NCBI GenBank assembly: GCA_016192525.1
Contig: JACPTZ010000091.1
Coordinates: 62,001-126,000 of the forward strand
Length of the DNA stretch: 64,000 bases
Direction of reading: 5' to 3'
From: Planctomycetota bacterium
GTDB lineage: Bacteria > Planctomycetota > MHYJ01 > JACPTZ01
Shown: piece after piece, positions 1-64,000 of the stretch
How positions within the stretch are numbered: position 1 is the first letter of the stretch
How the letters are laid out: the number at the start of each line of letters is the position of its first letter
The notes under the pieces: generated by a model
Seen by the model: only the letters and a program-made list of their open reading frames with translations
Databases searched by the model: none
Told to the model about the DNA's origin: nothing
Position numbers and translations under genes: made by a program

Positions 1-95
1 GGAAGGAGTGTGCCGCCGTCTCCTCTCCGAGGCCATCTCGCGCCCGGCCGACTCTATGCCGCGGACCACGGCGGAAAGCTGGGTCGGAAATCCCC

Positions 96-126
96 TTGAC
101 AGGGATCCGGCGCCCGACGGTAAGAT
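96..126 (+). promoter_or_regulatory. Predicted sigma70-type promoter
   Basis: TTGACA at 96-101 and TAAGAT at 121-126 are separated by 19 bases, slightly long but with near-consensus boxes. They lie just upstream of the first gene of the DUF4258/zinc-finger pair, whose start codon is at 154. This was read by eye only. Confidence 0.5.
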
Positions 127-153
127 GAACAGGAGTGAGGGAGGCGTAACACG

Positions 154-450
154 ATGCCGGCGAGTGCTCTCGGTCGAATTCGTGACGCCGTCCGCAACGG
201 GAACTACGACCTGACCGCCCACGCCATGGAGGAAGCGGCTGAGGATGACCTGGACATCATCGATCTCGAGTTTTCCATCCTCGGTGGACAACTCGTCAAG
301 ACACAGCGGGGTGATTCGAGAGGGATGAAGTTCGTGGTCCACGGTCGCGGTACCGACGGGGCGACGCTCGTGGCAACGGTGGGTCGGTTCACGGAAACAG
401 ACCGTTACCTGATTGTCACCGTCTACGCGATAGAACAGGAGAAGCCATGA
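154..450 (+). CDS. DUF4258-family protein (toxin-like)
   Basis: A 98-residue protein resembling the DUF4258 family: an N-terminal helix with a conserved His (about residue 24, in LTAHAMEEA), then acidic DDLDIIDLE and a beta-rich half ending in YLIVTVYAIE. DUF4258 proteins are small, resemble RelE-fold toxins and are often found beside YgiT-type zinc-finger antitoxins, which is the arrangement here. The stop overlaps the next start in an ATGA. Toxin activity is inferred from the pairing; no catalytic residues were proven. Confidence 0.75.
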   Translation: MPASALGRIRDAVRNGNYDLTAHAMEEAAEDDLDIIDLEFSILGGQLVKTQRGDSRGMKFVVHGRGTDGATLVATVGRFTETDRYLIVTVYAIEQEKP

Positions 451-692
451 ACAACAAGAAGGTCTTCGGCTACCGATGCGAATACTGCACGGGCATCGTG
501 CGACCCAGGCGACTCCAGCGTGAGGCCTTCAAACACCGGGCGGGGTTTGTCATCCTCGAAAACGTGACCGTCGGGGTGTGCGACAGGTGCGGGAACAGGT
601 ACTACACGGCGGAGATTCTCAGGCAGGTGCAATCGATCGCCACCGGCAAGGTCCCGCCGCATCGCACCGAACAAGTCCCGGTGGGAGCGTAG
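447..692 (+). CDS. YgiT-type zinc finger protein (antitoxin-like)
   Basis: An 81-residue protein with two CxxC knuckles, CEYC near the N-terminus and CDRC about 30 residues later, then GNRYYTAEILRQV. This is the classic YgiT-type (MqsA N-terminal-like) zinc-finger layout. The family usually serves as the antitoxin partner of a small upstream toxin gene. It overlaps the DUF4258 gene by 4 bases (ATGA) and ends one base before the next ATG, so the genes look co-translated. There is no separate DNA-binding HTH domain, so autoregulation would need another factor. Confidence 0.8.
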   Translation: MNNKKVFGYRCEYCTGIVRPRRLQREAFKHRAGFVILENVTVGVCDRCGNRYYTAEILRQVQSIATGKVPPHRTEQVPVGA

Positions 693-693
693 C

Positions 694-977
694 ATGAGAT
701 CGATCCTGAGTCTGAGCCTTCCGAAGCAGATGGCCGCACGTCTCACCCGCGTGGCGCGATCCCCCGGAGTCCCCCGGAGCCTCCCGGTCCGGTGGGCCCT
801 CGATCGGTATGTCCTGGACGCGGAACTGGAGGAACTCCGCTCCCGACTGCGTCCCTACGCCGTCCCGTCCCGTGTCACCCTGACCGCCGCAGCACGTGCT
901 ACGGGGCGAAGATTGGCAAGGTCACGATGCGTACTCTCGGTTCCGCGATCGGACTTGACCCGATCCGGGGCCGCTAG
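694..977 (+). pseudogene. Ribbon-helix-helix antitoxin-like gene, C-terminus degraded
   Basis: The first 55 or so codons (MRSILSLSLPKQ ... ELRSRLRPYAV) look like a short ribbon-helix-helix antitoxin, starting one base after the upstream stop. Beyond about position 865 the reading frame no longer looks like the family and runs into the next gene in another frame. Prolines sit at odd places (RSPGVPRSLPV). A palindromic GCAGCACGTGCTACGGGG sits at about 887-904, similar to repeats near 8650 and 13050. Decay by small mutations or a repeat insertion is inferred; the true 3' end is unknown. Confidence 0.4.
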
Positions 978-983
978 TACCAT
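955..983 (+). promoter_or_regulatory. Predicted promoter for the DUF433/DUF5615 pair
   Basis: TTGACC at 955-960 and TACCAT at 978-983 are spaced by 17 bases, 20 bases before the ATG at 1004. The spacing is ideal but the -10 box is only a moderate match. Confidence 0.45.
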
Positions 984-1003
984 TCAAGTGGGTGAGGTGA
1001 TTC

Positions 1004-1333
1004 ATGACGCCAACAGAAGAACTGGACCGTCTGATCGGCCGAATGACCCCCGCGGAAAGGGCGGTCGCCCTCCGGTCGCTGGTCCGGGACATGGGCGACG
1101 CCTTTCCGGGCATCGAGAGCACGCCGGGCGTTTCCGGCGGGGAGCCCTGCGTGGTCCGCACTCGAATCCCCGTGTGGGTCCTCGATCAGGCACGCCGGCT
1201 GGGCACTTCGGAGGCCGACCTTCTTCGATCCTATCCGACCCTTCACGCCGAGGACCTCGCGAACGCCTGGGCGTACGTGCGAACACATCGCGAGGAGATC
1301 GATGGACAGATTCGCGCGAACGAGGAAGCCTGA
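1004..1333 (+). CDS. DUF433 domain protein (antitoxin-like)
   Basis: A 109-residue protein whose C-terminal half has the DUF433 pattern: a conserved strand-turn CVVRTRIPVWVL, then helix-turn-helix-like ARRLGTSEADLLRSYPTLHAEDLANAWAY with the typical YP-L motif. DUF433 proteins are usually encoded directly upstream of DUF5615 PIN-like genes and act as VapB-like antitoxins. Here the next gene starts 3 bases after the stop, so the pair is intact in layout. Function is inferred from family and context. Confidence 0.8.
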   Translation: MTPTEELDRLIGRMTPAERAVALRSLVRDMGDAFPGIESTPGVSGGEPCVVRTRIPVWVLDQARRLGTSEADLLRSYPTLHAEDLANAWAYVRTHREEIDGQIRANEEA

Positions 1334-1336
1334 TCG

Positions 1337-1674
1337 ATGGCCAGGATCTACGCGAACGAAAACTTCCCCTTCCCGGCGGTCCAGGAACTTCGCTCGCTCG
1401 GCCATGATGTGCTGACGAGCGCCGACGCCGGGAAGTCAGGCCTCACCGTTTCCGATCTGGATGTCCTGCTCTTCGCACATGCGGAAGGGCGCGCCGTTCT
1501 CACGCTCAATCGAAGACACTTCATCCGGCTTCACCAGGAACATCCCGACCATTCCGGGATCGTGGTCTGCACGTTCGACCCGGACTTCCCCGCCTAGGCC
1601 CGCCGCATCGACGAGGCCCCCGAGTGCTGCCCGCCCTCGCACGGCAACTCGTGCGGGTGAACCGGCCGGCGTGA
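1337..1674 (+). pseudogene. DUF5615 PIN-like toxin gene with premature stop and frameshift
   Basis: The N-terminal 86 residues are a recognisable DUF5615 PIN-like domain: ANENFP with the first acidic/Asn positions, LRSLGHDVLT, and VLTLNRRHF. The frame hits TAG at 1595-1597. Read on past the TAG, the same frame gives ARRIDEAP. Then, after one missing base in a C-run at 1617-1621, it gives LPALARQLVRVNRPA and a TGA at 1672-1674, which is a typical DUF5615 ending. The gene therefore appears inactivated by one nonsense change and one single-base deletion. The domain core remains, so a residual product cannot be excluded. Confidence 0.7.
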
Positions 1675-1840
1675 TGGAGCCCCCGGAGGAGCCGACCACA
1701 CCCGGCGAAAGAGTTACGAGTGGCGACACGGTCCCCTTCCCAGCCACACTCACCTACGGTCCGTCCAACGTGCCAAATGAGCCGCGCGCCGCAGCCACAG
1801 CATGACACAGGACAGCCGGCGCGTCGGCTCCATTTGGAGG

Positions 1841-2500
1841 TCAGGCAGTTGCTTGTCCAGCAGCCAAGATCTGCTGATGAACAGCACTACGGTAGTCTTC
1901 CTTCGAGATGTGATGGCTGTAGTGTGTCAAAGAAACCAAAGCCGAGAAATCTTCGGCACGAAAATTCTCGGCAAGTAGTCCGTGGGCCGCGTGTCCGAAG
2001 GCCAAGATAAGCGGTCTTGGATGTCCGAGGTCCAACAATTCCTCGCGAAGCCTGTTCACGTGCGTGTGGACGACTTGGGGATGCCCTCGTAGGTAGTGAA
2101 GCAATTTCCCTGAAACGGGCTCCACGAAGCCCTTGATGACATCCGTCATGTATGCGCCCCAGAAGACCGTATCATGGAAGGCGTGCCGGATCTTGAAGTC
2201 GTTCGCCGCGGGGCCAGGGTCGTGGAAATTGCGAAAGGGCTTGTCCGGGAATCCACGCGAAATGTTGAGCCCGATCATGACGACCCCAGGGTTCAAGGTG
2301 TCGAGCAGTGCCTGGTTAGCGAGTTCGTCTAGAACAGTGAGGTCACCCATGTTCGACTTTGGGGTGGAAGTCGGCGGAGCCCACACTGCCCAACTCCCAT
2401 AGGCACCGTGTTTTTGCTTAATGAGATCAAAGCGTGCTGCGTCGATCACTGGCGGAATCTGCCTAACGAAGAGTAGGCTGACCAGTCGATCTACGTTCAA
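1841..2500 (-). CDS. Uracil-DNA-glycosylase-fold-like hypothetical protein
   Basis: A 219-residue protein starting at TTG. GVVMIGLNISRG followed by FRNFHDPG resembles motif A of the uracil-DNA glycosylase superfamily (G-x-N-P/I-S). The C-terminal LILAFGHAAHGLL and SLTHYSHHIS resemble the family's later glycine/His motif region. FHDTVFWGAYMTDVIKGF between them is also typical of an uncharacterised bacterial branch of this fold. Catalytic activity is not established. It stands alone on the minus strand between decayed toxin-antitoxin genes and an integrase relic, so it looks like accessory cargo. No clear promoter was seen. Confidence 0.5.
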   Translation of the reverse strand: MNVDRLVSLLFVRQIPPVIDAARFDLIKQKHGAYGSWAVWAPPTSTPKSNMGDLTVLDELANQALLDTLNPGVVMIGLNISRGFPDKPFRNFHDPGPAANDFKIRHAFHDTVFWGAYMTDVIKGFVEPVSGKLLHYLRGHPQVVHTHVNRLREELLDLGHPRPLILAFGHAAHGLLAENFRAEDFSALVSLTHYSHHISKEDYRSAVHQQILAAGQATA

Positions 2501-2627
2501 TCGCCCATCGTCCGTCCGTCATGGGAGGACTCACAACACACAAACGGTTGCGGACGCATGTGTTCCGCTAGACTTCCCCAAGCCCGCGCATGATAGGCGG
2601 TTTCGGCCCAATACGCAAGCCCCCCCC

Positions 2628-2741
2628 TTACAGACTGTCCACGGGACTCCTGACGCCATGGCCACCGCGATTCAGGACGTGAGTGTAGATCATGGTGGTC
2701 CGCACGTCGCTGTGACCGAGCAGTTCTTGGACCGTCCGGAT
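2628..2741 (-). pseudogene. C-terminal relic of an integron-type tyrosine recombinase
   Basis: The last 37 codons read [19 protein letters not shown], then [18 protein letters not shown] and a stop. This is the standard C-terminus of integron integrases (IntI) and close relatives: the box II region [20 protein letters not shown] with the catalytic His and the Tyr nucleophile. Sequence upstream in the same frame (above about 2745) is unrelated GC-rich repeat DNA, so the core-binding domain and the other catalytic residues are gone. It cannot be functional alone. Confidence 0.75.
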
Positions 2742-3214
2742 TGGGGAAGGGGAAGCAGAAACGGGGTCTCCTGGCTCCTTCTCGGGTGGCACGGCCCGTC
2801 GGGCCGTGCGGCCGCAAGGCCGTCGGAAGCCCCATCCTGCGCTCGGGAACAGGTCAGACGTCGATTCTTGTCCGGGGGCTTCGGAACAGGCTTCCCGTCG
2901 TCCGCCTGCGGCGGACGACCCGGCCCGTAGGGCCGGGCCACCCCTGGTCACTTGACCTCCGCGCGAGTTTCGATCTCTACCCACACAAAACTCCGTAGCG
3001 CCGAAAAACGGAAGAAGAAGCGGGCCCGGATTGGGCGGATGCCCCGGGCGCCGCTTCGCGGCGGAGGCCGTGGGTGGCCGATGTCCCGAAAAGCGGCGAC
3101 AAGCCTTGCCCTGAGCCCGCCGAAGGGTCGCCGCACTCCAAATTGGCGCCGATCGGCTCCCCAACGGATCCTCCTCCGTCCAATCCGCAATCCGCAATCC
3201 AAAATCCAAAATCG
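2742..3214. other. Gene-free repeat-rich stretch
   Basis: No convincing gene. It holds palindromic GC-rich units (described separately) and a run of near-tandem CAATCCGCAATCCAAAATCC units at about 3180-3212. That unit recurs in variant form at about 61369-61406, inside the ABC ATPase gene. Confidence 0.6.
2784..2943. repeat. Bipartite REP-like palindromic element
   Basis: Left part at 2784-2810 (GGGTGGCACGGCCCGTC then GGGCCGTGC) and right part at 2919-2943 (CCCGGCCCGTAGGGCCGGG then CCACCC) are facing hairpins with GGTGGC/GCCACC outer ends. A further hairpin (GTCCGCCTGCGGCGGAC) lies at about 2900-2917. The same layout occurs at 45950-46041 and 60793-60863. Confidence 0.6.
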
Positions 3215-5944
3215 CTACTGCCCCGCCACCCACGCGGCCCACCGGTCCGCGTCGGTCTTGAAGTCCTGCTTCGTCAGCGCCGTGAGCGCCGCGGAGGCGG
3301 ACCTCTTCACCCGCGCGTCCGGATCGCGCAGGGCCTCGACGAGCGACGCCCACGCGGGCTTCTCCCCCACCTTCCCCAGCGCCTCGCACATCACCGCCTT
3401 CACGGCGGGGTCCCCCTCCTTCGCGAGCGCCATCGCCAGCGGGTCCGAGAAAGACTTGTCGCCGATCGTCCGGCAGAGATCGGCCACGCCGCGACGCATG
3501 AAGGCCGAGGCGTCCCCAAGGCGCTTGAGCGCCTCCTCGTTCAGGCCCGGGACGGCCAGGGCCACCAGCGCCTCCCCCGCCGCCCTCCCCACGTCCCGGT
3601 CCGAATCGCCCAGCGCCTCGTAGAGCGCCGGCGCCGCTTTCGTGTCCTGCAGCTTCGTCGCGATCTCATACGCGGCCTGCAACCGCGCCGTCACCTCCGG
3701 GCTCTTCAGCGCCCGGATCGCCACGTCGATCGGCTTCTGCGAGGGACGGTTCTCCCCGTCCACATCCCCGCTCCCGTAGCCGAGGTCCTCGTACCGCTGC
3801 TGCGCCTCCGCCAGCGTGTCCGAGAGCCCGGCCATCACGTTCTTCACCGCGGCGTCCTGACCCGAGAACGGCACGATTACCGCGTTCTGATAGAGTTTCT
3901 GGAGCGCCATCCGGGCGTCGGCCCGCGTCACCGGGTCGCCGATCTGCGCCCGCATGAGCGGTTCCATCGAGCGACGGTCCGCGATGTCCCCGAGCGCGCG
4001 GATCACGTGGACCCGCACCTGGTCGTTCGGATCGGCGATCATCTCGTGCAGGACCGGCACTGCGTCGCGCGCGGCGAGGCCGCCGAGAACGTCCAGAATC
4101 AGCACCTTCTCCGATTCCTTCGTCGAGACCTTCAGTCGCTCCACGAGCGGACCCACCAGTTTCGCCTCCGCCGGGGCCTTGATCTCCGGCTCCTGGCCGT
4201 GCGCCTTCAGATGTTCGAGCACCGTCCCGGAAATCGTCGGATCCGGGTCGATCGCGCCGGGCAGAAACAGGGCGATCGCCTCCTCCTTCTCCTTCGGATC
4301 GTCCCACTTTCTGCCGACGAGATCGGCGGCGAGCGACTTGTAGGCGCTCTGGCGCACCTCAAGGCTCGGACTCTGGAGGTTGCCCCGGGCGAGATCGAGG
4401 TACGACTGGTGGAAGAGGATCGGCGCCGCGATGAGCACCACGAGCAGGAGCGCCCCGAGCACGCCCGCCACCTGAAAGGCGAGACGGTTCTTCGCGATCT
4501 TGCGCCTGAGCGCCTTCGCCTTCGACATCGGCTTGGCGCTCACCGGATCGCCGTCGAGCCAGTGCTGGAGATCGCTGGCGAAAGCGGCGGCGGTGGCGTA
4601 GCGGTCGTCCGACTTCCTCTCCATCGCCTTCAGGCAGATGGCGGACAGGTCGGACTCGATCAGGGGATTGATCTGCTCCGGCGGTTTGGGGTCCTCGGTC
4701 ATCACCCGCATGAGGGTATCGGTGACCGAGTTCCCCTCGAAGGGCGACTTCCCCGTGATGCAGGCGTAGAGAATGGCGCCGAGGGCATAGACGTCGGAGC
4801 GGGCGTCGATCTCATGGACCCGTCCGTCGGCCTGCTCGGGCGGCATGTAGGCGGGGGTGCCCATGATCTCGCCGGTGATGGAGAGCATGGAGGCGTCGGT
4901 GTCCTTGGCGAGGCCGAAGTCGGTGATCTTCGGGATTCCGTCGCGCGAGATCAGGACGTTCGCCGGCTTCAGGTCGCGGTGGATGATCCCGTTCTTGTGG
5001 GCGAGGTGCATGGCTTCAGCCACGTCATGGAGGATCGTGGCGGCGCGGTGCGGTTCGAGCGGACCCGGCTCCATTTCGCGTTCGAGCGAGGTCCCCTCGA
5101 CGTACTCCATCGCGATGAACGGCTGGCCGTTGTACTCGCCGGTCTCGTAGACCTGGACGATGTTCGGGTGGTTGAGTTTGGAGGCGGCGACCCCCTCCCG
5201 GCGGAACCGCTTGAGGAACTCGGAGGAGGACATCCCGCCGGGAAGCATCATCTTGACGGCGACGACGCGGTTGAGGTCCTTCTGGCGCCCCTTGTAGACC
5301 ACGCCCATCCCGCCACGGGCGATCTCTCCGTCGATGAGATACGCGGCGATGTGGACCGGGATTTCGCGGGGGATGGGGGCCTCTTCCCCCTCGAGACGGA
5401 GCTCCGGGCCGCCGCCCTCATCGTCGTCGATCTGCGACGGGGCATGGACGGCGGGGGTGGAGCGGCGGGGGGAGGGGACGATCCCGTCGGGAGTGCGCCG
5501 CGGAAGCGGCGCACGGGGGGGTGCACCCTCGGGGGTGCGCCGCAGAAGCGGCGCACCGGGGGCAGAGCTCGCCGCGGGTGACGGCCCGGCCGGGGCGCGG
5601 GAGCGCGCCATGCCGCCCCTCGATACGCCCTCCTCCGCGGCCTGCGGCCGCTTCGGAGGGCTACTCGGGGCTGCGGAAGGGGCCGCGAGTTCCGCAAATT
5701 CGTCGAGGGCCGCCTTCGCGGCCACCGAAGCCTGCCGGGGATCGACGACCATCGTCGCCTGATTCCCCGCCGCCGGCGGGGGCGGAAGTTTGATCGGCGG
5801 CGCCGCCCCGGCCGAGGGGGTCTTCGCCGCGGTGAGCGGTCTCCCGCATTTCTTGCACGTGTACGCCTTCCCCGGCTGGGAGTTGGGGATCGAATAGCGC
5901 ACCTTGCAGGGGGCGCACACGAGCTGGGCAACGGGCGATGGCAT
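3215..5944 (-). CDS. Ser/Thr protein kinase with zinc ribbon, TM helix and HEAT repeats
   Basis: A 909-residue protein. Residues 1-40 form a zinc ribbon (CAPC and CKKC). About 45-195 is a Pro/Ala-rich linker. About 200-465 is a Hanks-type kinase with GGMGVVYKG, the VAVKMM lysine, [20 protein letters not shown] and [11 protein letters not shown] transmembrane segment ([19 protein letters not shown]) follows near 500, then HEAT-type repeats to the end (e.g. [20 protein letters not shown]). All catalytic residues are present. The ATG at 5944 has AGGA about 8 bases upstream; an ATG at 5953 lacks room for a ribosome site. The linker contains two in-frame palindromic repeats. Targets are unknown; the HEAT repeats would be extracytoplasmic if the kinase is cytoplasmic. 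Confidence 0.9.
5493..5556. repeat. Two copies of a GC palindrome inside the kinase gene
   Basis: GTGCGCCGCGGAAGCGGCGC plus AC at 5493-5514 and a near-identical copy at 5535-5556 encode the Arg/Pro-rich linker. A matching palindrome sits in the second kinase gene at about 49122-49143, and variants occur in the RHS gene at about 32471 and 32930. Confidence 0.6.
5616..5677 (-). repeat. In-frame palindromic element, copy A
   Basis: On the minus strand it reads GCAGCCCCGAGTAGCC, a hairpin with core GGCCGCAGGCC, then CGTATCGAGGGG. It is translated as [20 protein letters not shown] in the kinase linker. Copies B (8078-8139) and D (32683-32723) encode related peptides in the same frame in other proteins. 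Confidence 0.7.
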
Positions 5945-6012
5945 CCCCGTCATCCTACCGGCCCGCGGGGCGGTCGTCAACGGCAAGTCCCGCCGGAGGT
6001 CCCCCGGCCCGG

Positions 6013-6726
6013 CTAACAGACCCTGCTCGGGGAGATGAAGTAGAGGACGAGCAGGATCATGTACCCGATCGCGAAGAGGACCATGCCCACGATCGGGGCC
6101 CAGAAGAAGGGCGTGCGCAGGATCGGGGGTCGTGAGGTGCGTTCGGTCGGCGCCGCGAGGGCCCGATACTCGTCGGTGAAGATCCGTTCGGACGGCCCGC
6201 GGAAGACAGCCCAGAACGTGGAGCCGAACCAAGCGATCAGAATCGGGGCGAAGAGAACGCCCTCCAGGCTGGATCCCCCGGGAAACGCCTTCAGCAGCGC
6301 ACCCAGTGAGATCAGGATCCCGACGACGGCGGCCGGAAGATAGAGATGTCTCCCCCAGGGAAACAGGCCCCACAAGCCGTACCCGGCGGCCAGGAGTGCC
6401 CCTCCCCAGAGGAATCCGCCGAGGCTCACCAGAACACCCCACACTTCTCCGATCATCGAAGATGTCGCGTGGAGCGCGATGACCGAACCCATGAGCGCCG
6501 TCCCCCCGGACATCGTCATGAGACCTCCCAGGGCCATCGACCAGACGGCGATCGCCCGGAGGTGGGCCTCGTGCCTGAGGAATCGAGGCTCGCCCTCCGC
6601 GGGGGTCGGGAGATCAGGCGGGAGTGGGTCCACGCCCGCCGCCGTCGAAAGCGGAGGAGGAACCGGACGGACCCGGGGAGAAACGGGCCTCGAGGCGGGA
6701 CGCGGCGGCGGGGACGGGTAGGACAT
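6013..6726 (-). CDS. Multi-pass membrane protein, unknown function
   Basis: A 237-residue protein with a Pro-rich cytoplasmic-type N-terminus (about 1-55). It is followed by about five hydrophobic segments: LGGLMTMSGGTALMGSVI; VLVSLGGFLWGGALLAAGYGL; LPAAVVGILISLGALL; FAPILIAWFGSTFWAVF; and VGMVLFAIGYMILLVLYFI at the C-terminus. No family was recognised. It lies between the kinase gene and the TusA-MetE fusion on the same strand, with a 68-base gap to the kinase and a 123-base gap to the fusion gene, so it may share their transcript. Confidence 0.75.
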   Translation of the reverse strand: MSYPSPPPRPASRPVSPRVRPVPPPLSTAAGVDPLPPDLPTPAEGEPRFLRHEAHLRAIAVWSMALGGLMTMSGGTALMGSVIALHATSSMIGEVWGVLVSLGGFLWGGALLAAGYGLWGLFPWGRHLYLPAAVVGILISLGALLKAFPGGSSLEGVLFAPILIAWFGSTFWAVFRGPSERIFTDEYRALAAPTERTSRPPILRTPFFWAPIVGMVLFAIGYMILLVLYFISPSRVC

Positions 6727-6849
6727 GGGAGGGCATCAAGCATAGGATCTCCGACCGAAAACGCAATCTTTCGCGATCGGGGTGGACGGAGGTTCGTCGG
6801 GAACGCTGTCGCCGGCCATCGTTCGGAGCGGCTCACGCCCGATCGGGGT

Positions 6850-8424
6850 TTAGCCGCGGAGCACCTTCGCCGCCTCGGCGATGGCGCGCAACTTCCCCTC
6901 CGCGATCTCCGAGGAGGAAACGGGATTGTCGGCGAAGGTGGCGAAGCCGCAGTCGGTGTTGAGAAGGACCCGATTGCGGCCGAAGAGGTCGATCGCGCGA
7001 CGGCCGCGGGCGGCGATCTCCTCCACCGACTCGATCTCCGGACGCTTCTGGTTCACGACGCCGACCCCGATGCGGCGGTCGTCAGGCAACTCGCGCAAGA
7101 CCTCCATCTCCCCCGCCCGCGGGGTGCAGAGTTCGAGGAAGCACGTCCCCACGCGGACCTGCTTCAGCAGATCGAGGAGCGGCCGGTAGTCGCCGGTCAG
7201 GGCGGCGCTCTCGTCCGGGGTCCAGTTCCCGCGGCAGATGTGGACCGCGGTGCGCGCGGGCGGCGAGTCCCCCACCACGCCGTTCAGGAGGTCGCGGGCG
7301 AAGTCCAGTTCGCGGGCCGTGTCCCCCTTCGCGCTCAACGCCCCGCACATGAACGACCGCTGCGTCCGCGACCCCGAGTGCACCACCTCGGTCAGTACCG
7401 GCTCGTCGAACTGCACGAGGGCGGCGCCGGCGGCGAGCAGGTGATGGAGTTCCTCGCGCAGAACGCGGACGATGTCCTCCGCCAGACGCTCCCGCGACGC
7501 GTAGGCGCGATCCGAGATGCACTCCATCCACATGATCCTGCTGAGGAGGTACGGGCCCGGCAGCGCGATCTTCACGGGACGATCGGTGAGGCGGCGCACG
7601 AACTCCAGTTCGTGAACGGCGATGGCTCGCGAGCGCCCGAGGGGACCGAAGACCGCCGGGTGGCGCACGCCTCCGGCGGGGACATCGAGCGATCGGAGTT
7701 CCTTTTCAAACTCTTCCGGGTGATCGACGAGCGGCAGAAGGTCGGTGAGCGGGATGAGCATGCAATTGTCGAGGCGGCCCCCGACGAAGTTGGCGTAGGA
7801 GTCTCGACGCTGCTCTCCGTCGGTGACCACGTCCGCCCCGGCGCGGATCTGCGCCTGGACGGCGAGACGGACCGCGTCCTCCCCGGTGGCCGCAAACTCC
7901 CTCTCGCCGAGGCGTCCTTCGAGATGTTCGTGGATGGCCTGCAGCATCCAGCGCGGCCGCGGCCACGAACCGATTCCCGTCACGGAGAGGGGCGCGATCG
8001 GCGGCACGGGCGCGGGGGGGGGAAGGATGGCGGGAATGGAGACGGGGACCACACGAAAGGGAGAGGCCCGGCCCCCGCCCTTCGTTGCGCCTTCCTCCGC
8101 GCCCTGCGGGCGCTTCGGAAGGCTACTCGGAGCTGCGGGGCGCTCGGCGAGAGACCCCTTGCAGACCAGGTAGATGCGCTGCGCGCCCTGCTTCGTCCAC
8201 GAGACCAGTTCGTTCCCGGTGAGGCGGCACCATGCGGGGAGGTCCTCCTCGACGGAGATCTCGGTGGAGCGGATTTCAAGCAGGCCGCCACGAGGGAGCG
8301 GATCGATGTGCTGCCGGATCAGGAGGAGCAGGCCGTTCCCGCAGTCGAGGTCCCCGCCGTCGAAGGAAACATCAGGCGTCAGAAGGTGCCGGTCCGCAGA
8401 CGGAATCTCGGGGTGGTTGGACAT
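6850..8424 (-). CDS. TusA-like domain fused to core MetE (methionine synthase-like) protein
   Basis: A 524-residue protein. Residues about 15-95 form a TusA-fold domain (GGDLDCGNGLLLLI, EDLPAWCRLTGNELVS, IYLVCKG). They closely match the TusA domain encoded upstream at 9098-9685. After a linker carrying repeat copy B, about 155-522 matches the cobalamin-independent methionine synthase C-terminal core: TGIGSWPRP, AGADVVTDGEQRR, VQFDEP, the zinc-ligand-like VHICRGNW and LLNTDCGFAT. The large MetE N-terminal domain is absent, as in 'core MetE' enzymes, so the methyl donor may not be polyglutamyl folate. The ATG lies only 7 bases from the 3' end of a tRNA gene and has no Shine-Dalgarno site. A role in methionine synthesis or sulfur transfer is inferred. 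Confidence 0.8.
   Translation of the reverse strand: MSNHPEIPSADRHLLTPDVSFDGGDLDCGNGLLLLIRQHIDPLPRGGLLEIRSTEISVEEDLPAWCRLTGNELVSWTKQGAQRIYLVCKGSLAERPAAPSSLPKRPQGAEEGATKGGGRASPFRVVPVSIPAILPPPAPVPPIAPLSVTGIGSWPRPRWMLQAIHEHLEGRLGEREFAATGEDAVRLAVQAQIRAGADVVTDGEQRRDSYANFVGGRLDNCMLIPLTDLLPLVDHPEEFEKELRSLDVPAGGVRHPAVFGPLGRSRAIAVHELEFVRRLTDRPVKIALPGPYLLSRIMWMECISDRAYASRERLAEDIVRVLREELHHLLAAGAALVQFDEPVLTEVVHSGSRTQRSFMCGALSAKGDTARELDFARDLLNGVVGDSPPARTAVHICRGNWTPDESAALTGDYRPLLDLLKQVRVGTCFLELCTPRAGEMEVLRELPDDRRIGVGVVNQKRPEIESVEEIAARGRRAIDLFGRNRVLLNTDCGFATFADNPVSSSEIAEGKLRAIAEAAKVLRG
8078..8139 (-). repeat. In-frame palindromic element, copy B
   Basis: On the minus strand it reads GCAGCTCCGAGTAGCC, a hairpin with core GCCCGCAGGGC, then CGCAACGAAGGG. 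It encodes AAPSSLPKRPQGAEEG in the linker between the TusA and MetE domains. It differs from copy A mainly by paired changes in the stem. Confidence 0.7.
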
Positions 8425-8431
8425 GTGGAGA

Positions 8432-8525
8432 AGGCCGGCCTGGGAATCGAACCCAGCAACAACGGGGGTTGCCCGCCGTCCGACGGGTTTGCAGTCCGCG
8501 GGGAGCCCAGCTCCCTACACCGGCC
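8432..8525 (-). tRNA. tRNASec-like tRNA with GCA (Cys) anticodon and long variable arm
   Basis: A 94-nt cloverleaf on the minus strand. The acceptor is 7 bp (GGCCGGT with GCCGGCC), and the discriminator is U73 at 8432 with no encoded CCA. The D-stem is 5-6 bp (GGGAGC/GCTCCC) with a 3-nt loop. The anticodon loop is CTGCAAA (GCA at nt 34-36), with an A31-C39 mismatch. The variable region is 26 nt (about 8457-8482) and can pair over 7 bp with one bulge. The T arm is CTGGG-TTCGATT-CCCAG. Ordinary tRNACys has a short variable loop. Long-arm tRNAs with a Cys anticodon are known as tRNASec-like tRNACys (tRNAReC). GCA and U73 are CysRS identity elements. It precedes the TusA-MetE gene by 7 bases and follows dsrE by about 207 bases. 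Confidence 0.75.
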
Positions 8526-8625
8526 AGGACCGACCGGAGAGGGAGGACGTTCAGGTGAAGGGATGAGCGGACATGTCGTGCTCCGGGCGCCTGGCCCGGA
8601 TCATTCGTGAACGGAGAACTCCGCA

Positions 8626-8679
8626 GCCCCGAGTAGCCCCGCAGCACGTGCCGCCGGGCCTACTCGGGGCCTCGTTTTT
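8626..8679. repeat. Palindromic element, copy C (between tRNA and DsrE gene)
   Basis: GCCCCGAGTAG at about 8630-8640 and CTACTCGGGGC near 8663-8673 form an 11-bp perfect inverted repeat around GCAGCACGTGC. The left arm shares CCGCAGCCCCGAGTAGCC with copies A and B. A T5 tract follows on the plus strand, but no plus-strand gene ends here, so terminator use is doubtful. Confidence 0.5.
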
Positions 8680-8732
8680 CGGCATCTCTGGCTGCTTCCT
8701 GGGAACCGGTCAGTATTCGTGAAGAGTCCGGG

Positions 8733-9095
8733 CTAGTACGTCACGCACGGACTCCCGCCCGAGAGGAACTCCACCAGTTTGGCCCCGCCGACAATGGTCG
8801 CGCCCTCAACCAGGTTGCCCTCGTTGAGCTTGCGCTTCTTGAAACAGGGCGAGCAGACCCAGATCTTCCCGCCGGCCTTCACGAAGTTCGCCATGAGTTC
8901 CCTGAGGGGCGCAAAGGTCTCCTCATGGATGTCGTCGGCGAACCCCTTCTGAGAGAGGCGCACGCCCTCGATGCTGAGGAAGACGAGCGTCTCCTTGTCG
9001 GAGGCCGCCGCGGCATTCGCCACCACGAAGGCGACCGTCGCCCGGTCCGTGTTGTCCTTCGAGGAGGTAAGGCTCACGCAGAATCTTCCGGCCAT
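8733..9095 (-). CDS. DsrE-family sulfur-relay-like protein
   Basis: A 120-residue protein starting at ATG 9095 with GGAGGA upstream. It has the DsrE/YchN-like fold pattern: an early strand (FCVSLTSSKDNTDRATVAFVVANAAA), DKETLVFLSIEGVRL, then GGKIWVCSPCFKKRKL with two Cys at the usual active-site loop, and the closing ATIVGGAKLVEFLSGG. DsrE proteins carry sulfur (or selenium) persulfide equivalents between partners such as TusA. The upstream TusA-like gene stops 2 bases before this start (TGA-TC-ATG), so the two are probably co-translated. Together they resemble a split YedF, which is a TusA-DsrE fusion. Confidence 0.8.
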   Translation of the reverse strand: MAGRFCVSLTSSKDNTDRATVAFVVANAAAASDKETLVFLSIEGVRLSQKGFADDIHEETFAPLRELMANFVKAGGKIWVCSPCFKKRKLNEGNLVEGATIVGGAKLVEFLSGGSPCVTY

Positions 9096-9097
9096 GA

Positions 9098-9685
9098 TCA
9101 GTCCTCCTTCCGTCGAATGAGATAGACGGGGTGATTCGCCGAGACCAGCGCGTGCCCCGTCAGCCCGCACCACGCGGGCAAATCTTCAGGCGCCCCGGGA
9201 TCGCGCGCCGTGACCCTCAGGACCTCCCCGGGCTTCATCGCCCGGAGCCTGAGGCGCAGTTCGAGGACGAGGTCTCCGCAACCCATGTCGCCGGCATCCC
9301 AGTCTCCTTCGGCGCCCCGCCGCCCTTCGGCCTTCGACTCGGGACGGGCGGAATCGGGGACCTCGCAGCCAGAGCTCACGTCGGTCCCATCATTCATCTC
9401 GCACCCCCCCTCCCGCGCCGCAGTCCACTCCCAGGCGGCGTTGTAGCACTCCTGGTGGCGGATGTAGGCGACGATGTGGCGGCTCAGTCCCGGAAGATCG
9501 CGGCCGAGCCCCCTCGCGAGGCAGGCCGGGCAGCGCGGTTCGTCCTTGAACCCGAGCACGATGCTGAAGAGAACACGGTGCCCGCAGAGCGGCCCGCCGC
9601 AGCCGACGCACGGCGTCGCGCGCAGTCGATCCAGATCCGCGATCAGGGTGGCGGCCCGCACAATCCGATTCGGGGGGGGGATCAT
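9098..9685 (-). CDS. Zinc-finger plus TusA-like sulfurtransferase domain protein
   Basis: A 195-residue protein. About residues 26-60 carry a Cys-rich zinc-binding module (CVGCGGPLCGH ... CPACL). A second segment contains HQECYNAAWEWTAA. The C-terminal 75 residues are a TusA-like domain: WDAGDMGCGDLVLELRLRL, PGAPEDLPAWCGLTGHALVS, VYLIRRKE. The usual CPxP of TusA is replaced by CGDL, as in a known TusA-like subfamily. The start overlaps the YedE stop (ATGA). Nine consecutive C bases follow the ATG (ATGATCCCCCCCCC), a slippage-prone tract that could shift the frame. A role in sulfur or selenium delivery is inferred from the neighbours. Confidence 0.75.
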   Translation of the reverse strand: MIPPPNRIVRAATLIADLDRLRATPCVGCGGPLCGHRVLFSIVLGFKDEPRCPACLARGLGRDLPGLSRHIVAYIRHQECYNAAWEWTAAREGGCEMNDGTDVSSGCEVPDSARPESKAEGRRGAEGDWDAGDMGCGDLVLELRLRLRAMKPGEVLRVTARDPGAPEDLPAWCGLTGHALVSANHPVYLIRRKED

Positions 9686-10764
9686 GTCGCGACGGGCTCC
9701 GTGGGGACCGGCTCCCCCGCGCTCCGCGCGAAGAGGCCGACGACGAGGCAGAACACTATCCCGGCGACGACGGCCACCCGCCCGGCGGCGCTGGGACCCG
9801 CGGGCGTGCTCGCGAGGCCGAGGGTGTGGGCCAACGCCCCACCCGCGAGCATCCCGATGAGCACGCATCCGGCGTCGGAGTCCCCCTCGCCTGAGAGGAT
9901 CATCTGACGGACCGGACACCCTCCCGCCATCGAACCCGCCAGCCCCACCAGCAGCATCGCCAGAGTGTTCCAGAGCGCATCGGTGTGCGCGATCGGCTGA
10001 CCCTCGAAGCCGGGTTTGAACGTGCCGAGGATCGCCGACCCCGCGGCGTAGGAGAGAATCAGAGTCGCTCCCGGCAGCGCGGCCGGCAAGTCGCGGCTGA
10101 AGACGGCGTGGCGTACGAACGCGAGGGTGCAGAACCGCGCCCGTTGCAGGAGGACCCCTGCGACGAAGGCCGCCCCGAGCGACACCCACCACGGCGCATG
10201 CTGAGCCCCCGGGCCGGACTCGCTCGCCGAGACTCCGGGGAGCGGAACCAGGAGTGCGGCCAGAAGGCCCAGCGCCATCGCGGGAATCAGAAGCCCCAGT
10301 ACGGGGGACAGCGGGGCCGACCGCCCCGGCGTGAACCCGCGGCGCATGAGGGTCAGGGCGAATCCGATCCCGACCGCCAGTCCACCGAGGCCCAGCAAGC
10401 CGTTTGCGTCGCCGCCCCCAAGCCGCTGCAGCATCCGAAACGGGCACCCCAGGAAGACGAGGGCCCCGATCGAGACCCAGATCCCGAGCAGGACCTTCAA
10501 CAGCGGGGCTCCGCCCCCCCGCGGGTGAAACTCCCGGGCGAACAGGGCCGAGGCCAGAGCGCCGAGAATCACCCCCGCGATCTCCGGGCGCAGGTACTTC
10601 ACGGGGGCCGCCTGATGGAGACCCAAGGCCCCGGCCGTGTCCCGCAGGAAGCAGGCCCCGCAGAGTCCCATGTTCGGCGGGTTCCCCTGCCAGACCAGCA
10701 CGCCCATGAGCACCCCCACGAGCGCCCCGGCGACCGCCGGAAGCAGGAGATCTCTCTGGGTCAA
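9682..10764 (-). CDS. YedE/YeeE-family transporter (selenium- or thiosulfate-related)
   Basis: A 360-residue polytopic membrane protein with about ten TM segments. It carries the signature motifs of the YedE branch linked to selenium metabolism: GNPPNMGLCGACFLRD near residue 28, YLRPEIAGVILGA, ALVFLGCPFRMLQRLGGGD, ARFCTLAFVRH, QPIAHTDALWNTL and GGCPVRQMILSGEGDSD. Conserved Cys residues lie in the membrane core (C34, C37 and GCP twice), as in YeeE, which passes thiosulfate along a Cys path. TTG at 10764 is the likely start, with GGGAG 6 bases upstream. The gene overlaps the TusA-like gene. Whether the substrate is a selenium or a sulfur compound cannot be told from sequence. Confidence 0.85.
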   Translation of the reverse strand: MTQRDLLLPAVAGALVGVLMGVLVWQGNPPNMGLCGACFLRDTAGALGLHQAAPVKYLRPEIAGVILGALASALFAREFHPRGGGAPLLKVLLGIWVSIGALVFLGCPFRMLQRLGGGDANGLLGLGGLAVGIGFALTLMRRGFTPGRSAPLSPVLGLLIPAMALGLLAALLVPLPGVSASESGPGAQHAPWWVSLGAAFVAGVLLQRARFCTLAFVRHAVFSRDLPAALPGATLILSYAAGSAILGTFKPGFEGQPIAHTDALWNTLAMLLVGLAGSMAGGCPVRQMILSGEGDSDAGCVLIGMLAGGALAHTLGLASTPAGPSAAGRVAVVAGIVFCLVVGLFARSAGEPVPTEPVAT

Positions 10765-10796
10765 TCATCACTCCCGGAGGGGGAAAATCGCCCGAA

Positions 10797-11900
10797 CTAC
10801 TTCCGCTCCCTGTACGTCAACTTGCGCTCCCACCCCCTCTTCTCCTCGAGCGCGACTCCGTCCGCCTCGACGTACGCCTTGATCAGCGCGTTGAGAGGGG
10901 TGGCGGCCGCCGGCCTCGGGGAGAGGATGAGGTCGCGGCCGCGCGACCAGGTCACGCGGCGCTCCTCGATGTGGGAGAAATAGTAGTCCGCCTTCGTCGG
11001 ATCGGCGCCCGGGTACCCGCTGGGCGTCGCCAGGTCCACGAGCGTGCGGTTTTCATCGGTCAGGGGGACGTCGCGGGCAAGGATGTCCGCCGCGGAGACG
11101 TCGAGAGGGACCCACCCGGCCCCCTTGATGTAGTACTCCACCCAGCAGTGGTACGACTGGTCCTTGTCCACCCCGTCCAGGCTCGCCTTGAAGTAGGAGC
11201 CGAAGACCATCCGGGTGGGAATCCCGGAGGCCCGGGCGAGAGCGGTCCAGAGCGAATGGAAATCGGAGCAGTTACCGCACTTGTTGTCGAGGCAGTACGC
11301 GGAACTGCCGACCGGCGAGGCCTTCTTGTTCGCCGGGTCTTTCACCCAGTAGTCCACGTTGTCCAGGACCCAGTCGTAGATCCTGCGCGCGACCGCGACG
11401 GGGTTCTTCTCTTCGCCGACAATCGTCTTCTGCAGGGCGCGGATCTCGTCGTCGATGAGGATGTTCGCGTTCGGTTCGAGATACCGGGCGAACTCCCTCA
11501 TCTCCGCGGCGTCGAGGGGAGTGGCCGCTGCCGGCTCAAGCGATGTCCCCTGCTCCGTGGCGTCGAGCACAAACGTCTCGACGAAGGTGATGTCCTTCAC
11601 GGAGGGGTTTTCGACCTCGGCGAAGAGGACTTCGTTCCCCTCCGAGTCCTTCTCGATCCGGTGCGGGAAGGGCGACTCGACTTTGAAGTCGGAGACTCGA
11701 CCTCCCGGGCCGCCCTGCGGTGTCGTGAACCAGACCCGGAGCATCTTCGTCCCGTCCGGGACCGTGACCTTCAGTTCATGCCGGGCCTCGAACGTGGCCC
11801 GGCGCGGCACCGCCTTCTCGTTCGCGTGCGCGAAGGGGGAATAGGCGAGAACGAGTACGACCGGCAGCGTGGCGGCCGGCAGCAGGTGGGTGCGAATCAT
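10797..11900 (-). CDS. Exported transglutaminase-like cysteine protease-fold protein
   Basis: A 367-residue protein with a signal peptide (LLPAATLPVVLVLAYSPFAHA). The catalytic Cys-His-Asp triad of the transglutaminase-like superfamily is visible: GNCSDFHSLWTALARASGIP near residue 210, SYHCWVEYYI near 255, and WVPLDVSAAD near 270. The N-terminal half is beta-rich (ELKVTVPDGTKMLRVWF). It is first in a minus-strand series with yedE 32 bases downstream. Its function in that cluster is not obvious; it may hydrolyse or crosslink envelope peptides. Confidence 0.85.
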   Translation of the reverse strand: MIRTHLLPAATLPVVLVLAYSPFAHANEKAVPRRATFEARHELKVTVPDGTKMLRVWFTTPQGGPGGRVSDFKVESPFPHRIEKDSEGNEVLFAEVENPSVKDITFVETFVLDATEQGTSLEPAAATPLDAAEMREFARYLEPNANILIDDEIRALQKTIVGEEKNPVAVARRIYDWVLDNVDYWVKDPANKKASPVGSSAYCLDNKCGNCSDFHSLWTALARASGIPTRMVFGSYFKASLDGVDKDQSYHCWVEYYIKGAGWVPLDVSAADILARDVPLTDENRTLVDLATPSGYPGADPTKADYYFSHIEERRVTWSRGRDLILSPRPAAATPLNALIKAYVEADGVALEEKRGWERKLTYRERK

Positions 11901-12029
11901 GGCGCGTCCTCTCGCTGAAAACGAGTCCGGGCAGAAGGCCCGAGCGGGTCATGAGGGTAACATAGGAGGAACCGAAGGATCAAATCGGAAGGGGCGATGA
12001 TGGCGGGGGGGAAGTATCGGCCACACAGG

Positions 12030-12164
12030 TGTCATTCCGGGGAGGCGGCCTCCGTTCGGCCGCGACGAGGAATCCGGACCGGAAAGCCCTCCGATCCCGG
12101 GGGGATCTTCGGCCGCCGGATTCCTCGCCTCGCGCCAAGCGGAGGCGCGAGTCTCGGAATGACA
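12030..12164. repeat. MITE-like palindromic element (TGTCATTCCG ends)
   Basis: A 135-bp element with perfect 10-bp terminal inverted repeats, TGTCATTCCG and CGGAATGACA, and internal partly palindromic sequence (GAGGAATCCGG and CCGGATTCCTC). There is no coding capacity. It fills most of the gap between the transglutaminase and methyltransferase genes. Confidence 0.7.
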
Positions 12165-12179
12165 GAGTTGCTGAAGCTC

Positions 12180-12944
12180 CTACTTCCGCGCCGCCCAGTA
12201 CACATCCGTGACGTACGGCATGCCGATCTCCGCCTGGCCGCGGGTGACGGGATGGGTCTCGGCCAGTTCGCGGACGCGCCGCAGCACCTCGACGCGGCGC
12301 TCCCCGGGAAGCAGGGCCACGAAACTGATGGAGGCCACGCGATCGAGGACGGTCTGGAGGGGTCCCCTCTGGAGGTGCGGAAAGTGCCGCTCCTCGAGCG
12401 GGGTGAAGAGGGCGGTCTCGCGGAAGGGCAGGCGCCACTGGCCGGATTTGTAGCGGGGGGTGGCGCCGGCGTAGTCGTCGAGGATCTCGCGGAGCCGGAC
12501 GACCCACTCGACCGCGGGGTCCCACGTGTTCCAGATCAACCCGAGACGGCCGCCCGGCTTGAGCACGCGGTGGATCTCGGCGAGGGCGGCTCCGGTGGCG
12601 AACCAGTGGAAGGCCTGGGCGGCCACGACGGCGTCGGCGGCGGACGAGGGGAGCGTGGTGGCCTCCGCCGCGCCGTCGACGAGCCGGATGCCGGGGAGCG
12701 AGGCGGCAAACTGACGCCGCATCTCCTCGACCGGCTCGACGGCGATGATCGTGGCACCGCTCGCAATGAGGAGGCGGGTGAACTTCCCGGTCCCGGCCCC
12801 GAGGTCGATCACCGTCCGGCTCGGATCGAGACGGAGTTCCCGGAGAAGGCACTCCACCCCCTCGAGCGGATAGTCCGGCCGCCCCCGATCATAGAGACCC
12901 GCGGCCGACTGGAACCCCTTCGCGGCGGTTTCGTGGATGGGCAT
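12180..12944 (-). CDS. Class I SAM-dependent methyltransferase
   Basis: A 254-residue UbiE/Tam-like methyltransferase: motif I VIDLGAGTGKFTRLL near residue 45, the acidic end of strand 2 in IIAVEPVEEM, DAVVAAQAFHWF, and HRVLKPGGRLGLIWNTWD as the post-III motif. AAGLYDRGRPDYP at the start is typical of small-molecule methyltransferases of this type. The substrate is unknown. The gene is flanked on both sides by related MITE-like palindromes (12030-12164 and 13028-13170), so it sits in a small repeat-bounded module. Confidence 0.85.
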   Translation of the reverse strand: MPIHETAAKGFQSAAGLYDRGRPDYPLEGVECLLRELRLDPSRTVIDLGAGTGKFTRLLIASGATIIAVEPVEEMRRQFAASLPGIRLVDGAAEATTLPSSAADAVVAAQAFHWFATGAALAEIHRVLKPGGRLGLIWNTWDPAVEWVVRLREILDDYAGATPRYKSGQWRLPFRETALFTPLEERHFPHLQRGPLQTVLDRVASISFVALLPGERRVEVLRRVRELAETHPVTRGQAEIGMPYVTDVYWAARK

Positions 12945-13027
12945 GACCCGCTCCTATACGCGGGCCGGTGGGCGGCGTCAATGATCTCGATCGGGTGTCG
13001 CACGCCGGAGGCGTAGAAATCGGCGCG

Positions 13028-13170
13028 TGTCATCCCGAGGAGCCGCCCCCGTAGCACGTGCTGCGGGGCGACGAGGGATCTGATGGCCGTCGCCGCATCT
13101 CGCGAATCGGCCCCGTGCACTGCAGATTCCTCGCGTCGCGCCAAACGACGGCGCGACGCTCGGAATGACA
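13028..13170. repeat. MITE-like palindromic element (TGTCATCCCGAG ends)
   Basis: A 143-bp element with TGTCATCCCGAG at the left and CTCGGAATGACA at the right, imperfect inverted repeats. It includes GTAGCACGTGCTGCGGGGC, also seen near 890 and 8650, and CGACGAGGGATCT, also seen at 43790. Confidence 0.65.
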
Positions 13171-13183
13171 CTTCATGGAATGG

Positions 13184-14470
13184 CTATCCCCCCCACGCCT
13201 CAAGCCTCTCCACCGCCCGCTCCAGCGTCTCGCGACGCTTGCAGAAGCAGAATCGGATGAGGTGGGCCCCGTCCCCCGGCGGGTGGTGGAAAGAGGAGCC
13301 CGGCACCGCCGCCACGCCGGCCTCCGTGATCATTCGCCGGACGAAGGCCGAGTCTTCCGCGCGATCATCGCCCGCCTTCGGGCGGATGTCGGCGAGAACG
13401 TAGTACGATCCCCGGGGCCGTTCGGCGATCCGGAACCCGGCCGACTCGAGACCGTCGCACAGAATCCGCCGCCGCACGGCATATTCAGCCCGCTGCGCCT
13501 CGTGATAGGAGTCATCGAAGTGAAGCGCGGTCACCGCGGCCGCCTGGAACGGGGCCGGGGAGCAGACGACGAGATAGTCGTGGATCTTGCGGATGGCATC
13601 CGTGAGCGCGGGCGGGGCCACGGCCCAGCCCACCCGCCACCCGGTCACGGCGAAGGTCTTGGAACAGGAGGAGATGGTGATCGTGCGGTCTCGCATCCCG
13701 GGTCGTGTCGCGAGCGGGAGGTGTGTCGCCCCGTCGTACGTGAGCGTCTCGTAGATCTCGTCGGTGATCGCGATCGCGTCGTGCTCGCGACAGCAGGCCG
13801 CGATGAGATCGAGTTCCCCGGCGGTGAAGATCTTGCCGGTGGGGTTGTTCGGGGTGTTGACGATGACGGCCTGGGCCGCCCCGGCACGGGCGGACGAGCC
13901 GCCCGGGCCACCCGGGGCGGACGAGCCGCCCGGGCCACCCGGGGCGGACGAGCCGCCCGGGCCACCCAGGGCGGACGGGTCGCCCGGGCCACCCTGTCCC
14001 GCGAACGCGGCGCGGAGGGAGTCGGGATCGAGTCTCCAGTCCGGCCAGGCGAGGCGGACCAGTCGGGTCTCCGCCCCGGCGATGACGGCCGCGGGGCCGT
14101 AGTTCTCGTAAAATGGTTCGAAGGCCACCACGCGTCCGCCCGGATCGACCGTCGCGAGGATCGCGGAGACGAGCGCCTCGGAGGATCCGCAGGTAATGGT
14201 CACTTCGCGTTCGGGATCGACGGCCATTCCGTACCGGCGCTCATACCAGGCGGCGACGGCGGCACGGGTCTCGGCGAGTCCCCAGGTGGTGGCGTACTGG
14301 TTGCGGTCCCCCTCGATCGCTGCGATCGCGGCCTGCTTGAGCGCGGCGGGAGTTGGAAAGTCGGGAAATCCCTGGGCGAGGTTGATGGCGTTGTGGGCCG
14401 TGGCGAGGCGGGTCATCTCGCGGATGACCGACTCGCCGAAGCCGTTCGTTCGCGCGGCGGGGCGGGGCAT
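13184..14470 (-). CDS. PLP-dependent aminotransferase, class I/II
   Basis: A 428-residue fold-type I aminotransferase of the methionine/kynurenine aminotransferase type. It has INLAQGFPDFPTP near the N-terminus, TCGSSEALVSAI for the phosphate cup, VNTPNNPTGK, AITDEIYETLTYD with the Asp/Tyr pair, and the PLP lysine in SCSKTFAVTGWRVGW. The C-terminal Arg is likely in LIRFCFCKR. The small domain and length are normal except for a Gly/Ser/Pro insert (GGPGGSSAP repeats) between the DSLRAAFAG helix and the strand leading to NTPNNPTG. The insert is encoded by four 27-bp DNA repeats. It should be a surface loop, so activity may survive. Confidence 0.88.
   Translation of the reverse strand: MPRPAARTNGFGESVIREMTRLATAHNAINLAQGFPDFPTPAALKQAAIAAIEGDRNQYATTWGLAETRAAVAAWYERRYGMAVDPEREVTITCGSSEALVSAILATVDPGGRVVAFEPFYENYGPAAVIAGAETRLVRLAWPDWRLDPDSLRAAFAGQGGPGDPSALGGPGGSSAPGGPGGSSAPGGPGGSSARAGAAQAVIVNTPNNPTGKIFTAGELDLIAACCREHDAIAITDEIYETLTYDGATHLPLATRPGMRDRTITISSCSKTFAVTGWRVGWAVAPPALTDAIRKIHDYLVVCSPAPFQAAAVTALHFDDSYHEAQRAEYAVRRRILCDGLESAGFRIAERPRGSYYVLADIRPKAGDDRAEDSAFVRRMITEAGVAAVPGSSFHHPPGDGAHLIRFCFCKRRETLERAVERLEAWGG
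13890..13995. repeat. 27-bp tandem repeat inside aminotransferase gene
   Basis: Units at 13890-13916, 13917-13943 and 13944-13970, with a partial fourth to about 13995. Each reads GCGGACGAGCCGCCCGGGCC then ACCCGGG, encoding GGPGGSSAP on the minus strand. The length is a multiple of three, so copy-number change keeps the frame. Confidence 0.8.
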
Positions 14471-14595
14471 GGGGAGGAAGGCTCCGGGGGCGGAGGCACT
14501 CTTGTATTCCGCCGGGAGGCGGGCGTCAATGAGTTGATGCTACTCCGAAGAAACTGCTTGGGAGGGGATCCGGCCTGTGTTATCCTGCATCCCGA

Positions 14596-14877
14596 ATGCG
14601 ACCCGTGGAGAGTCTCCCCATGCTTCAAACTGTTCCCGCCCGCGCACGTCGAATCTCCCCGATGGCGCGGCGCATCCTCCAGGCCATGTTGCAGCGGCCA
14701 CCCCGCCGACTGAGAGGGAAGTACATCGCGATCGAAGTGAAATCAGGGGACTTCTTCGTCGGAGAAGACTCTCTCCTGGCGGTGAAGAAGGGGCTGAGCC
14801 GATTTCCAAAGGGCTTTTTCGAGATCTTGCGGATCGGAAAACCGGCATCCCTTCGCCGGAATCGGGGAAACCGGTGA
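14596..14877 (+). CDS. DUF5678-like small protein
   Basis: Up to 93 residues; starts at 14620 or 14662 are also possible. The core GKYIAIEVKSGDFFVGEDSL followed by an amphipathic helix and FFEILRIGKP matches the short DUF5678 pattern. Such proteins are often encoded next to retropepsin-like proteases. The stop TGA overlaps the GTG start of the next gene (GTGA), implying translational coupling. A -10-like TATCCT lies just upstream near 14580. Function is unknown. Confidence 0.65.
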   Translation: MRPVESLPMLQTVPARARRISPMARRILQAMLQRPPRRLRGKYIAIEVKSGDFFVGEDSLLAVKKGLSRFPKGFFEILRIGKPASLRRNRGNR

Positions 14878-15242
14878 TCCGCGGCAAGATCAGCCCGAAT
14901 CTGGACGTTCGGGTCCCGCTGGTGCTTCACGCAAGAAGAAGGTCCACGCGGATTCGCGCCGTTGTGGACACGGGATTCTCCGAGTTTCTCGCCCTTTCGC
15001 GCCGACATCGAAGATCAATCGCGGCGCGCGCCTTGGCCAAATCCCTGTTTGAACTCGCGGATGGGAGAAAGGTCGAAGAAACGACCTATCTGGCCGAGGT
15101 GTCATTTGACGGAAAACGCCGCGAGATCGTGTTCCACTTCACGGACTCGGCGGACTCCCTGATCGGCGCCAGCCTGCTCAAGGAAAAGCGCCTCGATCTG
15201 AGGTATCGACGACGGCGGGTCACGATCCGAGACGACCCCTGA
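14874..15242 (+). CDS. Clan AA (retropepsin-like) aspartic protease
   Basis: A 122-residue protein with GTG start overlapping the upstream stop. The active-site triplet is VVDTGFSEFLAL near residue 33 (D-T-G-F-S). A short partner strand region (ELADGRKVEETTYLAEVSFDG) is followed by DSLIGASLLKEKRLDLRY, matching the (h)hG-x-x-x-L motif after the second half of the single-domain fold. Bacterial family members of this size would act as homodimers. It is paired with the DUF5678-like gene, a common arrangement whose substrates are unknown. Confidence 0.8.
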   Translation: MIRGKISPNLDVRVPLVLHARRRSTRIRAVVDTGFSEFLALSRRHRRSIAARALAKSLFELADGRKVEETTYLAEVSFDGKRREIVFHFTDSADSLIGASLLKEKRLDLRYRRRRVTIRDDP

Positions 15243-15403
15243 GAAACGCACTGGGGCATCCTGTGCGACAACCGCGGCGAGAGACGCGGCGACGGGGAGC
15301 CGGCATGGGCGAACAATCCCTGGCGCCGGGCGTAATGGTGTACGGCAGAGAGAGCGTGGCGGCGGTGAAGGCGTCGGGCGGCCGGTTCGTGAGGGGGGAA
15401 GCC

Positions 15404-15937
15404 ATGCGGGAACGAAGGTTGACGCTGATCGAAGTGATGGTTGTTGTACTGGTGATCCTTGTGCTTGCAGCGCTCCTCCTGCCATTCATTCCGAAAGCGC
15501 ACCCGCATGACGACGGGCGCTACGGGTGCATGACTCACTTCAAGCAACTCGGTGTCTCTCTGGCGCTGTATGTGGACCGATTCGGACGCGGCAAATCCTA
15601 TCCCCCGGCAAGCGGCGCCGCCTTCTGGAACACGCTGAGAACAGTCCCGACCCGCGCCACCAGCATGTTGCCCGACAATGACGACCTGTTCGTCTGCAGG
15701 ACCAAGGGCGGCTCTCCCTCCGCCACCCGCATCGACTACACGGGCCCTCGTTCCTCGTGGTTCCCTCCCGCGAATCCGCAGACGGCAACCGGCCGCATCA
15801 TCGCCGCGGACCTGCCGACCAATCACGACCCTGCCGGAAAGGGCGACATCAACGTCCTCTTCTTCGACGGGCACGTCGAGACGGCCCAGTACGGCTCCGC
15901 CCTCTGGGACCAGGCGGCGCGGGACACGGAGCCGTAG
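15404..15937 (+). CDS. Type II/IV pseudopilin-like protein (DUF1559-like C-terminus)
   Basis: A 177-residue protein, ATG at 15404 with GGGGGGAA upstream. The N-terminus MRERRLTLIEVMVVVLVIL is a prepilin methylation helix with Glu5, but the residue before the expected cleavage point is Arg instead of Gly. That may block or alter PilD-type processing. The C-terminus has VLFFDGHVETAQYGSALW, the FFDGHVE motif common in planctomycetal pseudopilin-like proteins. A divergent paralogue lies at 23363-23908. Likely envelope-anchored; function unknown. Confidence 0.75.
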   Translation: MRERRLTLIEVMVVVLVILVLAALLLPFIPKAHPHDDGRYGCMTHFKQLGVSLALYVDRFGRGKSYPPASGAAFWNTLRTVPTRATSMLPDNDDLFVCRTKGGSPSATRIDYTGPRSSWFPPANPQTATGRIIAADLPTNHDPAGKGDINVLFFDGHVETAQYGSALWDQAARDTEP

Positions 15938-15960
15938 CAAGCGGGAACCCGGTCTGCGAG

Positions 15961-16175
15961 CTGAGAGCCTGAGAAGAAATGCCCCAGGACGACAAATGCC
16001 GGGCTCTCGTCATCCTGAGCGTCCGCCGCAGGCGGACGCGAAGGATCACCAGCGCATGCGCCAAACCCGCTCCGGTACTGGTGATCCTTCGCTTCGCCGG
16101 CCAGACAGCGGCCGGCTTCGCTCAGGATGACATTCGACGCCTCGCACGTCGGCGCATTTCTTCTCAGGCTCTGAG
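15961..16175. repeat. Nested palindromic MITE-like element
   Basis: The inner element at 16009-16131 has perfect 12-bp ends GTCATCCTGAGC and GCTCAGGATGAC plus GAAGGATCACC/GGTGATCCTTC inside. It lies inside an outer inverted repeat (15961-15985 and 16151-16175, CTGAGAGCCTGAGAAGAAAT and its near-complement). No coding potential. Confidence 0.75.
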
Positions 16176-16328
16176 CCGAAGTACGGCCCCGGGCGGGTCC
16201 CGGCCTCGAAGTTGCAGGAGAAGTCCGCCAACCTGACGATGCGGTGCTCGCGATCGACACCCCATGCCCGCCTGCGACCGGCCGGTCCCCGCCCCTACGT
16301 TTCCCCCCTGCTTCCCTGCCCCGGCTCC

Positions 16329-16356
16329 TTGCTTTCCCCGGCCCATGGGGTATACT
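16329..16356 (+). promoter_or_regulatory. Predicted promoter for flagellin gene
   Basis: TTGCTT at 16329-16334 and TATACT at 16351-16356 with 16-base spacing, about 79 bases before the flagellin ATG. It looks sigma70-like instead of sigma28-like. Confidence 0.5.
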
Positions 16357-16434
16357 TGCTCATGGTAGTGAAGGAGCCCCCCGGGCCGCATGGAGGCGGC
16401 CGGGGCATCGCACGGAACGCGAGAGGGGACTCCC

Positions 16435-17832
16435 ATGGGACTCCGCATCAACTCGAACGCCGGCGCTCTCGGCGCGCTTCGCGCCATCCAGCAGAACACG
16501 CTCGGGCTCGCCCGCCCCCTCGAACGGCTCGCGACAGGACTCCAGATCAACCGCGCCGCCGACAACCCCGCCGGCCTCGTCCTCTCGCAACTCCTCCTCG
16601 CCCAACTGTCCGGCACGCAGCAGGCGATCGAAAACACGCAGCTCGACGCCAACGTGCTGAATGTCGCCGAGGCGGGCGCCGCGGAGATCAGCGACCGGCT
16701 CGTCTCGCTCCGCGCGGATGTGATCGCCGGTCTCAACACGGCGGTCGCCGGACCCGAGGTCCAGGCCGCCCTCCAGCAGTCGATCGACTCCAACGTCCAG
16801 GCGATCCAGCGCATCGCCGACACCACCCGGTTCACCTCCACCGGCCTCCTCAACGGGCAGGCGGGATTCACGGTCACCGGCGCCGGGGCGCCGATCGCCG
16901 ACGTGCGCGTCTCGGGCGCCAATCTCGCCGGCGGCCCGCTCGACGTGGACGCGGTCGTCACGGCCGCCGCCACGCAGGCCACGGCCGGGGGAACACTCAA
17001 CGCCGGCGGCCAGGTGGGCGCCGCGACGATCCGAATCCAGGGCGAACTCGGGGCGGCCGATCTCACCCTCGCCGGCGGCGAGACCCAGGCCCAGGTGATT
17101 TCCGCGATCAACGCGCTCTCGGCCCAGACCGGCGTCCAGGCCACAGCGGGCGGGGTCGTCGAGAGCACCGACGTCGGCTCCGCCTCCCGCGTGTCGATCA
17201 CCAACATCACGGGCAGCCTCACCGGCATCACGGAAGGCACCACCTTCGGCACCGACATCCAGGGGACTCTCGCCGGCCAGCAGGCGGGCGGGGACCGGAA
17301 CACGCTCACCACCACCGGCCCGACGTTCACCGGCGCAGTGGAGTTCAGCGCCGGGACAGGACCGGGCACCACGACCTTCACGGTGGCAGGCGGCGGGCTC
17401 GGGTTTCAGGTCGGGCCGAGCGCGAACTCTGACTTCCTGCGGGTGGGGATCGAGGGGCTCCAGCCCTCGAACATCGGCGGCACGGGGGGCAGCACGCTCT
17501 CCTCGATCGTCTCCGGGGGCGCCAACGCCTTGACGTCAAACCCGCAGCAGGCGCTTTCGATCATCGACCGCGCCATCACGGACGTGGCCGGGATCCGGGC
17601 CCAGATCGGATCGACGATCTCGAACGTCCTCGAACCGCAGGCGAACTCGCTGGCCGTCGCGGCGGAGAACCTCCTGGCGGCCACTTCGACCATCCGCGAC
17701 GCGAACTTCGCGGAGCAGGTCTCGGAGCAGAGCCGACGGCAGATCCTGCTGCAGGGGTCGATCTTCGCCCTTCGGCAGAACAACCTCTCGCAGGGGAGTG
17801 TGCTCCGGCTGCTCGGGCCGCAGGCCGGCTAG
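16435..17832 (+). CDS. Flagellin
   Basis: A 465-residue protein. The N-terminal D0/D1 region MGLRINSNAGALGALRAIQQ ... LERLATGLQINRAADNPAGL is the conserved flagellin helix. The C-terminal region has ATSTIRDANFAEQVSEQSRR and ILLQGSIFALRQNNLSQGSV, close to the usual terminal helix ending in LL. The middle is a Gly/Thr/Ala-rich variable domain with hook-IN-like segments (GAATIRIQGELGAADLTLAGG). ATG 16435 has GAGAGGGGA upstream. It would be exported by the flagellar type III system and polymerise into the filament. No other flagellar genes are nearby, so it is an orphan flagellin locus. A 74-codon gene follows. Confidence 0.93.
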   Translation: MGLRINSNAGALGALRAIQQNTLGLARPLERLATGLQINRAADNPAGLVLSQLLLAQLSGTQQAIENTQLDANVLNVAEAGAAEISDRLVSLRADVIAGLNTAVAGPEVQAALQQSIDSNVQAIQRIADTTRFTSTGLLNGQAGFTVTGAGAPIADVRVSGANLAGGPLDVDAVVTAAATQATAGGTLNAGGQVGAATIRIQGELGAADLTLAGGETQAQVISAINALSAQTGVQATAGGVVESTDVGSASRVSITNITGSLTGITEGTTFGTDIQGTLAGQQAGGDRNTLTTTGPTFTGAVEFSAGTGPGTTTFTVAGGGLGFQVGPSANSDFLRVGIEGLQPSNIGGTGGSTLSSIVSGGANALTSNPQQALSIIDRAITDVAGIRAQIGSTISNVLEPQANSLAVAAENLLAATSTIRDANFAEQVSEQSRRQILLQGSIFALRQNNLSQGSVLRLLGPQAG

Positions 17833-17869
17833 CGACGCGAAGTGATCGTCGAGAATCGGGGAGAACGCC

Positions 17870-18094
17870 ATGTCGATGCCCAGACGCAAGGCGAAGAAGC
17901 CGTTGAGCCCGGCCGCGATGAAGAAGACGCGAGGAGGCGCGGTGGCCCCTCTGGCGGCCATCCTCATGGGCGCGAAGGCGGCCGACTCCGCCGGGTACGC
18001 CATCGATATGGGGATGGTGTCGACGGCCCGCACCGGGTTGCAGAACGAAGCGAATCCGGCGGACCTGGCGGGGCGACCCGGCGGGCGGAAGTAA
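17870..18094 (+). CDS. Small basic hypothetical protein
   Basis: 74 residues, Lys/Arg-rich N-terminus (MSMPRRKAKKPLSPAAMKKT) then an Ala/Gly-rich stretch (VAPLAAILMGAKAADSAGYA). No family recognised. It starts 37 bases after flagellin on the same strand and could be co-transcribed. The overlapping frames are equally open in this GC-rich DNA, so it is only a candidate. Confidence 0.4.
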   Translation: MSMPRRKAKKPLSPAAMKKTRGGAVAPLAAILMGAKAADSAGYAIDMGMVSTARTGLQNEANPADLAGRPGGRK

Positions 18095-18266
18095 TTCCCC
18101 GGGTCGGACTTTGTTGACCCCGCCGGGTCCCGGTGGTAGCATGGCCGCCGGAAGGGAATGTCCGTTCGCCCCGGGATCGCGGCAACGGCCGCGCCGGCGG
18201 GAACGGCGGAGAGGGCCCGGGTCGCCGGGGGAACCTCGGGCGGCCCGCCCGCAGCCAGGAGCCCCG

Positions 18267-18623
18267 ATGGAGTACCAGGACAAGACGCTGAACTGCATCG
18301 AGTGCGGCGGCACGTTCACGTTCACCGCCACGCAGCAGCAGTACCACCAGGAAAAGGGGTACACGAGCGAGCCGAAGCGATGTCCCCCCTGCCGCGCCGC
18401 GCGCAAGTCCGCGATGCCGGCGACGACGCGCGTGGCGGGACCCGGCCCCGCCGGGAGCGGAGGCGGGCCGCGGGGGGACCGGTCGTCGTTCGAGGCCGTC
18501 TGCGCCGAGTGCGGCCAGAAGGCCTCGGTGCCGTTCCGGCCGAACCCGGACCGGCCGGTCTACTGCGACCAGTGCTTCCGCAAGCACCGCCAGGGCCGTC
18601 CGGGCGGGTCCCGGCACGGGTAG
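18267..18623 (+). CDS. Zinc-ribbon protein with two CxxC pairs per half
   Basis: 118 residues with two zinc ribbons: an N-terminal one (CIECGGTF ... KRCPPCRAAR) and a C-terminal one (CAECGQKASVPFRPN ... VYCDQCF). They are joined by a Gly/Pro-rich linker. This is the zinc-binding CxxC/SSSS-like 'probable zinc-ribbon' family often encoded near translation genes. Ribosomal protein S21 follows 50 bases downstream. Probably binds nucleic acid or protein; not experimentally defined. Confidence 0.8.
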   Translation: MEYQDKTLNCIECGGTFTFTATQQQYHQEKGYTSEPKRCPPCRAARKSAMPATTRVAGPGPAGSGGGPRGDRSSFEAVCAECGQKASVPFRPNPDRPVYCDQCFRKHRQGRPGGSRHG

Positions 18624-18673
18624 AAAATTGACGAGACACCAGGGATCCACGAAAGGCGGGTGACTTCAGGATC

Positions 18674-18961
18674 ATGCCGAAAGTGCGCGTACGGGTCGAA
18701 GGTTCCATCGACAAGGCCCTTCGACAGTTCAAGAAGAAGTGCATCGACGCGGGCGTCTTCAAGGAGATCAAGCGTTCCTCGTACTACGAGAAGCCGAGCG
18801 AGGAGCGGCGCCGTGATGCGTTGAAGCGCGAAAAGAGCATCCGCAGCGCGATGCTCGGAAAAAAGAAGAAGAAGCGCCTCAAGCCCGAGGACAAGCCAGG
18901 CGGCGGCCCGGGCGGCGGTCCCCATTCGGGGCCCAGGCCGCCGGGACCTCCCCGGATGTAG
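18674..18961 (+). CDS. rpsU: Small ribosomal subunit protein bS21
   Basis: 95 residues matching S21: VRVRVEGSIDKALRQFKKKCIDAGVFKEIKRSSYYEKPSEERRR contains the conserved ALRRFKR-type helix and the YEKPSxxR motif. A basic tail and a Gly/Pro-rich C-terminal extension (GGGPGGGPHSGPRPPGPP) follow, longer than the usual about 60-70 residues. It binds near the 3' end of 16S rRNA and supports initiation. A terminator-like hairpin follows. Confidence 0.9.
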   Translation: MPKVRVRVEGSIDKALRQFKKKCIDAGVFKEIKRSSYYEKPSEERRRDALKREKSIRSAMLGKKKKKRLKPEDKPGGGPGGGPHSGPRPPGPPRM

Positions 18962-18987
18962 ATCGAACCGTCGTCCAGAAACGAACC

Positions 18988-19027
18988 GACCCCGCCGGGG
19001 CATGCTCCGGCAGGGTCGCTTGTCTTT
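18988..19027 (+). terminator. Probable rho-independent terminator after rpsU
   Basis: GACCCCGCCGG and CCGGCAGGGTC (18988-19017) form an 11-bp stem with one mismatch around an 8-nt loop, followed by a weak T-rich tail (GCTTGTCTTT). Confidence 0.55.
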
Positions 19028-19155
19028 GGAGGCCCGCCCCCCGCCCTCCGAGAAATCGGTTTGCGCCCTTGAGGCGGCGAGGTATGATGGTCTCGTCGCC
19101 GGGGCATCAACCATCGACACGTCGGACACCCGCTCATCTCAGGGGGATCGCTTTC

Positions 19156-19389
19156 ATGGTGGTGGAACAAGCCGTGCTGGAGAAGTTGCGGAGCCTTCCC
19201 CCGGAGAAGCAGCGGGAGGTCCTGGATTTCGTGGAATTCCTTTCGCGCCAGGACCGGGGCAGGGTGGCGGGCGATCGGAGCAGCCTAAAGGGGCTATGGT
19301 CCGATCTGGGAGTCGACGTCAGCGATGAAGACATCGCGGACGCCCGACGCGAGATGTGGGGCCGCTTTCCCGGCGAAAAGGCGGAATGA
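19156..19389 (+). CDS. DUF2281 / VapB-like antitoxin
   Basis: 77 residues: AVLEKLRSLPPEKQREVLDFVEFLSRQ is the DUF2281 helix pair, followed by LKGLWSDLGVDVSDEDIADARREMW, typical of antitoxins preceding PIN-domain toxins. The stop overlaps the next ATG (ATGA). It would neutralise the adjacent VapC-like PIN protein, which is truncated here. Confidence 0.8.
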   Translation: MVVEQAVLEKLRSLPPEKQREVLDFVEFLSRQDRGRVAGDRSSLKGLWSDLGVDVSDEDIADARREMWGRFPGEKAE

Positions 19390-19571
19390 GCGCCCTGCTC
19401 CTCGACACCCATGCCGTCATCTGGTTTCTGGAGGGAGGCCGCCGTCTCTCCCGTTCGGCCCTCGACGAGATCGAAGGCGCTGTGATGGAAGGATCGGCCC
19501 TCCACGTACCCGCCATCTCGATCGTGGAGATGGGCTATCTCGCCGAGAAAGTCGCCCGGACCGGGTGTTGA
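19386..19571 (+). pseudogene. PIN-domain (VapC-like) toxin, truncated by IS/rearrangement
   Basis: Only the first 61 codons remain: LLLDTHAVIWFLEGG with the first catalytic Asp, and IVEMGYLAEKVARTG with the second acidic residue. VapC proteins are about 125-135 residues and need two further acidic residues that are missing. The break coincides with a 12-bp inverted repeat and AT-rich spacer joining to a 5'-truncated istA. The toxin is presumably inactive while its antitoxin is intact. Confidence 0.8.
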
Positions 19572-19616
19572 GTTTTTACTTTTCACTCGATAGTTAAAAC
19601 CTATACACCCGGTCCG
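19557..19616. repeat. 12-bp inverted repeat at the PIN/IS junction
   Basis: CGGACCGGGTGT (19557-19568) and ACACCCGGTCCG (19605-19616) are perfect inverted repeats separated by 36 bases. The spacer is AT-rich, unlike its surroundings. One arm belongs to the PIN gene and the other to istA, so it marks the recombination joint. Confidence 0.75.
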
Positions 19617-19637
19617 CGCCACCCCGTTCTCGATCCG

Positions 19638-20957
19638 GTGATCTCCTGGATCGACGGTGTGCTGGAGGCCGATCGGGCCTTTCCCCGGAAGCAGCGCCAC
19701 ACCGCCCATCGGATCTGGAGACGCCTCCGCGACGAGCAGGGCTTCGTCGGCGGCGCCTCCACCGTTCGGGAGTACGTCCACGAGTGGAAGAAGTTCCACG
19801 GTCCCTCGCCCGCCGTCTTCGTCCCGATCGATCACCCGCCCGGACGTGACGCCGAGGTGGATTGGGGCGAGGCCCAAGCCGTCGTTGCCGGCGTTCCCAT
19901 GGCGGCCCAACTCTTCGTCGGTCGTCTCTCCTCGAGCGGCAAGGCCTTCGTCATGGCCTTCCCGCATCAACGCCAGGAGGCCTTCTTCACCGGGCACGCC
20001 GGCGCCTTCGCGTTCTGGGGCGGCGTCCCGCATCGCCTGCGATACGACAACCTGAAAGCGGCCGTCCTCAGGGTCCTCACCGGTCGGAAGCGACAGGAAC
20101 AACAGGCGTTCATCGCCTTCCGCTCGCACCACCTCTACGAGGCGTCCTTCTGCACGGCCGGAGTTCGTGGCGCTCACGAGAAGGGGGGCGTCGAGGGCGC
20201 CGTCGGCTACGCCCGCCGCAACTTCTTCGTCCCGATCCCGGTGGTCGATTCCTTCGAACATCTGAACGCCCTGCTTCTGGGACGTCTCATCGCCGATGGG
20301 GGGCGCATCCCCGCCGGCAAGTCCGAGTCGATCGACGCCGCCTTCGATCGCGAGAGGCCGCTCCTTCTCCCGCTCCCGCATCACCCGTACGACTGCTGCC
20401 GTCGGATCGAGGCCCGCGTCAGCTCCTCGTCCCTCGTCACCTTCGAGGGCAACCGCTACAGCGTGCCGGTCCGTTTCGCCTTCCGCATCGTCTCGGTGAA
20501 GGCTTACGTCCACGAAGTTCACATCGTCGCCGGCGACGCGGTCGTCGCCCGTCACCCGAGGCGCTACGGGCACGGCGAGGAGTCTCTGGACCCGCTCCAC
20601 TACCTCCCGATCCTGGCCCGAAGCCCCGGCGCCTTCGAGTTCGGCAAGCCCTTCCAGGGGTGGACGCTTCCGCCCGCGTTCGATCGTCTCCGGGTCCTCG
20701 CCGGTCCCCGGGCGCTCATCCGCGTCCTCCAGGAGGTCCCTTCCCACGGCCTCGACGCCGGTGGAGCAGGTTCTCTCCCAACCGGTCCCCACTCCGGACG
20801 CCGTCCTCCGCCGTCTCGATCCGCTCCGTCCTCCAACGCGACTCGACCTCTTCGATCGTCCCGCTCTCGCCGCGCTCTCCATTCCGGTCGTTCCCTGCTC
20901 CCGTTACAACCAACTTCTTTCCTGAGGAGATTCCCATGGAGACGAACGTCCTGTTGA
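19638..20957 (+). pseudogene. istA: IS21 transposase IstA, N-terminally truncated
   Basis: Up to 439 codons from GTG 19638, with open frame back to about 19572. DDE-type catalytic residues are visible: DWGEAQA near residue 75, RYDNLKAAV, and HEKGGVEGAVGYARRNFF. Upstream ISWIDGVLEADRAFPRKQRH matches the region just after the IstA DNA-binding domain, so about 80 N-terminal residues with the HTH are missing. The C-terminal part is low-complexity and overlaps istB by 22 bases. Confidence 0.8.
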
Positions 20958-21694
20958 AGGCCTATCTCAAACGGCTCCGGCTTCCCACGATGGCCCGCGA
21001 CTTCGAGAAGCTCGCCCAGGAGGCCGCCGAGACCGATCTGCCCTACGAGCGGTATCTCCTCTCTCTCGCCGAGCAGGAGGCCCTCGCCCGCGAGGCGAGC
21101 GCCCTCCGGATCCGCCTCAAGCGCGCCCAGTTCCCGGTGCTGAAGACCTTCGAGACCTTCGACTTCTCCGCCGCCCCCGGAGTCCCGAAGCAGAAGGTGC
21201 TCCAACTGGCCCAAGGCGAGTATCTCGCGAAGGCCGAGAACCTGATCCTGCTCGGCAATCCGGGGACGGGGAAGACGCACCTGGCGATCGCCCTCGGCGT
21301 CGCGGCCTGCAGGTCCGAGAAGAAGGTCCGCTTCGCCACCGCGGCGGGCCTCGTCAACGAGTTGCTCGAGGCCCAGGCCCAGCACGAACTCTCGCGGCTC
21401 GAACGGCAACTCGACAAGTTCGACCTCGTCGTCCTCGACGAACTCGGCTACGTCCCCTTCTCGAAGGCCGGCGCCGAACTCCTCTTCGCCTTCTGCGCCG
21501 CGCGATACGAGCGCAAGAGCCTCCTCGTCACCACCAACCTCGAGTTCTCCGACTGGCCCCAGGTCTTCGGCGAAGAGCGCATGACCGGGGCGCTCCTCGA
21601 CCGCCTCACGCACCGCTGCCACATCCTCAAGGTCGTCGGCGACAGCTACCGCTTCCGGGAGAGCCAGGAGAAGAGCGCGGAGGCGGGGGGATGA
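20936..21694 (+). CDS. istB: IS21 helper ATPase IstB
   Basis: A 252-residue AAA+ protein (DnaC-like): Walker A LLGNPGTGKTHLAIALG near residue 104, Walker B LVVLDELGYVPFSKAG, sensor region LVTTNLEFSDWPQVFGEERMTGALLDRLTHR. ATG 20936 has TGAGGAGA upstream. It assembles on target DNA and stimulates IstA. It is complete; overlap with istA is normal for IS21. Confidence 0.93.
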   Translation: METNVLLKAYLKRLRLPTMARDFEKLAQEAAETDLPYERYLLSLAEQEALAREASALRIRLKRAQFPVLKTFETFDFSAAPGVPKQKVLQLAQGEYLAKAENLILLGNPGTGKTHLAIALGVAACRSEKKVRFATAAGLVNELLEAQAQHELSRLERQLDKFDLVVLDELGYVPFSKAGAELLFAFCAARYERKSLLVTTNLEFSDWPQVFGEERMTGALLDRLTHRCHILKVVGDSYRFRESQEKSAEAGG

Positions 21695-21870
21695 GATCGA
21701 ACGTCACCCTTGACTTCGGCACGGCAGCGGCTATGATCCGGGCGCCGCCCGAGTGACAAAAATTGTCGGCCGGCCACCCCCCCTCGGGGGGGTGGGTTCC
21801 TCTCAAACAGCAACAGAGGTGGGTCCCTTTTAGTCCAGCACGGGTGGGTCCCTTTTACTCTGGCGTTTGC

Positions 21871-22238
21871 AGAAGTCGTTGTACTGGAACTTCTCCTCGA
21901 TGACTTGGGTGTGGGGCTGTCCCGAGACGATGTCCGGGTACTTGATCTTCACGAGGTTGCCGTTGGCCTGGGTGGTGATCCCGTCGTCGTTCAGGTCGCC
22001 GAGCGTGGCCTCCTCGTAATCGTAGAAGTAGGTGGTGACGAAGCCGCGGGGTTCCGTGTGGGTCTTCGTCTGGTTGAACGACGCCTCGTAGGTGTAGGCG
22101 TTGACGATGTCCGCCTCGCCGACGAGGTGGGAGTCCTGGCGGACCTCGAGCAGATTGCCGCGGGCGAGCGGGTCAGGGTTGGCGATGTCGAACGTGTAGA
22201 GGACCTGATTCGTGCGGGGGTAGGTCACGCCGGTCCGC
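21871..22238 (-). pseudogene. RHS/YD-repeat gene fragment 1
   Basis: About 120 codons (MTYPRTNQVLYTFDIAN ... KFQYNDF) nearly identical to residues encoded at about 27787-28151 in the giant RHS gene. It is cut on one side by the IS21 right end and joined on the other to a transposase N-terminal fragment at GGTCCGCG. Confidence 0.8.
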
Positions 22239-22325
22239 GTCCAGGAAGGTGGGCAGGCGAGCCACTCCCCGCGCCATCACGTGGTAGAAGGCCCCCTCAA
22301 ACTCGATCCGCACCGCCCGACTCAT
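22239..22325 (-). pseudogene. Y1 (HUH) transposase N-terminal fragment, copy 1
   Basis: The first 29 or so codons of a REP-associated tyrosine transposase (MSRAVRIEFEGAFYHVMARG, VARLPTFLD), fused to the RHS fragment. No catalytic motifs remain. Confidence 0.75.
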
Positions 22326-22356
22326 TCAGGAAGTCTATCGCGCCGTCGGCGCGCCG

Positions 22357-22705
22357 TCAATAAACATTCAACATTCGACACGGTCCGGGACATGAGCAAC
22401 AGGTGGTAATGGTTGGGCATGAGACAGTAGGCGTGCACTTCAAGGACGCCCCGCTCCACCAGGCGCCCCAGCTTCCGGAGAAAGGTCCGCCGGTCCTCGT
22501 CGTCCAGGAAGGTGGGCAGGCGCGCCACCCCCCGCGCCATCACGTGGTAGAAAGCCCCCTCGTACTCGATCCGCACCGCCCGGCTCATTCCCGGAGTCTA
22601 TCGCGCCGGCGAATCACTGTCAATAAACATTCAACATTCGACACGGTCCGAGCCATCGCGCCGGCGAATCACTGTCAATAAACATTCAACATTCGACACG
22701 GTCCG
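22357..22705. repeat. Repeated 31-bp boundary sequence and 55-bp tandem repeat
   Basis: TCAATAAACATTCAACATTC followed by GACACGGTCCG occurs at 22357-22387, 22620-22650 and 22675-22705. A variant is at 23294-23323. The last two full copies are part of a 55-bp direct tandem duplication. Each marks the end of a transposase or RHS piece, which suggests it is the terminal sequence of the transposase-derived element. Confidence 0.75.
22361..22588 (-). pseudogene. REP-associated Y1 (HUH) transposase, 3'-truncated
   Basis: About 68 codons of a RAYT/IS200-like transposase with the HUH metal-binding motif (LMPNHYHLLL). The expected later helix with the nucleophilic Tyr is missing. After HLLLMS the sequence switches to CGGACCGTGTCGAATGTTGA, the repeat described next. 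Inactive. Confidence 0.8.
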
Positions 22706-22710
22706 AGCCA

Positions 22711-23175
22711 CCGACGGTTTTCTCGAGGTAGCCGTTGGAGCCGCCCGAGAGGAAGTACTTGAAGAGCGTATGGTGCCCCTCCCCGTCGATGGAGCGCGTC
22801 GCTTGTCCGAAGTCGTTGTACTGGAACTTCTCCTCGATGACTTGGGTGTGGGGCTGCCCCGAGACGATGTCCGGGTGCTTGATCTTCACGAGGTTCCCGT
22901 TCGCCTGGGTGGTGATGCCGTCCCCGTTCAAATCGCCGAGCGTGGCCTCCTCGTAGTCGTAGAAGTAGGTGGTGACGAAGCCGCGGGGTTCCGTGTGGGT
23001 CTTCGTCTGGTTGAACGATGCCTCGTACGTGTAGGCGTTGACGATGTCCGCCTCGCCGACGAGGTGGGAGTCTTGGCGAACCTCGAGCAGATTGCCGCGG
23101 GCGAGCGGGTCCGGGTTGGCGATGTCGAACGTGTAGAGGAGCTGATTCGTGCGGGGGTAGGTCACGCCGGTCCGC
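22711..23175 (-). pseudogene. RHS/YD-repeat gene fragment 2
   Basis: About 155 codons nearly identical to the giant RHS gene at 27687-28151, including SIDGEGHHTLFKYFLSGGSN and MTYPRTNQLLYTFD. The end facing 23175 joins the same transposase fragment as fragment 1, at the same position. The whole fragment-transposase unit was therefore duplicated. Confidence 0.8.
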
Positions 23176-23262
23176 GTCCAGGAAGGTGGGCAGGCGAGCC
23201 ACTCCCCGCGCCATCACGTGGTAGAAGGCCCCCTCAAACTCGATCCGCACCGCCCGGCTCAT
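23176..23262 (-). pseudogene. Y1 (HUH) transposase N-terminal fragment, copy 2
   Basis: Same 29 codons as the copy at 22239-22325, with the identical joint to RHS sequence. Confidence 0.75.
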
Positions 23263-23362
23263 CCACGCAGTCTATCACGCCGTCCGCAAGGGGTCAAGAA
23301 CATTCAGCATTCGACACGGTCCGGGCCACGGCGGGCCACGGTCCGGGCCATGCGGAACTTGG

Positions 23363-23908
23363 CTAATCTGCCGTTTGAATGACTGCGTCATCCCACACCC
23401 TCGACCCCGGAACTGCGGACTCAACTCTGCCGCTCCGAAGAAGCACATTAATGTGTTGGTCCTCTTGAAGACCATGGTTTAGAAGACGATCCGCCGCGAT
23501 GACTCGATCGGCGTTGCCGACAGAAACCCCTGTGGGCGGTCGGATCCAGTACATTGAACTCCCGGAAATAGGCATGGGCCCACGATAATCCGCGAATCCC
23601 TCCTTGCGTGTCCACCTGAGGACGGGGCAGCAAAAGAAGTACTGACTATGGGCGCTAACAGATTCAAGCGGCGACGGCGTGGAGAGCAACGCATCCCAAA
23701 AGGCTTGACCGCGACGATCTGGGATCTCGTATCCGCTCCCGTACTTCTGCGCATAAATGGTCAAACAGACTGCGATCCCTCTCAGATTGTCTTTGCAAGT
23801 CTCAATGCGAGATCGCTTTCCGACGACAAGGCAGACGTGAGCCATGACTGACAGTCCAACTATTCCGACGGTCGCGATGAGAGCAATTTCAGTCCGCCTA
23901 GAGCCCAT
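23363..23908 (-). CDS. Pseudopilin-like envelope protein (paralogue of 15404-15937)
   Basis: About 181 residues from ATG 23908. A hydrophobic N-terminal helix (EIALIATVGIVGLSVMAHVCL) replaces the pilin motif. Downstream it parallels the 15.4-kb pseudopilin: CKDNLRGIAVCLTIYAQKYGSG, RGQAFWDALLSTPS, DRVIAADRLLNHG, and INVLLRSGRVESAVPGSRVW where the paralogue has INVLFFDGHVETAQYGSALW. The FFDGH motif is lost. It follows the RHS gene on the same strand by 136 bases. Role unknown. Confidence 0.6.
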   Translation of the reverse strand: MGSRRTEIALIATVGIVGLSVMAHVCLVVGKRSRIETCKDNLRGIAVCLTIYAQKYGSGYEIPDRRGQAFWDALLSTPSPLESVSAHSQYFFCCPVLRWTRKEGFADYRGPMPISGSSMYWIRPPTGVSVGNADRVIAADRLLNHGLQEDQHINVLLRSGRVESAVPGSRVWDDAVIQTAD

Positions 23909-24044
23909 GGCCGAAACTATGCCCCATACTGCGTCGCGCGCAACGACCAAAAGCGTCGCTCGCGTGCACGCCAAACCCGTGATCGAGCAGCCAAAGCCGG
24001 CAGACGTAGACTGTCCATCGATCGTCTCACGCACAGTCAGGAGG

Positions 24045-27000
24045 TTAACGGGGCAACTTCCGATACTTGGGTTCCTCAATGTCCTGACAGCCGCCGCCAG
24101 AAATCCACCGTTCGCAGGGGACAGCAGTAGCCGACACGCTAGCCGTCGTGTCCACAAAGGCGTGCGCCTGACTGTCAGGGCGTTCCCCGCTTTCCGCCTC
24201 AATATCGACTGTGGCGGAGAACGGACTGTACGACGTACCCGTTTCAGCACACCGCGTATCAGACGAAGTGAGTGAGAAAGTACCGACGCTGCTCGTTTCG
24301 ACTGCTCCCTTACTGTCGGAAACCGGTTGCACTCCCTGAACAGTCACTGTGACAGCAGCGTGCCCCCCCTTCCCAATGGCACCAAAGGCGTAGTCAATCG
24401 TAATCACAAACACTGCTTCCACCTCGCAGTGCGGGCAGGTTCCCGAAATCTTGAGAGTCGCAGTAATCTCTGGTCCACCACAGACTTGCGAACGCTCATC
24501 CTGTGCATGTCTGGTAGATCGTATGCGGACTGAAGCGCGCCCGGGAGTTGACTCTCTGCCTGTCTCTTCGTCTGTGAACTCTCCAGGCCTGTGTTCGATT
24601 GGCCAAGGTCGCCATCCCTGCGCACTACAATGCCCTCCACCTCTCCATGTAATAGAGGTGGTAACCGCACACTGCGGATCCGGAGGAGCCTGAAAAAGGC
24701 AGCGTGGGCCGCCGTTCACAGAGGCATTCTCCCGGTATGGATAGGGGTTTCGTGTTCGAGTCGGATAAGTCACTTTCCTTCCCAAGTATCGCCCATTGTC
24801 TGGGGACAAGGCACGATCCAGTCCTGCCTTCCGTCCAGATTCCAAGTCCTCTCGCAGCAGAGCGTAGTCGTACGGCGACCCCGTGAGTTTGGATCCGATC
24901 GGCGGCGGGGGGACCCAAGTGCGTGTTCCTGGATCCCACTGGAGGTAGATTGTCTTCCCGAATGCCTCGTACTCGCGCTTCTCGGCGTTGCCGCCCGAGG
25001 CGTCGGTGATCGTCTCCACCGACCCGAGCGTGTTCTCGTGCTGGAACCACCAAGCGACCCCGGCCTTGAAGGCGATCGGCTGGCCCATCACCAGGTTGAC
25101 CTGCAGACCCACAGCGGGATTGACCGACGGATTCTGCTGCTTTCGCGCGTTGTTGATCGGCCGGATGAATACGAGCCTGTCTAGGAGAGCGCCAAGACTG
25201 TCCGAGCGGCCGAGGATCTCGTTTGCGTCGAGGATCTCTTGCCTGGGCGGACTCGCCTCCTTGCGGACCCGGCGGCCCAGCGTGTCGTAGTTGTACCGGC
25301 CCACCACCACGCTGTCCGACTTGCGCGTGGCGGTCAGAAGCTCGTTCCGGAAGTTGTATTGGTAGGTGAACGTCCCGTCGTCAGTCAGGTTGCCGTTGTC
25401 GTCGTGCACGTTGGCCACGCCGCCGACGTCGTAGTACTCGTTCATCGGGTCCGGGGTGTAGACGCCTGCCACGTGGTTGTAGAGCGTGGTCACGGGCGGG
25501 TTCGGCACCACCTCGTCCGTCACCGTCTTTCGGTTCAGGACTTTGTCGTACGCGAAGTCGGTCTTGCGGGCGAAGGTGGTGTAGTCGTTGTAGCCGAGGG
25601 CGGGGTTGTCCAAGTCTGCCGAGGGGACCCCGTACTTCACGCCGGTGAGCTCGTAGATGCCGTCATACTGGTAGGCGTCCCCCTTTCCGTCGTGGACCCG
25701 GTGCTCGAAGAGTTTGTTGTGCGTCGGGGTGTAGCGGTAATTGAACTCGGACTTCAGCTCCGCCGTCGCGGTGAGCATGTGCTTGTAGTCGGTCGGGCGC
25801 TTCACGGCGTCGAAGTCCACCGTCAGATCGACCCCGTTCAGGTAGGCGCGCTTCACCACCCTTCGGCCGCCGTACTGCAAGGTGGCGAATGTCTGCACGC
25901 CCTGGCCCGGCTCTGTGACGTTCAGGGTGGTCATGCGATCGTCGTTGTCGTAGAGGTAGTCGACCAGGGTCCCGTCCGGGTAGGTGAGTTGCGACCTGTT
26001 CCCGATCCCGTCGAAGCGACGCTGGATCGTCTGCACCGGCCAGGTCTCGATCTGCTGCGTCTCGCGATCCACCTGCGATAGCGTATCGTAGAACCAGGTC
26101 TGGGTGCTGATCGAGGCGGCGCCTTCTTTGTTCTCCGCCCTCGTTCGGCGATACAGGCCGTCCCAGTCGTGGTCCTCAAACGTGGTCCCGCCGACGCCGA
26201 CGGCCCGGGTGATGGTGCGCGTATCCAGGAGATCGACGGCGTCGTAGACGTTCACGATCACGTTCCCGTTTTGGTCGGTGAGTTGCTCCACGTTTCCGTC
26301 GAGGTCGTAGACCATGTTGCGGGTCGTGCTGTCGGCGTAGAGCACCTGCTCCACGAGGTTTCGGGTCTGGTAGTTGTAGGTGGTGGTGAAGTTGTTCGCG
26401 TTCGTCTCGGTCTTGAGCCGCGAATTGTCGTCCCACGTCTGCTTCACCACCACGTTGAAGCCGAGTTCATCATACCGCGTCTCGAGGAGGCGGTTCAAGC
26501 CCTCGTAGATCCGGCGGGTCTGGTGGCTCTCGGCGTCGATCGCCACGACCGTGTTCGACCGCGAGTCGAACTTGAACTCGGTCACGTAGTTGAACTTCGG
26601 CGCCACGCCCGGGTCCTCGATGACTTTCTTCCGGCGGTTGAGTTCGTCGTAATCGAAGCCGGTGACGAAGACCTCGTTCGCGGCGAGGCGCTGGTTGTAC
26701 TCCACCTCGCGGGTCTGCGTCACGTTCCCGTTCCCGTCGAAGGCGTACTCCACCTTGTTCCCGGTCCCGCCCGATTCCGGATCGCCGTAGTGGTCCACCA
26801 GGCGCGTGGTCCGATGCGCCCCGTCGTAGAAGGTGAAGGACTTGTGCCCGTTGTCATCGGTCAACTCCACGAGGCGGCTGTCGCGATCGAGGAGCCATTG
26901 GGTGGTGGCGAGGCCGTCTCCGACGTTGACCCCGTTCGAGTCCTTGAAGAGGCGTTCCTCCTTGTGCCGGCGCTTGATCTCGTCGTAGAAGTACGTGACC

Positions 27001-30000
27001 TGGCTCAGGACGGCGCCGGTGCTGTTCTTCCGGGTGACGGTCTGGACGAGGACGCAGCAGGGGTAGTAGGCGGTCTCGGTGTAGTGACCGAGGGCGTCGG
27101 TGGCGCGGGTCTGGCGATCGAAGCCGTCGTACGCGAAAGTAGTCGGATGGCTCTCGCCGTCCTTCGCCTCGGACAGGTTTCCGTTCGGGTCGTAGGAACG
27201 GGTCTCGGTGGCCGCGTAGGCGGTGCCGAAGCCCATCGTGCTGGTGTAGAAGAGGTCGCGTTCGTCGAAGACGCTCTTCAGGATGTTGCCCTCGGGGTAG
27301 GTGGTCTGGGTTGGGTTCTCGTTCTTGTCCCGCAAGTACGATGTGGTCACGGTCTTCGTCGGCGAGATCTCCTCGGTCCGGGTGGAGACGTTGTTCAGGA
27401 TGTCGAAGGTGGTGGAGGTTGTCCAGAGCGGGTTCACGGGGTCGAGCAAGTTGTTCTCGTCCTTGTTCTGGACGTCGATTCGGTCGATCAGGTTGTTCGC
27501 GTCGAAGTGGTAGGAGACTTCGTACGAGAAGGGGGCCGGGGAGATCGACTTCGTCACCTGGTTGAGCTCGTTCACCTGGCTCGTCCAGACGAAGGTCCGC
27601 GGGTCCGTGGTGGTGAGGGTATTCCCCACGGAGTCGTAGGAGTACAGGGTAGTGAGGTTCAGAAAGGCGCCGCCCACCCCGTAGTCGACGACGGTTTTCT
27701 CGAGGTAGCCGTTGGAGCCGCCCGAGAGGAAGTACTTGAAGAGCGTCTGGTGTCCCTCTCCGTCGATGGAGAGCGTCGCTTGCCCGAAGTCGTTGTACTG
27801 GAACTTCTCCTCGATGACTTGGGTGTGGGGCTGCCCCGAGACGATGTCCGGGTGCTTGATCTTCACGAGGTTGCCGTTCGCCTGGGTGGTGATCCCGTCG
27901 TCGTTCAGGTCGCCGAGCGTGGCTTCCTCGTAGTCGTAGAAGTAGGTGGTGACGAAGCCGCGGGGTTCCGTGTGGGTCTTCGTCTGGTTGAACGATGCCT
28001 CGTACGTGTAGGCGTTGACGATGTCCGCCTCGCCGACGAGGTGGGAGTCTTGGCGGACTTCGAGCAGATTACCGCGGGCGAGCGGGTCAGGGTTGGCGAT
28101 GTCGAACGTGTAGAGGAGCTGATTCGTGCGGGGGTAGGTCACGCCGGTCCGCTCGAAGTTCGCGTTGTAGGTGTACTGCGTCACGAACGACGCCGGGTCT
28201 CCCGGGCGGATTCCGCGGGTGAACTGGGTCACCCTGAAGCAGGTGCCGTCCGCGTTGAACTCGTAGTCGGTCTCGTTCCCGGCACGATCGACCTCGAGCG
28301 TCTTTGTGGCCGTCGGGTAGGTGAACGCGAAGACTTGGGTGGCGTCGCCGAACTGCTGCGTGTCCACCCGATCGGTGGTCGCGCCGTACGAGTTGATGAG
28401 GAAGGTCTGGCCCTTCGGATCGCGGATCTGGGTGAGGTTGTGGTTCATCCACGGGTTCGCGTGGCCGGAGATGTAGGTGTAGTGCGTGGTCTTGCCCGCC
28501 GGATACTCGGCCGTGAGCGGACTCCGGGCGTCGGTGAGGTCACCGTTGCCGTCGTAGGTGTAGTCGATGACCCGGGGCGAGATCTTGCCCGTCTCGCTGT
28601 AGAAGTCGGTGATGGTGTCGATCCGGCCCTCGGGGGTGTAGGCGAGGGTGATGTCGCGGAGGAGCGTGTCCCGGATCGTCGTGAGCTGCTGCGAGCCGTT
28701 GTAGAGGCAGGAGAGGGTGTTGCCGTTCCGGTCCTGGACCTGTCGCAGCTTGTACGTGTTCCCGGCGGAGTACTTCGCGAACTGGCGCTGGTTCTGCTTG
28801 TAGCGGTCGGTGAGGTTGAACATGTCGTTCACGGCGTCATACTGGAGGGTGTCGTAGAAGCCGGCGGGGGCGGTCCAGCCGGCGCCGTTCCAGGTGAAGG
28901 TGTCGCTGCGGCCGGTGGGGCCGCGGTAGACGATATCTTGCCCCGGCGGCGCTCCCGCGCCGCACTCCAAACGCTGGTCGAAATTATGTGTCCAGCCGTA
29001 GCCCAGGGGGCCGGAGTAGGACGAAGAGGACCGATACGTCCTGACAAACACAAAGTCCATCATGCGGCCTGGGATCCGGGTGTCCACGACGCTCCACTGG
29101 AACTCGCCCGTCGAGCCGACGACGCTCCCGCCCCCGCCGATATGCGTGGCGTTCCGGGCCGGTTCCTGGGCGATCTGGGGCGTCGGGGAGACGTACGTGA
29201 TCGTCGCCGTGAAGGCGGAGTTCACCGTGAAGGTGCGGGGGTCCGTGGTGGTCCAGCCCTGGCTTGTCGTGGCCGCGAAGGTGAGTGTCGAGGCCCGATC
29301 GCCCCAGTCGCTCCATGAAGTGTAAACGCCGCTGTCCAAGTGTGCCGAGCCGAACTGGGTGTGGGCCTCGGTGCTCGTGGTGTTGCCGGCGCTCGTGCCG
29401 TTCAGCGTCACCACGGGCAACAACTGGTTCCAGTAGGTCTGGGAGAAGGTCGTGCTGGAGGTCACGGTGAAAGTAGGTGGTGTCCCCCCGGCGTTCGCCT
29501 GCCACCGTTCGCTCGCGCCCGAGCCGGACGAGGCCGCCGAAAACAAAACATTGGAGGCCCGGTCGCACCAGTCGCTCGCGTTCTGGCCGTCCCAGATCGT
29601 CCCGCCCGAGCCGGCGGCGCCGTACTGGGTCCGCGTGACCGCGATGTTGTTGCCCGCGGACATCGGCGTCCCGCCCGAGGCGGTGGTGACGCTGAAGGTG
29701 TCGAGCAGTTGATTGCAGTACGCGAGCGTCTTCGTCGTCGCCGCGGAGGCGACGTAGGTGAGGGCCTCGGCCGTCTGCCAGCGCTCGGTCGCCCCGCTCT
29801 GGCGCGACGGGTTCGAGAAGAAGTACGAGGCCCCGCTGTCCACCCAGAGGTTGACGCCCGTGCCGTCGAAGAGCTTGTGCCCGTTCTGGAAGCCGTAGGC
29901 CTGGCCGTTCCCGACCGCCGTCGAAGGCTCGTTCAGGTAGTCGCCCGAGGCCGGGCCCATGAGCCCCACGTCCACCGGGACGATCCCGCCGTTGATGGTC

Positions 30001-33000
30001 TGATAGAGGAACTTCACCTCGCCCGTCTCGTACAGGATGACCTCGAAGGTGTGGAGGGTCCCGCGGGGGGAGAAGGTGTCGATGTTCTTGTACTCCAGCA
30101 CGAGGCGGGTGGGGTTGGTGAGCGACTGGTAGTAGACGTGGCTCGTCCCCGGGGTGCGGTAGAGGTCGATCGAGAAGGGGTAGAGCGTGTTCGCGAGGTA
30201 CGGCCAGGAGACGAGGTCGGGCGGGATCGTCTGGTCGTAGGGGGCGGGCTGGTTCGCCGCCGCGTTCCCGAGGCCGAGGTAGCCGTTCGTCGAGGGGACG
30301 AACTGGGTGAAGTTCCCGCCATAGTACGGGAAGGTGAAGCCGATGTTCGCGGCGCTCGTCGCGAAGCCGTCGTCGTTGCTGAACCAGGAGGTGATCTCGG
30401 TCCCGGTGGTTGAAATCTCCTCCCACCGATGCCCCCCGTCGGACCACGCCGTGGCGTAGTTCGACGCGGTCATCGCCGTCCCGCCCGCGGCGGTCTGTGC
30501 CACGGCTGTGACCTGGTACTGCGTGGCGAAGTTGGCGGTCTTGGCGATGGTATCGCCGGCGTCGGTGACCGTGATCGAGTGCTGCTTCGCACTCCCGTCC
30601 GACCACGAAGACCAGGGGTAGCGCGTGGTTCCCGATGTCTGCGGGTCGGGGACCGTGGCCGAGGCGACGTAGCCGGCTGGCCAGGAGAAACTCACCGGCT
30701 CGGTGTAGTCGACGCCGTCGATCCTCACCTGCTTGCCCGTGGGCGAGGTCTGGAACGTGTAGGTCTGGCCCGGGGTGCTGAACCAGATGTCGTAGCCGTG
30801 CGTGCCTTGGTTCCGGCTGTCCTGCCATGAGACGCGGGGATAGGTTCTCGCCGCCATCGCGGTGGTGTGGAAGTCGTCCACGGCGTTCGGCTGATCGGTG
30901 GCCTGGATGTAACTGGTCCAGGTCTGGCCGTTGTTCGTCGAGAAGGCGCGTTCGATGTGCGGACCGGTCGAGTAATAGTGCGAGAGATGGACCTTGGTCG
31001 GGGTTACCGGGTCGATCGCGATGGAGGGATAGCGGTCGTTCGCGCCGGAGGCGGCCACTTCCACCCCGGTGGCCCCGAAGCCGGTACCGCCGTTCGTGGA
31101 ATACGCGGCCCGGATATCGTCGTCGGTCCCGCTGAAGGCGTAGGTGTAGCCAATATAAAGGTAGGCGGCGTTCCCGCTCGCCGAGATCGACGGCCACCGC
31201 TCGTTCACGCTCGATCCCGCGACGGTGATCCCGAACCAGGTGTCGGACTGGTGGTTGTTGTTGTAGGCGTACTTGATGTCCTGGTCGCCGGCCGAGAACT
31301 CCAACTGATACGCCACCCCCACCCGGCTCGAGGTCATCGCGGCGACGGGGTATCGTTCGTTCTTCGACGAATTGACGAGGGTGGTGGGTCCCAGCCAGGA
31401 CGATCCGCCGTTGGTGCTGCGGATGTAGCGGATATCGGCGTCGGTGGGGGAGTAGGCGTGCTGGGCGAAGACCCAGACCTTGTCGTTATGGGCGGCGATG
31501 GACGGATACGACTCGCTCGGCCACCAGGTGTAGGCGGAGACCGCATAATTGGCCCAGGAGTCGCCGCCGTCGGTCGACTTCGCGAACTTGAAGTACTGGT
31601 TGTCGGTGTAGGTGATGTAGAGGGCGTTCGTGGCGAGGTCGCAGCAGATTGTCGGGTAGGTGTCGTCGTAGGTGCTGGTGTTGATCGCCGTGATGCTCCA
31701 GGTGTTGCCGCTGTCGGTGGACCTCGCGACGTAGATGTCGCGGTCGGTCCCGGAGTAATCATATTGATAGGCGATGAAGATCCGGCCGTTCGTGTCGATC
31801 GCCATGGCCGGGTGCCACTCGTTCACGCTGCCCGAGGTCACCCGCGGATCGAGCATGCCGTTGGGGAGGAGGGTCTTCCCCGCGGGCAGAGGGCCTGTTG
31901 ATGTTCCATCCGGCCCTCCGGTCTTGCCGCCCTCGGTAGAGAGCGGCGATGAGGGCGACTCGGGGATCACGACCTCGGGGAGATGGCCGCGCCCCTGACA
32001 ACCCTCGGGCATCTTGTCCTTGGCGATGTCGAGACCGGGGGCGAGATCCACGCCGGGGGCATTCGCCGGACCAGCCTCTCTCACCTTCGCCTCGTCGTTC
32101 GCGGTCTGATCCGCGGCTGCTGCGCCTTTCTTCGGGGCGGAGGGGGGACCTTCGGGGCCGTACGGGCCAGCCTCAATCGTCTCGGGATCGCCCATCGGGG
32201 GATCGATCACCACCGGGAATCGGGCGTTCTCCAGCCATGAGCCCGGGACGCGGATTTCCAGATGTCCTGCGAAGTACGAGGGGCGGAGCGTGAGGGTCTG
32301 GCCGATCGCGTCGATGACGGTCACGGTTCCGATCCGCAGGACTTCCTTCCCCGTGCGCGGATCGCAGAAGCGGAGACCCGCCCCGGAAAGCCCCCTGAAG
32401 GGGGCTGCGTCCGCCCCCGGCTCGCGATTCCCGGCGCTGAAGCGCCGGGCTGGGGAAACACCACTCACGGCGTCGCTTCCGCGACGCACTCCAAGGGCGT
32501 CGCCGACCACGAGGTCGGTGTTCACCTGGCCGAGGAGCGTGAGGTCCCCTCCAGCCGACGGGGCTTCCGTGAGGATGAACGACTGCTCGACGCCGGCCTG
32601 GCCCGTCTCGTAGAGTTCGATGAGGCCGCGGCCGCGGTCGTACATGACGCAGGAGGTGTCAGGGGCGCCTGTGCGGGGCCGTCCCCTCGTTACGGTCGCC
32701 TGCGGCGACCTACTCGGGGACTCGGTGGTCTCCTCCGCTTCGTATAGACGCTCTGTGCCGGCGCGTGCGCTCAGCAGACGATAGTGGAACGTGTGGAACG
32801 TCATCCCTCCTTGTGCGCCGCCGATACCGGACGCGTTCATCCCGTCGGGCATTCCACCGAGGTCGGTCGGTTCCGAGATCCAGGGAGATTCCATACCCTC
32901 CATCGGATCGAAGCCGCCAGCGCCGCTCCCCCGACGCACTCCGGCGTCGCCGAACGAGGTGTCCGGGATGAGGCCGGAGAGCGGGTCCGGCGCTCCCCCG

Positions 33001-33437
33001 TCAAGACCGCCCATGCCGAAGGACCTTGGACCCCTCGAAGACTTGCCGCGATCCGGAGATCGGCCACCCGCGTTGGCGGCACAGGCTGGAAAGCCTGTGC
33101 TACCGGGCGCCGCCCCGCCTTTCGTCTGGATGAGGAGGCTCACTCCCTCGTCCCCGAAGAGCGACTGGACTTCGCTCCCCTCGGCGAAGAAGATGTTCCG
33201 AGCCTCGCTGAGGGAGACGGCTTTCCCGATGGGCGCGGGACCTTGCCGGTAGGCTTGGACGAGGCCGAGCCAAGGCGTGGGATCACCCGGGGCACAGGCT
33301 GGAAAGCCTGTGCTACCCGTCGACGGGGCGCCTGACGCCTGTGCCTGAGGCATCGCATTGAAGGGCAGGAAGGGCAGGTACAGCGCGAAGAAGACCCGGA
33401 CGCATCCGCCGATCAGCACCTTGCGCGCGTTCGACAT
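24045..33437 (-). CDS. Giant RHS/YD-repeat exoprotein with sialidase-like propeller
   Basis: 3130 residues with a signal peptide (VLIGGCVRVFFALYLPFLPF) and GGAGG before ATG 33437. A long Gly/Pro-rich N-terminal region carries palindromic inserts. About 510-900 is a BNR/sialidase-like propeller (DSGNTWSI, STNGGSSW repeats), then InlB-like beta repeats. From about 1480, RHS/YD repeats continue (FEYKFDSRSNTVVAIDAESH, YDYDGLGR-type units such as YNYDTLGRRVRKEA). The C-terminal 250 residues are unlike RHS and start where the core motif is degenerate (SPDNGRYLGRKVTYPT). This tail has CPHC and looks like a variable tip. Such proteins form a shell around a C-terminal polypeptide and often deliver toxins; a toxin activity of this tail is not identifiable. 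Fragments of it lie downstream. Confidence 0.88.
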   Translation of the reverse strand: MSNARKVLIGGCVRVFFALYLPFLPFNAMPQAQASGAPSTGSTGFPACAPGDPTPWLGLVQAYRQGPAPIGKAVSLSEARNIFFAEGSEVQSLFGDEGVSLLIQTKGGAAPGSTGFPACAANAGGRSPDRGKSSRGPRSFGMGGLDGGAPDPLSGLIPDTSFGDAGVRRGSGAGGFDPMEGMESPWISEPTDLGGMPDGMNASGIGGAQGGMTFHTFHYRLLSARAGTERLYEAEETTESPSRSPQATVTRGRPRTGAPDTSCVMYDRGRGLIELYETGQAGVEQSFILTEAPSAGGDLTLLGQVNTDLVVGDALGVRRGSDAVSGVSPARRFSAGNREPGADAAPFRGLSGAGLRFCDPRTGKEVLRIGTVTVIDAIGQTLTLRPSYFAGHLEIRVPGSWLENARFPVVIDPPMGDPETIEAGPYGPEGPPSAPKKGAAAADQTANDEAKVREAGPANAPGVDLAPGLDIAKDKMPEGCQGRGHLPEVVIPESPSSPLSTEGGKTGGPDGTSTGPLPAGKTLLPNGMLDPRVTSGSVNEWHPAMAIDTNGRIFIAYQYDYSGTDRDIYVARSTDSGNTWSITAINTSTYDDTYPTICCDLATNALYITYTDNQYFKFAKSTDGGDSWANYAVSAYTWWPSESYPSIAAHNDKVWVFAQHAYSPTDADIRYIRSTNGGSSWLGPTTLVNSSKNERYPVAAMTSSRVGVAYQLEFSAGDQDIKYAYNNNHQSDTWFGITVAGSSVNERWPSISASGNAAYLYIGYTYAFSGTDDDIRAAYSTNGGTGFGATGVEVAASGANDRYPSIAIDPVTPTKVHLSHYYSTGPHIERAFSTNNGQTWTSYIQATDQPNAVDDFHTTAMAARTYPRVSWQDSRNQGTHGYDIWFSTPGQTYTFQTSPTGKQVRIDGVDYTEPVSFSWPAGYVASATVPDPQTSGTTRYPWSSWSDGSAKQHSITVTDAGDTIAKTANFATQYQVTAVAQTAAGGTAMTASNYATAWSDGGHRWEEISTTGTEITSWFSNDDGFATSAANIGFTFPYYGGNFTQFVPSTNGYLGLGNAAANQPAPYDQTIPPDLVSWPYLANTLYPFSIDLYRTPGTSHVYYQSLTNPTRLVLEYKNIDTFSPRGTLHTFEVILYETGEVKFLYQTINGGIVPVDVGLMGPASGDYLNEPSTAVGNGQAYGFQNGHKLFDGTGVNLWVDSGASYFFSNPSRQSGATERWQTAEALTYVASAATTKTLAYCNQLLDTFSVTTASGGTPMSAGNNIAVTRTQYGAAGSGGTIWDGQNASDWCDRASNVLFSAASSGSGASERWQANAGGTPPTFTVTSSTTFSQTYWNQLLPVVTLNGTSAGNTTSTEAHTQFGSAHLDSGVYTSWSDWGDRASTLTFAATTSQGWTTTDPRTFTVNSAFTATITYVSPTPQIAQEPARNATHIGGGGSVVGSTGEFQWSVVDTRIPGRMMDFVFVRTYRSSSSYSGPLGYGWTHNFDQRLECGAGAPPGQDIVYRGPTGRSDTFTWNGAGWTAPAGFYDTLQYDAVNDMFNLTDRYKQNQRQFAKYSAGNTYKLRQVQDRNGNTLSCLYNGSQQLTTIRDTLLRDITLAYTPEGRIDTITDFYSETGKISPRVIDYTYDGNGDLTDARSPLTAEYPAGKTTHYTYISGHANPWMNHNLTQIRDPKGQTFLINSYGATTDRVDTQQFGDATQVFAFTYPTATKTLEVDRAGNETDYEFNADGTCFRVTQFTRGIRPGDPASFVTQYTYNANFERTGVTYPRTNQLLYTFDIANPDPLARGNLLEVRQDSHLVGEADIVNAYTYEASFNQTKTHTEPRGFVTTYFYDYEEATLGDLNDDGITTQANGNLVKIKHPDIVSGQPHTQVIEEKFQYNDFGQATLSIDGEGHQTLFKYFLSGGSNGYLEKTVVDYGVGGAFLNLTTLYSYDSVGNTLTTTDPRTFVWTSQVNELNQVTKSISPAPFSYEVSYHFDANNLIDRIDVQNKDENNLLDPVNPLWTTSTTFDILNNVSTRTEEISPTKTVTTSYLRDKNENPTQTTYPEGNILKSVFDERDLFYTSTMGFGTAYAATETRSYDPNGNLSEAKDGESHPTTFAYDGFDRQTRATDALGHYTETAYYPCCVLVQTVTRKNSTGAVLSQVTYFYDEIKRRHKEERLFKDSNGVNVGDGLATTQWLLDRDSRLVELTDDNGHKSFTFYDGAHRTTRLVDHYGDPESGGTGNKVEYAFDGNGNVTQTREVEYNQRLAANEVFVTGFDYDELNRRKKVIEDPGVAPKFNYVTEFKFDSRSNTVVAIDAESHQTRRIYEGLNRLLETRYDELGFNVVVKQTWDDNSRLKTETNANNFTTTYNYQTRNLVEQVLYADSTTRNMVYDLDGNVEQLTDQNGNVIVNVYDAVDLLDTRTITRAVGVGGTTFEDHDWDGLYRRTRAENKEGAASISTQTWFYDTLSQVDRETQQIETWPVQTIQRRFDGIGNRSQLTYPDGTLVDYLYDNDDRMTTLNVTEPGQGVQTFATLQYGGRRVVKRAYLNGVDLTVDFDAVKRPTDYKHMLTATAELKSEFNYRYTPTHNKLFEHRVHDGKGDAYQYDGIYELTGVKYGVPSADLDNPALGYNDYTTFARKTDFAYDKVLNRKTVTDEVVPNPPVTTLYNHVAGVYTPDPMNEYYDVGGVANVHDDNGNLTDDGTFTYQYNFRNELLTATRKSDSVVVGRYNYDTLGRRVRKEASPPRQEILDANEILGRSDSLGALLDRLVFIRPINNARKQQNPSVNPAVGLQVNLVMGQPIAFKAGVAWWFQHENTLGSVETITDASGGNAEKREYEAFGKTIYLQWDPGTRTWVPPPPIGSKLTGSPYDYALLREDLESGRKAGLDRALSPDNGRYLGRKVTYPTRTRNPYPYRENASVNGGPRCLFQAPPDPQCAVTTSITWRGGGHCSAQGWRPWPIEHRPGEFTDEETGRESTPGRASVRIRSTRHAQDERSQVCGGPEITATLKISGTCPHCEVEAVFVITIDYAFGAIGKGGHAAVTVTVQGVQPVSDSKGAVETSSVGTFSLTSSDTRCAETGTSYSPFSATVDIEAESGERPDSQAHAFVDTTASVSATAVPCERWISGGGCQDIEEPKYRKLPR
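32683..32723 (-). repeat. In-frame palindromic element, copy D
   Basis: On the minus strand it reads GAGTCCCCGAGTAGG, hairpin GTCGCCGCAGGCGAC, then CGTAACGAGGGG. It encodes ESPSRSPQATVTRG in the RHS N-terminal region. It shares frame and flanks with copies A and B but has a shorter stem. Confidence 0.6.
33080..33317. repeat. Two copies of a CACAGGCTGGAAAGCCTGTG palindrome
   Basis: CACAGGCTGGAAAGCCTGTG plus CTACC at 33080-33104 and 33293-33317, both inside the RHS gene and in the same frame, encoding STGFPAC-type peptides. Perfect 8-bp stem AGGCT/AGCCT with outer CAC/GTG. Confidence 0.75.
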
Positions 33438-33467
33438 AATGTGCCTCCTGCCAGAGGGTCTTGGGCG

Positions 33468-33500
33468 AAAAAAAAAGACCGGCCGTGGTGGGGGCCGGTC
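33468..33500 (-). terminator. Intrinsic terminator in the RHS gene leader
   Basis: On the minus strand GACCGGCC-8 nt-GGCCGGTC is followed by nine T bases (33476 down to 33468), a textbook terminator only 31 bases before the RHS ATG. It may end the upstream cytochrome gene transcript or act as an attenuator for RHS. Confidence 0.8.
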
Positions 33501-34006
33501 GATGGGGGCAAGTCGCGGAGATTTCTACGGCATCGGATGCGGGGGGGGGGGGGGGGGACAGGAGTCGCTCAGCGGAAGACGGCGTGAGCGTGCGCGGAGT
33601 CAGGAGGTTCGCGAGCACCGGCTTCCCCTCCAGGTTCCCTCTTCCCTACCCGTCAGTTCGTCGCTGCGGCCTTCGATGCATCTCTTCGAGGTTGACGGCG
33701 AGAATACCGGGTGCGGCCGAAGAGTCAACAGGAAACGCCACTTTGCGACAAAGGTTTACTTTCGCCTCCACCCGAACTCTTGCGGGTTCGATGCGACGGA
33801 CTCTCTCATGGGCCTACATACGGGCGAGTCTCAGGAAGGTTCGGCAAGAAATCGTAGGGCTGGAGATCAGGACCGGTCCAGCCGGCAAGAAACGACAACA
33901 GCAGAAACAGAAACAACAACGCGCCCTTACGGGCGCACTACGAGCAACAGCGCCATTCACGTGCCCCTGCCCCGGCTTGCTTGGCAAATCGTCTTCGGGC
34001 CGATCT
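33501..34006. other. Intergenic region upstream of RHS, including a 17-G run
   Basis: No gene seen. 33541-33557 is a run of 17 G bases. At about 33893-33925 there is a short ACAGCAGAAACAGAAACAAC repeat like those at 53.1 and 54.9 kb, then a GCGCCCTTACGGGCGC hairpin. Confidence 0.6.
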
Positions 34007-35638
34007 CTACTTTCCCTGACACGTCGCCCTCTGCAGGCTCCCCGCGAAGTCGAACGCGGGCTGGATGTCGGCGGTGTGGCACTTCAGGCATGTCTCGACG
34101 GCGATCTCTTTCGCGGCGTACTTCCCGCCTTCCGGATGATCCCCCGCAGGTCCGTGGCAGGTCTCGCAGGAGACATTGGCGAACTTCACCGCCTCACGGG
34201 GCGCGAAATACCCTCCCCATTCGCGGTGCCCGATCGTGTGGCAGCCGATGCACTCCAGGTCCATCGTCTGGTGGGTTGCCTCCAGCGCCTTGAAGGCGCC
34301 GGCGTGGCGGGTCTCGCTCCACCTCGCATGCTCAGCGGGGTGGCATCCCTTGCAGGACGCTGGACCGCGGTACTTCGGGGCGCTCGCGAAGTCCGCCGCC
34401 GTCCGGCCCTGTTCGGTGAGCCAGTCCCGTCGAAGGTCCTCCTCGGTGAGGGCCGCGTTCATCCGCTCGATGCCGGCGATGTAGTCCTGCACCATCCGGC
34501 GCACCTCCGGCTCTTCCGCGACTCGGCGATCCAGCGGGATGAGTTCGGACGTCACCGTTGCCTCTCCGGGCGCCGCAGGGACGGCCTCCGGCAGGCCCGA
34601 CAGGCTCTTCTGGATCCGTTCGCGTTCGACTCCCAGCCGGTACCGCTCCGCCGGGTCGATTGGGGCGGCGATCGTCTGGTCCGCTTGCGCGAGGGCCGCT
34701 TCGTACTCCCGGCGGAGCCTTCGGAGGTGGAGCGCCTCGCTCGTGTCCCGAAACGTCGCGGGCATCGTGTTTCCCGACGGGCTCGCAGGCCACGTGAACT
34801 CGAACCTCCCGAGGAACTGCCCCTTGCGGCCGGCGTGGGCGATCCAGGCACTTCCCACACGCTCCGGCGCTGCCGTGGGGACGCCCGGGTGGCTCGTGAC
34901 GACGATCCGGATCGACGGAACTGCGCCGAGGAGTGCTCGCAGGGACGAAGCAGGCAGGTGCGTGAGGAGAATCCACGTGTCGGCGGGTGTACGTTCAATC
35001 TCTGCTCGCAGCCAACCTCGGAGGTCCTCGGATTCGAAGACGTCAGCCGCGAGCCAGATCAGTCCCACCCTGAGCGGGGGATAGCCGGGCCGCGCGACCT
35101 CGTCGACCCTGCTCCCTCGCCCGGAGAGGAGTGCAGGCGCGGCGCCCTCCATCTTCGCGGTACGCGCGCCCGCACTGGCTTGGAGCGCCAAATCGTCCTC
35201 CTCGGGCCCCGGCAGGGCGGCCGTCCACCCCATCCGCCCCAGTGCGCGGAGGATCACGCGATCTTTTTCGCGAAGTTGGGTCGATGCGCGGTTCGAGGCG
35301 GTCCGTGGTGTGAGGCACTGGCCCACCTCGACCGCCGAGGTGGGCTCATCGCCTCGCGCGACCGTCGCCCGTCGCGCCAGCCCTCCCATCATCCCCTCGA
35401 CGCAGCCGCACGGTTCCAGTTCGCCTTCGAGGTTGGTCCCGATCCAGACGACGAGGGTGCAGGGGTGGGTGATCGGCAGCGGATTTCGCCGAGGCGTTGG
35501 CGCTGCTGAAGCGGGTGGGGACGAAGGAGATTCCCGCGGCCCCGACTCCCTCCTGCAGCCCGCGAACGTGCACCAGACCGCCAGCAGCGCGGCGGCGGCG
35601 AGAACCAGCGTGCCGGGGGGTCGTCGGGCCTCGGGCAT
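34007..35638 (-). CDS. Lipoprotein: 5'-nucleotidase-like domain fused to tetraheme cytochrome c
   Basis: 543 residues. Lipoprotein signal (LAAAALLAVWCTFAGC). About 60-290 resembles the UshA/metallophosphoesterase-like domain seen before cytochromes (GTNLEGELEPCGC, GGLARRATVA, WILLTHLPASSLRALL, IVVTSHPG). The C-terminal 120 residues have four CxxCH haem sites, CKGCH, CIGCH, CETCH and CLKCH, with several distal His (HARWSETRHAGAF), as in cytochrome c554-like proteins. The canonical metal ligands of an active phosphoesterase are not clearly present. It probably acts in periplasmic electron transfer. It stands alone, divergent in content from its neighbours. Confidence 0.85.
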   Translation of the reverse strand: MPEARRPPGTLVLAAAALLAVWCTFAGCRRESGPRESPSSPPASAAPTPRRNPLPITHPCTLVVWIGTNLEGELEPCGCVEGMMGGLARRATVARGDEPTSAVEVGQCLTPRTASNRASTQLREKDRVILRALGRMGWTAALPGPEEDDLALQASAGARTAKMEGAAPALLSGRGSRVDEVARPGYPPLRVGLIWLAADVFESEDLRGWLRAEIERTPADTWILLTHLPASSLRALLGAVPSIRIVVTSHPGVPTAAPERVGSAWIAHAGRKGQFLGRFEFTWPASPSGNTMPATFRDTSEALHLRRLRREYEAALAQADQTIAAPIDPAERYRLGVERERIQKSLSGLPEAVPAAPGEATVTSELIPLDRRVAEEPEVRRMVQDYIAGIERMNAALTEEDLRRDWLTEQGRTAADFASAPKYRGPASCKGCHPAEHARWSETRHAGAFKALEATHQTMDLECIGCHTIGHREWGGYFAPREAVKFANVSCETCHGPAGDHPEGGKYAAKEIAVETCLKCHTADIQPAFDFAGSLQRATCQGK

Positions 35639-35820
35639 GCCGAGAGACTACTCGCCTCCGGCGACCGCCGTCAAGGTCCGACTCGGCTGCGAGACCGTTG
35701 AACGCCACACCGGCCTCTCAGACACGATCCGGAGTGGGGCATTGCACTTTCCGACGCGGCCGTAATCGATGGGCCTATGGGATGCTGGTTCCCATCCCGA
35801 CCTGTCACTTTTCAGGCGGG

Positions 35821-38535
35821 TTACGGCGTCCCGGACTCCGCGGCGGCATCCGCCGCGGTGTCCGTAGCCGCCGCCTCGGTGTCGCCGTCTGAAGAGACCG
35901 CGTCCGTCTGCGTCGCCGGGGCCTCCTCGACCACGAGGTTGACGAGCCGTCCGGGGACGATGATGCAGTTCGTGAGCGTCTTCCCGGCGAGCGCCTTCTG
36001 GACCGCCTCGTTCCCGAGCACCGCCTCCCGGATGCTCTCCTCGGTGGCCTCGACGTCCACCGTGACGTGGCCGCGGACCTTCCCGTTGATCTGGATCGCC
36101 AGTTCGAGCTGCGGCTCGACGAGCGCCGATTCGTCGTACGTCGGCCAGGCGTGCCGGAAGATCGTCGGCTCGTGGCCGAGCTGCACCCAGCAGTCCTCCG
36201 CCAGATGCGGGACCATCGGCGACAGCAGGAGCACCGCCGATTCGAGGGCCTGACGCAGGACCGACTTCCCGTCGGTCCCCGCCGCCTCGTAGGTGGCGAC
36301 CTCCACGGCGAGCACGTCGTTCAGCAGTTCCATCACCGCGGCGATGGCGGTGTTGAATTTGAACTCGGTCTCGAGGTCCTCCGTCACCTTGGCGATCGTC
36401 TGGTGCGTCTTCCGATGGATCGCCTGGAGCGCCTCGGGCATCTCCTCCACCTTCGCCGGCTTCGCGGGAACCCCCTTCAGGCCCGGCGCGTGCTCCGTCA
36501 CCGCGACGGCCAGCCGGTTCAGGAACCGGAAGGCGCCGAGGACGTTCTCGTCGCTCCATTCCGCGTCGGTCTCGGGCGGGGCCATGAAGAGGATGTACAG
36601 CCGCTGGGTGTCCGCCCCGAACTTCTCGCCCAGCGCGTCCGGAGAAACCGTGTTGTAGTGCGACTTCGACATCTTCTCGAGCTTCGACGTGGAGGCCATG
36701 CTGCACTTCCTGCAGAGCTTGTCCTCCGTCATGTCCTCCGGCCGGAGATACTTGAGGCATCCGGTGCACCGGTACGCCTTGCCGACGATCATCCCCTGAT
36801 TGAAGAGCGCGGCGAACGGCTCCTCGAAATCGACCAGCATGAGGTCGTACAGGACCTTCGTGATGAACCGGGCGTAGATGAGGTGCTTCGTCGCGTGCTC
36901 GGCCCCGCCGATGTACTGGTCCACCGGCATCCACCGGTTCACCTCGGCCGAGTCGAAGGGACGGACCCCGTCGCGGGCCGAGAGGAACCGGAGGAAGTAC
37001 CACGAGGAATCGACGAAGGTGTCCATTGTGTCGGTCTCGCGCTTCGCCGCGCCGCCGCACTGGGGACACTTCGTGTCGACGAATTCGGGGACGTTGGCGA
37101 GCGGGGAACGGCCGTCGCCGGTCGGCTTGAAATCGACCTTCTCGGGGAGGAGGACCGGCAGGTCCTTCTCGGGGACGGCCACCACGCCGCACTCGTCGCA
37201 GTACACGATCGGGATCGGCGTCCCCCAGTAACGCTGCCTCGAGATGAGCCAGTCGCGCAGGCGGTAACTCACGTCCTCGCGGCCGCATCCCTCCTTCTGC
37301 ATGTAGGTCGTGATCTTCTTCATCGCGAACCGGTTCGGGAGGCCGCTGAACTCCCCGGAGTTGGCCTGGATGCCGTCCTCCTCGAAGGCCTCCGTCATCG
37401 TCCTCGGATCGAGCACCCCGCCCTTCGGCTGGATGACCACCTTGACGTCGAGGCCGTACTTCTTGGCGAAAAGGAAGTCGCGCTGGTCGTGCGCCGGGAC
37501 GCCCATGACGGCCCCGGTGCCGTAATCCATCACGGCGTAGTTCACCACCCAGATCGGGATCTCGTCGCCGGTGACCGGGTTGATGCAGATCTCGTCGAGC
37601 GGCATCCCCTCCTTCTCCATGTCGGGCGACATCCGCTCCCGGGAGGAACGGGCGCGGCACTGGGCGATGAACTCGACGATTTCGTCCCGCTTCGGCGACT
37701 CCTCGATCAGCGTCTCGATGAGCGGGTGCTCCGGGGCGAGCGCCATGAAAGTGACGCCGAAGATCGTGTCGGGGCGCGTGGTGAAGACCGGAATCCTCTC
37801 CTCGGAGTCGACCAGCTCGAAGTCGATCTCGGCCCCCTCGCTCCGGCCGATCCAGTTCTCCTGCATCGTCTTGACCCGATCCGGCCAGTTCTCGAGGGTG
37901 TCGAGATCGTCCAGGAGGCGGTCGGCGTAATCGGTGATCTTGAAGTACCACTGCTCCAGGTCCTTGGGCTCCACCGGCGACCCGCATCGGTCGCAGGAGC
38001 CGTCCACGACCTGCTCGTTGGCGAGCACCGTCTGGCAGGAGGGGCACCAGTTCACGGCCCCGGCGCGGCGCATGGCGAGGCCGCGCTCGTAGAGTTTCAG
38101 GAAGAGCCACTGCGACCACTTGTAGTAGCCGGGGTGGCAGGCGGCGATCTCGCGGGACCAGTCGTACATCACCCCCCACCGGCCGATCTGCTCCTTCATG
38201 GCGCTGATGTTGGAGAGGGTGTAGTCGCGGGGGTGAACGGCCTGACCGGTCTTGGCGGCGGCCTCGATCGCAGCGTTCTCGGCGGGAAGACCGAAGGCGT
38301 CCCAGCCCATCGGGGTGAGCACGTTGTGGCCGCGCATCATCTTGTACCGGGCCACGGCGTCGCCGAGGATGTAGTTGCGGCCGTGCCCGACGTGGAGCGT
38401 CCCCGAGGGATACGGGAACATCATCAGGCAGTAGTACTTCGGTTTGGTCGATTTCGGGTCGGGGGTGAAGAGGGCGCGGTCGAGCCACTCCTTCTGCCAC
38501 TTCGCCTCGATCGTCTTGAAGTCGTAGGAAGCCAT
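35821..38535 (-). CDS. leuS: Leucyl-tRNA synthetase
   Basis: 904 residues, full-length class I synthetase. The HIGH box variant is in YPSGTLHVGHGRNY near residue 43. The zinc-like CPSCQTVLANEQVVDGSCDRCGSP insertion follows near 155. The CP1 editing domain includes TTRPDTIFGVTFMALAPEHP and GTGAVMGVPAHDQRD. The KMSKS loop is KLEKMSKSHYNTV near 625. An anticodon-binding helical domain and the C-terminal domain (INGKVRGHVTVD) complete it. An Ala/Asp-rich tail extends the end. It charges tRNALeu. Monocistronic, with about 180 bases between it and the cytochrome gene. Confidence 0.97.
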   Translation of the reverse strand: MASYDFKTIEAKWQKEWLDRALFTPDPKSTKPKYYCLMMFPYPSGTLHVGHGRNYILGDAVARYKMMRGHNVLTPMGWDAFGLPAENAAIEAAAKTGQAVHPRDYTLSNISAMKEQIGRWGVMYDWSREIAACHPGYYKWSQWLFLKLYERGLAMRRAGAVNWCPSCQTVLANEQVVDGSCDRCGSPVEPKDLEQWYFKITDYADRLLDDLDTLENWPDRVKTMQENWIGRSEGAEIDFELVDSEERIPVFTTRPDTIFGVTFMALAPEHPLIETLIEESPKRDEIVEFIAQCRARSSRERMSPDMEKEGMPLDEICINPVTGDEIPIWVVNYAVMDYGTGAVMGVPAHDQRDFLFAKKYGLDVKVVIQPKGGVLDPRTMTEAFEEDGIQANSGEFSGLPNRFAMKKITTYMQKEGCGREDVSYRLRDWLISRQRYWGTPIPIVYCDECGVVAVPEKDLPVLLPEKVDFKPTGDGRSPLANVPEFVDTKCPQCGGAAKRETDTMDTFVDSSWYFLRFLSARDGVRPFDSAEVNRWMPVDQYIGGAEHATKHLIYARFITKVLYDLMLVDFEEPFAALFNQGMIVGKAYRCTGCLKYLRPEDMTEDKLCRKCSMASTSKLEKMSKSHYNTVSPDALGEKFGADTQRLYILFMAPPETDAEWSDENVLGAFRFLNRLAVAVTEHAPGLKGVPAKPAKVEEMPEALQAIHRKTHQTIAKVTEDLETEFKFNTAIAAVMELLNDVLAVEVATYEAAGTDGKSVLRQALESAVLLLSPMVPHLAEDCWVQLGHEPTIFRHAWPTYDESALVEPQLELAIQINGKVRGHVTVDVEATEESIREAVLGNEAVQKALAGKTLTNCIIVPGRLVNLVVEEAPATQTDAVSSDGDTEAAATDTAADAAAESGTP

Positions 38536-38830
38536 GGGCGGTGATTCCTTCGTGGGGGACGGCGGATGCCATCGTCGCCGCGCGACTGCAGCATCGGGGG
38601 CCGCGAAGAGCCGCGCACCTTAGCAAACGCCGGACCGCGAGGCAATTGTTTTCCACAGGCCGCAGTGGCAGATTTTTTGCGTGTTGCTCGTTCGCTCAGT
38701 TCCAACCGCGCATCCAGCTATGAGCGGCCCAGCCCACTGTGAAAGGAAGCTGGAAGTCCGTTCCGTACTCAACCAGTGCTCTCCGGGGAAACAATGGCAG
38801 TGGCCCGGACGGAAAGATAGACTCTCTCCC

Positions 38831-40567
38831 ATGCCCCGAAGAGCCCTTCTCACGATCTTCCTGCTGCTCGTCTCCGGCGAATGGGCCGCAGCCCAGGAGC
38901 GGTCCCGGTCGCGCATCGGAAAGCCGATGCCGGACGTGGCCCTCCGCGACACCCTGGGCCGCACGATCCGCATGTCCGAGTACAAGGGCTCCACCCTCGT
39001 CATTCTCGGCGCGACCACGTGGTGAGGCTCCTGCCAGGAGTCGGCGTCCCGGGTCGGGACGCTCACCGCGGCGGCCGCCGGCAAGAATGTCTACTTCCTC
39101 CACCTCGTCGGCGGTGAGCCGGTTGAGGCCGCGCGGCAGTTTCAGCGACACTACCGGCTGAATTACCCCGTGCTGGTCGATGCCAACGACGTCTGGCGGC
39201 AGACCCTCCGCCTGGAGGGGATATCGTGGACCCTCGTGGTCGACGCCGAGGGGATCATCCGCTGGCACTCGGCCCGCGAACTCACGAACGCGGAGGAACT
39301 GGAGACGCTGGGCGTTCTGCTGGAGGGTCAGGCGAAGCGGTTCCCCGGCGGGGAGGCCCAGCGGGCGGGCTTCACCCAGTGGGGAATCCGCTACTCCACG
39401 GCGCAGGCGGAGGTGCGCGCGCCCGTCGGGGAGTGGGAACCGTCGCTCGCCCTCTTCGGAAGCGACCGATTCGCCCTCGTCACCCTCCGGGCGGGCGACG
39501 AGGGATGGCAGATCGCCACCGCCCGGAGCCGGCTGAAGACCGGTCGGGTGGAGAGCACAGTGGAGATCTGCCCCGGATCGGCCGCGAACCCGCTGGTCCG
39601 GAGGATCGGGACCGACGCCATGTGGGTGGTCTGGGGCGACCAGCGCGAGACGGCCGGGGTGACGGCGGCGACGATCGGCGGAGTCTCGACCCGAATCGAG
39701 GGAGACGACGCCAGCGCTCCGATGCGGACCGCCTCGGCGGCCGGCGACGTCTTCCCCTCCTCCCTCGCCACGGACGCGAGGGGTCGGCTCTGGCTGGCCA
39801 CGACCGAGTGGCAGCCCTGGCCGCGGGCCTCGCGCGATCGCGAGATCTTCGTCCGGATCTGCACCTCCTCCGGCTGGTCGGCGCCGATCCAGGTGAGCCC
39901 GACCGGCGTCCCGGACTATGAAGACCACACCGACCCGGCCCTCTGCCCCGACGGGGAGGGGAACATGTGGGTGGCCTGGTCGTGGGACTATCACGGGACC
40001 CTGAAGGAGGAGGGGAAGATCGCGGAAGAGCCGACGATCTTCGGCCGGCTGGTCTCGGCCGAGGGGAAACTGGGGAGGATCATGTGCATCGGTTCGAAGG
40101 GGACGGGCGAGATGACGCGCTCCTTCGCCCCGGCGGTCGCCCCGCTCGGCGGCGGGAAGGTCGCGGCGGTGTGGATCGAGTCCTGTCTCTTCGAAAACAA
40201 GGTCATCGCGCTGAGCATCCGCGCGACGCGCTTCACCACCGAGGGAGCCGAGGACGCGGTGACGCTCGCCTCCTTCCCCGCGACCAAGCCCGAGTACCCC
40301 GGGGCGCCCCGGCTCTTCCCGGGCGAGGGCGGGCCGTTCGTCGTCTACCCGGTGACCGGGTCGGACGGTGTGAGCCGCCTCCACCGCCACCTCTTCACGG
40401 AGGAGGCGGTCTCAGACGCGGTCACGATCGACGACCCGTTCCTCGGCGACTGGTCCGGCGCGGTGGACGAGGACGGCTCGCTCTGGGTGGCGGCGGTGCG
40501 GACCCCCGCCGGCGCAAGCGACCCGATGGCGGGGAAGGTGGGGCTGAAGAGGCATGTGCTGAAGTGA
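38831..40567 (+). CDS. Predicted selenoprotein: UxxC thioredoxin-fold domain plus propeller-like domain
   Basis: 578 residues if TGA 39023-39025 is read as Sec65. A signal peptide (RRALLTIFLLLVSGEWAAAQ) supports ATG 38831. Residues about 29-150 form a TlpA/peroxiredoxin-like fold: IGKPMPDVALRDTLGRTIRM, SEYKGSTLVILGATTW, then Sec-Gly-Ser-Cys in place of CxxC, then YPVLVDANDVWRQTLRLEG and SWTLVVDAEGIIRW with the cis-Pro region replaced by S-W. About 180-575 has repeated WVVWGDQRE, LWLATTEWQP, MWVAWSWDYH and SLWVAAVRTP units, resembling a BNR-type propeller. The frame stays open for 513 codons after the TGA. A bacterial SECIS-like hairpin follows the TGA. Cys insertion at the UGA is an alternative. 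No Shine-Dalgarno is evident. Confidence 0.82.
39044..39062 (+). promoter_or_regulatory. Bacterial SECIS-like stem-loop
   Basis: GCGTCCC (39044-39050) pairs perfectly with GGGACGC (39056-39062) around the loop GGGTC (39051-39055). The loop starts 25 nt after the TGA and begins with GG. Both fit the bacterial SECIS pattern: a short apical loop with G in its first two positions, 16-37 nt from UGA. It would be bound by SelB. Confidence 0.75.
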
Positions 40568-40989
40568 TCGACGTGGGGACCGCCCCGGTCTGTGACACCC
40601 TCCCCCACCGAAGCTCCGGCCGACGGGGCGCCGGGGAGCACTCCCGCGCATACAGACTGATGATTCGTTGATGGGGGATACCGGGGGGGCCCGCGCCATC
40701 TCTCGATCGCGCGGGCCCCGGATTGCTCAAGACGGGCGGGTGCCGACCTCGTTGCTGCAGCATGGACGGCACGCCCGCCCACGCCGACGCCCGGAATCGA
40801 CGCCGCAGCCTCCGATCACCGGTCGGTCCCCGCCCCTGCCGCTCCCGCCAACTCGAAACCTGAAACTCGAAACCCGAGACCGGACCCCGTTCCCGCCGGA
40901 AATCCGTCCTCATCCGGATCGCCGAAATCGCCTGCCTCCGTCGTCCGCCACCGGCGGACCTACCTTCCGTGGCCTCAGCCACCGCCGCC
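40568..40989. other. Intergenic region with 11-bp hairpin
   Basis: Between convergent genes. GGGGCCCGCGC (40686-40696) and GCGCGGGCCCC (40709-40719) form a perfect 11-bp stem with a 12-nt loop but no T tract. Repeated text ACTCGAAACCTGAAACTCGA follows at about 40851-40880, and CACCGGTCGGTCCCCGCCCC is related to copies at 16286 and 61445. No gene. Confidence 0.55.
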
Positions 40990-41418
40990 TCAGCCGCCCC
41001 CGCCCTCCTTCTTCTCGCCGGCCTTCTCGCGGCACTCCTCGCAGGGCGTCGTCTTGCACTTCTCGCAGGGCTGACCCTTCTCGCAGGCTTCGCACTCGTC
41101 CTCCTCGCACGGGCAAACCTTGCCCGTCCCCTTGCAGTGGGGGCACTTGCAGTCCGGCATGTCCTCGCCGCAGTCGCACTTCGCCCCGCCCTCCCCGACG
41201 CCCTCCGTCGCCGAGGCCTCCATCCGCTTCATCATCCGCCCGCACTTCGGACAGTTGCCGGGACGGTCGCTCTCCATCGTCGGGTGGAACGGGCAATCGT
41301 ACCTCGTGTGCCCGGTCTTCCCCGACGCCGCCCGGTCCTCGCGCGTCCATTGATGGCACCCTGCCGCCCCGGCGACCACGAACAGCGTGGCGAGGAGTCC
41401 CGCCCAGATCCGGCGCAT
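40990..41418 (-). CDS. Cys-rich lipoprotein with heavy-metal-binding domain
   Basis: 142 residues. Lipoprotein signal ending AGAAGC. Residues about 39-65 carry the heavy-metal-binding motif YDCPFHPTMESDRPGNCPKC, the C-P-x-H-P ... C-P-x-C arrangement seen in metal-efflux proteins. The rest contains about 17 further Cys, mostly in CxxC or CxC pairs (CDCGEDMPDCKCPHC, CPCEEDECEACEKGQPC). It probably binds transition metals outside the cytoplasm. Convergent with the selenoprotein gene. Confidence 0.75.
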   Translation of the reverse strand: MRRIWAGLLATLFVVAGAAGCHQWTREDRAASGKTGHTRYDCPFHPTMESDRPGNCPKCGRMMKRMEASATEGVGEGGAKCDCGEDMPDCKCPHCKGTGKVCPCEEDECEACEKGQPCEKCKTTPCEECREKAGEKKEGGGG

Positions 41419-41709
41419 CGGCCGCTCCTTTCTCGTCCCTTCCCGCGGGGTCGCGCCTCCCGGTCGTGAAAGGCGGCCGGCGAGCCGACCCGCACGAATC
41501 GACGAGTCCAGCGGATATCAGAAGCGCGCAGGGTTGTCAACAGACAGCAGGACGGGCGGGGCTCCGCCGGCCGGCGACGGTTCGTAGTGCGCCCGTCAGG
41601 GCACGTTGCGGGACGAGGCCGCGCTCCGTTACTCCGGAAGTCTTCCGCCTCTGTGCGGTGCGGGGAGCAGCCATCGCGACAGGCGCACTCGAAGACCTGA
41701 AGCGGGCCG

Positions 41710-42078
41710 CTACTTCGGCGGTTCGGCGGGCGGGGAGGTGCCGGGGAGGTACTTCGGGGTGTAGGTGACTTCGAATTCGATCTTCGGTCCAATCGACCGA
41801 CGACGGGCCAGACCCTCCTTCACGGGACTCGGCACGAGGGTGCGGCCGCATCCGGGACAAAGATCGGGTTTGAGAGAAGTCGTCCCCGGACACACCACGC
41901 AGACGAATGGGGTCTTCGACGGCAGTCGACCGGAGACTTGCGACTTCGCTGCGGCGGGAACGGCGCGTCCGCGCGGGTCGGATGGAGTGCCGAGCGGCGC
42001 CGACGTCTTGATCCCCGCCGAACCGCAACCGGCGAGGAGCAGCACCAGGCCGAGGGTTGTTGCATGGAAACAGCGCAC
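41710..42078 (-). CDS. Small lipoprotein with zinc-ribbon-like motif
   Basis: 122 residues. Lipoprotein signal (TLGLVLLLAGCGSAG). The middle has FVCVVCPGTTSLKPDLCPGC, two Cys pairs that could bind metal, a shorter cousin of the heavy-metal-binding motif in the upstream lipoprotein. A Pro-rich C-terminus follows. Function unknown. Confidence 0.65.
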   Translation of the reverse strand: MRCFHATTLGLVLLLAGCGSAGIKTSAPLGTPSDPRGRAVPAAAKSQVSGRLPSKTPFVCVVCPGTTSLKPDLCPGCGRTLVPSPVKEGLARRRSIGPKIEFEVTYTPKYLPGTSPPAEPPK

Positions 42079-42191
42079 GCGCGGATCCTGCCAGGACGCC
42101 CCTCGTTCCGGCCCCGCCGGGCGCGGCGGGGCCTGCTCAGGGCTGCGGTGTCTTCTTCATCGGCACTTGGCGGGGCGGGCTGGACCGTCGG

Positions 42192-42425
42192 TCAGGGCTT
42201 CGGGGCGGGCGGATTCGCGGCAGGAGGTGAGGCGGGGGGCGGGGCCGGGCTCGGGGCCGGGGTGGAGACGTCACCCGCGATCTCGTCCCCCTCGCGCACC
42301 CCCTTCTTGAACTCCCCGATCCCCTTCCCGAGTCCACGGGCCAGTTGCGGGATCTTGTTCGCGCCGAAGAGGAGGAGGAAGATCACGAGAATGATGAGGA
42401 GTTCGGACCACCCGAGACCACCCAT
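42192..42425 (-). CDS. tatA: Sec-independent translocase subunit TatA/TatE
   Basis: 77 residues: [40 protein letters not shown] is the N-terminal TM helix, FG-x-x-K-I-P hinge and amphipathic helix of TatA. An Ala/Pro tail follows. TatA oligomers form the pore for folded twin-arginine substrates. TatB and TatC are not adjacent. Confidence 0.93.
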
Positions 42426-42584
42426 GGACACGCCTCCGGGATCGCACACGGGCGGCCAACGACGCGCGCCCTTCACGGTGAGAGCCTGCGAGCCTGAGCG
42501 TACCACCGCCCCCCCCTGCGCGTCCACCAATTCCCGAGGCTCGGTCGCTTGCGAAGCCGGGCCAACCGGTCTACAATCCCCCGT

Positions 42585-43694
42585 ATGTCCGACCTGTTCG
42601 CCGTCGTCTACCACCGCGACCTCCGGCTCGACGTCCCGCGAACGGCCCCCGCCATCGCCGCGGCCCTCCACCGGAACATCTACGACGCGCGCCACCTGGC
42701 CCGCTACGCGCGGGGCATCGTCGAAGAGGAGATGTCGCGCGAGGACGCCGACGCCCTCGTGGCTGCCCTCGCCGCCCTCGGAGTGGAGGCCGTCGTCATC
42801 CCGCAGAGTACGCTCCCCGTCCTTCCGTCGCCCCGGCGAATTCAGGATATCGAGTGCGCGCCGGAGGCGCTCCGATGGAAGGTGAATTTCCAGCAGCCGT
42901 CCTGGACCGAAACCCCCTGGCCGCAGATCGTCTTCATGAGCGTCGGGATCGTGGCCTCCCCACACTACAAGGATTTCCTCTCGTCCGACGGGTTCAAGGC
43001 GATGCCGATGCTCCACATGATCGACGACCCGGAGGCGCGGCGCGAGGTGAAGGAGCGCCTCACCCAGCGACACCTCCGCGGCGAGGCGGCCGCCGAGGTC
43101 GATCTCTCCACCCGTCGGTCCATCGAGGATAACGAGCTGAAGACGCTCTATCGGGAACAGACCTACAGCTACTGCGACCTGCTGGTCTCGGCGCCGCTCA
43201 AGCGCCTCCGCATCAACCGTCACGACTGTCACTTCGACACGCTCGGCCCGCGGATGAAGCAGACCAGCCTGGAGAACTTCCGTCTCCTGGTGGAGGACAT
43301 CGCCCGTCTGGCGGTTTCCGCCCACCTGACCGACATTACCCGGGCTTATCTGGACGGGATCGAGCTCAACCGGATCCTGTTCGAGTCGACCACGGGGTTT
43401 GAGACCAGGCAGTTCGACCGATACCAGACGTGGGCGCTCTATCGCGCCGGGCAAATGGCGCCCTCCCCGCCGCACGCCGAGGCAGCAGCCCCGCCCTCCT
43501 CCGAGATCGCCCCGCCGGTTCCCCCCCCCGTCGACGGACCAGAGTCCCCGCCGCCGCCCATGGAAGTCTCCTGTGACGGTGCGGGTCGAACCCTACTGGC
43601 TCCGCCGGTACCGTCCGGAGAACTCCCGACAGCGGATCTCCCGCCTCTCCCGCCCGACTCCGCGCCCCCGACGGAGGGCGGAGTCTCTGGCTAA
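42585..43694 (+). CDS. Hypothetical protein with Pro-rich C-terminus
   Basis: 369 residues from ATG 42585. The N-terminal part ([22 protein letters not shown]) and [19 protein letters not shown] resemble a small alpha/beta module found in planctomycetal proteins. The central part ([24 protein letters not shown] ... [35 protein letters not shown]) is globular and conserved-looking but matches no family I recognise. The last 90 residues are Pro-rich. No signal peptide. Stands alone. Confidence 0.7.
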
Positions 43695-43749
43695 TCCTGC
43701 TGCGCTACTTTGAGGAAGCGTTTCCGGAAAGCGGTGGGCTTTGGCGACG

Positions 43750-43871
43750 TGTCATCCCGAGGAGGCCGCCCGCTGTTTGGGCGGCCGACGAGGGATCTTG
43801 CCCGTAAGGCGCTCTTCCCGGAGGCACGGAGACGTTCGCACCAGATTCCTCGAGAGAAGTGCCCTCGCACT
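43750..43871. repeat. One-ended MITE-like element
   Basis: It starts with TGTCATCCCGAGG like the 13028 element and contains GGCGGCCGACGAGGGATCTT and AGATTCCTCGAGA, but the right terminal repeat is missing. Probably a truncated copy. Confidence 0.5.
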
Positions 43872-43890
43872 TGATCGATGCGGTCCCCCC

Positions 43891-45093
43891 TCACCTCCGT
43901 CCCTTCCCGCCCGGCCTCATCCCGAGCGTGGCGGCGGCTTCCCCCTCCTCGATGGTGCGGCGGGCGTACTCGCGGATGTCGGCGGCGGAAATGCCGCCCG
44001 AGGTGAACACGTAGTCGGTGTGGATGGAAATGCGGCGGAACAGGTCGCGCTGGAAGGCGATCCGTCCCTTCGCCCGGTCGATCTCCTCGATCCGGGCCGT
44101 GTCTCCCTGCGCCTCGGCGATCCGGCGGGAGGCGTCGAGCGAATTGGATTCCACGGAAAGGGCCACCAGCCGGTCGATGTGGAAAGCGGGCTGTCCCTCC
44201 ATCTGGCGGGCCAGCGACATCGGCGCCTCGGCGAGGCGTCGGGCCTCTTCGAGGTTCCCCGCGGCGAGGGCGGCGTCGGCGGCCTCGGTCATGAACCGTC
44301 CGGTGTTCCGGATCGGGACCAGGGCCGGGAGCATCGTCGAGAAGAGCACGCCCATGATCGCCTCCGGAGAGGCGTCCGGCTTCGTGTCGAGGAGATTAGC
44401 GAGCCGGGCCTCGGCCTCGGCGATGGCGTACATCCGGAGCGCGGGACGGCTCAGGGCCTCCTCGGCCCATCGCCGGGCCGAGGCGGGGTCCCCCGCCTCT
44501 TTTGCGAGATGGGCGAGGCAGTACGGCGCGAGGGCGTTGTCGCGATCGATCTGGTCGAGCTGTTCGAGCTCGGCCCGGAGGCGCGGGCGCTCGGCCTCGT
44601 TGTTCCAGAGGTTCACGATGAGCGCGGCGCGGTACTTCGGGTTCTCCGGCTCGAGCGCGATCGCCGCCTCGATCGCCTCGCGGTCTTTGGGCGGGGAGAG
44701 CGAATACGAGGAACGGTACAGTTCCTCGGCCCCGTTCTTCGCCTTCGGAGGCGCCCAGAGAGGGGCCGCCATCTCCCCGGGCTTCCCCGACTCCGCGGTG
44801 GCAGGCGTGGACGCAGCGGCCGGGCCTTCATCAGGGTCCGCCGACGGCGCCGGGGACGATTCCACCGGACGCCGTACCGCGGAGGTGGCGGGCTCATGCT
44901 CCGCCGGCCCCGTCCGCAAGAGAGCAGGGCGCCGCTTGCCGGCGAGCTCCAGCTCTTCCATGCGTTCGACGAGTCGGTCCCGCTCCTCGTGCGACTGCTG
45001 GGCGACGATCATCCGCCACGCGCCGGTGATGAGCCCCGCGGTCGAAAGCGCGAGGGCGAGCAAGGCGGGGATGGGGGAGGATCGGTTCATCAT
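43891..45093 (-). CDS. Membrane-anchored TPR-like protein
   Basis: 400 residues. N-terminal TM anchor (PALLALALSTAGLITGAWRMI), a coiled coil (EERDRLVERMEELELAG), a Pro/Ala linker, then helical repeats resembling TPR (YRAALIVNLWNNEAERPRLR, PYCLAHLAKEAGDPASARRWAEEAL, AADAALAAGNLEEARRLAEAP). It starts 3 bases after the stop of the upstream gene and shares its anchor-coiled-coil-linker layout, so the two probably act together. Function unknown. Confidence 0.7.
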   Translation of the reverse strand: MMNRSSPIPALLALALSTAGLITGAWRMIVAQQSHEERDRLVERMEELELAGKRRPALLRTGPAEHEPATSAVRRPVESSPAPSADPDEGPAAASTPATAESGKPGEMAAPLWAPPKAKNGAEELYRSSYSLSPPKDREAIEAAIALEPENPKYRAALIVNLWNNEAERPRLRAELEQLDQIDRDNALAPYCLAHLAKEAGDPASARRWAEEALSRPALRMYAIAEAEARLANLLDTKPDASPEAIMGVLFSTMLPALVPIRNTGRFMTEAADAALAAGNLEEARRLAEAPMSLARQMEGQPAFHIDRLVALSVESNSLDASRRIAEAQGDTARIEEIDRAKGRIAFQRDLFRRISIHTDYVFTSGGISAADIREYARRTIEEGEAAATLGMRPGGKGRR

Positions 45094-45096
45094 GGT

Positions 45097-46233
45097 CTAT
45101 TCCCCCCACCCGTCCGGACTCTTCGGATCGCCGGGCCAGCGCATCACCGGCGCCCCGTCCCCCTGATCCCGCGCGAGGACGCCCGTCCCGCGACGGGTGA
45201 TGAAGACCCGCCGGCCGCTCCGGCCGTAGTCGACCGGGGCGGCCCAGAAGGCGAAGTCGACCGTCCGATCGATGGAACGGCCGTCCGCCTCGAGCGGCAT
45301 GATCCCGAAGGTGTACCCACCCCAGTCGGCGCCCGACGAGAGAACAACCGCCATCCCGGCGGAGAGGACCGGGGCGTCCCCGCTCATCCCGGGCGCGAGG
45401 GCCAGTTCGTCGATCGAGGTCGCGAAGTCGAAGCCGTCCCGGTCGGGATCGGTCTCCGCGAAGCGGAGCTGCGCGATGGCGAGGAGGTTGAGGATGAGCC
45501 GGGCCTGGGTCTCGTTGTGCTCGATCTCCGCGGTGGGCGATTCGGCCGCGGCCGCCAGCTTCCAGTCCTCCCCGTCTTCCTTCAGATACCAGGTGTCGCG
45601 TTCGGCGGAGAAGGGGGAATCCACCTCCACGGTGGCCCACCCGGCCTCCCGGGTGAGAATCTTCGGGTTCAGCCGGCGCGCCAGACCCTGAAAGACGAAC
45701 GGCTCGTCCCGCTTCAGGGCGCCGAGGTACAGCGCGAAGTCCTCCGCGGAACCGATCCCCTGGGAGAACATGAGCTGCATCCGGAAGTCCTCGGTGAAGT
45801 AGCCGTAGAGCTCGGCGTACTTCCCCTCCTCGACGAGGTCGGCGTACTTGGCCAGGATTTCGAGGATGACGGCGGGGTCGGGCGGCGGCCGAACCGGGGC
45901 CCGCGGGGTCGCGGCCGGGCCGGATTCAGACGGCTCGGGCGCCGTAGGGGGTGGCACGGGCCGCTCGCCGTCCCGGGGTGGCACGGGCCGCTTACTGCCC
46001 GTGCCTGGATCGGCGCGGTCGGACAAGCCGCCCGTGCCACCTGCGGAAGCCTCAGAGGGCGCCCGACGCACGGTCCGGAGCGGATCGGCCTCCCGCTCAA
46101 GCGTGGAGACGCGGATCCGGAGCCGGTCCATCTCCGCCCCGGCCTCCGACGCGCGGATTCCGGCGAAGAGGTGCAGACCGATCGCGATCAGGGCGTCAAG
46201 GGCGGCGGCGATCCAGAGAACGCGGGCGGTCAT
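45097..46233 (-). CDS. Membrane-anchored coiled-coil protein, partner of downstream TPR-like gene
   Basis: 378 residues. TM segment (VLWIAAALDALIAIGLHLF), coiled coil (EMDRLRIRVSTLEREA), a linker encoded by a bipartite REP palindrome, an SnoaL/NTF2-like region (ILAKYADLVEEGKYAELYGYFTED) and a type II secretion pseudopilin-like tail (TDPDRDGFDFATSIDELALAPGM ... GYTFGIMPLEADGRS) common in planctomycetal DUF2950-like proteins. Likely periplasmic. It is followed after 3 bases by the TPR-like gene. Confidence 0.65.
   Translation of the reverse strand: MTARVLWIAAALDALIAIGLHLFAGIRASEAGAEMDRLRIRVSTLEREADPLRTVRRAPSEASAGGTGGLSDRADPGTGSKRPVPPRDGERPVPPPTAPEPSESGPAATPRAPVRPPPDPAVILEILAKYADLVEEGKYAELYGYFTEDFRMQLMFSQGIGSAEDFALYLGALKRDEPFVFQGLARRLNPKILTREAGWATVEVDSPFSAERDTWYLKEDGEDWKLAAAAESPTAEIEHNETQARLILNLLAIAQLRFAETDPDRDGFDFATSIDELALAPGMSGDAPVLSAGMAVVLSSGADWGGYTFGIMPLEADGRSIDRTVDFAFWAAPVDYGRSGRRVFITRRGTGVLARDQGDGAPVMRWPGDPKSPDGWGE
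45950..46041. repeat. Bipartite REP-like palindrome inside a gene
   Basis: GGTGGCACGGGCCGCTCGCC, GGTGGCACGGGCCGCTTACT-GCCCGTGCC and GACAAGCCGCCCGTGCCACC. It is translated in frame as a Gly/Pro/Arg linker. It matches the intergenic element at 60793-60863. Confidence 0.75.
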
Positions 46234-46621
46234 GGAGCATGGACTCCGGAGAATCGTCGAGGAGCACACCCACCGCAAGGACGGAGCGCGAACGGACCTT
46301 CGATTGCGGGTCTTGGATTCCGGATCGTGGATTGAACGAATCATAGACCCAGGGCGAGAGCATTTCAACGGGAAACCCGCCTCAAACGCGCCCACGTCTT
46401 GACCGGTCATCCTGAGCCTCGCCCTCAGGGCGAGGCGAAGGATCACCAGCCCTGAAGCCGAGACCCACTCAGGCTGGCGATCCTTCGCTTCGCGGCCCTG
46501 CGGGCCGCTTCGCTCAGGATGACAGCCAAAGTGTGGGCGCATTCAAGGAAGCCCGCCGGAAAAGGCGTGACTTTCACTCCGGCCCGGGGTTCAATCTGGA
46601 GACATTCAAAAGGAGAGCGCC
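46234..46621. other. Intergenic region with palindromic element
   Basis: No gene. Contains the element at 46406-46523 and a GATTGCGGGTCTTGGATTCC-like repeat near 46300 related to those at 3190 and 61380. Confidence 0.6.
46406..46523. repeat. MITE-like palindromic element (GTCATCCTGAGC ends)
   Basis: Perfect 12-bp inverted ends GTCATCCTGAGC and GCTCAGGATGAC, internal GGCGAAGGATCACCAG and CTGGCGATCCTTCGC. An outer inverted repeat GCGCCCAC/GTGGGCGC encloses it, the same nested plan as 15961-16175. Confidence 0.75.
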
Positions 46622-47164
46622 ATGTCGAATCGCCGGATGTTCTGGGTGGTCCCGGTCCTCCTCCTCGGGGCGGCCGTCGTCGTGGCGGGGGAGACCGCCG
46701 AACTCGGGGGGGTCGTCGCGGACCTGAAGTGGAAGTCGCTCGACGGCAAGGAGGTCAGTCTGGGCGCGCTCCGGAAGACGGACAAGGAGGCGGGGAAGGT
46801 CGTGGTCGTGCACTTCTGGTCGTACAAGTGTCCGAGCGGAAAGAGGATCCTCGACGAGGTGAAGGCGATGGCGGAGGCCTGCGAGAAGAACGGAATGGCC
46901 TTCATCGGCGTCTGCGCCTACGGCGAGAGCGAGGCGGAGCTGAAGGCCTTCGCGGAGAAGAACGGAATCAGCTATACCCTCTGTTGCGACGAGGGCAAGA
47001 CGGGAACGAACACTCTCGGGGCGAAGGTGGTGACGGCGACCTACGTCCTCGACAGGGAGGGGAAGCTGGTCTATCGAGGCGGCTGGGCGAAGGCGATGGA
47101 CGCGGCGGGCGAGGCGAACGAGGGGAAGGAGGTCTCGGTCAAGGAGACGAAGCCGGCCGGCTGA
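46622..47164 (+). CDS. Exported redoxin / AhpC-TSA-like protein
   Basis: 180 residues with signal peptide (FWVVPVLLLGAAVVVAGE). Thioredoxin-fold features: LDGKEVSLGALRKTD, VVVHFWSYKCPSGKRILDEV with a single Cys at the position of the peroxidatic or CxxC N-terminal Cys, VCAYGESEAELKAFAEKNGI, and VVTATYVLDREGKLVYRG with the T-A-T before the conserved strand. The second Cys of CxxC is absent (CPSG), so it is more like a peroxiredoxin-type protein than a disulfide reductase. GGAGAG precedes the ATG. Confidence 0.8.
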   Translation: MSNRRMFWVVPVLLLGAAVVVAGETAELGGVVADLKWKSLDGKEVSLGALRKTDKEAGKVVVVHFWSYKCPSGKRILDEVKAMAEACEKNGMAFIGVCAYGESEAELKAFAEKNGISYTLCCDEGKTGTNTLGAKVVTATYVLDREGKLVYRGGWAKAMDAAGEANEGKEVSVKETKPAG

Positions 47165-47262
47165 AAGATCAAGGCGTAGGCGCCCCGGTGGGGGTGGACA
47201 TCGGTGACGTATCGACGTTCTGCGGCGACGGCATGGCGCAGAGTCCGTTGAAACCTCAGGGC

Positions 47263-50184
47263 TTACTCTTCTCTCGCCGGCCCATCATCCTCGTGGGAGG
47301 GGTCCGCGACCGGGTAGGCGACCAGCCGGAACCCGTTGAAGATGTGGACCGTGGCCGGTCGGCCGGCGAAGCGGTAGGCCGAGTGGAGATACTGCCCCGC
47401 CAGCATGCAGGCCCCGCCGCGGATGGCGCGCCACTCGTGATAGCTCGGCTGCGGCATGTTCCGGCACCAGTCGCGCGCGTTCCCCGCCAGATCGCGGACC
47501 CCGTACGGCGATTCGTCCGTCGCCATCGCGCCCACCGGCAGCACCCGCCCCCCCTTCTCGTGCGTCTCCATCCCGTTGCAGAACGAGGCGTCGAAGCGGT
47601 CCCCCCAGGGATAGATCCGGCCGTCGCAGCCCCGCGCGGTCTTCTCCCACTCCTCTTCGCGGGGGAGCGCCACGAAGCGCCGCTGGCGCGACGCGCTCCA
47701 GGCGGCGAACGCCGCCGCGTCCTCCCCGGAGACGCACGTGATCGGCTGACGCGCGTCCCACGGCTGCGGACCCGAGGCGCCCGGAAAGAGCGGACCCTCC
47801 GGACCGGGCAGCGCGTATCGTCCGTCGGCTCCGCGCGGCCACAGATATCCGGCCTGCGTCTCCGTTCTCGGGACGCGCCGCGCGGCCTCGTCCGGATGGG
47901 TGCGGACGAGATCGTTCAGGAATTCGAGATACTCTCCCGCCGTCACGGGGAATCTCGCGATGAAAAAGTCCGGCACGTCGAACACCTGTCGCACCGGCTG
48001 AAGCGCAACCGCATCGCCGCCGTACACGACCGGCCCGGCCGGGATGTGGATGAATCCTCCTCCGATCTCGTCCGGGGAGAAGAGCGTGACATCAATCGAC
48101 TCCTGCCGAAGCCGCGTGATGTGAAGCGGGACGCGGGCGAAGGAACCGTCCGCCGACACGAGGAGCAGCAGATACCGCCCCATCGGGATCCTCACCCCCT
48201 CGAGCGGGGTGGGTCCCAGGTATTGCGCCTCGGAGAGCGGGAGCCCATCGACCTGCGCCGCCGGCGTCGGCATCTTCCCGGCCGCGCCGCCGGGCCCCGC
48301 CACCCCGGTCGGCCGCGCCGGAACGAGCCGACGATCGACCTCGCGCCACGCGTAGAGGAAGATGTGGACGCCGATGAGCGGAACAGGGACGCATTCGGAT
48401 CGGTGCCGGCGAAAGGCTGTGGCCGGACCCGTCGACGCGCCGGCGTCCCCCCCCACCCCACCCTCATCCTTCAAGCACCCGCAGGGGTACCGCCGCGTCC
48501 GGACCGACAGCGTCCCGTCCCCCTTGAGCCGCTCCGCGTAGGAGCCGTCGTCGTACTGCTCCACCAGAACGCGGTTGATCCGCATCTGCTCCGCGTTTCC
48601 GGCCGCCTCGGCCTCCGCGAAGCGGTCCCAGAACAGGGCCGCCTTTCCCGCCCGGGCCTCCGCGCAGGAGGGATCGATGCTGAGGGCCGCCGTGAAGGCC
48701 CCGTTCGCCGCCGAGAAGGTGTCGAGAAGTTCGTTCCGCAACTGCTCGATCCCGTCCTCCGCCCGCCAGAGCGCCCGCTTCCTCTCGATCGGGTGCCACG
48801 GCCGCGTCTCCTCCGCCATCTTCTTCGCCGCCGTCTCTCCCTGCGCGATCCGCTCGCGCAGGCCGGCCAGACGGTCCGCGACTCCCCGCCCTTCCTCCAC
48901 CTTGACGCGGGCGAGATCGCGGCGCCGCTCCTGCTCCTTCACCCCTTCGAGGTAGAGCTGGATCTCGTCGTGCAGTTGCCGCGCGGTCGGGTAGCGGTCG
49001 GCGGGGTCCTTCGCCATCGCGCGGAGGACGATCCACTCCAGTTCCACCCCAGTTCCACCGGCACGGGCAGGGGTGTCCCCCGGGGCGCCGCCCCGGGCAG
49101 GCGGGGACGCCGGCCCCACGCGCGCCGCTTCCGCGGCGCACTCCGCCGCTTCCGAAGCGCGCCCCGCCGGAAAAGCAATCTTCTGCGACGGCGGGATGAC
49201 CTCCCCCGCAGCGACCGAGCGCACCACCTGCATCGGGTCATCGCCCTCGAAGGGGGGGCGGTAGACGAGCATCTCGTAGAGGATCGCGCCGAGGGAGTAG
49301 ATGTCGCTCCGCTCATCCACCTGGCCGAGCCGGCCGGTGGCCTGCTCGGGCGACATGTAGGCGGGAGTGCCGAGGATCTCGCCGTCGAGGGTGAGCTGGG
49401 TGCTCTCGGGATGGCGCGGGACGGTCGCAGGCCCTGAACGAAGCGCGCGGTCGCCCGCGGTCCCCTGGCCCTTCACCTTCGCGAGCCCCCAGTCGACGAT
49501 GAGCGTCTCGCCGTACCGGCCGATCATGACGTTGCCCGGCTTGAGATCGCGATGAATCACGCCGCGGTCGTGCGCGAAGGCGATCCCCATGCAGATGTCC
49601 TGGAAGATCTGGAGGAGCCGGGTGCGGCTGAACGCCTTCCGGGCCTCCTCGTCGCCGGAGGCGAGCCGCTGGATGACCGAGAGGAGATCCTCCCCCTCGA
49701 TCAGCTTCATGCAGAAGAAGGCCTGGGGGACGCCGGTCTGCGGATGGGGCGCCTGGCCGAGGTCGTGGACCGGGACGATGTTCGGATGCTCGAGCCGGCC
49801 GGTGACCTCCGCCTCGTGAAGGAACCGCTCGCGGATCTCGGGCGGGACCTCGGTCTCGCCCCGCATGATCTTGAGCGCCACGGGACGGCCGATCGCCGTG
49901 TCCCACCCCTCCAGGACCGTCCCCATCCCGCCCTGTCCGATCTCGCGGGTGACGGTGTATCGCCCGCCGAGCGGCGTCCCGGCCCCGATCCCGGATGGTG
50001 CGCGCGGCCGGCCGGCCGCGCCAGGCTCGATCACCGTGGGCACCCGCCCGGCCTCGGGAGGCGCGCACGGCTGCGTGTCCGAGACGTCGTCCACGACGGG
50101 CGGGGGCGGAGGGGGGCCCGAGGCCGGCATGACAACGGTGCGATCGGCGGCGGGCGGTCCCGGCTTTTCCGGCGGAGACGTCAT
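47263..50184 (-). CDS. Ser/Thr protein kinase with C-terminal SUMF1 (formylglycine-enzyme-like) domain
   Basis: 973 residues from ATG 50184 (one base after the upstream stop). Kinase about 95-400: IGQGGMGTVLEGWD, PVALKIM, VIHRDLKPGNVMIG, LIVDWGLAKVKG (DWG instead of DFG, common in this kinase class) and GTPAYMSPEQA. A palindrome-derived insert (ASEAAECAAEAARVGPASPP) sits inside the C-lobe. Coiled coil near 440-480. PEGA-like region (GRYLLLLVSADGSFARVPL). SUMF1 domain about 720-970: IHIPAGPVVYGGD, FFIARFPVTAGEYLEFLND, RFVALPREEEWEKTARG, GIRDLAGN-like GVRDLAGNARDW, and GFRLVAYP. No TM segment seen. Probably senses envelope or aerobic-type stress with the BatA/MoxR genes upstream. Confidence 0.9.
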   Translation of the reverse strand: MTSPPEKPGPPAADRTVVMPASGPPPPPPVVDDVSDTQPCAPPEAGRVPTVIEPGAAGRPRAPSGIGAGTPLGGRYTVTREIGQGGMGTVLEGWDTAIGRPVALKIMRGETEVPPEIRERFLHEAEVTGRLEHPNIVPVHDLGQAPHPQTGVPQAFFCMKLIEGEDLLSVIQRLASGDEEARKAFSRTRLLQIFQDICMGIAFAHDRGVIHRDLKPGNVMIGRYGETLIVDWGLAKVKGQGTAGDRALRSGPATVPRHPESTQLTLDGEILGTPAYMSPEQATGRLGQVDERSDIYSLGAILYEMLVYRPPFEGDDPMQVVRSVAAGEVIPPSQKIAFPAGRASEAAECAAEAARVGPASPPARGGAPGDTPARAGGTGVELEWIVLRAMAKDPADRYPTARQLHDEIQLYLEGVKEQERRRDLARVKVEEGRGVADRLAGLRERIAQGETAAKKMAEETRPWHPIERKRALWRAEDGIEQLRNELLDTFSAANGAFTAALSIDPSCAEARAGKAALFWDRFAEAEAAGNAEQMRINRVLVEQYDDGSYAERLKGDGTLSVRTRRYPCGCLKDEGGVGGDAGASTGPATAFRRHRSECVPVPLIGVHIFLYAWREVDRRLVPARPTGVAGPGGAAGKMPTPAAQVDGLPLSEAQYLGPTPLEGVRIPMGRYLLLLVSADGSFARVPLHITRLRQESIDVTLFSPDEIGGGFIHIPAGPVVYGGDAVALQPVRQVFDVPDFFIARFPVTAGEYLEFLNDLVRTHPDEAARRVPRTETQAGYLWPRGADGRYALPGPEGPLFPGASGPQPWDARQPITCVSGEDAAAFAAWSASRQRRFVALPREEEWEKTARGCDGRIYPWGDRFDASFCNGMETHEKGGRVLPVGAMATDESPYGVRDLAGNARDWCRNMPQPSYHEWRAIRGGACMLAGQYLHSAYRFAGRPATVHIFNGFRLVAYPVADPSHEDDGPAREE

Positions 50185-50185
50185 G

Positions 50186-52144
50186 TCACATCCCGACGCG
50201 CCGATGATACACGATCCACTCGAGGAGGAGCACCGCAAAGGCGCCGATCGCGAACCAGCGCCAGAGTTCCTGATTCGTCAGAGCCACCGCGGCCGACGTC
50301 ACCACCGCCTCGCTCCCGAACTTCACGTTCTCCCGCGGGACAATGTTCGACTCCTCCGCGTTGAGGAGATTCACCGCAAAGCGCAACTCGGCCTTCGCCT
50401 CCTTCTTCCCCGTGCAGAGCACGCTGTAAAGCCCCACGCGCTCCGTCGCGGCATACCCGATCGACTTGTCCTGCCCCACCTTGAACTCCTGCTTCCGCCC
50501 CGAGGGATCGGTCACGGTCACCTGCTCCATCCCACGGTCCGGGTAGATCGTCACCACGTCGCCGGGGGAACGCGTCGCGCTCGTGATCTGCGAGCCTCCC
50601 CCGCCGAGCCACTCCACGACGTTCGAGATGAACATCGGAAAGGAGAGCCGGATCGGCCAGTCGGAGGCGAAGATGTCGAACGCCACGATCCCCACCTGGA
50701 GATTCTCCTTCGTCAGCGCCGCGATGAGGGGCCCGCGGTCCGATTCGAGGAGCGACACCGCCCAGGAGGGGACCCGCAGAGCCCTGGACTTGCCGATCGA
50801 GACGTTTCCGAAATCGGCGAAGCGGGTGGTCGGGTGGGTGTGGTTCCAGTCCACGACGATCGGCTCCTTCACCTCGTCCCCGAGCGCGACTTCGGGCAGC
50901 GGCGGAACCGCCGCCAGAAAGAGGTAGTTGCCGGGGGGGAGCGATTTCGGGGCGCAGCGGTCGAAGACGAAGAAGTCGTACGCCAGGGCGCCTTCGAGAT
51001 GAGCGCGTTCGTCCTTCGCGAACGCCTCCGGGGTGATCTTGGAGACGCTCGTGCGGGGATCGAGGGCGAGCGCCTTCTCGAGGAAGAAGTTGTTCTCGGA
51101 GACGAGGAGGAGGTCGATCGTCTGCTCGGCCCCAATGATGGTCCAGGCGGTGTTGTCGACGGCGAGATCGTCGTCGAGGTCGAGCCGGACCCGGAGCACC
51201 CCCTTCTTCAGGCCCTGCTTGTCGAAGACGCGCGAAACCGACTTCCCGGGGCCGAGTTCCACCGGCGCGGCGTCGATCATCTTGTCGTTGAGGTAGAGTT
51301 CGAGCGTCGCCTCCGCCTTCTCCTTCCCGAAGTTCTCGACCCGGGCGTACACCTGGAAGTCGCCGACAGCGTCCAGCGACTTGCGCGCGTCGAGGGCGGT
51401 GATGGCGAGGTTTCCTGGTTTTTTTTCGCCGATGGTGACGAGCGAGACGGGGAGTCCCTTGGGGAGGCGGTCGGGGAGGTCGGTGAAGCGTCCGTCGGAG
51501 ACGATCACGAGGCGCCGCTTGGAGTTCACCTGGTTCCCGAGGGGGGAGACCGGTACGGGGGGGGCGTCCGGGCCGGTGTCGGCGCCCGGGACGGCGGTGG
51601 GCGGGGCGGCGAGCGAGGCGGCGATGAGGATCGCCTCGCGGAGGTTGGTGCGGGTGTCGGCCGGTTCGAGGGCGTCGATGGCCTGTTTGAGCCGCATCCG
51701 GTCGCGGGTGAGCGAAGCCACGATCGAGGCCTTGGAACTGTAGGCGATGACCATCATGTTGTCGCTGTCGTTCATCCCGTCGACCGCCTCCTTCGCCTTC
51801 CTCTTGGCCTCGGCGAGACGGTTCGGCGACACGTCGGTGGCCTGCATGGAGGCGGAGTTGTCGATGAGAACGAAGAGGCTCTCCCCGTCCTCCGGCTTGC
51901 CCTGGATGTACGGGCGCATGAGGGCGAACACCGCGAGGGCGAGGACGAGGAGCTGGAGGAAGAGGAGCAGGTTCCGGCGGAGTTTCTGGAACGGGGCATT
52001 GACGCGGAAATCCTCGATCGCGCGTTTCCAGAGGTAGGTGCTGGAGATCACCTGCTCCTTGCGGCGGAGTTTGAGCAGGTAGAGCAGGACCACGAGCGGC
52101 ATCAGCGCGGCGAAACCGAGCATGGACAGGCTCAGGAAGTTCAT
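50186..52144 (-). CDS. BatA-like VWA-domain membrane protein
   Basis: 652 residues. N-terminal BatA family region: MLGFAALMPLVVLLYLLKLRRKEQVISSTYLWKRA, then LLLFLQLLVLALAVFALMRPY. VWA domain with the MIDAS motif FVLIDNSASMQATD near residue 95, TRTNLREAILIA and LVIVSDGRFTD. A beta-rich periplasmic-type region follows, and a C-terminal TM (WFAIGAFAVLLLEWIVYHRR). It overlaps the DUF58 stop (ATGA). Part of the MoxR-associated system, likely a chaperone or metal-assembly function. Confidence 0.88.
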   Translation of the reverse strand: MNFLSLSMLGFAALMPLVVLLYLLKLRRKEQVISSTYLWKRAIEDFRVNAPFQKLRRNLLLFLQLLVLALAVFALMRPYIQGKPEDGESLFVLIDNSASMQATDVSPNRLAEAKRKAKEAVDGMNDSDNMMVIAYSSKASIVASLTRDRMRLKQAIDALEPADTRTNLREAILIAASLAAPPTAVPGADTGPDAPPVPVSPLGNQVNSKRRLVIVSDGRFTDLPDRLPKGLPVSLVTIGEKKPGNLAITALDARKSLDAVGDFQVYARVENFGKEKAEATLELYLNDKMIDAAPVELGPGKSVSRVFDKQGLKKGVLRVRLDLDDDLAVDNTAWTIIGAEQTIDLLLVSENNFFLEKALALDPRTSVSKITPEAFAKDERAHLEGALAYDFFVFDRCAPKSLPPGNYLFLAAVPPLPEVALGDEVKEPIVVDWNHTHPTTRFADFGNVSIGKSRALRVPSWAVSLLESDRGPLIAALTKENLQVGIVAFDIFASDWPIRLSFPMFISNVVEWLGGGGSQITSATRSPGDVVTIYPDRGMEQVTVTDPSGRKQEFKVGQDKSIGYAATERVGLYSVLCTGKKEAKAELRFAVNLLNAEESNIVPRENVKFGSEAVVTSAAVALTNQELWRWFAIGAFAVLLLEWIVYHRRVGM

Positions 52145-53028
52145 TGAAACAGTCCCGCCCTCCGAAGCGAATTCAGGATCAGCTGGTCGAACGGCACCGC
52201 CGTGGTGGCGCTCAGATACGCGAACCCGCTCTTCACGCAGAAGTCGCGCAAACCGCCCGTGAAGGCCCCCAGATTCCGCTGATAAATCTTGAGCAGCGCG
52301 GGAGAGACGGAGACTTCGGCGATGTCGGAATCCTCCACATCCAGGAGCTTCAGGTCACCCGCGAGCGGCGGCTCCACTTCCTCCGGGGCGAAGAGCTGCA
52401 GCACGAAGACGTCCATCTGATGCTGGAGAAAGTAGCGGAGCGCCGTCTGGTAGCCGCCCTTGTCCAGGAAGTCGGAGAGGATCACCACCACCCCCTTCGT
52501 GCGGTGCTTGAGGGCGAAGTGCTTGCAGGCGGGGGCGAGGTCGGTGCCGCCGGCCGGCTCGAGACGGCCGAGAAAGTCGAACATCCGCCAGACCTGGCGC
52601 TTACCCCGAGTGGGGCCGAACTGGAGGGGGTTCGGCCCGAGGGTGGAGATCGTGACGCGGTCCAGGTTCGCGAGGCTGATATAGGCGATCGCCGCCGCCA
52701 CCCGGGCGGCGTACCCGAGTTTCGTCGGGGAACCGAATCCCATCGACTCGCTCGGGTCGATCAGGATGTAGACGAAGAGGTCCTCCTCCTCGAGGAACTG
52801 CTTGAGGAAGAGCCGGTCGAGACGGCCGTACACGTTCCAGTCGAGGAAGCGCGGATCGTCCCCCTGGGAGTAGTCGCGGTAGTCGGCGAACTCGACGGAC
52901 ATCCCCTTCTTCTTCGACCGCCGCTCCCCCTTGAGCCGTCCGCGGAAGATCTTCCGCGACACCGTCGAGAGCTGCTCCAGGCGGGTCATGAATTCGGGGT
53001 CGAGGAGCGCTGGGGCGTTCGTCGCCAT
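52141..53028 (-). CDS. DUF58 domain protein
   Basis: 295 residues from ATG 53028 (a TTG at 53040 is possible). Conserved DUF58 motifs: SRKIFRGRLKGERRSKKKGMSVEFADYRDYSQGDDPRFLDWNVYGRLDRLFLKQFLEEEDL, DPSESMGFGSPTKLGYA and VVILSDFLDKGG. It is a VWA-like protein typically encoded directly between a MoxR ATPase and BatA-like proteins, as here. Overlaps the BatA-like start by 4 bases. Confidence 0.92.
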   Translation of the reverse strand: MATNAPALLDPEFMTRLEQLSTVSRKIFRGRLKGERRSKKKGMSVEFADYRDYSQGDDPRFLDWNVYGRLDRLFLKQFLEEEDLFVYILIDPSESMGFGSPTKLGYAARVAAAIAYISLANLDRVTISTLGPNPLQFGPTRGKRQVWRMFDFLGRLEPAGGTDLAPACKHFALKHRTKGVVVILSDFLDKGGYQTALRYFLQHQMDVFVLQLFAPEEVEPPLAGDLKLLDVEDSDIAEVSVSPALLKIYQRNLGAFTGGLRDFCVKSGFAYLSATTAVPFDQLILNSLRRAGLFQ

Positions 53029-53040
53029 CGGGACCGCCAA

Positions 53041-53721
53041 AGACGCGAAGGGTCTACCGCGAATTGCGCGAATGGCGCGAATTCAAACGGAACAAAGGAG
53101 CAACAACAGAAACTACAGAAACAGCAACAACAGAAACCACAGAAGAAACAACAACAGAAGCTACAGAAGAAACAGCAACAGAAACTACGGAAGAAACAAC
53201 AACAGAAACTACGGAAGAAACAACGACGACACACAGACTGCTGAGACTGCTGAGTTCACCGAGAAGAAAGGGCAAACAACAGAAGAAACAGAAACCACGG
53301 CACAGTGACGTCCACTGAGAACCCTGGATCGGCCGGGGGCCACACCGAGTCGGAGGGTCAAGCATCCCGCCCCCGCCGAGTCCGCCCAAAGCGACCATCT
53401 CCGGCAGGCGCACGGGTTCCGAACCGCACGGCGGCACGGATTGGAGGGCGGAATCCCGAAGGCGACACAAATCCGCCTCCCAGCCCCGCCGTGGAAACCT
53501 TGCCGCAAAAGCCGCCGAATCCAAAGCCCTCAACAACTCCTCTGCCGCCGTTTCAGCGTCCTCAGTGTCTTCAGTGGTTTCCACACCTCTGCTTCTGCTG
53601 TTTCCGTCTTTTCCGTGGTTTCGGTTGTTTCCGTTGTTTCGGTTCCTTCCGCTTTTTCCGTTGTCTCCGTTGTCTCCGTTGTTTCCGTTTGAATTCGCGT
53701 AATTCGCGTAATTCGCGGTCC
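53041..53721. repeat. Simple-repeat-rich intergenic region
   Basis: 53095-53230 is built of ACAGAAACTACAGAAGAAAC-type units. 53560-53690 holds the reverse-oriented TCCGTTGTTTCCGTTG-type units. Flanks carry GCGAATTGCGCGAATGGCGC at 53060 and AATTCGCGTAATTCGCG near 53694. The middle (53300-53560) shows no gene. Confidence 0.75.
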
Positions 53722-54729
53722 TCACTTCGCGGTCACAGCCTCGGCGCTGGTGGGCACCTCCTTGAGGACGGCGTCGATGACCGAGTCGGTCGAGATCCCC
53801 TCCGCCTCGCCCTCAAAGTTCAGGATAAGGCGGTGACGCAGGGAAGGCTTCGCGCACGACTTGACGTCCGCGAAACTCACGTTGTACCGGCCGTCGAGCA
53901 GGGCCTTCACCTTTGCGGCCAGGATGAGCGACTGCGCCCCGCGCGGGCTGGAACCGTACCGGACATACTTGTTGGTGATGTCGATGGCGAAGGGGCTCTT
54001 CGGGTGGGTGGCAAGAATGATCCGGGCCACGTAGTCCTTGAGGTGCGGCGCGGCCACCACCTCGCGGACGAGCTGCTTCCACTCCTGGATCCGCGCGGCG
54101 GTCATCACTTTCTGCGTCTTCGGCGCCCCGGCGTCCGTGGTCCGGCCGAGGATCGTCTTCAGGTCCTCAAGACTCGAGAACTCCACCATGAGCTTGTAGA
54201 AGAACCGGTCGAGCTGCGCCTCGGGCAGCGGATAGGTCCCCTCCATCTCCAGCGGGTTCTGCGTGGCGAGGACCAGGAACGGCTCCTCCAGCGTGTAGAT
54301 GTTCCCCCCGACCGTGACCGAGTGCTCCTGCATCGCCTCGAGCAGGGCCGACTGCGTCTTGGGCGTGGCGCGGTTCACCTCGTCCGCCAGCACCACCTGC
54401 GAGAACACCGGCCCCTGCTGGAACTTGAACATCCGCCCCCCCCCCGGCGCCTCCACGACCAGGTTTGTGCCGATGATGTCTGCCGGCATGAGGTCGGGCG
54501 TGAACTGGATCCGGTTGAACTTGAGTTCGACCGCCGTGGCGAGCGTCCGCACGAGAAGCGTCTTCCCGAGGCCGGGGACCCCCTCGAGCAGACAGTGCCC
54601 GCCGACGAAGAGACAGGTGATCACCCCGTCCACGATCGGCTGGTGCCCGACGATCACCTTACCGATCTCGTCCCGCAGCGCCTTGAAATCGGTCCGGAAC
54701 GCCTCGACCTTCGCCTGTACGTCCGCCAT
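53722..54729 (-). CDS. MoxR-family AAA+ ATPase
   Basis: 335 residues from ATG 54729 with GGAGGAG upstream. Walker A LLEGVPGLGKTLLVRTLA near residue 45, Walker B VVLADEVNRATPKTQSALLEAM, sensor 1 LVLATQNPLEMEGTYPLPEAQLDRF, sensor 2 region SPRGAQSLILAAKVKAL. MoxR ATPases work with VWA-containing partners in protein maturation or stress response. The DUF58, BatA-like and kinase genes follow on the same strand after a 693-base repeat gap. Confidence 0.95.
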   Translation of the reverse strand: MADVQAKVEAFRTDFKALRDEIGKVIVGHQPIVDGVITCLFVGGHCLLEGVPGLGKTLLVRTLATAVELKFNRIQFTPDLMPADIIGTNLVVEAPGGGRMFKFQQGPVFSQVVLADEVNRATPKTQSALLEAMQEHSVTVGGNIYTLEEPFLVLATQNPLEMEGTYPLPEAQLDRFFYKLMVEFSSLEDLKTILGRTTDAGAPKTQKVMTAARIQEWKQLVREVVAAPHLKDYVARIILATHPKSPFAIDITNKYVRYGSSPRGAQSLILAAKVKALLDGRYNVSFADVKSCAKPSLRHRLILNFEGEAEGISTDSVIDAVLKEVPTSAEAVTAK

Positions 54730-54764
54730 GGAACTCCTCCTTGGCCGCAGAGTTGGAACCACGA

Positions 54765-54985
54765 ATGGCACGAATTCAAACGGAGACAACGGAGACGAAC
54801 CGCGAATGGCGCCAATTACGCGAATTCAAACGGAAACAACGAAAAAAGAATCTGAGGGGAACAACAGCAGAAACAACAGAAACAACAGAAACAACAGGAA
54901 CAACAGAAACAACAGGAACAACAGAAACAACAGAAACGACAAGAACGACAGAAACGACAGAAACAACAGAAACAGAGGGTGCATG
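54765..54985. repeat. ACAACAGAAACAACAGAAAC repeat array
   Basis: Nearly uninterrupted 9- to 10-base units (AACAACAGA, AACGACAGA) at about 54862-54975, preceded by GAATGGCACGAATTCAAACG and GCGAATGGCGCCAATTACGC. The same composition occurs at 53.1 kb. Confidence 0.8.
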
Positions 54986-55026
54986 CGAAGCGCCTGGACA
55001 CAAGGAGAAACGGCGGGCACCATCGC

Positions 55027-55527
55027 CTACGGTATGGCCAACCAACCTCTTTTCATGACTCTGACGTTGCTTCCGGTCGATTCCCGAACTTCAACCAGTA
55101 CTCCGCACCGGAGGAATTCCCAAACCGCCGAGTCGTTGCCCGTCAGTACCGTCGGCGTCACCGTCTGCGCCGTCACGTTCTCTCTTGAATGCTCCGCATA
55201 TCCCATGTCTGCTCCGAAGAAACGCGCGATCAAACCTCGCTGAAGTCCGTCCACTATAGCCTCCGCCAACATTCCGGAAACGCCATCGAGGTAGGCCTTC
55301 CGGATCTTCCGGATCTGTTCACGAGTAACCCCGGACTCCACCATCCGTCGGCGCGAGACCGCGACCACGATCTGTGTTTGAACATTCTCACGAGAGTCTT
55401 CCTCAATCGTGATGTCGACAAGGTCATTCCGGGGTGTAACGTCAGGCCCGCCGATAAAGGTCAGCGAAGCCGCAGCGCCGCAAAGAGCCAGGAAGACGGC
55501 AAACCCCGATCTGCTTTCGTCGCGCAT
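55027..55527 (-). CDS. Exported hypothetical protein
   Basis: 166 residues. Signal-like N-terminus (RSGFAVFLALCGAAASLTFIGG). Predicted soluble domain with RKIRKAYLDGVSGMLAEAIVDGLQRGLIARFFGADMGYAE. No family recognised. It lies between the MoxR gene and the large VWA gene on the same strand; whether it belongs to that system is unknown. Confidence 0.6.
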   Translation of the reverse strand: MRDESRSGFAVFLALCGAAASLTFIGGPDVTPRNDLVDITIEEDSRENVQTQIVVAVSRRRMVESGVTREQIRKIRKAYLDGVSGMLAEAIVDGLQRGLIARFFGADMGYAEHSRENVTAQTVTPTVLTGNDSAVWEFLRCGVLVEVRESTGSNVRVMKRGWLAIP

Positions 55528-55662
55528 TCAATTCCATCCTCGCGGTACGCAACTCGCCCGGGCGTCCTGGGGCAGGCGATCATCCGTTTCCCTTGTTTTT
55601 TCTGTCCCCCAACTCCTTCCGCTTCTGTCTCCTGAATTCGCGCCATTCGCGCCATTCGCGGT

Positions 55663-58608
55663 TCAGACTCCTTTGTCCTTTTTCGCGCGGCGCTTCGCTT
55701 CCAGCAGTCGCGCCGTATAGTCCACGTCGTCCTTCTTGGCGGTGGGCGGCGGGGCCGCGGGAGCGGCCGGCGGCGCCGGTGAGGCCGCGGACGGCGGAGG
55801 CGCGCCCGCGATCGGCGGCGGCGGGGCCTTGTCCAGTTCCTCCGGCGTCGCGTTGAAAACCCGCCGTCCCTCCATCTCCTCCCGCACCGCCTTCTTGCGC
55901 GACAGCAGGGCCGAGAGCCGCGCGTCCACCTTCTCCACCAGCGCCGGCTTCGGCAGCACGGGCAGTCTCTCCCGCACCTTCTCCCACGCAGCCATCATGT
56001 CCTTCTTCTCGATGATGACCCGCCGCACCGCAATGTCCAGCGGGAAGAGACAGGCTGCGAACACCAGCAGCCACGGCCAGAGCGGCTGGGATCGCTGGAA
56101 CGCCTTCTGATCGTGCCGGAACAGCGAGCTCTGCTCCTGCCGCAGGCGGTCGGGCCTGAATACCTTCCCCCGCGTGATCTCGGCGATCTGCTCCAGCGTC
56201 CCCATGTTCGTGGTCTGGTCCTTGTACTCCGGTGAGTACGGGATCGCCACCCCGCTCGCGTGATACCCGCTCCCCTCCGGCCCCTGATAGCCGACGTTGA
56301 CGAGATACGACCCGACCTTCGACGCATCGAACTGCGCCTCGTACCGCCCGGGCGCCACCTGCTGGAACTGGAGGTCCTCCCCCTCCAGCTTCGGCCCGAC
56401 GGCCACCCCCTTGAGCGTGAGGAAATTCACGAACCGGCCCTCGGGGTCGATCGCGTCGAGCACCACTTTTCCGGTGCTGCCCTGCACGGTGGTGGTGACG
56501 CGGTACTGCCCCGGCGGCGCCGTGCGGATCGTCCACCGCACCACCTGTCCCCAGAACTTCGCGTAGGCGTCCCACGAGACCCAGTTCGCGGCCCAGCGGT
56601 TCTTCGCGTCGCTCGTGAAGGCCACCGACTTCCCCAGTCCGTACTGCCATTGCGCGAGGACCGGGTCCTGGTGATGCGAGATGATGGAGACCTCCGCGGG
56701 CGCCGGCTTGGCGGTGGTGGCCACATACCCCTTGAGCGACGGAAACGACCCGGAAGGAATCCCGCGGAGAAGTTCGCTGCTCGAGACCATCTTCGGCTTG
56801 AACTCCTCCTCGAAGAGCAGTCCCTTCCGCACGAGCGCCGCCTCCTTGACGAAGATCTGCGGCAGGTGGTTCGGGTCGTCGCAGAAGTAGGCGGAGCCTC
56901 CGCCCTCGTCCGCGAGCTTCTTCATCGCCTGGTAGCAGGGCCCGGCGCGGCCACCGTGCGCGTCGATGAGCACCGTGCTGAGCGTCACCTTCCCCGCCCG
57001 CAGGTTCGCCATGACGTTTCCGGTGGGCGGGCTCGGGTCGCCGTCGGTGATGATGATGATGTGCTTGAGCGCGGCATTGACCTTCTTCAGCCCCTTCTCC
57101 GCCATGTCCAGGATCGTATGAAACGACGGCATGTCGCCCGGCGAGAGCCCGGCGATCGCCTGGAGGAGCCCGCTCTTCGTCCCGACGAGCTGCATCGGGA
57201 TCGCCCATTCCTCCCCCCATCGGCCGCCCGTCCCGCCGTAGTCCAGCACGCCGGCGTAGTCCTGCGACGACAGCCGCTCCACCGCCGCCTGCGTGATCTT
57301 CTTCGCCCAGTAATTGCCGCGACCGTCGCTCAGTTCGCAGGTGTGGAGCACCACCGCGAGCGCCCCGTTCGGCATCACCTCCCGCTGCTTCAGGTCCATC
57401 GTCACCGGAAGCGCCCGCTCCACCGGCGTCCCGAGGTAGCCGCCCGCGCCGAAGGAATCGTCCCCGCCCACCATCACCAGCCCGATCCCGAGGTCGTGCA
57501 CGTTGCTCTCGAGCATCTGCAGTTGCGCCGGGCTGAACGACCCGGCGTTCACGTTCACGAGGACGAGTCCGTCGTAGTTCTGGAACTCCGCGAGCGACTG
57601 TGGGATGTTCGCGAGCGACCGGTACTCGACGTTGGCCCCGCCCTCGGCCACCGCCTCGATCTCCTGCTTGAGGGCGGGGACGAGGAACTGCGCGTCGGCG
57701 TCGCTCCCCGCCAGGACGAGGACCCGCGGTTTCCCCTGCACGTACGAGAATCCGCTGGCCCGGTTGTTCTCCGGGACCTTGTCCGTGCCGGTCTCGATCA
57801 CCGCCTGATACTCGTACATCCCCTGGTCCACCACCTTCTGCGGGAAGAGGAAGGCGTTCTTCCCCTTCACGAGGTGGACCGGCTCGCGCCCGACGAGCTG
57901 GCCGTTCCGGAAGAGGGTGATGGTGGCCTCGGTCTCCTCTTCGGAGCGGACGATCACCTTGGCGTCGAACGACTCGTTCTTCTTCACCTCGCTCGGGCAG
58001 ACGACGGCCTCGCAGAGGATGTCGCGCTTCTGGTCGAGGGGGACCGGATAGACGTCGATGCGGACCCCGGCGGCCTTGGCGGCGCGGGCCTCGGCGATGG
58101 CGTCGCCGCGCGAGGCGTTGCCGTCGCTGATGAGGAGGACGCGGCGCTGGACCCCCTCCGGAAAGGCGGCGAGGGCGAGTCGGAGGGCGGAGGAGATGTC
58201 GGTGTGGTCCCTCGGAACGATGGAGGCGATCTGCCCCACCTCGAACGGGCGCGTGGGGGCGGTCTCCATGGAGGCCTCGCCGCCGAAGACGATGAGGGAG
58301 GCTTTGTCGTGCTCGGTCATCCGCTTCGCCGCCTCCGTGAGGAACTCGCGCGCCTCCTTCGCCCGGGCCTCGGGGATGCTCTTCGAGACGTCGAGGCAGG
58401 CGATCAGGACCAGCTCGTCCGACGAGCGGACCCACTGCGTCTCGGCAATCGCCCCCGCGAGGGCGAGGAGGATGAGGGTGCGGAGCGTGGTGGCGATCCC
58501 GCTCCGCCAGCGGTCGAGGCCCGAGCGCGACCGGCTCGCGAGCCACCAGGCCAGCGGGATGACCGCAAGGAGCGCCAAGGCGACTGGGGTGACGAATGAG
58601 AAGGGCAT
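55663..58608 (-). CDS. Large VWA / GATase1-like membrane protein
   Basis: 981 residues. Two N-terminal TM segments (VALALLAVIPLAWWLA; TLRTLILLALAGAIAETQW) and a VWA domain (IACLDVSKSIPEARAKEAREFL, SSALRLALAAFPEGVQRRVLLISDGNASRGD). Then an extracytoplasmic beta region, a glutamine-amidotransferase-like fold (PRVLVLAGSDADAQFLVPAL, YDGLVLVNVNAG, VMVGGDDSFGAGGYLGTPVE), a second VWA-like segment (HIIIITDGDPSPPTGNVMANL), a C-terminal TM (PWLLVFAACLFPLDIAVRRVII), a coiled coil and a Pro/Ala tail. This architecture is typical of proteins encoded beside MoxR/DUF58/BatA genes. Likely membrane-bound partner of the ATPase. Confidence 0.85.
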   Translation of the reverse strand: MPFSFVTPVALALLAVIPLAWWLASRSRSGLDRWRSGIATTLRTLILLALAGAIAETQWVRSSDELVLIACLDVSKSIPEARAKEAREFLTEAAKRMTEHDKASLIVFGGEASMETAPTRPFEVGQIASIVPRDHTDISSALRLALAAFPEGVQRRVLLISDGNASRGDAIAEARAAKAAGVRIDVYPVPLDQKRDILCEAVVCPSEVKKNESFDAKVIVRSEEETEATITLFRNGQLVGREPVHLVKGKNAFLFPQKVVDQGMYEYQAVIETGTDKVPENNRASGFSYVQGKPRVLVLAGSDADAQFLVPALKQEIEAVAEGGANVEYRSLANIPQSLAEFQNYDGLVLVNVNAGSFSPAQLQMLESNVHDLGIGLVMVGGDDSFGAGGYLGTPVERALPVTMDLKQREVMPNGALAVVLHTCELSDGRGNYWAKKITQAAVERLSSQDYAGVLDYGGTGGRWGEEWAIPMQLVGTKSGLLQAIAGLSPGDMPSFHTILDMAEKGLKKVNAALKHIIIITDGDPSPPTGNVMANLRAGKVTLSTVLIDAHGGRAGPCYQAMKKLADEGGGSAYFCDDPNHLPQIFVKEAALVRKGLLFEEEFKPKMVSSSELLRGIPSGSFPSLKGYVATTAKPAPAEVSIISHHQDPVLAQWQYGLGKSVAFTSDAKNRWAANWVSWDAYAKFWGQVVRWTIRTAPPGQYRVTTTVQGSTGKVVLDAIDPEGRFVNFLTLKGVAVGPKLEGEDLQFQQVAPGRYEAQFDASKVGSYLVNVGYQGPEGSGYHASGVAIPYSPEYKDQTTNMGTLEQIAEITRGKVFRPDRLRQEQSSLFRHDQKAFQRSQPLWPWLLVFAACLFPLDIAVRRVIIEKKDMMAAWEKVRERLPVLPKPALVEKVDARLSALLSRKKAVREEMEGRRVFNATPEELDKAPPPPIAGAPPPSAASPAPPAAPAAPPPTAKKDDVDYTARLLEAKRRAKKDKGV

Positions 58609-58627
58609 CGGTCAGGGGCTCAACGGA

Positions 58628-58690
58628 AGATGGACGAGGGACGACGGACGACGGACGAGGAACGACGGACGAAAAGCGAAGGACGAAAAA
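58628..58690. repeat. GACGGACGACGGACG tandem repeat
   Basis: Units of GGACGACGGAC and variants at 58629-58690, just upstream of the large VWA gene start on the minus strand. Confidence 0.7.
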
Positions 58691-58736
58691 AGAGAGAGGT
58701 TCAAAATCGCGCATGCCGAAGAGACGCTTTCGCGTT

Positions 58737-59675
58737 TCACTTCGGGCTCTCCTGAGGTGGGTCGGCCATCTCCGGATCGTCCTTGTGGGTGGCCCACCAC
58801 GCTAGTGCGTTGCAAACAGTGTCTTCAAAAAAAGTGTCCTTCAGACCGTGTGCACCCTTGTACTTCTCGTCGGTCTGATCCGGGGCGAACTCGCGGGGAG
58901 GCTTCAACAGGAATCCCAGAAAGCGCGCCACGAAGTAGCCACCGCTCGGAGGGCGATGGGAAGCTTCAACCAGAATGGCGAATCCCGCGCGCAGGACGGC
59001 CCGGCGGTTCGGATCGGTGAGAGTGTACAGGCGGTTTCCGAAGTTGAAGAGCCAGGGAAAGTACTGCTCGCGATTCAGTCCGGCTTTGTGTGCTCGGATG
59101 ACCTCAAGGGCAAGCGGCACGTTGGCGTTCAGATCAAGGTGCATGAGGAGGGCGTGTGCGGCGCAAAACCGGACGTGCGGAGACCTTGCCGGATCTGCGG
59201 CCAATCCATGAACAGCGTCCTCGGCCTCCGGAATCCACTGGTGGTAGTCGATATTGACGAGGAGTGAGACGATCTTCTCTTCATCGGTTTCCTTGTCCAG
59301 GAGCGAAATCAGAAAGCGGGCCTTGGCGGGATCGTTCTCAGGTTTCATGAGAGCAGACCAGACGTGGCCCACCATGAATTCGGTCTTTGCCGCGGGGCAG
59401 GCATGCTCGTCATGCCAAGGGATCTCTCCCCAAGGATTGTACGCGATCGGAAAGTCCTTGTCCTTCTCCGCGCGCAGGCGGGCCAGAACGCGGTACAGGA
59501 GGGGAATGACCACTTCAAACGGCTCCTTGAGGGTTTTCTCGACGAGTGCATCTCGCTCTTCATTCGTCATGTCATCGCGCGCCCACTGCTTCGCCAACTC
59601 CTCGTCGCCGCGGGCGTGGCCGTTCCCTGCAAGAAGTGGAAACAGAGGGAGGAGACAATGTATGGCGCGTTTCAT
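58737..59675 (-). CDS. Exported hypothetical protein (helical repeats)
   Basis: 312 residues from ATG 59675 (GAAGGAG upstream). Signal peptide (AIHCLLPLFPLLAGNGHA). Mostly helical with HEAT-like regularity: DPAKARFLISLLDKETDEEKIVSLLVNI, PEAEDAVHGLAADPARSPHVRFCAAHALLMHLDL. The C-terminus is CNALAWWATHKDDPEMADPP. No named family recognised. Confidence 0.65.
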   Translation of the reverse strand: MKRAIHCLLPLFPLLAGNGHARGDEELAKQWARDDMTNEERDALVEKTLKEPFEVVIPLLYRVLARLRAEKDKDFPIAYNPWGEIPWHDEHACPAAKTEFMVGHVWSALMKPENDPAKARFLISLLDKETDEEKIVSLLVNIDYHQWIPEAEDAVHGLAADPARSPHVRFCAAHALLMHLDLNANVPLALEVIRAHKAGLNREQYFPWLFNFGNRLYTLTDPNRRAVLRAGFAILVEASHRPPSGGYFVARFLGFLLKPPREFAPDQTDEKYKGAHGLKDTFFEDTVCNALAWWATHKDDPEMADPPQESPK

Positions 59676-59697
59676 GTGAAGATGTGCTCCTTCGCTG

Positions 59698-60663
59698 TCA
59701 TTTCCATCTGAACTTCTGAATCCGGTGATTGTCGGTGTCCGCCACATAGCACGCGCCCGTGGCATCATGAACCGTGTGCCACGGGGTGTGAAGCGAGCCC
59801 GGATCGCGACCGGTGCGGCCCCACGAGAGGCCGGCGCGGCCGCGGCCCTCTACATCGACCTCGCGCACGCGACCGTTCCCGTATTCGGTCACGATCAGCC
59901 GGCCCTGGTGCCAGTCGAGCCCGTACGGGTAGCTCAGTTCGGACGGACCCTCGCCGGCCCCGCCGAGGATGCGGATGAACTCCCCCTCGCGGGTGAAGAC
60001 CTGAAGACGGTGGTTGGCGGCGTCGGCCACGTAAACGCGGTCGCGATCGTCGTCGACGGCCACGTCCTGGGGGCGGTTGAACTCGCCGGGGGCGTCGCCG
60101 AACTTCCCCCACTGGCGCAGGAACTTCCCCTCGGACGTGAAGACCTGCACGCGGTCGTTTCCGCCGTACTCGGTCACGTAGATGGCGCCGTCCTTCCCCA
60201 CGGCCAGGCCGACCGGGAAGATGAACTCCCCGGGCCCTTCGCCGCGGGCCCCGAACATATTGAGGAGTTTCCCCTCGGTCGAATAGCGGAGGATGCGGTA
60301 GTAGTGCGTGTCGGTGACGAGGATGTTCCCGTCGCGATCGGTGGCCAGGTCCTCGGGGTTGCCGATCTGATTCGAGGGCAGGGTCCAGGTGAGAAGGTGC
60401 CTTCCGTCGGGCGTGAACTTCTGGACCCGGCAGGAGAGATCCACGACGTAGACGTTCCCCTGCCGATCGACCGCGAGGCCGCGAGGCGACTGGAAGCGGC
60501 CCGAGATCGCCCCGCGTCCGCCCCACCACGTGACAAGGCCGTCCGGCCTGCCGGCCGCGGGCTCGACCGCGGCGGCGCCCTCCGGACCGCAGCCGGGAAG
60601 GGAGAGCAGGGCCAGGAACAACACGCCGAAGGCGGCCAGGAGTCGCCGTGCCCAGCCATGCAA
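59698..60663 (-). CDS. NHL-repeat propeller lipoprotein
   Basis: 321 residues from TTG 60663, preceded by GGAGGG at good distance. Lipoprotein signal (FGVLFLALLSLPGCG). Six NHL-type blades: FQSPRGLAVDRQGNVYVVDL, GNPEDLATDRDGNILVTDTHYYRI, FIFPVGLAVGKDGAIYVTEYGGNDRVQVF, NRPQDVAVDDDRDRVYVADAANHRLQVF, SYPYGLDWHQGRLIVTEYGNGRV and LHTPWHTVHDATGACYVADTDNHRIQKF. A six-bladed extracytoplasmic propeller probably binds protein or ligand. Partner unknown. Confidence 0.88.
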   Translation of the reverse strand: MHGWARRLLAAFGVLFLALLSLPGCGPEGAAAVEPAAGRPDGLVTWWGGRGAISGRFQSPRGLAVDRQGNVYVVDLSCRVQKFTPDGRHLLTWTLPSNQIGNPEDLATDRDGNILVTDTHYYRILRYSTEGKLLNMFGARGEGPGEFIFPVGLAVGKDGAIYVTEYGGNDRVQVFTSEGKFLRQWGKFGDAPGEFNRPQDVAVDDDRDRVYVADAANHRLQVFTREGEFIRILGGAGEGPSELSYPYGLDWHQGRLIVTEYGNGRVREVDVEGRGRAGLSWGRTGRDPGSLHTPWHTVHDATGACYVADTDNHRIQKFRWK

Positions 60664-61136
60664 CGAGTGGTGTCCCTCCGAATGCTCGGGATTTCGTGAG
60701 GTTTGAGGATACGGGTTCGTGGTGACTCCTCCCATCTCCCGCCACCGGGCGGGACCCGACCTCGTGAGACTCGCAAGATCAAGCGGGGTGGGGGTGGCAC
60801 GGGCGGCTTGTCCGCCCGTGCCTGCGCCGCGCCTGGCACGGGCAGCAAGCTGCCCGTGCCACCGCGGACCCCACATTTTCCAACTTGTCGGTGCGGAATC
60901 CCGGAGCGGGCGCGGATCCCGGATGAAACCGTAGGGGCGGGTGCCGACCGGTGGTCGGGGGCTGGATGGCCCGTTCCCGGCGAGGACCTCGGCATGCTTC
61001 CCCTCTTCTCCTGGAGCGACGAGGGCGGGACCCGCCCGCACGTCGCACTCGGGACCCGCCCGGTGGACGCTCGCACGTCCCGCCCGGCAGGGACGGCCGA
61101 GTCCTGTCCTGCGATCTTCGCCCCGCGCCGCGCACC
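60664..61136. other. Repeat-rich intergenic region
   Basis: No gene. Holds a REP-like palindrome (60793-60863) and the text ACCGTAGGGGCGGGTGCCGA near 60930, a relative of repeats at 61445, 40820 and 16290. Confidence 0.6.
60793..60863. repeat. Bipartite REP-like palindrome
   Basis: GGTGGCACGGGCGGCTTG with TCCGCCCGTGCC at 60793-60822 faces GGCACGGGCAGCAAGCTGCC with CGTGCCACC at 60835-60863. Two strong hairpins in mirror order. Confidence 0.85.
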
Positions 61137-62486
61137 TCATCCCGCGTCTCCCGGTGATCCATCGAGCGGAACGGCATCCCCCAGAATGCCGAATCGTATC
61201 TCCGAGCCGGGCGCGGGGTCAAGGGTGGAGGTCACTTCGACCACGGCCGAACCCACCCGGACCCGGCTCACCGCCCGTCCGCCCAGATAGCGGAAGTCGA
61301 TCACCCGCCCGAGACAGCTGCCCGAGGTCGAGGCGACGCATTGCTCCGGACGGAGACCGACCACCGGCGATTGCGGATTGCCGATTTCGGATTGCGGATC
61401 GGAACCGGAAACCGAAGTTCGGGAAGGCGAGGTCGTTGGAGAGACCGTAGGGGCGGGGACCGACCGGTCACTGGGGGAACGCTCGTTCATGTTCGGAGAA
61501 GGTTCTGGCATGCTCCGCACTCCATCCTGCAACGACGAGGTCGGGACCCGCCCGCCCTCGGTGCTCGGCGCCCGCCCGGCCTCCGCCGCGGGCGCCGCGA
61601 CGGTCAACCGCCCGCATTCGGTCATCATCGCCCCGTCGGCGAGCGGCGTGGCGCGCAGGAAGGTGCGAAAGCCGACGAGCCGCGCCACCTCCACGCTCCG
61701 GGGCCTGGTGAACAGTACGGCCGGCGGCGCCTCCTGTTCTACTCGACCCGCGATGCAGACCGCCACGCGGTCGCACGGCGGGAGCGCCGCCTCCTGGGCG
61801 TGCGTGACCCAGATCGCGGCGCAGCCGAGGGCCTTCCTCGTATCAACGATAAGCGAGGTGAGTCGTTCGGCCGAGGCGGGATCGAGACCCGTGAGCGGTT
61901 CGTCGAGCAGCAGGACCCGCGGCGACGGCGCGCAGGCCCGGGCGAGGGCGAGTCTCTGCCGCTCGCCGCCCGAGAGCGCATCGGGATACCGGTCGGCGAG
62001 CGCGGTCAATCCCACCCGCTCCAGCCACTCCGCCACCTTCGCGATGCACGCGGATCGGTCTTTCACCCGCACCGACAACACGAGTTCCAGGTGCTGCCGG
62101 GCGGTCTTCTGCGGCCAGAGTGCGCCGTGCTGGAAGACCATCCCAGCGCCGCGGCGCTCGGGCGGAACGGGGACCCGTCGTCCACGTCCCCAGGGCGGGG
62201 GCGGAGAGTTCTGTTGTTCCCCTCCCCCCGCAGGGGGGAGGGCAGGGAGAGGGGTGCGCTCCGGTCCGGAAGAACTGCTCCAGCACTCCTCCCCCCACCG
62301 CACGCTCCCCCCGTCCGGCTCCTCCAGTCCCGCGACGCACCGCAGGAGCGTCGTCTTCCCCCCCCCGGACGGGCCGATGAGCACGGTGCAGGTGCCAGGC
62401 GCGACCGAGAGCGAAACATCGCTCAGGGCGGGAACAGCGCCGTAGGACTTCCGGACATGATCGAGGGCCAGCATGGCGCGCGGCAT
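61137..62486 (-). CDS. ABC transporter ATP-binding protein (molybdate/spermidine-type), with repeat inserts
   Basis: 449 residues if started at 62486; ATG 62474 is also possible. Walker A IGPSGGGKTTLLRCVAGL near residue 35, Q-loop GMVFQHGALWP near 105, signature DALSGGERQRLALARAC, Walker B VLLLDEPLTGLDPAS, H-loop WVTHAQEAAL. Two stretches do not belong to the family. About 60-100 is Ser/Pro/Gly-rich between Walker A and Q-loop. About 305-375 lies before a TOBE-like end (GLRPEQCVAS ... RVIDFRYLGGRAVSRVRVGS). Both are encoded by GC palindromes and the GATTGCGGATTGCC repeat. No permease genes adjacent. Confidence 0.85.
   Translation of the reverse strand: MPRAMLALDHVRKSYGAVPALSDVSLSVAPGTCTVLIGPSGGGKTTLLRCVAGLEEPDGGSVRWGEECWSSSSGPERTPLPALPPAGGGEQQNSPPPPWGRGRRVPVPPERRGAGMVFQHGALWPQKTARQHLELVLSVRVKDRSACIAKVAEWLERVGLTALADRYPDALSGGERQRLALARACAPSPRVLLLDEPLTGLDPASAERLTSLIVDTRKALGCAAIWVTHAQEAALPPCDRVAVCIAGRVEQEAPPAVLFTRPRSVEVARLVGFRTFLRATPLADGAMMTECGRLTVAAPAAEAGRAPSTEGGRVPTSSLQDGVRSMPEPSPNMNERSPSDRSVPAPTVSPTTSPSRTSVSGSDPQSEIGNPQSPVVGLRPEQCVASTSGSCLGRVIDFRYLGGRAVSRVRVGSAVVEVTSTLDPAPGSEIRFGILGDAVPLDGSPGDAG
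61369..62260. repeat. Two repeat-derived inserts inside the ABC gene
   Basis: 61369-61406 reads GATTGCGGATTGCCGATTTC then GGATTGCGGATCGG, kin of 3180-3212. 62215-62255 reads CCCCTCCCCCCGCAGGGGGG then AGGGCAGGGAGAGGGG, a CCCTCCCC/GGGGAGGG palindrome. Both are in frame. Confidence 0.6.
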
Positions 62487-62627
62487 GGTAGCGCGGCGGA
62501 CGCGTCCGGGCCAAGCATTCGGACGAACTGTCACCGCGCCTTTCGGGATTCGAGGTCGATCCCGACCCGCCCGCCGACCAGTGGATTCTGGCCAGAGCCC
62601 GGTCCCCATCGTAGAATCGCCCCCGCC

Positions 62628-63308
62628 ATGACCCTCCCCCCCCTCTCCATCGACCCGGACATCGCCCGCGCCTCCACCCTCCCCGCCGAGGTGTACCGGG
62701 ATCCGCGGTACTTCGACCTTGCCCGCGAGCGGGTCTTCACGCGCACGTGGCAGTTCCTGGGCGAGGTCGGCGTCCTCACGGAATCCGGGTCGGTCGCCCC
62801 GTTCACGCTCCTCGAAGGTCTCCTGAACGAGCCGATCCTCCTCACGCGCGACGCGGCCGGGGAGATCCGCGCGCTCTCCATCGTCTGTACCCACCGGGGA
62901 AACGTCCTCGCCGAGGCGCCATGCAGGACGCCGGCGATGCGATGCCGATATCACGGCCGGAAGATCGCGGGGTACTACTACTGGCTCTTCCCGAACACGA
63001 TGTTCAACTTCTACCCGTGGGGAATCTCGATCAACCTCGTCCAGCCGCTCGCGCCGGACCGGACGCGGGTGCGCTATCTCGCGTACGTGGGGGACCGGTC
63101 CCGGCTCGGAAAGGGGGCGGGCGGGTCGCTCGACCGGGTGGAGCGGGAGGACGAGGCGATCGTGGAACGGGTGCAGCAGGGGATCGCCTCGCGCTTCTAC
63201 GGGCGCGGCCGCTACTCGCCGCGGCACGAACGCGGGGTGCACCACTTCCACCGGCTGCTGGCGAGGTTTCTGACCGAAGCGCCGGAAGTCCCGGCCCGCA
63301 CCCTGTAG
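62628..63308 (+). CDS. Rieske ring-hydroxylating oxygenase alpha subunit, internally deleted
   Basis: 226 residues from ATG 62628. Rieske [2Fe-2S] ligands are complete: CTHRGNVLA (C87, H89) and CRYHG (C106, H109). Directly after RCRYHGRKIAG the chain jumps to YYYWLFPNTMFNFYPWGISI and LAPDRTRVRYLAYV, which is the late catalytic-domain segment. In full-length homologues (about 350 residues) these are separated by more than 100 residues that hold the D-x-H-x4-H iron ligands. The gene is therefore an in-frame deletion derivative that could transfer electrons but not hydroxylate. GC content and codon use match the neighbours. Confidence 0.8.
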   Translation: MTLPPLSIDPDIARASTLPAEVYRDPRYFDLARERVFTRTWQFLGEVGVLTESGSVAPFTLLEGLLNEPILLTRDAAGEIRALSIVCTHRGNVLAEAPCRTPAMRCRYHGRKIAGYYYWLFPNTMFNFYPWGISINLVQPLAPDRTRVRYLAYVGDRSRLGKGAGGSLDRVEREDEAIVERVQQGIASRFYGRGRYSPRHERGVHHFHRLLARFLTEAPEVPARTL

Positions 63309-63415
63309 CAGTCGCCGAGCCCCCACACGGAGTCGTTTCACATCGACGTTGACATCCGGGGCCGCGGGGCTTCATACTGCCGGTCGACACGGGGCGCGAG
63401 AAAGGAGAGCGGTCC

Positions 63416-64000
63416 ATGGACACTCGACACGGGGCGGGATTCGTCTTCCTCCTGGTCTTCGGGGCGGGCACCGCCGTTCGGGCGGAGGACGACCTCAAGA
63501 CGGAGATCGCCAGCTTCAAGCAGGAACTCGACGGCCTGCAGTCGATGCTGACCGATCCCGCGGCCCACCTCGACCGTCTGACCCGACTCAAACAGCAATT
63601 CCTCGCGCTTGATGCGAGACCGGATCTGGACCGGGGGTCGACCAACTCCTGGCGACTCTCGCAGGAGATCGGCAAGATCGAGGCCGCCTTCGGGGAGTAT
63701 GACTCCGCCGTTCGCCGATACCGGGAACTTCTCGGCCGGTTGACCGACAAGGAATGGGTGCCGGGGACCGTCTGGTTCCTCTGGAAGTACGCGGTCAGAT
63801 CTGGTGATCCGAAGTTGCTGAAGGAAGTCGCCGCCACCGTCATCGAGAAAGACCCTGAGGGGCCGATGGCCACGCGGCTCGTCCGGGAGAAGGGCCCGCC
63901 CTACGCCGGCCTCATCGGCAAACCGGCCAAGCGGCTGGCGGGCAAAGACGTCGGCGGTCGCGCCGTGAATCTGGGCGCGATGAAGGGCAAGCTGGTGATC
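63416..64000 (+). CDS. Exported TlpA-like redoxin protein (partial, runs off window)
   Basis: The first 195 codons from ATG 63416 (AAAGGAGAG upstream). Signal peptide (GFVFLLVFGAGTAVRA). Helical region (DDLKTEIASFKQELDGLQSM, TPR-like EYDSAVRRYRELLGRL). Then IGKPAKRLAGKDVGGRAVNL and GAMKGKLVI, the strand before a thioredoxin CxxC. The catalytic motif lies beyond the window, so whether it is CxxC or UxxC cannot be seen. Confidence 0.7.
   Translation, partial: MDTRHGAGFVFLLVFGAGTAVRAEDDLKTEIASFKQELDGLQSMLTDPAAHLDRLTRLKQQFLALDARPDLDRGSTNSWRLSQEIGKIEAAFGEYDSAVRRYRELLGRLTDKEWVPGTVWFLWKYAVRSGDPKLLKEVAATVIEKDPEGPMATRLVREKGPPYAGLIGKPAKRLAGKDVGGRAVNLGAMKGKLVI

Follow-up and report, generated by a model that had tools for sequence, protein, structure and literature searches.

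A predicted planctomycete selenoprotein that joins a UxxC thioredoxin-like domain to a putative beta-propeller

Among proteins of solved structure, the nearest in sequence to the one described here is ResA (PDB 4nmu and 1st9; E 8.4e-12, profile positions 21-146), which we take to be an exported protein whose thioredoxin fold has a CxxC motif, with Cys and not selenocysteine (Sec, U), in a chain of about 140-150 residues in which the cis-proline is present. Thioredoxin-like selenoproteins with a UxxC motif are established predictions (PMC13188914, PMC1088965). Those of the TlpA/Prx-like kind have been tabulated under cd02966 (thiol-disulfide isomerase-like), PF00578 (Prx-like thiol:disulfide oxidoreductase) and PF08534 (redoxin) (PMC13188914). 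For the planctomycete strains P1 and P2, Sec-insertion genes were predicted together with selenoproteins, the latter from in-frame UGA codons and SECIS elements, and those named are formate and formylmethanofuran dehydrogenases (PMC4807772). The name Planctomycetota has no occurrence in the available parts of two general reviews (PMC13188914, PMC9312934). A thioredoxin-like domain and a beta-propeller are found in one protein in human NHLRC2 (PMC6107167).

Here, we describe a gene from a 64,000-nucleotide stretch of planctomycete DNA (the window) that we predict, with a probability of roughly 0.93, to be a selenoprotein gene, in which UGA 39023-39025 would be decoded as Sec within an exported, TlpA/ResA-like UxxC enzyme that also carries a propeller. 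As in the UxxC proteins described in the available part of PMC13188914, there is a thioredoxin fold with a predicted attacking Sec, a Cys three residues on, a bacterial SECIS and homologues with Cys. Compared by description, the window protein differs from them in its propeller-like C-terminus of ~400 residues, its replaced cis-proline and the fact that no full-length Cys version was met in the searched genomes. No NCBIfam family was matched above its cut-off. NF041054 (ResA-like WAxxUGC motif-containing protein) has a U in its motif, as the window protein has, but the match reaches 21.9 bits, far under the cut-off of 300, and the motifs differ (UGC versus UGxC). The features of the gene, all on the + strand, are as follows.

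38831-40567, +: predicted selenoprotein gene with a signal-like N-terminus, a UxxC thioredoxin-fold domain and a C-terminal beta domain; stop TGA at 40565-40567
38831-38900, +: putative hydrophobic signal peptide at the N-terminus, as read by eye
39023-39025, +: in-frame TGA, predicted to be read as selenocysteine, residue 65 (W-U-G-S-C); the same codon is TGA in genomes G020 (locus L020) and G313 (L126), and Cys or TGA in 43/43 aligned loci
39043-39063, +: bacterial SECIS-like hairpin whose loop, GGGTC (39051-39055), begins 25 nt downstream of the TGA; within the four bSECIS constraints quoted in the available part of PMC13188914
39338-40564, +: C-terminal all-beta domain, predicted beta-propeller (AlphaFold2 model, pLDDT 72, pTM 0.79; Foldseek matches to propeller lectins and CylK)

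The reading frame and its domains

The frame is as the preliminary description had given it: from ATG 38831, 64 codons lead to TGA 39023-39025 (TTW-TGA-GSC), followed by 513 open codons up to TGA 40565-40567, which makes a protein of 578 residues when the first TGA is translated. Codon bias is alike on either side of this TGA (GC3 0.89 upstream and 0.92 downstream; codon score 0.285 versus 0.304). Across the six frames, 20 of the 1374 TGA stops in the window have at least 513 open codons after them, and the long open frame is, taken alone, not decisive evidence for a Sec codon. Since TGA also terminates the selenoprotein gene itself, as it does 2 of the 10 other genes checked, a reassigned genetic code is ruled out. 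A further TGA, flanked by open frame of gene-like codon bias for 140 codons on one side and 413 on the other, lies at 17408 on the - strand.

An AhpC-TSA/Redoxin domain occupies about residues 29-150 (PF00578, 1.4e-12; PF08534, 4.3e-11). The PF00578 match covers residues 29-145 in one unbroken stretch, bearing out the earlier claim that thioredoxin-fold sequence continues past the TGA. In the relative from G313, AhpC-TSA scores 28.5 bits, above the cut-off of 26, and Redoxin 23.2 bits, below its cut-off of 26.6. Together with the W-C/U-x-x-C motif, the domain is that by which a TlpA/ResA-like oxidoreductase is recognized. In the thioredoxin fold, a cis-proline stands opposite the active site; in the window protein and its two full-length relatives it is replaced by Ser, Ala and Thr, and most other aligned rows have Pro, with a few other exceptions (e.g. 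L031, L034 and L130). Judged from these alignments, the missing cis-proline sets the full-length Sec subfamily apart, and because it is lacking, we file the protein as TlpA-like and not as TlpA.

The C-terminal domain was modeled with AlphaFold2 from a three-sequence alignment, and this was the sole model searched with Foldseek, as a full-length model was discarded (pLDDT 44.5). Its matches include CylK and Photorhabdus lectins, which we take to be beta-propellers, with TM-scores of 0.42-0.66 (by either length) and identities of 10-14%; they support a propeller fold for the predicted structure and name no ligand. No NHL protein is among the 50 Foldseek matches listed. NHLRC2, presumably not a selenoprotein, nevertheless resembles the window protein, as far as the available account goes, in joining a thioredoxin-like domain to a propeller.

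Conservation of the TGA codon and of a SECIS-like hairpin

Full-length relatives were found in two other genomes, both from Planctomycetota: G020, of the same class and another family, and G313, of the same phylum. In a three-way alignment, they are 35% (G020) and 31% (G313) identical to the window protein, the G313 copy beginning near a contig edge, so that it may lack the first residues; L079, whose DNA is identical to that of L020, was left out of the homologue count. Neither homologue ends at the TGA; an end there would have spoken against the preliminary description. Both (2/2), from other families, carry TGA at the identical codon, giving 3/3 full-length homologues in three families of Planctomycetota when the window is included, with the downstream frame well preserved in all three. 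The active-site motifs read W-U-G-S-C in the window, W-U-G-D-C in G020 and W-U-G-G-C in G313, with the second Cys kept. It is this conservation at the same codon that, in our view, settles the question of the Sec codon.

Searches retained 49 thioredoxin-like loci, one search having listed more matches than the loci read from it; after alignment and removal of six duplicates, 43 (window included) remained. Some rows are distant, and single columns may be misaligned. The residue-65 column contains Cys in 36/43 and TGA in 7/43 distinct loci, in line with the earlier expectation of Cys or Sec at this position, and the resolving-Cys column is Cys in 38/43. For the 36 Cys rows, similarity to the window protein is confined to the thioredoxin domain, and among them L032 and L039 each have a TGA a few residues ahead of the column. 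A full-length Cys version was not found among 23 class genomes, among 392 phylum genomes (at most three candidates scored per genome, E 1e-12) or by scanning genome contigs with two short peptide patterns, one of which has Cys in place of Sec, so that close Cys forms were detectable. Other thioredoxin-like loci have TGA at the first active-site position: L029 (G056, WUAGC), L038 (G025, TUGPC), L042 (G014, WUGPC) and L046 (G040, GUPAC). From these four loci, predicted UxxC selenoproteins look widespread in Planctomycetota.

The hairpin had been described as a 7-bp perfect stem sitting 25 nt downstream. Its seven Watson-Crick pairs and the loop GGGTC stand, with an additional outer G-U pair, while the 25 nt turn out to be the distance from the TGA to the loop and not to the stem. 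The loops are GGGUC, AGGUU and AGGAU in the window, G020 and G313, with spacings to the TGA of 25, 25 and 24 nt when counted as 5-nt loops; a folding program closes one extra pair inside the window GGGTC loop and draws 3-nt loops in all three. The corresponding energies are -15.6, -14.7 and -11.3 kcal/mol. Bacterial SECIS elements are described as having a loop of 3-9 nt, a stem of 4-16 bp, a G in the first two loop positions, a distance of 16-37 nt from the UGA and an energy of at most -7.5 kcal/mol (PMC13188914, available part), and the hairpins of 3/3 genes lie within all of these limits. The three stems differ in sequence yet pair, and between the window and G020, two stem pairs are changed on both sides.

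Rule-conforming hairpins (<= -7.5 kcal/mol) follow 183 of the 1376 TGA triplets in the window, 15 of them as strong as that of the gene. The isolated 21-nt hairpin is exceptional (z -3.56; 0/200 shuffles as good), whereas its 50-nt context folds unexceptionally (z -1.49; 19/200 shuffles as good). By itself, the hairpin is weak evidence for Sec decoding; because of these background counts, neither it nor the open frame was accepted as stand-alone proof.

Selenium-related genes in the window and the genome

Several other features of the window touch on selenium.

8432-8525, -: tRNA-Sec-shaped tRNA with Cys anticodon GCA, a 6-bp D stem and a long variable arm
9101-9430, -: TusA domain (PF01206), just downstream of the YedE gene (joint stretch 9098-10764)
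9682-10764, -: gene for a putative selenium transporter of the YedE family (TIGR04112, 390 bits, cut-off 200)
46622-47179, +: AhpC/TSA redoxin, second selenoprotein candidate, with TGA 47162-47164 in the C-terminal G-U-K-I-K (KPAG-U-KIKA)

The redoxin candidate, which like the propeller and the loss of the cis-proline lay beyond what the preliminary description could see, has a rule-conforming hairpin 3′ of its TGA. Of 30 loci examined, window included, 11 have GU and seven have GC in the C-terminal motif, and the other 12 do not reach or do not align at it; among the GU loci, L088 and L089 have differing text after the TGA, where it may be an ordinary stop. Relatives in G013 (56% identity), G027 (39%) and G036 (31%) each contain a single TGA within the matched region. 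Elsewhere in the window genome, a further redoxin match with one in-frame TGA lies at G000:C185:2183-2512 (E 4.9e-4).

The preliminary description had pointed to selA, selB, selD and selC as the genes to look for, and part of this set is present: the 4.18-Mb assembly of the window genome (G000), which is 82% complete, contains SelA (571.9 bits, cut-off 267.9) and SelB. The SelB gene is cut by the contig start, covers model positions 92-581 of 581 and has SelB as its best family, at 203.9 bits, below the full-length cut-off of 242.25. A second 'SelB' match, of 176 bits on contig C130, is by its sequence (read by eye) EF-Tu, beside genes for tRNA-Thr, -Tyr, -Gly and -Thr. A search of this 82%-complete assembly gave no SelD: the candidate matches were rejected, the best being ThiL and the other, by eye, a PurM-like frame. 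Nor was a tRNA-Sec with anticodon UCA found in it, be it with the Rfam model (150 of 787 first-look candidates scored), with a pattern that recovered 30/30 positive controls, or with a phylum-specific model (150 of 2883 candidates scored), for which the best match, at 51.7 bits, is the GCA tRNA of the window. The phylum-specific model was built from the genes of 28 relatives; two control genomes, whose genes are in the model, score 103-110 bits. In the 30 strong tRNA-Sec matches read from relatives, the anticodon is UCA in 30/30.

The GCA tRNA was rejected as a tRNA-Sec, as its anticodon is no UGA reader. Its tRNA-Sec score is also not distinctive: with Rfam, the GCA tRNA scores 44.3 bits and tRNA-Ser and tRNA-Leu genes 49.5 and 43.2, and with our own model, it scores 51.7 versus 48.4 for tRNA-Leu. 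Base 73 is T, CCA is not encoded, and an ordinary tRNA-Cys gene is located elsewhere in the genome. It resembles the selC-like tRNA-Cys of PMC7609411, for which the available part gives other phyla and an 8/4 arm, whereas the window tRNA folds 7/5. Seven bases after it starts a gene at 6850-8424 (-) whose TusA-like match is weak (22.3 bits, under the cut-off) and is followed by methionine-synthase-like matches, all below cut-off.

SelA is above its cut-off in 42 of 59 genomes. Among the matches listed, 34 of these 42 also have a tRNA-Sec match of at least 58 bits, a threshold of our choosing, and eight lack a clear one (G000, G001, G015, G016, G018, G020, G022 and G051), including the relative G020; G042 is the sole genome with such a match and no SelA. 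Seven of the eight are at most about 82% complete. Within the SelA genomes of at most about that completeness, 7/11 are without tRNA-Sec, a larger share than their incompleteness by itself would lead one to expect. We read the absent tRNA-Sec as missing assembly, and regard it as the weak point of the Sec case.

Competing readings and a proposed mechanism

The missing tRNA, along with the odd class II tRNA-Cys in the window, is what would speak for a selenium-free readthrough, with UGA read as another amino acid by a Cys, Trp or near-cognate tRNA. We consider this very improbable: SelA and SelB are encoded, a hairpin of SECIS geometry is conserved in all three genes, and standard pairing rules do not allow the GCA anticodon of the class II tRNA-Cys to read UGA. 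There is very little chance that the TGA instead terminates a short peptide ahead of a separate gene. A mechanical open reading frame does run from GTG 39170 to 40567 (465 aa), but a start at this GTG would leave the thioredoxin fold without its active-site half, the PF00578 match crosses both TGA and GTG, and columns between the two are invariant in all three proteins (e.g. N86, V87, F89, F104 and H107-L110). That the residue-65 column is Cys in most thioredoxin-like relatives (36/43) could also fit a Cys gene in which the TGA arose recently by nonsense mutation or is a sequencing error, a chance we put at next to nil: the same TGA in two other genomes, from other families, rules it out, and the downstream frame is well kept in all three genes.

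The steps that we infer under Sec decoding, from the codon to export, redox direction and the role of the propeller, would run as follows. SelB bound to the hairpin just 3′ of the UGA would deliver Sec-tRNA, making residue 65 a selenocysteine, while selenium shortage would leave no more than a stub of 64 residues. In the mature protein, a selenol would then be the attacking residue of a TlpA/ResA-like thioredoxin domain (W-U-G-x-C). This selenol may attack a disulfide or another oxidized sulfur species, with Cys68 resolving the intermediate, and the propeller could present a ligand, substrate or partner to the selenol site. Our best guess for the activity, favored somewhat over a Sec-based ligand or metal sensor, is a thiol-disulfide reductase outside the cytoplasm. 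A different and rather unlikely possibility is a subfamily of selenoenzymes that has no Cys form at all, in which the cis-proline was lost and the propeller gained, and where Sec would be required for a different job and not as a faster Cys, for instance soft-metal or selenium/sulfur-ligand binding outside the cytoplasm.

With Sec decoding as the preferred reading, what is already known are UxxC selenoproteins as a class, and what would be new is the branch fused to a propeller. We found no report of a thioredoxin-propeller selenoprotein fusion in the literature covered, in which the supplementary candidate list of PMC4807772 was outside the scope. A relative of the window protein may be among the full candidates of P1 and P2, which belong to the same phylum, and the word 'propeller' is absent from the available part of PMC13188914. 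Standard annotation would split the gene into a peptide of 64 residues and a headless propeller. The finding would extend the known UxxC selenoproteins by a domain fusion, from a phylum with earlier reported selenoproteins (PMC4807772). As a family that is so far Sec-only and free of the cis-proline, it may offer a natural test of what selenium does beyond sulfur.
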